A stretch of DNA of 21,051 bases. Origin: a virus. The DNA lies in IMG/VR virus record IMGVR_UViG_3300017714_000218, positions 1 to 21,051 of that record. The stretch is one strand, 5' to 3'. The position numbers and the translations under genes were made by a program. Positions 1-21,051 of this stretch are shown in pieces. Positions within the stretch are counted from its first letter, which is position 1, and every line of letters begins with the position of its first letter. Below the pieces are notes generated by a model. The model was not told the DNA's origin and did no database searches. It worked only from the letters and a program-made list of their open reading frames with translations.

Positions 1-26
1 CACATGAAGTTTCCTGAAAAGGCCAT
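1..26 (-). CDS. 5' end of a phage virion/tail protein, cut by the window edge
   Basis: Only the first eight codons are inside the window, reading MAFSGNFM. An ATG at 26 is preceded by a strong AAGGAGA ribosome-binding site and lies one base after the TGA of the upstream gene, so it continues the operon. From memory, small beta-rich virion proteins of marine phages often begin MAFTGxFM, directly followed by a polar helix, which fits this position among tail and connector genes. The match rests on eight residues, so the start is well supported while the product is an inference. Confidence 0.65.
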
Positions 27-27
27 G

Positions 28-324
28 TCACATTCTCCTTATAAGTTCAGCGAGGTCAGGGTGCCCCGCATCTTTGATTGCATTATATACAGTAGTTCGA
101 TCACTTTTAACAGCTTCGCGTAAATAGAAACCCACCAACTGTACGATACGCTTCTGAAAAGCACGAGCCTGCGCTTGTATCGCAGGGTGTGCTTCATCTG
201 AAACTGAAATAATTTTCTCCGCGCACCGTTCCGCTACTTCTTCTGGCGTAAAGCCACGGTTCTGAGTGGTATGAACCTCTACCTTAAATTCATTAGGTAA
301 ATCTATCTTTAACTCTGAAATCAT
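28..324 (-). CDS. Conserved marine-phage hypothetical protein, 98 aa
   Basis: Unrecognised function. The protein has an N-terminal beta-like stretch (about residues 1-25) followed by alpha-helical segments with EEVAERCAEKII near 28-39, an ISVSDEAHPAIQAQARAF block, and a final LAELIRRM helix. I recall similar small proteins in uncultured marine phage genomes, always next to connector or tail genes, but no assigned role. The start ATG at 324 overlaps the adaptor stop by four bases (ATGA) and has AGGAAA upstream. The predominantly helical, charged character would suit a small head-tail or tail assembly factor, but nothing shows this directly. Confidence 0.8.
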   Translation of the reverse strand: MISELKIDLPNEFKVEVHTTQNRGFTPEEVAERCAEKIISVSDEAHPAIQAQARAFQKRIVQLVGFYLREAVKSDRTTVYNAIKDAGHPDLAELIRRM

Positions 325-968
325 GTGCGTGGTTTCCTAATCTGTCCGTAACGATACTCATCTACAACCTCTTGAGCTTCGCCCAAGTTCTTCAGTCGGG
401 AAGCCCCTTCCACAAATCTTTGGTTATACATTTGCATCAAATTTGGATCTCCTTTCATGTATATATACGCTTCAATCAGTGATCCATACAAAAGAGTAAT
501 CTCTGCATTAGTGGAAAGCCAACTTGTCCCACTGTCCGCACCCGCGGTTAGTGATGCGGGCCTATATAAGTAGTGAATATCCACAGTATAGTTTGCATTT
601 GGGGTAGGCGCTAAGATAAAGTTATCCACGTCAAACTGAGCATAATACTTAGGCTGACCAGTAGTAGTGGCGTCTGGGTTGTATGTCTGCACAAAGTCTA
701 ACTCTTTAAAAATTAAAAACTCTTTGTCCCCACTGACATCAATACTTAACGAGAAAGGAGCTAAGAAGTCGGAAGGGGCAGTCAAGTACTCGTTGCCCGT
801 AGACATAGTGCCAAACTGGTTCTTTTGAAACAGATTTAACTGCACACTTTTAAGTATTCGTTCTTCTGCCAACCTAATAAACAAAGGAAGATTGTTAACG
901 AAACTGGTTTCGTCATTTTCTGTATAGTCCTGAATGGCTTGTTTCAGTTCGCCATATGTCATTGTCAT
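321..968 (-). CDS. Phage adaptor / head-tail connector protein (SU10 gp7-like)
   Basis: A 215-residue protein starting MTMTYGELKQAIQDY. The N-terminal helical part (FVNNLPLFIRLAEERI) followed by a beta-rich centre (QPKYYAQFDVDNFILAPTPN, DIHYLYRPASL) and a C-terminal helical region resembles the adaptor family that includes podophage SU10 gp7. Such proteins form a ring below the portal and join head to tail. An in-frame TTG at 1010 would add 14 residues, but the ATG at 968 overlaps the preceding TGA by four bases (ATGA), like the junctions around it, so I chose that start; the GGGAGG upstream is rather far at about 13 bases. The neighbouring 221-aa connector-like gene supports the call. Confidence 0.75.
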   Translation of the reverse strand: MTMTYGELKQAIQDYTENDETSFVNNLPLFIRLAEERILKSVQLNLFQKNQFGTMSTGNEYLTAPSDFLAPFSLSIDVSGDKEFLIFKELDFVQTYNPDATTTGQPKYYAQFDVDNFILAPTPNANYTVDIHYLYRPASLTAGADSGTSWLSTNAEITLLYGSLIEAYIYMKGDPNLMQMYNQRFVEGASRLKNLGEAQEVVDEYRYGQIRKPRT

Positions 969-1750
969 GGTGTGTTCGCTTGGCCTCCCATACCTGAATG
1001 GTTGGTGCAATAGTAATACAATGTTGGAGCACCTGACGCCACCGTTATTTGAGTATAAGCACCTGCACTTCCAGGTGTACCGCTAGTAGTAACCCCCGTG
1101 GTGTACTCTGAACCCCCACCATGACTTCCATTAGCGGTAGTGCTAAACCGGAAAGGATGTGAACTATTGCTGGAATCGCTTTGATCAAAGCGATAAGAGT
1201 TTCCTTCATTTAAACTAAGCGTAGGAGAAACAGAACCGCCAATGTAGTATTTATTACCCGTCCCGTAGCTGTTTGTTCCAGATGCAACTGTGACTGTATA
1301 TGTAGTGTATCCTGTGGTTGTTACGGTTACAGAACCTATAGCACTCGTACCTGAAACTCCCGTTACAGAAAAGCTAACATCGTCTACAAAAGCCGTACCA
1401 ACACCACCCGTTGCACTTACACCTGTTGGTGTGGCATTAGCCCCACCCGTAGTACCTATAACGGAAACTTCCCCTGGGGCACCAATAGCTCGAATGCGTT
1501 CGAGTGTAGGAGCCTCAACCGTAGGCACTCCAACATAAACTTGTAATGATTCCGCCTTATCAGGTCGTGGGTTTCGCAAAGCTTGAGGGTCTGGGCCTAC
1601 TTTCGGAGGGTATAATTGAGGATGCTTTGGTTCAAATTCATCAGGGCCAACCTTTGCGCCTGTCCATTCAACTTTCATCTGATGCAAGCGGTAACGGCGA
1701 CCTGACCGATCTGAAATACCCCAAGCCTTTTTTCCGTTAGCGTAAGCCAT
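965..1750 (-). CDS. Virion/fibre-type protein with a C-terminal cupredoxin-like domain
   Basis: 261 residues. Residues 1-80 form a conserved-looking N-terminal part rich in charged and Pro residues (AYANGKKAWGISDRSGRRYR, then EPKHPQLYPPKVGPDPQAL). Residues 85-165 are a Gly/Thr/Ser/Val-rich linker. Residues about 166-258 form a beta-sandwich-like domain containing SHPFRF (His198) and YYYCTNHSGMGG (Cys248, His251, Met254). His, Cys-x2-His-x2-Met is the ligand order of type-1 copper proteins, with the same C-terminal spacing as amicyanin. I have seen this domain in many marine phage structural proteins, usually without a copper annotation. The start overlaps the upstream TAA (TAATG) with GAGGG as ribosome-binding site. 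Virion location is inferred from context; copper binding is untested. Confidence 0.75.
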   Translation of the reverse strand: MAYANGKKAWGISDRSGRRYRLHQMKVEWTGAKVGPDEFEPKHPQLYPPKVGPDPQALRNPRPDKAESLQVYVGVPTVEAPTLERIRAIGAPGEVSVIGTTGGANATPTGVSATGGVGTAFVDDVSFSVTGVSGTSAIGSVTVTTTGYTTYTVTVASGTNSYGTGNKYYIGGSVSPTLSLNEGNSYRFDQSDSSNSSHPFRFSTTANGSHGGGSEYTTGVTTSGTPGSAGAYTQITVASGAPTLYYYCTNHSGMGGQANTP

Positions 1751-2415
1751 TATACCCTCAAATAACTTAAACTAGGCTGTAGTTTAAGAGGAGTCCTGCC
1801 CTGATCCTCGTCAGCCGCACGTTGAAACTCTTCTTCGTACACTGTTTTCAAAAGCTGGATGCGTTCTGGAGACCTCTTCATAGCTATGTAATAGGCTAAA
1901 CCCGCTACCATACAGGGGAAGAACCTAAAAGGCATGTCGGTCGTATTTACCAAAGTGTCTGCATCTTCGATCCTGCGCACGTAGTAATATATCAACTGAT
2001 CCGTAGAGTTTTCTGGCACAGCCCATAAATTAATCACCGGATCGACTTGACGATTAAGCCAGTACTGGCTTGTACGGCCTTGCGTTGTTTTATTGGGGAG
2101 TGTGGCGTAATCGCCACGACTAATCCGCTCAACCTCGTAATCTGTACCGTCACGGCGAAGAACTACGTCAAGCAAATCAACTACATCATCAGTTAAAGTT
2201 TCCTGTGCCTGGCCCTGCGTAAGGGTTATGGTGTTCTGCTTTACTGTCCATAGGTTTAACCCACGGTTAGCCCATTCTGCAAACATCAGATTCAAAGAAC
2301 GACGTGCAGTCTTGGCGTCATAACCAGTGCGAACTTCTAATCCGCACCGCTCATATGCCTCTTCAATAACCTCCGCTACATCGAGGTTAAAGTCTCTTGA
2401 ACCTGAAGTTGTCAT
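1750..2415 (-). CDS. Head-tail connector / tail accessory protein, 221 aa
   Basis: Mostly helical at both ends with a beta-rich centre. Landmarks are FNLDVAEVIEEAYERCG (about 9-25), ARRSLNLMFAEWANRGLNLW (about 37-56), VDLLDVVLRRDGTDYEV (about 79-95), RTSQYWLNR with INLWAVP in the middle, and PFRFFPCMVAGLAYYIAMK (about 162-180). This pattern is common in uncultured marine phages directly beside the adaptor gene. Its shape resembles gp4-type tail accessory or neck proteins of P22-like podophages, but this assignment is inferred from architecture and context. The ATG follows the preceding stop by four bases with only a weak GAG upstream, so translation probably depends on coupling. Confidence 0.7.
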   Translation of the reverse strand: MTTSGSRDFNLDVAEVIEEAYERCGLEVRTGYDAKTARRSLNLMFAEWANRGLNLWTVKQNTITLTQGQAQETLTDDVVDLLDVVLRRDGTDYEVERISRGDYATLPNKTTQGRTSQYWLNRQVDPVINLWAVPENSTDQLIYYYVRRIEDADTLVNTTDMPFRFFPCMVAGLAYYIAMKRSPERIQLLKTVYEEEFQRAADEDQGRTPLKLQPSLSYLRV

Positions 2416-2419
2416 AGCA

Positions 2420-2635
2420 TCAACTCATGTTTGTGTTACGAACGCCACGACCAGGCATTACACAACCGCCGTCCATGTATCCGAGTTTAGCTTGCCCGCC
2501 ACGCATCATCTTAGCTTGCCCGCCACGCATCATCTTAGCTTGCCCGCCACGCATCATCTTACCGACTCCATCAGCGGCGTAATCAGGGACCATCTTACCC
2601 TGTTTGTTTTTTACCATATTAAGTTTACCTGGCAT
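2420..2635 (-). CDS. Small basic protein with three perfect MRGGQA repeats
   Basis: 71 residues. Function unknown. Residues 26-49 are three identical copies of KMMRGGQA, followed by LGYMDGGCVMPGRG. The protein is Lys, Met and Gly rich with no predicted hydrophobic segment, so it is probably largely disordered. It starts at an ATG with AGGAG eight bases upstream and lies one base after the stop of the preceding gene, within the late operon. Gly-Gly-rich small proteins of this kind recur in marine phage structural regions; a role in the virion or in assembly is inference only. Confidence 0.75.
   Translation of the reverse strand: MPGKLNMVKNKQGKMVPDYAADGVGKMMRGGQAKMMRGGQAKMMRGGQAKLGYMDGGCVMPGRGVRNTNMS
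2487..2558. repeat. Three perfect 24-bp tandem repeats inside a coding region
   Basis: Units at 2487-2510, 2511-2534 and 2535-2558 are identical (each starts TTAGCTTGCC and ends GCATCATC on the plus strand). Each unit encodes exactly eight residues, so gain or loss of a copy keeps the frame. Confidence 0.95.
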
Positions 2636-2636
2636 T

Positions 2637-3077
2637 TTAAGAACTCCTATTTCTGCGCGTCATGATGTGGCGCTGGTAATCTTCTGTACTATAGTTCGTA
2701 TAGTACCCTAATTTTTCCAACTTTACAGCAGCGTTTTCCAACTCAGTCCAACGCTGTATGAACACAATGGCTTTTTCTTTCAAGTACGACAGTAACCAAA
2801 GGTCTATCCCCGCCGCCGCGTAGAAGTTATTCATCGCCATGCATTCGTCTTCTAACTGATTATACTCTTTTCCGTAGTTAAAATCAAAGACCATCGTAAC
2901 TTTATAACCAGTTTGAAGAAACTTAGATGATTCATTCAACACGTCTAGCCATAAGTTATCTGAAACAAGCGTCTTAACTTCGCCGTTTTTAACAGCGGGA
3001 AGTGCAAATGGGCAGGCAGGAACACCGTTGTTGTGCTCTGTAGGTTCGGATAATTCCTCTGCCCACTCTCTTATCAA
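2637..3077 (-). CDS. Conserved hypothetical protein, 146 aa (ACPFA / LEKLGYY family)
   Basis: The protein contains VPACPFALPAV near residues 19-29, a central FDFNYGKEYNQLEDECMAMNN region, GIDLWLLSYLKEKAIVFIQRW near 90-110 and LEKLGYYTNY near 121-130. I recognise this combination from uncharacterised proteins of marine phages and marine bacteria, and do not know a function. The start is a TTG at 3077 whose sequence overlaps the upstream TGA (TTGA); GAGGG five bases upstream supports it, and no better ATG lies nearby. It sits between very small basic virion-type genes. An enzymatic or modifying role is possible because it is a compact, globular-looking protein unlike its neighbours, but this is speculation. 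Confidence 0.75.
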   Translation of the reverse strand: MIREWAEELSEPTEHNNGVPACPFALPAVKNGEVKTLVSDNLWLDVLNESSKFLQTGYKVTMVFDFNYGKEYNQLEDECMAMNNFYAAAGIDLWLLSYLKEKAIVFIQRWTELENAAVKLEKLGYYTNYSTEDYQRHIMTRRNRSS

Positions 3078-3304
3078 AACACCCTCACCAACCCGCCGTT
3101 AGCTTTTTTGTTTTTCCAGCTTATACGCTTTGACGATTTTTTCTTTTTAGAGGCAGACGTGCACTGCGCCATCGTAGGTCTACAAGCAGGGTAGCCTTTA
3201 CGCTTCTCCCCCTTTTGACGACCACAGGGTTTTCCTGTCTTACAGTCCACCCAACCCTTACCGTCGTTTTGTCCAAACCATTCTTGAAGGGAGTTCTTTG
3301 CCAT
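3074..3304 (-). CDS. Small Lys/Cys-rich conserved phage protein with KK..GG tail
   Basis: 76 residues. The N-terminal half is a conserved block (SLQEWFGQNDGKGWVDCKTG, then PCGRQKGEKRKGYPACRPT) with Cys21, Cys27, Cys41 and Cys48; the second half is strongly basic (SKKKKSSKRISWKNKK) and ends in ANGGLVRVF. The four cysteines could bind a metal such as zinc, which is inference. Proteins of this type are frequent in marine phages and have no known function that I can name. The ATG overlaps the preceding stop (TAATG). The charge suggests contact with nucleic acid or with acidic virion proteins. Confidence 0.75.
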   Translation of the reverse strand: MAKNSLQEWFGQNDGKGWVDCKTGKPCGRQKGEKRKGYPACRPTMAQCTSASKKKKSSKRISWKNKKANGGLVRVF

Positions 3305-3582
3305 TAGAAAGTCCTTGTACGCTTACGTCGATCTTCTTCTACTATGCCACATCCAGAAGCAATCATACCACCAGGGCTGTATCGGTTTTGTGCTGGACGT
3401 TTAGGATTATCTACTGAAGTCATTACACCACCTTCGGCGGCTTTCTTAGTAGAGTTTCCCCAGTTTGCGGCCCCGACCTTTCGGCACTTGGACAGGGCCC
3501 CCGATGCGTAAGCGCTGGGCCAGACCTTGTACCGAGCTTTTACCTTTCGGTAACACGCGTCCTTTTTTGTTTTTTTTGCCAT
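3304..3582 (-). CDS. Small basic conserved phage protein (KDACYxKVKxRYKVWPSAYASGAL type)
   Basis: 92 residues. Residues 1-42 contain the widely distributed block KKDACYRKVKARYKVWPSAY followed by ASGALSKCRKVGAANWG, which I recognise as a domain of unknown function in phages and giant viruses (possibly DUF5872; the number is from memory). The rest is a Gly-rich tail with two GG sites (51-52 and 71-72) and a terminal EEDRRKRTRTF. The ATG overlaps the upstream stop as TAATG. In other genomes this block can occur as a small domain in virion-associated proteins; here its place among structural genes suggests the same. Confidence 0.8.
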   Translation of the reverse strand: MAKKTKKDACYRKVKARYKVWPSAYASGALSKCRKVGAANWGNSTKKAAEGGVMTSVDNPKRPAQNRYSPGGMIASGCGIVEEDRRKRTRTF

Positions 3583-3815
3583 TAATCAACTCTTCTGGGG
3601 GTTTTGAGATTTGAAACGGTATCTGTCCACGACTTATCAAGTACAGCCTGCCTTTCTGCTAAACGGTCTATCGCTTGAACTAAATGATCCATTTTTACAT
3701 CCATGACTTCGGTGCGTTTATCTACAGTCACGAGAGTACTTACGATCCAAATAAGGCCCGCAGAAGACAGAGTTAGAATTGTGCCTAAAACTAGAAGCTG
3801 TGTGTTCTTGTCCAT
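3582..3815 (-). CDS. Single-pass membrane protein with coiled-coil tail, 77 aa
   Basis: A hydrophobic segment at about residues 7-31 (LLVLGTILTLSSAGLIWIVS) is followed by an amphipathic helix (MDVKMDHLVQAIDRLAERQA) and a short polar tail. A GTG at 3836 would add seven residues, but the ATG at 3815 has a TAAGAG site and follows the upstream stop by five bases, so it is preferred. Its topology, a short N terminus, one transmembrane helix and a coiled coil, resembles small phage membrane proteins such as spanin-like or haemolysin-XhlA-like proteins. It lies far from the lysis cassette at 9.5-11 kb, so its role is unclear. Confidence 0.7.
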   Translation of the reverse strand: MDKNTQLLVLGTILTLSSAGLIWIVSTLVTVDKRTEVMDVKMDHLVQAIDRLAERQAVLDKSWTDTVSNLKTPRRVD

Positions 3816-3820
3816 TACTC

Positions 3821-4066
3821 TTACCACATCTTGCACGACCAGTAACGGGCCGATAGCTTATCTAACTTTTTAGTGTCACATCCATGCCGAGCGCGGAAAG
3901 ACTTGCGGCGTTTAGGATTGGATTTTTTGATCGTCATATTAGCATCGCCAAATCTAATAATCTTTTCTTTTCCATTAGCACAGGCTTTCACAACAGACTT
4001 CTTGCCGCCAGATATCTGACGCTTCGGCTTGTTGCACTTCATCTTAGATTTGTCGATCTTAGCCAT
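3821..4066 (-). CDS. Small basic conserved phage protein (RHGCDxxxLDKxxxRYWSCKMW)
   Basis: 81 residues, about a quarter Lys or Arg. The C-terminal half (KIIRFGDANMTIKKSNPKRR, then SFRARHGCDTKKLDKLSARY and WSCKMW) is a conserved block I recall from many marine and giant-virus genomes without a known function. Cys12, Cys29, Cys63 and Cys78 plus His61 are potential metal ligands. The ATG has GGAG upstream and follows the preceding stop by two bases. It is one of four very basic small genes lying side by side here, which suggests a common role, for example DNA condensation or virion-internal packing; that is inference. Confidence 0.8.
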   Translation of the reverse strand: MAKIDKSKMKCNKPKRQISGGKKSVVKACANGKEKIIRFGDANMTIKKSNPKRRKSFRARHGCDTKKLDKLSARYWSCKMW

Positions 4067-4068
4067 AA

Positions 4069-4353
4069 CTACTCCACAAACACTGTTATTTTCGTATTAG
4101 ATGGGAGAGTCACGTAAACGCCCTTCTTGGCTAGAATGCCGTCTCCAGGGATATACACCTCGTTCGTTCCCTGTTGGGTTTGATCAACCTCCATAAGAAC
4201 CTTACCGGATCCTGCTGAAGCGTTGTCATACAAAACAACATCTCCCGAAGCCCCACTCTCATATGTTACGACAACAGCTTGTAATCGGCAGCGTCTCTGA
4301 ACCAACGCTGCCGAGGTGTGAGAGTGAACTGAGGTTACCTCACTACCAACCAT
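4069..4353 (-). CDS. Small beta-rich virion protein, paralogue of the upstream gene
   Basis: 94 residues dominated by alternating hydrophobic beta strands. It aligns by eye with the next gene upstream (4362-4643): both have an Arg-x-Arg-Leu turn into a strand, a GASGDVVLYDNASAGSGKVL-like stretch, a VYIPGDGILAKKGVYV-like segment and an end in a strand plus acidic or polar residue. The pair therefore looks like a tandem duplication. Compact beta proteins located just after the capsid module often decorate the capsid or form tail or fibre parts; which applies here cannot be told. The start has an AGAGGG site upstream. Confidence 0.75.
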   Translation of the reverse strand: MVGSEVTSVHSHTSAALVQRRCRLQAVVVTYESGASGDVVLYDNASAGSGKVLMEVDQTQQGTNEVYIPGDGILAKKGVYVTLPSNTKITVFVE

Positions 4354-4361
4354 CTCGCCCT

Positions 4362-4643
4362 CTAAGACAAGAAAATTGTAAGTTGATTTGAGGAACCTGT
4401 AAACGCTGCAACAAACACACCCTCTTTGAAAATGATCCCGTTGTCTGGAATATTCATAACGTGATGGCCTGTAGGAAATGTTTGAGTCAACAAAACAGTT
4501 CCTGATGCAGAGCCGTCCTTGAGAGTAAACGCGCCCGCTGCATCAGCAAAAATAACAATCTGGCGCAGACGAGAACGAGTAGGCCCAACAATCGCAGCAG
4601 TTGTGCCTTGGACCCAATTATATGCGGTTACTGGACCTGACAT
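4362..4643 (-). CDS. Small beta-rich virion protein, 93 aa
   Basis: A compact beta-strand-rich protein starting MSGPVTAYNWVQGTTAAIVG. It shares with its downstream neighbour the RSRLRQIVIF strand, the LKDGSASGTVLLTQ stretch and the IPDNGIIFKEGVFVA segment. The ATG has AGGAG eight bases upstream. The gene lies between the 153-aa beta-rich protein and its own paralogue, downstream of the capsid terminator. A decoration or fibre role is inferred from fold type and location. No cysteines or membrane segments are present. Confidence 0.75.
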   Translation of the reverse strand: MSGPVTAYNWVQGTTAAIVGPTRSRLRQIVIFADAAGAFTLKDGSASGTVLLTQTFPTGHHVMNIPDNGIIFKEGVFVAAFTGSSNQLTIFLS

Positions 4644-4655
4644 CTAAGTCTCCTA

Positions 4656-5117
4656 TTAAGAGAGGTTATTATTTTGCTGATACAAAATAGTGAACCGTAC
4701 TTCTCCAGCGTTCGTCGCTGCCGACGCAGTAACTGTCAAACGAATATCTGCGGTGCCAGTGTCTTCCCACGCTAGTGCCGCACCTGCTTCAGTAGTCGGA
4801 TACTTACGACCTGCGGTTGTGCCACTTGCGAAAGTGTTCAGAATTGTAGCCGCGCCGCCTACCGTGTCACCAACGCTCAAATTGGTGGTAGCATTAGCCG
4901 CTGTAATTACATCTATTACACAGTCAATGATCTGCGAATTAGCAGGGATAACAACGTTCGTTACTTGAGCCGCCAATGCGCCACCAGATAAATCTGCGGC
5001 AAAAGTCTGCGCCATAACGACTTGACCAGTGTTTTTTATGTTTGACCCGAGGGTTGTTCCTGTGGTTTCTTTGATGGTCCCCGCTTTAATAGGACCTGAA
5101 AAAGTTGTCGTACCCAT
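4656..5117 (-). CDS. Beta-rich virion protein (decoration or fibre type), 153 aa
   Basis: Rich in Ala, Thr, Gly and Val with strand-forming stretches such as NVVIPANSQIIDCVIDVITA and ADIRLTVTASAATNAGEVRF. The N terminus GTTTFSGPIKAGTIKETTG is of the kind found in marine phage virion proteins, where it may be an assembly segment. First gene after the terminator at 5192-5222; AGGAG lies eight bases before the ATG. The region between the terminator and this ATG has no convincing promoter, so expression probably comes from readthrough. It may be a head decoration or tail surface protein; the sequence does not decide. Confidence 0.75.
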   Translation of the reverse strand: MGTTTFSGPIKAGTIKETTGTTLGSNIKNTGQVVMAQTFAADLSGGALAAQVTNVVIPANSQIIDCVIDVITAANATTNLSVGDTVGGAATILNTFASGTTAGRKYPTTEAGAALAWEDTGTADIRLTVTASAATNAGEVRFTILYQQNNNLS

Positions 5118-5191
5118 GTTGATCTCCTGTCTGGGTTAGTCAGCCGCACCATGCAGCTGTCAGGGATATAGAAACAATACAGGAGAACTAA

Positions 5192-5222
5192 ACAAAAAGA
5201 AAGGGGCTACCGAAGCAGCCCC
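5192..5222 (-). terminator. Intrinsic terminator after the major capsid gene
   Basis: On the minus strand GGGGCTGC and GTAGCCCC form an 8-bp stem (one G-U pair) closed by a C(UUCG)G tetraloop, followed by a T-rich run TTTCTTTTTGTTT. It lies 24 bases beyond the capsid stop codon and is the only clear terminator inside the left arm. Confidence 0.9.
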
Positions 5223-5245
5223 CTCTAGTTTTATCCCCTTGGTGT

Positions 5246-6157
5246 TTATGCTCCAGGGGAACCAAATACCGCACGAGGGTCGCTAAAGCCAAAGCTGTAA
5301 CGCTCACGCGCTTTAAAGCGCATGTTACCTGTGTCGAAGTCTGCTTCCATGTTGGTGGACATTGGAGTCCGCTCAAAATGGACGAAGCCGCGAGGTGCGT
5401 CTGTTTTAATGAAGAACGCATCTGGATCCGTAAGAAAGTCGTTGACGGCATAGCCATCAGGCAACATCCCCATGGAACGGATTGCGTTCGTATCATTGTC
5501 AGCCGTGCCAACACGTAGGTTGGAAACCATCAAACGCTCTGCAACGAATTGCAGTTGGCGAGGGATGACCAGCTTGTTGCCGCGAAGAGCAACTTTAAGA
5601 CCACGCTCATCAACAAAACCTGCGATGTTGATCAAAGCATCTTCAAGAGATGTTTCGTTCAAATCAGCAGCTACTGTTGGTTCGTTGGCAAACGTACCAC
5701 CGTTAGTAAGCGGGTGGTCAGTTGCACAAAGAGCAACGCCATCACCGCCAGCAGATGCGCCAGCAGTAAATGCGTTGTTAAGAACCGCAGCGGCCTTAAC
5801 TTGCTTTGAGTGTGCCATCGAACGAGCCAACGCACGAGTGTAACGCGAACCAAGACGATCATAGAGATTGTCTTCGATAGCTTCCTCAGTGATTGAGAAT
5901 GCCAGCGCCACTGTTTCGTGGTTGTAACGAGCAGTGTATGCTTCGTTAGCGTCGTCGAAGTTAATTGCAGAACCTTCCGATTTGGTTGGTGCTGCGCCAA
6001 AACCACTCAACATAACTTCCTCTTCGAATGCTCGATCAGAAGATTCTGTTGTGTAGATCTCTGCGTGTTGGTTTTCGTACCGAGAGTACTCCATACCAAA
6101 CAAAGCGTTGAGACCTGGTTCTAGTTCTTTCGCTAATTGTGCGCGAGAAATAGCCAT
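5246..6157 (-). CDS. Major capsid protein
   Basis: 303 residues. The N-terminal helix (ISRAQLAKELEPGLNALFGM), the acidic early segment ending AYTARYNHETVALAFSITEE, the central helix with ALARSMAHSKQVKAAAVLNN, the AGGDGVALCATDHPLTNGGT loop, the LEDALINIAGFVDERGLKVA spine-like region and the VIPRQLQFVAERLM segment match Mu gpT/HK97-fold-like coat proteins of marine phages. The length is typical for an HK97-fold coat without a large insertion. It has the best ribosome-binding site in the window (AAGGAGGT), as expected for the most abundant product, and a strong terminator follows. It lies downstream of the scaffold gene, the usual order. Confidence 0.9.
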   Translation of the reverse strand: MAISRAQLAKELEPGLNALFGMEYSRYENQHAEIYTTESSDRAFEEEVMLSGFGAAPTKSEGSAINFDDANEAYTARYNHETVALAFSITEEAIEDNLYDRLGSRYTRALARSMAHSKQVKAAAVLNNAFTAGASAGGDGVALCATDHPLTNGGTFANEPTVAADLNETSLEDALINIAGFVDERGLKVALRGNKLVIPRQLQFVAERLMVSNLRVGTADNDTNAIRSMGMLPDGYAVNDFLTDPDAFFIKTDAPRGFVHFERTPMSTNMEADFDTGNMRFKARERYSFGFSDPRAVFGSPGA

Positions 6158-6170
6158 TCTTTAGACCTCC

Positions 6171-6806
6171 TTATACGCCAGTGGTCGATGGAGTACCAGC
6201 AGCAATCGCGCCGTTGGCGGAGTTGAAGCTGTTATTCAATCGAACGATTAGTGGGATACCAGCGGCAGCGAAATCCGCATTTTCTGGGTCATCTTGAATG
6301 CCCATAATACGAAGATGCAATGCAGCAGTGGTAGCGATAGTGCTGACACCCAACTTAGCAGAAGAAATACCTGTGGAAGAAACTCCAGAGGTTCCAGCAG
6401 CGAAGTTTGCGTTTGCGAACACGTGCGCTCGAGCAGCAGCTTCGCTTGTGAGCGAGGCGTCTGAACAAATTACAAATGTTTGCATAGGGTTATCATACAC
6501 AAAGGCTTTGACTGGGTGATCGGAATCAGCGCCAGAACCAGGCCATGAGTTAGAGAAGATAGTCTCTCCAGTGGTGGACGAAACGTATTCACATCCCCAG
6601 AAAACACCTACTAGACCTACAGATCCACCAGCAGCCGCGCCAACAATGTCAATAAAGCCTGTTGACAGCGGAATTACGGGTGAACCTTGGTAAATCGCGT
6701 TAGTGTTTCCGGAAGCAATACGATACTCGGTCGCACCAGTGGTGTTCGCAGCCTGTCCGACTACGCCAATCGGGCGAAGCCCGAATGCACCGTTAGTGTT
6801 TGCCAT
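6171..6806 (-). CDS. Capsid accessory (decoration-type) protein, 211 aa
   Basis: Begins MANTNGAFGLRPIGVVGQAA and is rich in Gly, Ala, Ser and Thr with many short beta strands; ends in a flexible Gly/Ala/Thr tail. I recall proteins beginning this way beside the coat gene of many marine phages. The compact beta character and place directly upstream of the capsid gene suggest a head-stabilising or decoration protein. Key segments are NAIYQGSPVIPLSTGFID (about 36-53), VGLVGVFWGCEYV (about 63-75) and PENADFAAAGIPLIVRLNNS near the end. A ribosome-binding site AAGGA lies about ten bases before the ATG. No experimental role is known to me. Confidence 0.75.
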   Translation of the reverse strand: MANTNGAFGLRPIGVVGQAANTTGATEYRIASGNTNAIYQGSPVIPLSTGFIDIVGAAAGGSVGLVGVFWGCEYVSSTTGETIFSNSWPGSGADSDHPVKAFVYDNPMQTFVICSDASLTSEAAARAHVFANANFAAGTSGVSSTGISSAKLGVSTIATTAALHLRIMGIQDDPENADFAAAGIPLIVRLNNSFNSANGAIAAGTPSTTGV

Positions 6807-6827
6807 CGTAGCAATCCTTTTTCTAAG

Positions 6828-7286
6828 TTAATCGGAGTCTCTACGAGATCCTCCGAATGATACACGACTTTGCCGAGAGTTACTTATCGGCATTGAAGGA
6901 TGTTGATCCTTCATAAGGTCCTGATCTACAGCAGTCATTTGTTCGCGGGTTCTGCCCCCGTAATATGCAGTTCTTTCTGCTACTGTTTCAACAGGTATGC
7001 GGCACAACATCAGTCCGCCTTGACCAATTACACCCTCGTATCGACCATCATCGATAACAGGGGCTTCATAGTTTGGATATTCGTCTTTCCGGACAGGTTC
7101 CCATCCTTCACGTAGCTTGGCGTTGACATTCATCTTGTCTTCCTCACCACGCATTGCAACTCGTATCCAACGATGCACAAAGCCTGGAGGGGCTTCAGGT
7201 GCTGCAAGGTGACTGGGCGGTGCCCACGGTTTTCTGCGCGTTTCTGTATCGCGGGTTTCGCTTGCGCGAGGTTTTCTATCAGCCAT
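6828..7286 (-). CDS. Conserved capsid-region protein, 152 aa, unknown function
   Basis: Starts with a charged, probably disordered N terminus rich in Arg and Pro (about residues 1-35), then a compact region with FVHRWIRVAMRGEEDKMNV, KLREGWEPVRKDEYP, DDGRYEGVIGQGGLMLCRIP and VETVAERTAYYGGRTREQM. The tail is Ser/Arg rich. This block arrangement is common between scaffold and capsid genes in uncultured marine phages. The location makes a head-assembly role likely; function is unknown. Only a weak TAAGATA lies before the ATG, and the gene begins four bases after the scaffold stop, so translational coupling is probable. Confidence 0.75.
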   Translation of the reverse strand: MADRKPRASETRDTETRRKPWAPPSHLAAPEAPPGFVHRWIRVAMRGEEDKMNVNAKLREGWEPVRKDEYPNYEAPVIDDGRYEGVIGQGGLMLCRIPVETVAERTAYYGGRTREQMTAVDQDLMKDQHPSMPISNSRQSRVSFGGSRRDSD

Positions 7287-7290
7287 TATC

Positions 7291-8181
7291 TTAATCCTTC
7301 ACATATTTTGCATATTCTTCAAGCGGTACGTTTAAACGTTTTGCCATCGCAATTTGTGATGGTGATAACTTCACCAACCTGCGCCCTGATTTTGCTGTAC
7401 TGCGGGTAGCTGAAGCGCCAGCAGGTGCGACCTGTGCTCCGCCCGATCTTTTCGTAGGTTGAAATTTATGTGGAAATTCCGACCTCATACGTTTATCAAC
7501 TTCAGTATAGTAGTCTTCGGAGTTCGGGTCAAATCCTTCCTCGTCAACTAATTTCTTATGAAGCCCAAAAGCAGCGTAAGTCATCATATCATCTGACCCA
7601 AACCACTCGTTTTTATCTGCCCATTCCTGTGCCCTGGGGTCAGGAGAGACTTCTTTATTTTGAACAGGGGCAATAGTTTGTGCATGTTGTTGCGGCGCAG
7701 GCTCTTGCTCTTGCACAGACAACCTCTGCTTTGCAGCGCGTACCCGCTCTTGCATTAAAGCCATCTTGGACAACTGCTCTTGAGCGGCGAACATCGCGTC
7801 GCTGTCTCCAGACTCGTATGCCGCCCTGTGCTGCTGCTTAACGTTAGCTATCTGCCCTTCAATACGAGACTCTTCTGATTGGACATATCCTTTGTCTAGG
7901 TTTTTAACGTGCGTCTTTAGCTTATTGTTTTCATCCAAAAGACGTTGAGCCATGGTGACCGCTTCTTCACGGTCTCGCTCTTCCTTACGGTATTTCTCCG
8001 TAAGTTTCTTGATTCTCCCTTGAACCTTTTTGCTGTAGTTGTTGAGTTCGTCGTCGTCAGACGCAACCGAAACTTTTTCTTCTGAGGATCCTTCATCCTC
8101 TACAGGTTCAATTTCAACCTCAACGCCTGTATCCTCTTCTGCAACAGCCTCTTCATTTGTATTCTCATTTTCTTTTGACAT
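7291..8181 (-). CDS. Capsid scaffolding protein
   Basis: 296 residues. Residues 1-50 are extremely acidic (Glu/Asp runs), about 50-145 form a long coiled coil (KKLTEKYRKEERDREEAVTM onward), 145-185 are Gln/Pro rich and the C terminus (RLVKLSPSQIAMAKRLNVPL, then EEYAKYVKD) is a basic helix-turn-helix-like segment. Acidic head, coiled coil and basic capsid-binding C terminus is the hallmark of phage scaffolds such as those of P22 and phi29. The position upstream of the coat gene fits. AGGAGAG lies upstream of the ATG. It would guide procapsid assembly and then leave; no protease motif is visible. Confidence 0.8.
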   Translation of the reverse strand: MSKENENTNEEAVAEEDTGVEVEIEPVEDEGSSEEKVSVASDDDELNNYSKKVQGRIKKLTEKYRKEERDREEAVTMAQRLLDENNKLKTHVKNLDKGYVQSEESRIEGQIANVKQQHRAAYESGDSDAMFAAQEQLSKMALMQERVRAAKQRLSVQEQEPAPQQHAQTIAPVQNKEVSPDPRAQEWADKNEWFGSDDMMTYAAFGLHKKLVDEEGFDPNSEDYYTEVDKRMRSEFPHKFQPTKRSGGAQVAPAGASATRSTAKSGRRLVKLSPSQIAMAKRLNVPLEEYAKYVKD

Positions 8182-8190
8182 ACCGCTCTC

Positions 8191-8679
8191 CTAAACCTGT
8201 TTGATGTCGTCGGGTTCTAGTATCGTGGCAATGACTTCGTCATCATTAATGATGCGAACTTCCCCGCCGTCGATCTTGAACCTCGAACCAGAGTATCGGC
8301 CAATACACACCCATTGTCCTTCTTCGCACCATGACTTGGGATTTTTCCCAAACTTATCAGGGTCTTGATAGGCTAGGGGTCCGATCTTTAAAACATAAGC
8401 CACAACCGTGGCTACAGCTTCTCGGGCCCTTATCTCATCGGGGATGTAAATACCTCCCTGAGTTTTAGTCGCGCCTTGATAAGGCATAACCAAAACCCGC
8501 CAACCTGTTGGCTGTGGGAGACGATCAAGTAAAGGTTTTTCTAAAAGAGCAGGATCAAGCACTCGATCCTGCGCGTCAACATACGCGCTTTCAACTGAAG
8601 AAGAGTCCGCTTCTGCGGGTTTCTTCTCTTTGTTTATTTTCTGCGCGACATGTTCAGGAAGATATAAGGTCTTCGACAT
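8191..8679 (-). CDS. GroES-like co-chaperonin (Cpn10 family)
   Basis: 162 residues; residues 55-157 match the Cpn10 fold. PTGWRVLVMPY is the first strand, KTQGGIYIPDEI (72-83) is the mobile loop with GIYI in place of the GroEL-contacting IVL of GroES, ATVVAYVLKIGP corresponds to the GEVLAVG strand, and GQWVCIGRYSGSRFKIDGGE plus VRIINDDEVIATIL form the final strands. It carries an extra 50-residue N terminus and a longer loop at 103-120 compared with GroES. Like T4 gp31 it may redirect host GroEL to fold the coat protein; no groEL is in the window. The ATG at 8679 is chosen because the domain and SKTLYLPEH start follow it; GGAG lies upstream. It overlaps the upstream gene by 26 bases. Confidence 0.85.
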   Translation of the reverse strand: MSKTLYLPEHVAQKINKEKKPAEADSSSVESAYVDAQDRVLDPALLEKPLLDRLPQPTGWRVLVMPYQGATKTQGGIYIPDEIRAREAVATVVAYVLKIGPLAYQDPDKFGKNPKSWCEEGQWVCIGRYSGSRFKIDGGEVRIINDDEVIATILEPDDIKQV

Positions 8680-8866
8680 CGTCAGCGTGATTCTCCAGCA
8701 GGGCTTTAAGTTCCTCACGAGCGTAGGTGATGCCCCGTATCTCACCCACCATGAGTTTATAATGCTCCCAGTCCTTGGCAGCATCCATTCCCAAAGCACT
8801 TGCAATCTCTTGTTCGCGCTCTCTTAGTAGCTTATACATATATTTCGCGAGATCAACACCGTCCAT
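8654..8866 (-). CDS. Small helical phage protein, 70 aa
   Basis: Almost entirely alpha-helical and charged, with two amphipathic segments (YMYKLLREREQEIASALG and YKLMVGEIRGITYAREELKA) and an acidic C terminus. It resembles short helical proteins found beside scaffold genes of marine phages, but I cannot name a function. It starts at an ATG overlapping the upstream TAA (TAATG) with no good ribosome-binding site, so translation should be coupled. Its 3' end overlaps the GroES-like gene by 26 bases. Confidence 0.75.
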   Translation of the reverse strand: MDGVDLAKYMYKLLREREQEIASALGMDAAKDWEHYKLMVGEIRGITYAREELKALLENHADDVEDLISS

Positions 8867-9243
8867 TAAAGAATATCTCTTTCTGAACCCTCAGCGTCGG
8901 CAGTTATTGGGCCACCTGTGACCCAATCATCACAGGTATGATCCGCTTTACACATGAATTTGTATATCTGACAGTAACCCAAGTCCCCAGAATCATCGCC
9001 AATACACTTGAGCATGTCTTCTGTCTGGTTGTATGCGCCACAATTGCCGCAGATATCTGTTAATTTAAAACCACCGTCGTCCGCTGGATCTCGGTAGTTG
9101 GCTTCGTCAATAGCCTGCACTTTGTTAACTTCGTTAACTTCGGCATCTTGCGTAGCTACAGGACAGCTTGACCCATCGTCACCCTTTTCCATTTTATCAA
9201 CAGGGATTCCGTCAGGCATAATGCTGATCATAATTGTTGGCAT
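8866..9243 (-). CDS. Cysteine-rich protein with HiPIP-like cysteine pattern
   Basis: 125 residues. An N-terminal acidic, flexible half is followed by a cysteine cluster: Cys65-x2-Cys68, Cys80, Cys91, Cys98, Cys104, in the context CGNCGAY, KCIGDD, LGYCQIYKFMC and HTCDDW. C-x2-C followed by two further cysteines, the last in GYCxxY, resembles the ordering in high-potential iron-sulphur proteins (CxxC, C, GWCxxY), though the spacing is shorter and two extra cysteines follow. A zinc or disulphide-stabilised structure is equally possible. I recall related proteins in marine phages without a function. Start ATG overlaps the upstream TGA (TGATG). There is no signal peptide. Confidence 0.75.
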   Translation of the reverse strand: MPTIMISIMPDGIPVDKMEKGDDGSSCPVATQDAEVNEVNKVQAIDEANYRDPADDGGFKLTDICGNCGAYNQTEDMLKCIGDDSGDLGYCQIYKFMCKADHTCDDWVTGGPITADAEGSERDIL

Positions 9244-9497
9244 CAGTAAGTTTCGCCCCCACGGAATCCAGACATTTGAGCCGCTCCACAGCCGCGTGGT
9301 TTAGGCGTTGTCATGCCTCCGTCACCAAACTTTTTAACCTCTCCATAGTCTAGAAGAAGCTCGTTGTCTTGTAAATACCTCCGTTTGGCTTCATTGTTAC
9401 CGCTTTTCACAGCCCTGGCTTCTGCCACTTCCTGATTTGTCATAGTTACCTCTTCTGGTCTTTTCCTTGGGCGAGGTGATTTTTTGGGTGCAGGCAT
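9243..9497 (-). CDS. Small phage protein with KK..GGM and RGCG motifs, 84 aa
   Basis: The first 16 residues are basic and Pro rich (PAPKKSPRPRKRPEE), the middle is helical (NQEVAEARAVKSGNNEAKRR) and the tail reads YGEVKKFGDGGMTTPKPRGC then GAAQMSGFRGGETY. The KKxxxGG tail is shared with several other small late proteins in this window. GGAGGG lies just before the ATG. It sits between the endolysin and the cysteine-rich gene. No function is known to me; the Gly-rich C terminus is typical of small virion-type proteins in marine phage metagenomes. Confidence 0.75.
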   Translation of the reverse strand: MPAPKKSPRPRKRPEEVTMTNQEVAEARAVKSGNNEAKRRYLQDNELLLDYGEVKKFGDGGMTTPKPRGCGAAQMSGFRGGETY

Positions 9498-9506
9498 ATT
9501 GCCCTC

Positions 9507-9962
9507 CTACAGTATAATTTCAAAATGCGGCCCATCAATAAACGGGCGTCTTCCTTGAGACCTTCGAAGGTCAATGTAAGCATTCATAGCATCTTCCATC
9601 GAGCCTTTCCAGTGGCGTATATCACCAACGCTCCAAGCAGCGCCCCACTTCACAGCGACGCCAGCCATCTCTGCGCCCTCTTTCATCGCGTCAGCCAGAT
9701 CATCGTATACATGCAACTGCCATGAACCCTTGCCTCCAACATAAGCCATAAGGTCAACGGCATGTCCTGTCAGGTGCTTCGACTTCATAGTTTGGCTTGC
9801 GCCCTTGGCTACAAGTTCTTTTTGCATCTCTAGCGTTCTCAGCCCTTGGATAACACCAAAGTCAACTTTCGTTGCCGTGATTGCGTGATTAACGACAGCG
9901 ACTAAGCGCTCGTCTACACCCTCAAGCCTATCAAGGCTACGTCGTGATAATTTAAATCCCAT
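9507..9962 (-). CDS. Endolysin: M15-family L-alanyl-D-glutamate peptidase type
   Basis: 151 residues. The motif SKHLTGHAVDL supplies His63 and Asp70, and GPHFEI supplies His146: the three zinc ligands of VanY/M15 peptidases, with the H-x6-D spacing of T5 endolysin. FGVIQGLRT (about 35-43) is the usual family start of the fold. Glu148 is a candidate catalytic or supporting acid. The enzyme would cut peptide stems of peptidoglycan at lysis. There is no signal peptide or membrane segment, so it should need the holin gene upstream. An insertion at about 114-140 lengthens the loop before the last ligand. AAGGAGAA precedes the ATG. Confidence 0.9.
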   Translation of the reverse strand: MGFKLSRRSLDRLEGVDERLVAVVNHAITATKVDFGVIQGLRTLEMQKELVAKGASQTMKSKHLTGHAVDLMAYVGGKGSWQLHVYDDLADAMKEGAEMAGVAVKWGAAWSVGDIRHWKGSMEDAMNAYIDLRRSQGRRPFIDGPHFEIIL

Positions 9963-9972
9963 TGTATTCTCC

Positions 9973-10260
9973 TTACTTTATGCCAGCCATATACAGTTTA
10001 ACTTCGATTTCTTTAAGCCTGATTTCCATTGCCCTAACTCTAGCAATAGCGTCAGCCACTTCTGGCGGCGGTTTAAACTCGTCAATCCAGTTGTCGTTTT
10101 CCTCAACCTCAATAGCCAACATCTCTAGGTTGTGCTCCAAAAAACTTAACCGCTCACTGATCCCGAAATAGGCCCAGACACTTACTGCTGTAGCCGCAAT
10201 CATTGCTAACAAGTTCTTTAACGGTATCGTAAACTCTGAGCTTTCGGAAAGTTTGGTCAT
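9973..10260 (-). CDS. Single-pass membrane protein with coiled coil, spanin-like position
   Basis: 95 residues. A transmembrane helix lies at about residues 14-34 (LKNLLAMIAATAVSVWAYFG), followed by amphipathic helices (ERLSFLEHNLEMLAIEVEEN and VADAIARVRAMEIRLKEIEV). This topology and the place between holin and endolysin suggest an inner-membrane spanin component, but no lipoprotein partner is seen, so this is inference. The ATG at 10260 overlaps the holin TGA (TGATG) and has AGAGG five bases upstream; a GTG one codon earlier is less likely. Confidence 0.75.
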   Translation of the reverse strand: MTKLSESSEFTIPLKNLLAMIAATAVSVWAYFGISERLSFLEHNLEMLAIEVEENDNWIDEFKPPPEVADAIARVRAMEIRLKEIEVKLYMAGIK

Positions 10261-10643
10261 CACTTCCTCTTAAACAGTGCAGTTGCGCCTCGCACACCAA
10301 AACTTGCAGAAATTGCTAAACCCAAACTATAAAAATACCAGTCGGGCGCCTTGTTAAGCTGCTCAAACCCACGATCAACCCAACCTTCCGCCCCTGGAAC
10401 CCAACAAAGAACCAATGGAATCGACAGGATAATTACAAACCATTCGTCTTTCCAGCTGGACCTGGATCCTTCAGCCATAATGCGCTCCCAATCGGCAACG
10501 CTTGTCTCTTTTGACATCAATATCTGAGCCTTGGCCTTGGCCTCGGTTAGCTTTAACTCTGCATTTGCGGCGTTCTTATCCGCTTTGCCTTGCAACCAGC
10601 TTCCCGCTAGGTTGGCAATCGGGCCTATAAACGCTTGTATCAT
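10260..10643 (-). CDS. Holin, 3TM (gene-transfer-agent) type
   Basis: 127 residues. An N-terminal amphipathic part (IQAFIGPIANLAGSWLQGKA) and long charged helix (about 20-60) precede WKDEWFVIILSIPLVLCWVP (residues 64-83) and a last hydrophobic segment DWYFYSLGLAISASFGVRGA (101-120) ending in KRK. The motif order with SWKDEW and FGVRG is that of the 3TM GTA-type holin family (Pfam Holin_3TMs). It would permeabilise the inner membrane to release the M15 endolysin two genes downstream. GGAGG precedes the ATG, which overlaps the upstream stop (ATGA). Confidence 0.85.
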   Translation of the reverse strand: MIQAFIGPIANLAGSWLQGKADKNAANAELKLTEAKAKAQILMSKETSVADWERIMAEGSRSSWKDEWFVIILSIPLVLCWVPGAEGWVDRGFEQLNKAPDWYFYSLGLAISASFGVRGATALFKRK

Positions 10644-10945
10644 TTCTTAGCCTCCATGGCGTTGAAGCCAAAATATGCCGCAGCAATTCCGCTGGCCCCG
10701 ATAACGTATACGGCAGCTATGTCGGCTATGAGCTTCGCTGCGGTGTCAAAGCCCGTCACAGAGGCTAACAGGATGACCGCTGGGTACATTATCATGCCCG
10801 ACAGAGCAAACCACGTCATGCGTCTCTGTGCGTCTCTTTTAGCATCAGCATCTTCCATGCGCAGACGACGATCTTCCAGCATAAGCTCTCTCTCGCTGGG
10901 GTCAATCTTACCGTTTGCGTTTAAGTCGTACTGTTCTTTTTCCAT
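10640..10945 (-). CDS. Two-TM membrane protein with N-terminal EF-hand loop
   Basis: 101 residues. Residues 7-18 read DLNANGKIDPSE, matching a canonical 12-residue calcium loop (D1, N3, N5, G6, I8, D9, E12). A charged helix (20-42) leads to two membrane helices at about 45-63 and 72-95. Similar small EF-hand plus membrane proteins occur beside holins in marine phages. It may be a second holin or holin regulator; calcium binding is inferred from the motif. A distant GGAG (about 12 bases) precedes the ATG. Its start overlaps the 3' end of the 46-aa ORF. Confidence 0.8.
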   Translation of the reverse strand: MEKEQYDLNANGKIDPSERELMLEDRRLRMEDADAKRDAQRRMTWFALSGMIMYPAVILLASVTGFDTAAKLIADIAAVYVIGASGIAAAYFGFNAMEAKK

Positions 10946-11048
10946 CTAAAAAATACTCCGCTGCGCGTTTGTCTTTGGTTATTATAACAACTTTACCTGA
11001 TTTGTCATATACAACATACTTTCCGCTTTTATTCTGTTGTAACCTCAA
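10908..11048 (-). CDS. Probable very small basic protein, 46 aa
   Basis: Too short for ordinary ORF calling. From a TTG at 11048 it reads a protein-like sequence with KSGKYVVYDKSGKVVIITKD, then KRAAEYFLDGKR, ending RLKRKR: two beta strands with a YDKSGK turn, a helix and a basic tail. No ATG is available in this frame and no Shine-Dalgarno site precedes the TTG, so initiation would depend on coupling to the 54-aa gene, which it overlaps by 20 bases; it overlaps the next gene by 38 bases. The strand-turn-strand pattern supports a real gene, the weak start argues for caution. Confidence 0.5.
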   Translation of the reverse strand: MRLQQNKSGKYVVYDKSGKVVIITKDKRAAEYFLDGKRTVRLKRKR

Positions 11049-11193
11049 AACAATATGTCACTGTATTCTGATTAACGATTAAGACCTTGGCTTCATTTTT
11101 AGCGCTAATGCACTCGTTTCTGGAGCTGAATTGCCCCAACTCATAACTCGTTATGTTATTGTTGATAATATGAAACCATACTAACACCCACAT
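11029..11193 (-). CDS. Small exported- or membrane-like protein with two cysteines, 54 aa
   Basis: Begins at an ATG overlapping the stop of the 156-aa gene (TGATG). Residues 1-10 are hydrophobic (MWVLVWFHII), followed by FSSRNECISAKNEAKVLIVN and VTYCFEV, with Cys27 and Cys48. A hydrophobic start plus two cysteines separated by a helix is common in small phage and bacterial periplasmic or membrane-anchored proteins beginning MWVLV, which I recall but cannot name. It fills a gap that otherwise appears non-coding in the late operon. Coupled translation is likely since no clear Shine-Dalgarno site is seen. Confidence 0.7.
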   Translation of the reverse strand: MWVLVWFHIINNNITSYELGQFSSRNECISAKNEAKVLIVNQNTVTYCFEVTTE

Positions 11194-11663
11194 CAGTAGT
11201 TACCGTTTCTTTCGTTGTAGAGATACAGTATAAAGATCAATGAGGCTATCCCACCGAGAAGAAGTAGCCCGATGATAATTGTGTTGAGGCAGTTGTCTAT
11301 AAACTCTTGTTTTTTGTAGACGAGATCTTTCTGAATTTTTCTTTGCTCGGCTTCCATTTTAAGAATTTCATCCCAAGCGCTGGGGCCGTAATTCCAAGAA
11401 ATGTGGTCCTTTAGTTCTTGACGCATTTCTTTCGCTTTTTGTTTATGCGCCCACAACTCGATAGCGTCGTTTTCCGTGTTAGAAAACATCTTGTATGCTG
11501 GCGGTTTAAGCGCCCGTTGCTCAAGATAATCAAGATCTGAAAGGGCTTTTGACCACTGACCTACAGTCCCAGCCATGCCACTGATATCCCGACCCACATC
11601 GATAGCCTTCTTGATACCCTGATACGCCGCTGTTGCCGCAGCAATTGCGCTAACGGGATCCAC
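11193..11663 (-). CDS. Membrane-anchored coiled-coil phage protein, 156 aa
   Basis: N-terminal small-residue helix (DPVSAIAAATAAYQGIKKAI), a region with WSKALSDLDYLEQRALKPPA, a long charged helix (IELWAHKQKAKEMRQELKDH), ISWNYGPSAWDEI, and a C-terminal transmembrane segment at about 126-149 with a short NERNGNY tail. It starts with GTG, sharing its G with the upstream TAG, and GGGAGAG lies upstream. Relatives begin MDPVSAIA in many marine phages, next to the holin genes. Function unknown; a role in lysis, or as an internal virion protein that inserts into the membrane, are both possible. Confidence 0.75.
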   Translation of the reverse strand: MDPVSAIAAATAAYQGIKKAIDVGRDISGMAGTVGQWSKALSDLDYLEQRALKPPAYKMFSNTENDAIELWAHKQKAKEMRQELKDHISWNYGPSAWDEILKMEAEQRKIQKDLVYKKQEFIDNCLNTIIIGLLLLGGIASLIFILYLYNERNGNY

Positions 11664-11860
11664 TAGAACTCTCCCATAAACCTCTGCGGACGAGCTATAG
11701 GACTGAACCTAGAGTTAACTGTGCCGCCAGAGGAATATTTCTTTTTTCCCGCTTTGCCTAACGCAATAGCCACCGCTTGTTCTTGCGGTTTCCCAGCAGC
11801 CATTTCTGTCTTTATGTTTTGGCTGATAACATTCTTTGATTTACCTGTTTTGAGAGGCAT
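11663..11860 (-). CDS. Small basic phage protein (MPLKTGKSKNVISQNI type), 65 aa
   Basis: The conserved block MPLKTGKSKNVISQNIKTEM then AAGKPQEQAVAIALGKAGKK is frequent in phages, usually directly after the portal gene; I recall it as a domain of unknown function. The tail KKYSSGGTVNSRFSPI and final RPQRFMGEF carries the KK..GG motif seen in other small late proteins here. I chose the ATG at 11860 (GGAG upstream) over an upstream alternative because the block begins there; it then overlaps the portal gene by 20 bases. The AVAIALxKAG helix is typical of the family. Confidence 0.8.
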   Translation of the reverse strand: MPLKTGKSKNVISQNIKTEMAAGKPQEQAVAIALGKAGKKKYSSGGTVNSRFSPIARPQRFMGEF

Positions 11861-14378
11861 TCCGTTGCTCCATCGCTTGTCGCTGAACGTCAATTCGTTC
11901 GCGGTTCACGTCACTACGCTCATCGGCAATCTGTTCTTGTAACTCTAGCCGAGCCGAATCAGTAGTCGCTTGCTGCTCCATCTTCATTTGCTCAAGTTGA
12001 ATTTTCGCTTGATCCAGTTGAGTTTTCTGTTGCGCCTCCATCTGCTTAATAGCAAGCTCTTGCATCCGAATTGTGACAAGTGGATCCTCGTTTGTCTCCG
12101 CTTTGCCTTTGTATGACAACATCGGCATAATCTGAGTCAAGAGCTCTGTTTCAAGTTGCGCTACTCTAGCCTCAACTTGATCAGGGGGCATCTGCTGCGC
12201 CTGACCTTGCATTTGTAACTGCTGTATTTGCTGTTGCGCAATCTCCGGACGAATCGCCCCTGTCCGAGCCAATCCTTGTATTTGCGCCACGCCGTCTTGC
12301 ACACCCTGCATCTGTTGGGCCTTAACCTGATCAATCTCCTGCTGAACCATGGTCCGCGCCTTCATGTTAACATGCTCTAGTACGTGGCTAAACAACGCCG
12401 CCAAGACGGGAGGTGTTTGCTGCAATATATCCAACTCAAGCAAAGATACGTGCGCCTGAATGTGCGCATCATGGTCCTGTTGTGGAAACGCTTTTGCAGG
12501 GGCACCACCAATCATACCCGCATTTTCCGACGCAGGGTCTTTTGGTTGAGGTTGAGGCTGTGGAGGCAATATCTCGTCAATATTTTGCACCTCTAACGCT
12601 TGATACATCCGACGATACGCAGCGTGTAAGTTGTGCATCTGAGGATTAGACTGCGCCAACTGTAGTTGCGTTTGTGCCAACGTAACTCGCTGAGACATCG
12701 AAAAGATGTTCGGGTCTGAGACTGGGAGGACATCCACCCGCGCATCAAAGTCTTCACCTTTAACCTGCGCCGGAGCCCCAGCAACCTCATACGGGTACAT
12801 AGGAGGCAAGTTTTCAGCAAAGATACGCGCAAGGAGACGGAACTCCGTTCTTTGTGCGTAGTGCATCCGTTTATGAATCGCAGACATGACCTTCATGCCC
12901 CGCTCCAACATAGCAACTGTGGTGCCGACAGGAGTCTCCTGATTCATGTCCGACATCTGTTGGTCCGCTAAAGCGATAAACCTACGACCGTCGTTGACCA
13001 AACCACCCAGCATGGTAGCCAATGCATTCGAAGGCTCTTTATACGGCAATGGTACAATAGCGTCTCTGATGCTGCCCCCTGGAGCGTCTATATCTCTCCA
13101 CTCACCAGGTTGAAGAGGCTCGTCGTCATTACGTACACGTACCCCACGAGCTTTAAACCCAGCAGGTAAGTTAGACAGAGTGCCCGCATCAATCAACTGG
13201 CGCAGTAAGCTTGTCGCCGCACGGCCTAAACCACCGATCATGTGGATCAAACCGAAACCATAGAACCCAAGACCCGGTGTGAACTTGTAATGTACAAAGT
13301 ACTGCCGCTTACGTTTTAAAATATCAGACTCGTCATAGTTACGACGAATAGATAAAACCTGACCAGAAGAATGATCCAGTGTCACAATATAAGGCAAGCG
13401 TATGTCCGTAGGTTCGCCCGTCCTAGGATCAATGTCCTCGAACCCTTCAATATCTAGCGCAGCATGTATCTCTAAGATCGTCAGTACATCGTCGCTATAG
13501 TTCTTTGATAACCCCTCCAGCTCATTTACCTTTTGACGAACAGGATCTTCCTCTTGATCGTCTGATGAACTCAGGTCCACATCACGATACACACCCGCAT
13601 ATTGCATCTTAGCAACATCGTTTACGTCCATGCGCAGAACGTGGGTTACGCGAGATGCTGTCGCCAAATCTGACGCTGAGTACGGTACAACCAAATCCTG
13701 TGCAGGAATAAATTTAGCCACCGCACGTTGTTTGGTCGGATCAAAGTAAACTTTCTTAAAAGTAGAACCAGACAGCGGTAAATAATATAGCATCTGATCC
13801 ATATCCGGATCGTATTCTTCCATCACCTCAGTAATCTGATAGTTCATGAAGTCTTTAACACGTACAGCTTGAGCTTCTCTAGCAGCGTCCTTCACCCCAA
13901 TAACGCTAGTGCGAACGGGTCCGCCAGACGGTAGCAACTCTTTATAAGCTTGGGCCTGGAACTGAGTAACACTTTCCGCGACCAACGGATGGGTAATCCC
14001 CGAAGCCCCTTCAAACGGAGTAGACCGCTCTTCGGTCTTGACGCCCAATAAGTCCAAACCGTTCACATACGAAGTTTCCCACTCTGACCGCGATTCTAGG
14101 TCATCCTCGTACATACCGCGAAGATCGTTCGATAACTCCCCCAAGGTGGCATCGTCCAAATACTCAGCCAAGTTGGCGTCAAACGGTATAAGCTGATCCT
14201 GTGGAATATCCGCAGCCATGTCTATCGCTTGAACAATCGCGCCGCCTTGACCATCGTCAAGAACTTCCGCTCCGCTCATAAACATTTCTGTGGAAGGGAC
14301 CTCTATCTCTAAGTCAGGAAGACCCTCTGTGTCGTCGAGGTCCAGCCCCGGTGCAACCATGTTAGGTGGTATCGCCAT
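11841..14378 (-). CDS. Portal protein
   Basis: 845 residues, P22-like (Pfam P22_portal type). After an acidic N terminus, the wing region contains TPFEGASGITHPLVAESVTQ and FQAQAYKELLPSGGPVRTSV, then SGSTFKKVYFDPTKQRAVAK and FIPAQDLVVPYSASDL. Central landmarks are FTPGLGFYGFGLIHMIGGLG, DAPGGSIRDAIVPLPYKEPS and GTTVAMLERGMKVMSAIHKR. From about 620 the protein is Gln/Met rich and coiled-coil forming, comparable to the long barrel helix of the P22 portal. At 845 residues it is longer than P22 gp1 (725). It forms the dodecameric DNA channel. The ATG overlaps the terminase stop (TGATG); a TTG one codon earlier is less likely. Confidence 0.9.
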   Translation of the reverse strand: MAIPPNMVAPGLDLDDTEGLPDLEIEVPSTEMFMSGAEVLDDGQGGAIVQAIDMAADIPQDQLIPFDANLAEYLDDATLGELSNDLRGMYEDDLESRSEWETSYVNGLDLLGVKTEERSTPFEGASGITHPLVAESVTQFQAQAYKELLPSGGPVRTSVIGVKDAAREAQAVRVKDFMNYQITEVMEEYDPDMDQMLYYLPLSGSTFKKVYFDPTKQRAVAKFIPAQDLVVPYSASDLATASRVTHVLRMDVNDVAKMQYAGVYRDVDLSSSDDQEEDPVRQKVNELEGLSKNYSDDVLTILEIHAALDIEGFEDIDPRTGEPTDIRLPYIVTLDHSSGQVLSIRRNYDESDILKRKRQYFVHYKFTPGLGFYGFGLIHMIGGLGRAATSLLRQLIDAGTLSNLPAGFKARGVRVRNDDEPLQPGEWRDIDAPGGSIRDAIVPLPYKEPSNALATMLGGLVNDGRRFIALADQQMSDMNQETPVGTTVAMLERGMKVMSAIHKRMHYAQRTEFRLLARIFAENLPPMYPYEVAGAPAQVKGEDFDARVDVLPVSDPNIFSMSQRVTLAQTQLQLAQSNPQMHNLHAAYRRMYQALEVQNIDEILPPQPQPQPKDPASENAGMIGGAPAKAFPQQDHDAHIQAHVSLLELDILQQTPPVLAALFSHVLEHVNMKARTMVQQEIDQVKAQQMQGVQDGVAQIQGLARTGAIRPEIAQQQIQQLQMQGQAQQMPPDQVEARVAQLETELLTQIMPMLSYKGKAETNEDPLVTIRMQELAIKQMEAQQKTQLDQAKIQLEQMKMEQQATTDSARLELQEQIADERSDVNRERIDVQRQAMEQRNASQNR

Positions 14379-15844
14379 CAATAATACTCCCTTTTACGGG
14401 GCCTCCATTCCATTTCATCTTCCTCTTCGCCCACCAGAGAAACAAAGCCTCCCTGTCTAAAGCGCATGAGTGCTAAAGTCATACTATCACAGAAGTCATC
14501 GTTTTCGCCATTAGGAAATGAAACTACTTCTTCAATAACCTCATCCGAAAACTTTTCTTCCATCGGAGCCCACACCATTCCCGCCTCAAACAACGGAGCA
14601 ACCATGTGCATACGACTTACCTTATCAGTTCCTTTGCCCGGTGAGAAGCCTAACGCTGGAATACCACGAAGCCGCAACTCGTCAATAAGTGGTGTACCCG
14701 TCGCTTTCGCTTCGACCAACACCATATCCGGCTCCCAATATTCGTGCTCCTCATAGGCTATCTCCTTTAGTTCAGGGAAATTCCATCGCCCTCGTCGGGC
14801 ATCCAGTAATACGATATTGTCCGCGCCACCCTCTTCAGGTTTAAATATACCCCACGTCGTGATCGCAGAATAGTCAGCGCTTTGTTTCTTAGAGAAGGCC
14901 GTGTCATACGCTTGCACAATATAACTCAAAGGAGGGATTTTTTCTTTCTCCCAATCCTGCCACCATTCCCGTTTGATGATTGCGGACTCCGATGACGTAG
15001 GCTGCTGCTGCCACTGTGCATTCCACTTGCCAACAGGAAGATCAGCCTTAATCGACAGAAGAGCCGCTTTATCCCAAAATTCAGGCCATAATGGCTCATC
15101 TGAGGGCATAATCGCAGGAAATTCCACAACCTCCCACTGATCTGACAGCACATCATTTCCTTGCGCAGCTATCAATCTGCCCGTCAAATCCTTCTTTCCC
15201 CAACGAGTCATGACAACAATGATGGAGCCGCCAGGTTGAAGACGTTGCCGAGGACCAGAAGTGTACCACTCATACGCGTTGTCAAACGCGCTCTCGCTTA
15301 ACGCGTCTTGTTCCGAATGAGGGTCGTCAATGATGAGCAAGTCCGCACCACGACCAGTAATGGCAGCGCCAACACCCGCCGCAAAGTACTCAGCACCCTT
15401 GTCAGTGCCCCATTTACCCGCTCCTTTATTGTCTTCCTTGAGGTTGGTCTCTGGAAAAACTTCCTTATACGCTGGATCATCGATCAAATCCCTCACTTTT
15501 CTACCAAAACGAACAGCAAGCTCCGTGTTGTGCGTAGCTTGAATGATCTTTAATTTAGGATTTCTACCTAGAAACCAAGCAGGCATCAAGTAACTTGCAA
15601 ACTCAGACTTAGAATGCCTCGGCGGCATGTTAATAATCAACCGCTTGAGTTTACCTTGTGCAACCTGCTCAAGTTTTTCAGCAATAATCCGATGATGACG
15701 GCCCTCGATGAAGTTTTCATAAACGTGGTGAGCGAACGGCATGAACTTTTCCGACGCTTCCTCACGTAAATCAAGTGTTTTCTTGGCCTCAGTAAGGGCC
15801 AAGATTTCTTTTAATGCTTCCTCTGGTAAAGCCTGAAGATTCAT
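14378..15844 (-). CDS. terL: Terminase large subunit
   Basis: 488 residues. ATPase part: Walker A-like PPRHSKS (74-80), Walker B LLIIDDP (169-175; Asp173, Asp174) and the coupling motif VMTRW (211-215). Nuclease part: AYDTAF with Asp313, VLVEAK with Glu378, and NDDFCDSM with Asp450 and Asp453, the RNase-H-type metal ligands. It pumps DNA into the procapsid and cuts the genome. Walker A with His-Ser-Lys-Ser in place of Gly-Lys-Ser is normal in this group. The ATG lies eight bases after the upstream stop with almost no Shine-Dalgarno site, so low-level coupled translation is likely. No small terminase gene is recognised beside it. Confidence 0.95.
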   Translation of the reverse strand: MNLQALPEEALKEILALTEAKKTLDLREEASEKFMPFAHHVYENFIEGRHHRIIAEKLEQVAQGKLKRLIINMPPRHSKSEFASYLMPAWFLGRNPKLKIIQATHNTELAVRFGRKVRDLIDDPAYKEVFPETNLKEDNKGAGKWGTDKGAEYFAAGVGAAITGRGADLLIIDDPHSEQDALSESAFDNAYEWYTSGPRQRLQPGGSIIVVMTRWGKKDLTGRLIAAQGNDVLSDQWEVVEFPAIMPSDEPLWPEFWDKAALLSIKADLPVGKWNAQWQQQPTSSESAIIKREWWQDWEKEKIPPLSYIVQAYDTAFSKKQSADYSAITTWGIFKPEEGGADNIVLLDARRGRWNFPELKEIAYEEHEYWEPDMVLVEAKATGTPLIDELRLRGIPALGFSPGKGTDKVSRMHMVAPLFEAGMVWAPMEEKFSDEVIEEVVSFPNGENDDFCDSMTLALMRFRQGGFVSLVGEEEDEMEWRPRKREYY

Positions 15845-15852
15845 CTAAACAA

Positions 15853-17457
15853 TTAAGTTATCGTGTTGGGATACGGAAACACTTGTTGCATCAACGGATT
15901 CATTATTCCAGACTGTTGTGTGCCTACTGTAATTGGTTGTACGTTAGGTGTAGGCACTACGAAAGCAGACTGATTCGTCGGCAACAACGCACTTAAACCA
16001 ACAGGTTGTGCCGCTGTGTAGGGTGACGTTGGACCAGTCGGGCCGGGCGGAACAGTCGGAACAGTCGGAGTTTCCGGAAAAGGCTCCTTAAACGGATCAA
16101 TTACACACATGTTCTTTTCTTGATCATACTCATACCCTTCAGGGCAGACAGGACCAGGAACCGTAGGCTCTAGTTTAACTGGATCTTCAGGATCTGGACC
16201 CTCACCACTGGGTATGCCCTGCTCAAAGGAATTGCTTGTCGTTCCTTGACCGCTGTTACCAAAGCCCATGGACGTATAGCTGCCATATTGAGGAGCTTCT
16301 ACCATCCCTTCAGCGTTCAGTGATGTGGGAGGCGCAGTCTTCCCCCTACCAAAGTAGTCCGTCTTCTCCTTTCTACTGTTATATGCCGCCATGCCTATAG
16401 CAGGGAGTAGACCCATACTCGGAACCATAGACGCAAGGCCTGTTGTCGGTAGTCCAGAGCCTAGAGGCGTTGCTCCAATAGAGTTCGAAATACTAGACGC
16501 AAAGTTCCCTTTTAGGCCCCCCGCGGCTTTTGCCTCTGCCGCGGTCACGAATCCGTCATTGTTTGTATCCGCAGCTCGACCCCCGGACCTAGCAAAGCCA
16601 GCGCCAGCGATATCTACTCCGCCGCCGTCCGTTTTGTCTGTGCCTTTGGTTACGGTCTTGCCGTCCCAAGTCGTGTATCCCCACTTTCCATCAAAGTTGG
16701 TTGCGTTCGTGAGGTTAGCTGCAATCTGACTAGCAGATAAAGGACCGTCTTTACGATCTTGGTTTGCTTTTGACGCCGCTATCTCCCTCGCGGTGGACAT
16801 TACAGATCTTGCAGTAGGAGGGGTGAACGTCCCCTGTGTCTTAGTCGTAGTCCCAGTCCCAGCCTTAGCATTATCTGCAATCTGTTGCGATATCGTCTGG
16901 GTAGGAGGAGCGACAGCGACAGTGCCGACCGTGTCGATCACTGTCCCAGGGTCACCCGCCGCAATGGCATCAATGGTATCAATGGTATCAACAGAAACGG
17001 ATGGAGTGCCGACACTGTCGATCATCGATGCACCAGGATCACCCGCCGCAATGGAATTAATGGAATCAATGGTATCAGGAGCTGAAACAGGGTCCATCCC
17101 AGGATCACCGTAAGATATCCCAGGATCAGGGCCCAATGACGCGTCAGGTGCAGGACCAGAAACGGATGGAGTGCCGCCAAACTCACCTGCCGAAGCGTTG
17201 CCAAAACCAGCGGTTGAAGCGCTTTCTGCTGAAGTTGGAGTATCCGCCGCAATTTCAGCAGCGACAGCGCCGCCATCAGGTGCAGTAGGTGCCGGAGCGT
17301 CCTTGGTAGCTGTTGTATCCTGAGTATTTGCAACCATTCCTTCTGCAATGTCCGCGTCGGGACCGTCCGGATCTGCATCTCCGCCAACATCAAAAACAGC
17401 AACGTCCCAAAGATTTACATGACGCAATACACTAAATGGATTTATTAAACTTCTCAT
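15853..17457 (-). CDS. Low-complexity protein with EF-hand loop, internal repeats and CPEGY motif
   Basis: 534 residues, unknown function. Residues 24-190 are Asp/Pro/Gly/Ala rich, with two imperfect 28-29 residue repeats (128-156 and 157-184). Residues 297-308, DTNNDGFVTAAE, fit the canonical EF-hand calcium loop at positions 1, 3, 5, 6, 8, 9 and 12. A Gly/Ser-rich centre and GLASMVPSMGLLPAIGMAAY (possible membrane-active segment, 340-359) follow. VCPEGYEYDQEKNMCV at 437-452 has a cysteine pair, and a Pro-rich tail ends the protein. It lies between the acyltransferase and terminase, overlapping the former by four bases (ATGA). An ejected virion protein or structural fibre is possible, by inference. 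Confidence 0.75.
   Translation of the reverse strand: MRSLINPFSVLRHVNLWDVAVFDVGGDADPDGPDADIAEGMVANTQDTTATKDAPAPTAPDGGAVAAEIAADTPTSAESASTAGFGNASAGEFGGTPSVSGPAPDASLGPDPGISYGDPGMDPVSAPDTIDSINSIAAGDPGASMIDSVGTPSVSVDTIDTIDAIAAGDPGTVIDTVGTVAVAPPTQTISQQIADNAKAGTGTTTKTQGTFTPPTARSVMSTAREIAASKANQDRKDGPLSASQIAANLTNATNFDGKWGYTTWDGKTVTKGTDKTDGGGVDIAGAGFARSGGRAADTNNDGFVTAAEAKAAGGLKGNFASSISNSIGATPLGSGLPTTGLASMVPSMGLLPAIGMAAYNSRKEKTDYFGRGKTAPPTSLNAEGMVEAPQYGSYTSMGFGNSGQGTTSNSFEQGIPSGEGPDPEDPVKLEPTVPGPVCPEGYEYDQEKNMCVIDPFKEPFPETPTVPTVPPGPTGPTSPYTAAQPVGLSALLPTNQSAFVVPTPNVQPITVGTQQSGIMNPLMQQVFPYPNTIT
16906..17076. repeat. Two imperfect tandem repeats in the 534-aa gene
   Basis: The two copies encode units starting DTID, each containing an IAAGDPG core and an ID(S/T)VGT motif. 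On the plus strand both copies contain CACCCGCCGCAATGG followed by short ATCAATGGTATC-like tracts, showing duplication at the DNA level. Confidence 0.8.
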
Positions 17458-17876
17458 GCTACTTTCCTATGCCACTTTTCATCACGCTTACTACCATCAG
17501 GATATAACCTTAAACCTTCCGCATTGGCAACATTTGGGTGATTATCCCACATAAACTGCTGAATGTCTCGTATGAAACGTATAACCTCTCGACGACCATG
17601 CCTACACTGAAACTTCGGGAAATACAAAACTAAATCCTCAGACTCCGAACGAGCAAACACCTCATCCCCATCCCAAAAGTTACGATCTAGCTCCTCACGC
17701 TTGAAAAAACCCCAAGTGCAATACCCAACAACCTCACCATCAACACGATGAACAAAACACTTGTCATGCTTCACCGCACTGAAAATAGAGTTTTTTAAAT
17801 TATACACACTATGATTCTTGTAAAACGCATCGTTCAAAACCAACGACATAACCCTGCCAAGTATATCATAGTTCAT
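17454..17876 (-). CDS. HlyC-like toxin-activating lysine acyltransferase family protein, divergent
   Basis: 140 residues. ILGRVMSLVLNDAFYKNHSV at the start, the VDGEVVGYCTWGFF segment (compare VAYCSW in HlyC), then acidic residues, LVLYFPKFQCRHGRREVIRF and a C-terminal RLYPDGSKRDEKWH resemble the HlyC/RtxC family in order and length. HlyC transfers fatty acyl chains from acyl-ACP to lysines of RTX toxins. In my alignment by eye the catalytic His of HlyC is replaced by Tyr19, with His22 three residues later, and the catalytic Asp is not evident. I therefore infer a family member whose activity is uncertain. Related genes occur in other marine phages, to my recollection. ATG at 17876 overlaps the upstream TGA (TGATG). 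Confidence 0.65.
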   Translation of the reverse strand: MNYDILGRVMSLVLNDAFYKNHSVYNLKNSIFSAVKHDKCFVHRVDGEVVGYCTWGFFKREELDRNFWDGDEVFARSESEDLVLYFPKFQCRHGRREVIRFIRDIQQFMWDNHPNVANAEGLRLYPDGSKRDEKWHRKVA

Positions 17877-18535
17877 CAAAAATCACTCAACCCACTTAAA
17901 CCCAAGCCCTGTAAAGGATTCGTCTTCTTACCACGAGACACCGACGCCGTAGGCGCAATGCTCACAAATTCTTCAGCATCAGGAGCAAAAACCGCCTGCA
18001 AAGAAGCAAGACCCCGCAACATAGAATCATCCTGCGAAGACCCCTCATCCTCCTCCTTCGATATCAAACTCAAAAGAGCCGACAACTCAGAAGAATCCGC
18101 CCCACCAGACTCACTAGACCCGTTCAAAGAACCAAGGCCCTCGCCACCAAAAATCTTGCCCACATACCTTTGAGTCTCCTTAAACGGAGGAATACCACCA
18201 TGCTCCTTTACCGCACCTAAACCAGCATTGTATGCCGCAGCCGCTAACCGATAATCCCCATCAATCTCCGGACGATCCAGCATCGCACGTAAATATTCCG
18301 CGCTAAACCGAAGATTCTCCGCCGGATCAAACATCTTATCTTTCGAAAGTGGCGTAACACGATAACCAGGAGACCTAGCCGTATCAGGCATAATCTGCCC
18401 CAAACCAAGAGCACCATCCTCACTCACCGCATTCGGATTGAAATTACTCTCCGCCTTAATCAATCGACGGAAAATATCAGGGTCCAAACCATAACGCTCC
18501 GCCATAGTCGTTATTAAACTCTGTATGTCACTCAT
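17876..18535 (-). CDS. Soluble lytic transglycosylase (SLT domain), first gene of the late operon
   Basis: 219 residues. The SLT fold occupies about 1-125: IKAESNFNPNAVS gives catalytic Glu29, GALGLGQIMP is the second motif, NLRFSAEYLRAMLD the third and AAAAYNAGLGAV the fourth; RYVGKIFG closes the domain. The enzyme cleaves glycan strands without water, forming 1,6-anhydromuramic acid. The C-terminal third is acidic and Ser rich. There is no signal peptide. The ATG at 18535 (AGGA upstream) is chosen over a TTG at 18613, whose extra residues do not belong to the fold. Position before terminase and far from the M15 endolysin suggests a virion-associated enzyme for DNA entry; that is inference. 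Confidence 0.9.
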   Translation of the reverse strand: MSDIQSLITTMAERYGLDPDIFRRLIKAESNFNPNAVSEDGALGLGQIMPDTARSPGYRVTPLSKDKMFDPAENLRFSAEYLRAMLDRPEIDGDYRLAAAAYNAGLGAVKEHGGIPPFKETQRYVGKIFGGEGLGSLNGSSESGGADSSELSALLSLISKEEDEGSSQDDSMLRGLASLQAVFAPDAEEFVSIAPTASVSRGKKTNPLQGLGLSGLSDF

Positions 18536-18702
18536 GGGCCACGGTCCTATGTTCTCGGTCCTAGTGTATAGCAGAGCCAAATGAAAATAAAGTGGGTATA
18601 ATTTTTGGGGCAAAATGGATTATTAGTTCGACTTTCATGCTACTTGTACCTCGAATGGAAAAACCTCGGAATGATTTTCTCGGACCAACTATATAAGACG
18701 CA

Positions 18703-18732
18703 TACTACGATAGTACCCCCCGAATAGGGGGG
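18703..18732. promoter_or_regulatory. Two abutting inverted repeats
   Basis: TACTA-CGA-TAGTA (18703-18715) is a perfect palindrome with a 3-base centre. It touches a C6-GAATA-G6 hairpin (18716-18732; a seventh G follows). Candidate operator and structured element of the divergent region; function unproven. Confidence 0.55.
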
Positions 18733-18814
18733 GATGGGGTCAAGGTCAAAGCATCCGAAACAAAAGCGCCGCGCCAAGTTACCCCTATCACGGCGAAGTT
18801 GACGTATGGTAAAC

Positions 18815-18847
18815 TTGTAAATTAATTGTAAATTAGTTGTTGACAAC
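18815..18847 (+). repeat. Phased 11-bp repeats upstream of the rightward promoter
   Basis: TTGTAAATTAA (18815-18825) and TTGTAAATTAG (18826-18836) are near-identical; the next 11 bases (TTGTTGACAAC) share the TTGT start and contain the -35 box. One-turn phasing fits an UP-like element or tandem binding sites. Confidence 0.6.
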
Positions 18848-18877
18848 ATGTTATCTTTAGTCCATAACTATGTTATG
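18840..18877 (+). promoter_or_regulatory. Rightward promoter with overlapping palindrome
   Basis: TTGACA at 18840-18845, a 17-base spacer and CATAAC at 18863-18868 as a modest -10 element. The -10 lies in the perfect palindrome CATAAC-TAT-GTTATG (18863-18877), a likely repressor site. The -35 is embedded in GTTGT-TG-ACAAC and followed by AACATGTT, adding symmetry. The box TTAGTTGTTGAC recurs before the last right-arm gene. Confidence 0.65.
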
Positions 18878-18921
18878 GAAACGCAATCGGGCGGATCCAG
18901 ATTCAAATAAAGGAAAGAACA

Positions 18922-19209
18922 ATGGAAACCAAAGCAACACTACTTGGACGTATTGCAAGCGTCAAAGCTGAAATTGAAAGATTGAAGGTTGAGCACGAGG
19001 GGTTGAGGAACCAAGCGGTTTTAAATGGTTGGGCAATATGGAACTACACTAACGACGGTTTAAAAACTAACAAGGCGCCGGATATGACATGGTGGAAAGC
19101 GCATCGCGAATCCTCATTCAAGCGCCTATGTGAAAATTCATCTGACAAGGATCACCCCGATCACAAACAATTCTGGAAGAAACCGAGCAAATTGTTTCGG
19201 GTATCGTAA
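18922..19209 (+). CDS. Small coiled-coil/Trp-rich protein, 95 aa, first gene of the right arm
   Basis: Residues 1-35 form a coiled coil (LLGRIASVKAEIERLKVEHE); the rest is basic and Trp rich (GWAIWNYTNDGLKTNKAPDM, TWWKAHRESSFKRL, FWKKPSKLF). I do not recognise a family. The start is an ATG after the leader TTCAAATAAAGGAAAGAACA, which recurs before every right-arm gene. The promoter at 18840 lies about 50 bases before the leader, so this is probably the first product of an early or regulatory transcript. Trp plus Lys clusters could suit nucleic-acid or host-protein binding, speculation only. Confidence 0.8.
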   Translation: METKATLLGRIASVKAEIERLKVEHEGLRNQAVLNGWAIWNYTNDGLKTNKAPDMTWWKAHRESSFKRLCENSSDKDHPDHKQFWKKPSKLFRVS

Positions 19210-19266
19210 AGAGTATATCGGTGTCTGCCCTGTCCCAGGGCAGCATCCGATGCACTCTTGCATCAT
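19207..19266 (+). repeat. Intergenic repeat copy 1 with alternative hairpins
   Basis: A 60-base element starting at the stop codon. Hairpin A (19211-19257) pairs GAGT/ACTC, ATCGG/CCGAT and CTGCCCTG/CAGGGCAG around a TCC loop. Hairpin B (19249-19264) pairs GATGCA/TGCATC and uses part of A's 3' arm, so A and B are mutually exclusive. A second copy lies at 19540-19598. Confidence 0.85.
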
Positions 19267-19287
19267 GTTCATATAAGGAAAGAACAA

Positions 19288-19542
19288 ATGGCTCTAACTA
19301 GAATACACGTCAACCAACATGTGATCCGCGCCAACGCTAAAAGCGGAGAATGTAACCCAGTGTTCACCGTCAAGTGTCGCAGCGAAAACACCTACGCCAA
19401 CGAGGTGTTTATCAACAGCCCATGCCGCCTGGTGTACAAACCAGACAACCCTCTATCCTGTGGCGCCCGTGTGTGGATCGAGGTGTTCGAAGAATCAGGG
19501 GTGGTTATCCACAGTGTTCTCGATAAAGAACCCGCTGAATAA
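19288..19542 (+). CDS. Conserved small phage protein (HVNQHVIRANAK / SCGARVWIEV), 84 aa
   Basis: Beta-rich protein with TRIHVNQHVIRANAKSGECN at the start, FTVKCRSENTYANEVFINSP in the middle, and CRLVYKPDNPLSCGARVWIE near 50-70. I recall relatives with the same ends (HVNQH.I..NAK, LSCGARVWIET) in phages and other marine genomes; the function is not known to me. The ATG at 19288 is selected by the leader TTCATATAAGGAAAGAACAA; an in-frame TTG upstream lies inside hairpin B and is rejected. It is flanked by both copies of the intergenic repeat. Confidence 0.8.
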   Translation: MALTRIHVNQHVIRANAKSGECNPVFTVKCRSENTYANEVFINSPCRLVYKPDNPLSCGARVWIEVFEESGVVIHSVLDKEPAE

Positions 19543-19598
19543 AGAGTATATCGGTGTCTGCCCTGGGAGGGGCAGCATCCGATGCACTCTTGCATCAT
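19540..19598 (+). repeat. Intergenic repeat copy 2 with alternative hairpins
   Basis: Nearly identical to 19207-19266. Outer stems GAGT/ACTC and ATCGG/CCGAT and hairpin B (19581-19596) are unchanged. Only the loop-proximal part differs: CTGCCC and GGGCAG pair around TGGGAG, keeping the stem while the loop varies. Confidence 0.85.
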
Positions 19599-19617
19599 TC
19601 AAATAAAGGAAAGATCA

Positions 19618-19869
19618 ATGGCTAGTTACATTATAACGCATAACGTAATTGAAAATGGGATAGCTCGAGATAGAACTTCAGGCGAAAAAAAAGCTTATCC
19701 ACACTATTTTGAATTATATGACGATGATCATGTTTTATACGCCCGTGGTTATTCTAACGACAATCAAAGTGAAGCGCTATTCGAACCACTTGATAACTGG
19801 GGCGCGGACTATGGATGCACCGACATTATGATGATATTCGAGCCTACTGGTGAAATGGTATCCATATAG
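19618..19869 (+). CDS. Small acidic protein, 83 aa, unknown function
   Basis: Begins MASYIITHNVIENGIARDR and contains aromatic beta strands (YPHYFELYDDDHVLYARGYS) and an acidic C-terminal half with ALFEPLDNWGADYGCTDIMM and IFEPTGEMVSI. No family recognised. The ATG at 19618 follows the leader TTCAAATAAAGGAAAGATCA; the in-frame ATG at 19582 lies within repeat copy 2 and is less likely. The fold looks like a small mixed alpha/beta domain. Many small acidic phage early proteins bind and alter host enzymes, but nothing here shows a target. Confidence 0.75.
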   Translation: MASYIITHNVIENGIARDRTSGEKKAYPHYFELYDDDHVLYARGYSNDNQSEALFEPLDNWGADYGCTDIMMIFEPTGEMVSI

Positions 19870-19874
19870 AACTT

Positions 19875-19898
19875 GTGCCCCAGTTACATCTGGGGTAC
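19875..19898 (+). promoter_or_regulatory. Intergenic hairpin before the zinc-ribbon gene
   Basis: GTGCCCCAG and CTGGGGTAC pair (9 bp, one G-U) around TTACAT. No T-run follows, so it is not a typical terminator. It occupies the position of the duplicated hairpins before the neighbouring genes. Confidence 0.7.
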
Positions 19899-19931
19899 AC
19901 TCTACTTGTTCAAGAAGGAAGGAAAGAAAAA

Positions 19932-20180
19932 ATGGATATATATTGCAAGCATTGCGGCGAACCCTGGGACATATACGAACTGCATGATATGCACGATGGC
20001 AATGATGACAAGCTTACGTTTAAGCAAGCTTCTAAGCAGTTCGCTGCGTTCGGGTGTGGCGCGTTTACTACCCTATCCGCGCCAAAAGTTTGCACTCACG
20101 CTATGGTCGATCAGGATATGGCAGATCGAGCAATGGTTAATCAGGACATGTCACCCTATCCTGATGAGTGGATCTATTAA
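19932..20180 (+). CDS. Small CxxC zinc-ribbon-like phage protein, 82 aa
   Basis: Residues 1-20 (MDIYCKHCGEPWDIYELHDM) carry Cys5-x2-Cys8; Cys42 (FGCGAF) and Cys54 (PKVCTH) could complete a zinc site. The YCKHCGEPWDxYELHD start is one I recognise from many phages, without a proven role. The C-terminal region has an internal duplication (AMVDQDMAD then AMVNQDMSP). The ATG at 19932 is preceded by AAGGAAGGAAAG. An overlapping ORF in another frame (19873-20184) is a shadow. A nucleic-acid-binding or host-interaction role is inference. Confidence 0.8.
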   Translation: MDIYCKHCGEPWDIYELHDMHDGNDDKLTFKQASKQFAAFGCGAFTTLSAPKVCTHAMVDQDMADRAMVNQDMSPYPDEWIY

Positions 20181-20189
20181 TTAAACCCC

Positions 20190-20234
20190 GGCCCAGGCGC
20201 TGCGATAGATGATGTCTACACGCCTGGGCCTTTT
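20190..20234 (+). terminator. Long-stem hairpin, terminator-like
   Basis: GGCCCAGGCG and CGCCTGGGCC form a perfect 10-bp stem around a 21-base loop (itself with TAGA/TCTA), followed by TTTTC. The T-run is short and the next gene's leader follows at once, so it may attenuate or process the transcript rather than end it. Confidence 0.6.
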
Positions 20235-20251
20235 CATATAAGGAAAGAACA

Positions 20252-20509
20252 ATGAATATTAACATCCAGATCCAGATAGAAGACCAAGGCCAAGGCAACA
20301 ACGTACTTGATCGAGAAATTGGCCCTGGGTTTTGCTTGCAGGACGTACTAGCAGAAGTGGCTACTCATTTTTTTGACGAGGCTATAATCAAAAACAAAGG
20401 CAACATGAGCAAGGTAGCTGATGACTTGGGCTTTAAAAACTATCAGACAGCGCAAAACTGGGCGCGTAAATACGCAACTAACCGTCGCAAATATCGATTA
20501 CAATTCTAA
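20252..20509 (+). CDS. Fis-like helix-turn-helix protein, 85 aa
   Basis: N-terminal strand-like segment (MNINIQIQIEDQ) and helix (LQDVLAEVATHFFDEAIIKN) lead to a helix-turn-helix at about 43-74: NKGNMSKVADDLGFKNYQTA followed by QNWARKY. The KGNxSKxAxxLG...Q...W.RKY pattern is that of HTH_8/Fis-type DNA-binding domains. The basic tail (NRRKYRLQF) fits DNA contact. It may regulate the right arm or the divergent promoter; a small terminase is an alternative, as none is found near terL. The leader TTCATATAAGGAAAGAACA precedes the ATG, and a terminator follows. Confidence 0.8.
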   Translation: MNINIQIQIEDQGQGNNVLDREIGPGFCLQDVLAEVATHFFDEAIIKNKGNMSKVADDLGFKNYQTAQNWARKYATNRRKYRLQF

Positions 20510-20552
20510 TAAGACCCCCTGGCCCTTGGGATAATGGGCTTCTTTCCTTTGA

Positions 20553-20582
20553 CCCGAGCGCCTCGCTGCGCTCGGGTTTTTT
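20553..20582 (+). terminator. Intrinsic terminator
   Basis: CCCGAGCG and CGCTCGGG form a perfect 8-bp stem around CCTCGCTG, followed by six T. It closes the transcript started at 18840. A weaker GCCC/GGGC hairpin lies just upstream at 20522-20540. Confidence 0.9.
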
Positions 20583-20613
20583 GTCAAGGCGCAGGGCTAT
20601 TTTAAGTTAGTTG

Positions 20614-20642
20614 TTGACCACTTGTATGTGATCTGGTAGGGT
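20614..20642 (+). promoter_or_regulatory. Second rightward promoter
   Basis: TTGACC (20614-20619), 17-base spacer, TAGGGT (20637-20642, weak -10). The upstream bases TTAGTTGTTGAC (20607-20618) equal those of the promoter at 18840. It follows a terminator directly and precedes a single gene. Confidence 0.55.
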
Positions 20643-20644
20643 GG

Positions 20645-20666
20645 TGATAGGCAAACAAGCCTATCA
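20645..20666 (+). promoter_or_regulatory. Perfect inverted repeat before the last gene
   Basis: TGATAGGC and GCCTATCA (8 bp) flank AAACAA, ending four bases before the AAGGA site. It could be an operator over the transcription start or a leader hairpin in the mRNA. Confidence 0.75.
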
Positions 20667-20684
20667 TATAAAGGAAAAGACACG

Positions 20685-20897
20685 ATGAGAAAATCTTATG
20701 TAGAACAGTCAAGCCTCGAGGTTAACTTGGCAATTGATCTTGGTGAAATTAACGATCTGATTAAAAGCTTGACTGATGCAGCGCCCGAGGGCAGCAACAA
20801 CTACCGCCTCAACCGAATGATAACCAAGCTTAAAACAGTCAAGCGCGAGGCAGTGCAAGACGCCGTGGCCTTATTCGAAAACATGATGGACGATTAA
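20685..20897 (+). CDS. Small helical protein, 70 aa, unknown function
   Basis: Almost fully alpha-helical: VNLAIDLGEINDLIKSLTDA (about 13-32), then NNYRLNRMITKLKTVKREAV and QDAVALFENMMDD. No family recognised. It has its own promoter, inverted repeat, AAGGAAAAG leader (a longer spacing, CACG, before ATG) and terminator, so it is expressed as a single-gene unit. Amphipathic spacing suggests a dimeric helical hairpin. Size and position are typical of phage early genes. Confidence 0.75.
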   Translation: MRKSYVEQSSLEVNLAIDLGEINDLIKSLTDAAPEGSNNYRLNRMITKLKTVKREAVQDAVALFENMMDD

Positions 20898-20905
20898 CCA
20901 GGGCG

Positions 20906-20933
20906 GGGAGGGCTAACACCCTCCCTATTTTTT
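20906..20933 (+). terminator. Intrinsic terminator
   Basis: GGGAGGG and CCCTCCC form a perfect 7-bp stem around CTAACA, followed by TA and six T. Confidence 0.9.
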
Positions 20934-20941
20934 ATGATAAT

Positions 20942-21051
20942 CGAGGGGCCCTTGCGGGCCTCTTCTCTTTTCAGCTGCGCCCTGGCGCCCAGGGCGGGGA
21001 AGAATAAAAAAGAAAAGAAAGGGCGCAGGGCGCAGGGCATATAATAAAAAA
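20942..21051. other. Non-coding right end with GC palindromes and A-rich tract
   Basis: GGCCC-TTGC-GGGCC (about 20946-20959), extendable with G-U pairs and followed by a T-rich stretch, is a possible back-up terminator. GCCCTGG-CGC-CCAGGGC (20979-20995) is a second palindrome. An A/G-rich tract with two GGGCGCA units follows, and a TATAAT occurs near the edge, perhaps the -10 of a further promoter. No gene is seen. Confidence 0.55.

Follow-up and report, generated by a model that had tools for sequence, protein, structure and literature searches.

A repeated viral stem-loop with two conserved, competing folds at the joints of exchanged small genes

An intergenic element of about 60 bases, here called SL1, occurs twice in a 21,051-base virus contig fragment (the window, meaning the whole stretch of DNA that was analysed) and folds either as a long hairpin of ∼20 pairs or as a truncated upper hairpin accompanied by a second one; both folds are conserved. 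SL1 recurs in related uncultivated aquatic phages, at gene joints where one small gene has been exchanged for another or a new one has come in. We read it tentatively, and with slightly less than even confidence, as an intergenic switch of mRNA processing and stability that also serves as a homology joint for the shuffling of gene cassettes. SL1 is a conserved structured phage RNA outside Rfam for which the statistics back a pair of competing folds instead of a single one, and it joins two usually separate subjects: the swapping of small early genes and the punctuation of a polycistronic messenger by which newcomer genes can function immediately.

The window and its small genes

The minus strand of the window encodes a terminase, a portal, a major head protein and a transglycosylase; the terminase is 57–60% identical to those of phage 023Pt_psg01, Pelagibacter phage HTVC027P and Phage DSL-LC04. 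From ∼18.9 kb onwards small genes lie in a row on the plus strand. Contig L001 is 100% identical to the right 5,834 bases of the window, carries both of its SL1 copies and then extends past the window end. The features concerned are as follows.

18922..19209, plus strand: gene A, head of the cassette array, 95 aa; replaced by the unrelated gene A′ in L211
19207..19266, plus strand: SL1 copy 1, A/B junction, 60 nt; starts at the gene A stop codon TAA
19209..19259, plus strand: long hairpin of copy 1, AAGAGT-A-TATCGG-TGT-CTGCCCT...AGGGCAG-CAT-CCGATG-C-ACTCTT; from folding and compensatory changes
19249..19264, plus strand: alternative hairpin of copy 1, GATGCA-CTCT-TGCATC; excludes the middle and lower stems of the long hairpin
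19275..19290, plus strand: Shine–Dalgarno AAGGA and start codon of gene B; pairs with neither hairpin
19288..19542, plus strand: gene B, 84 aa; PHROG 8676
19540..19598, plus strand: SL1 copy 2, B/C junction, 59 nt; starts at the gene B stop codon TAA
19542..19591, plus strand: long hairpin of copy 2; apical loop GGGA where copy 1 has GTCCC
19581..19596, plus strand: alternative hairpin of copy 2; from folding and compensatory changes
19605..19620, plus strand: Shine–Dalgarno and start codon of gene C; pairs with neither hairpin
19618..19869, plus strand: gene C, 83 aa; its position is taken by the unrelated gene G in L086 and L176

Genes A, B and C are small ORFs unrelated to each other, and C is unrelated to G. 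On account of the lack of relationship among A, B and C, and because relatives carry G in place of C, gene duplication was rejected as the source of the repeat. Relatives of gene B were found in several hundred contigs, including phages of 340–520 kb and phages of Agrobacterium, Shewanella and Pelagibacter. The cassettes gave no PADLOC match suggesting an anti-phage defence system; gene E (window 20252–20509) matched the C-terminal helix–turn–helix of RtcR/PspF-type activators (PADLOC PDLC01995, 3.5e-10) and may be read as a Fis-like DNA-binding domain that stands alone, encoded within the early operon.

The two folds of SL1

The SL1 copies are 91.7% identical, and their sole difference is the apical loop (TGTCCCA versus TGGGAG). 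A 22-nt half-element pattern, scanned with up to three mismatches, matched the window exactly twice, once in each copy (0.00 matches expected). The long hairpin consists of a lower (AAGAGT/ACTCTT), a middle (TATCGG/CCGATG) and an upper (CTGCCC/GGGCAG) stem, between which lie a 1×1 mismatch and a small UGU/CAU internal loop. It folds at −31.7 kcal/mol in copy 1 and −30.3 kcal/mol in copy 2 and is far stronger than shuffled sequences (z = −7.2 and −5.4, respectively; 0 of 200 shuffles as good). The alternative hairpin draws on the 3′ strand of the middle and lower stems, which makes the two hairpins mutually exclusive; it ends ∼9 nt upstream of the Shine–Dalgarno sequence. The long fold is predicted to be the more stable one by about 5–7 kcal/mol in the window and by 0.5–11 kcal/mol in relatives. 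The original prediction had described duplicated, near-identical 60-bp elements beginning at stop codons, long-hairpin stems with an overlapping second hairpin (GATGCA/TGCATC) that ends before the ribosome-binding site, and a loop that differs between the copies while the stems are kept, and all of these were found as described.

SL1 in related phages

Exact and structural searches added 12 copies, spread over eight related viral contigs [L086 (2), L006 (1), L176 (3), L211 (1), L218 (2), L219 (1), L220 (1) and L017 (1)]; the copy in L221 is a repeat of that in L220. Scans with half-element patterns contributed one new genuine copy (L211) amid chance matches within other sequence. The copies in L017 and L218 have little sequence in common with SL1 of the window, yet the structure is kept, and they follow an orthologue of gene A (proteins 45–54% identical). 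A model built without L017 scored the copy in that contig at 17.6 bits in the syntenic place (E = 0.13 in 508 kb), the L218 copies at 50.7 and 49.0 bits and the L219–L221 copy at 35.4 bits; the copies found by the model in L017, L218 and L219–L221 thus provide independent confirmations of the SL1 structure. In L062 (5860–5921), a hairpin that follows a stop codon and precedes a ribosome-binding site is a possible remote member (E = 0.23) and was excluded from the count.

No SL1 homologue was found by blastn against 50,697 records of isolated phages, and a covariance model found no SL1 in the three isolates nearest by terminase or gene B. A motif scan of bacterial genomes returned 32 matches, 31 of which matched the scanned motif alone, as expected by chance. 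In L243 (Gemmobacter aquatilis) an SL1-like hairpin for which both folds are possible lies on the reverse strand at ∼3358–3395; it is flanked by a stop codon and a start codon, and the surrounding genes of the bacterial genome form a phage-like cluster. The score of this hairpin is weak (26–28 bits). No SL1 was found in 199 genomes of the same family with strict filters that missed L243 too.

Conservation of both folds

The two window copies and the 12 copies from relatives were aligned (alignment A4), giving 14 copies in approximately five independent sequence classes; the shuffle control applied to this alignment ignores relatedness. For the long hairpin, 94.6% of the cells of the 14-copy alignment (∼five sequence classes) are paired, and pairing falls to 35–46% when the partner column is slid by 1–3 positions. 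Compensatory double changes occur at 12 of its 19 pairs and in 28 cells, compared with shuffle means of 5.0 and 7.0, and were matched by 0 of 500 shuffles, in which kinship is ignored. The alternative hairpin forms in 12 of the 14 copies, with 98.6% of cells paired where letters exist. It has four double-change cells (0.9 in shuffles; 0 of 500 as high, the shuffles ignoring kinship), and the number of its pairs with a double change, two, is unexceptional, being reached by 56 of 500 shuffles. The most telling site for both folds is a three-way change, in which one shared-arm base covaries with each of the two bases that compete to pair with it. Read in the order 5′ arm, shared arm and distal strand, the window group has T-A-T, and L017 and the two L218 copies have G-C-G. 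Given a uniform random 3′ flank, the chance of an equally stable alternative hairpin is 0.005 in the window and 0.0085 in L017; for the two L218 copies the values are 0.031 and 0.012. In the L219/L220 lineage the distal strand has been lost and the alternative hairpin is absent, which means that it is not indispensable everywhere. The competition of two hairpins for one arm, as originally claimed, and the covariation among homologues that had been proposed as a check on it were therefore both recovered, through compensatory changes in both hairpins of the 14 copies and the three-way change.

Only one sequence motif in SL1, GGUGUC/GCAUCC, is strongly conserved; it is the best conserved part because in the alternative state its GGUG is predicted to pair, in a shifted register, with CAUC. 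Two mutually exclusive conserved hairpins upstream of a start codon would fit the riboswitch or transcription attenuator that had been put forward at the outset, a reading that is now extremely unlikely and in its classical form was rejected: a U-tract is missing after both hairpins (none of the 14 copies has a run of five T), there is no terminator, and the Shine–Dalgarno sequence is neither paired by either hairpin nor otherwise sequestered. Apart from the short UGU/CAU loop there is no conserved unpaired pocket, the sole conserved motif being explained by pairing, and the downstream genes are unrelated and share no common metabolite. Rfam gave 0 matches at the gathering score in L001 (which carries the window copies), L017, L086, L176, L218, L219 and L220, and no Rfam family lay at or near threshold over SL1.

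A DNA-level element, that is, a cruciform or folded single strand serving a site-specific recombinase (attC-like), replication or packaging, is very unlikely. As in the cassettes of integrons, an imperfect palindrome with a variable tip directly follows each small ORF of an array, and the SL1 palindrome scores on the reverse strand too. However, 13 of 14 copies retain a U–G wobble in the middle stem, and in a DNA cruciform this pair would be mismatched. An integron attC cassette was rejected because the paired core boxes (R″ GTTRRRY and R′ RYYYAAC) are missing, with GTTRRRY absent from all 14 copies; no integrase was seen in the early region that was read.

Gene exchange at SL1 joints

The gene order is A-SL1-B-SL1-C-D-E in the window and A-SL1-B-SL1-G-D-E in L086, while L176 has A-SL1-X-SL1-B-SL1-G-D-E, with gene X as an addition between A and B; L001 has a homologue of it (85%) 4 kb downstream. 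In L211 the order is A′-SL1-B, with A′ in place of A behind the same leader. L218 contains A-SL1-G and, further on, the MPRTSFGK gene followed by SL1 and the next gene, and L017 contains A-SL1 followed by the MPRTSFGK gene. SL1 is consequently found at the junctions A/B, B/C, B/G, A/X, X/B, A′/B, A/G and others, which agrees with the earlier claim that the element has been copied independently of the unrelated genes that flank it.

The possibility that SL1 is a recombination anchor only, a short shared PeSL-like homology (see below) whose hairpin is incidental or an insulator and whose RNA switching has no function, was given a minor share of our confidence. It is favoured by the fact that cassettes change exactly at SL1 joints and by the mosaic identity of the genes between the window and its relatives (A 81–87%, B 92–97%, C absent, D 96–98%). 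There is also a footprint of copying at the X/B joint of L176, where the last 7 nt of gene B precede SL1 and the joint is 98.8% identical to the B/G joint, so that SL1 was copied along with a scrap of its former neighbour. Homology alone, however, needs neither double changes at 12 of 19 pairs nor the three-way change, and the divergent L218 and L017 copies retain the structure in spite of having so little sequence in common.

Position at the stop codon and predicted switching

Thirteen of the 14 SL1 copies begin no more than a few nucleotides from the stop codon of the preceding gene; the exception is the X/B joint of L176, where the stop codon of gene X lies nine bases earlier. When 11 nt from the base of the hairpin were masked as a stand-in for the bases covered by a ribosome at the stop codon, the minimum-energy fold was predicted thermodynamically to flip to the upper plus the alternative hairpin in all 12 of the copies that have both. 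With the first 11 nt after the stop codon covered, AAGAGTATATC would open and TGCATC would close.

These observations also bear on coupling or uncoupling of translation, in which the ribosome at the end of the upstream gene would pick the fold and thereby set re-initiation or standby access at the downstream gene, with no RNA cleavage; we consider this explanation doubtful. The location of SL1 at the stop codon, the flip of the fold on masking there and the short distance from the end of the alternative hairpin to the Shine–Dalgarno sequence all speak for it. Against it, the Shine–Dalgarno sequence pairs with neither hairpin, and any effect on initiation is therefore expected to be indirect.

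Proposed mechanism

In the reading that we prefer, as a processing and stability switch, SL1 would act in cis between the genes of a polycistronic early operon, as an RNA element that extends from a stop codon to just short of the next ribosome-binding site. The long form would be a double-strand processing signal of the RNase III type, and processing would separate the transcripts of neighbouring cassettes, giving each its own stability and translation. A ribosome finishing the upstream gene would cover the 5′ arm, upon which the shorter hairpins would form and processing would be deferred. The cut would probably fall near the conserved UGU/CAU internal loop, and the freed 3′ arm would then refold as the second hairpin and cap the new 5′ end of the downstream mRNA; 5′-terminal hairpins act as mRNA stabilisers. 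We infer RNase III cutting and 5′-end capping, the processing step from the length of the hairpin and the known parallels. A role in recombination at the DNA level only would likewise favour identical copies, which counts against the processing model. As SL1 would bring its own boundary and leader, cassettes could be exchanged by homologous recombination with their neighbours undisturbed, as proposed for the PeSLs of T4.

A fuller version, which we regard as unlikely, is that of a ribosome-set RNA processing switch acting as an exchangeable joint: SL1 would be held in the short-hairpin state under the ribosome, the long form would be cut after release, the same arm would cap the downstream messenger, and the phages would have copied this unit to every cassette joint. 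New genes would then arrive with ready-made punctuation. If the switch is real, it would constitute a compact, portable intergenic part whose state is set by translation of the preceding gene.

Comparison with known systems

The early genes of T7 are separated by RNase III processing signals. We know of no case in which T7 RNase III sites are cassette-exchange joints with copied identical units, nor, to our knowledge, is a self-capping alternative hairpin a defining part of them. SL1 resembles the T7 early signals (such as R1.1; PMC6121014) in its setting, an early phage operon, and in its form, an irregular hairpin between genes that is interrupted by an internal loop. With about 18–22 pairs in three stacked stems and internal loops in most copies, it fits the length of the T7 type, ∼20 or more pairs. 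In the cip-cel operon of Ruminiclostridium cellulolyticum, several structured intergenic stem-loops are both cleavage signals and stabilisers of the processed ends (PMC10311766). That operon is bacterial, its sequences are different and no cassette shuffling has been reported for it.

The closest architectural parallel, to the extent that the citing papers describe it, is the promoter early stem-loop (PeSL) of T4-type phages (Arbiol et al., 2010; Comeau et al., 2014; in PMC4503421 and PMC5931544), in which short repeated intergenic stem-loops lie between small variable genes that are shuffled among relatives. By the titles cited there (PMC4503421, PMC5931544), PeSLs are composite promoter–terminator motifs. 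SL1 shares the repeated stem-loop at joints of exchanged small genes (in the window, L086, L176, L211 and L218). In contrast to PeSLs it has a second, competing and conserved hairpin, and its phage group is unrelated to T4 (HTVC023P/HTVC027P-like terminase, 57%). No promoter-like site was found within 19207–19266 or 19540–19598 using a sigma-70-like consensus, which may not be that of the host, and no terminator-like site was found at either SL1 copy, ordinary terminators being present elsewhere in the operon. Since it lacks both the promoter and the terminator features, SL1 is not filed as a PeSL; at the level of genome evolution it works like one.

Other intergenic elements

A second intergenic element, SL2, lies at window 19870–19915 before the next gene, with the consensus ACTTGTnsCCC...GGGsTACAmT, and may be closer than SL1 to a true PeSL. 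It spans 31 bases in all 11 homologous copies, with compensatory changes in the stem, and occurs in the window, L064 (at two joints), L062, L030–L032, L086, L176 and L218–L220. The constant 17-base gap from TTGTnn to TACAmT suggests a promoter with an inverted-repeat spacer. Between genes D and E (window 20190–20234) there is a terminator-like hairpin, GGCCCAGGCG...CGCCTGGGCC TTTT, with matching stem changes in L176 and L031.

Other phages have repeated hairpins of their own, of unrelated sequence, that lie after a stop codon and ahead of a ribosome-binding site [L220 (5239–5290 and 5450–5500), L147 (4368–4457 and 5371–5458), L113 and L175]. Repeated intergenic hairpins may be a widespread strategy in aquatic phages. 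In the structural region of the window, at 2487–2561, a 24-base unit is repeated three times in exact tandem (27-base match) inside a small gene and encodes GGQAKMMR repeats.
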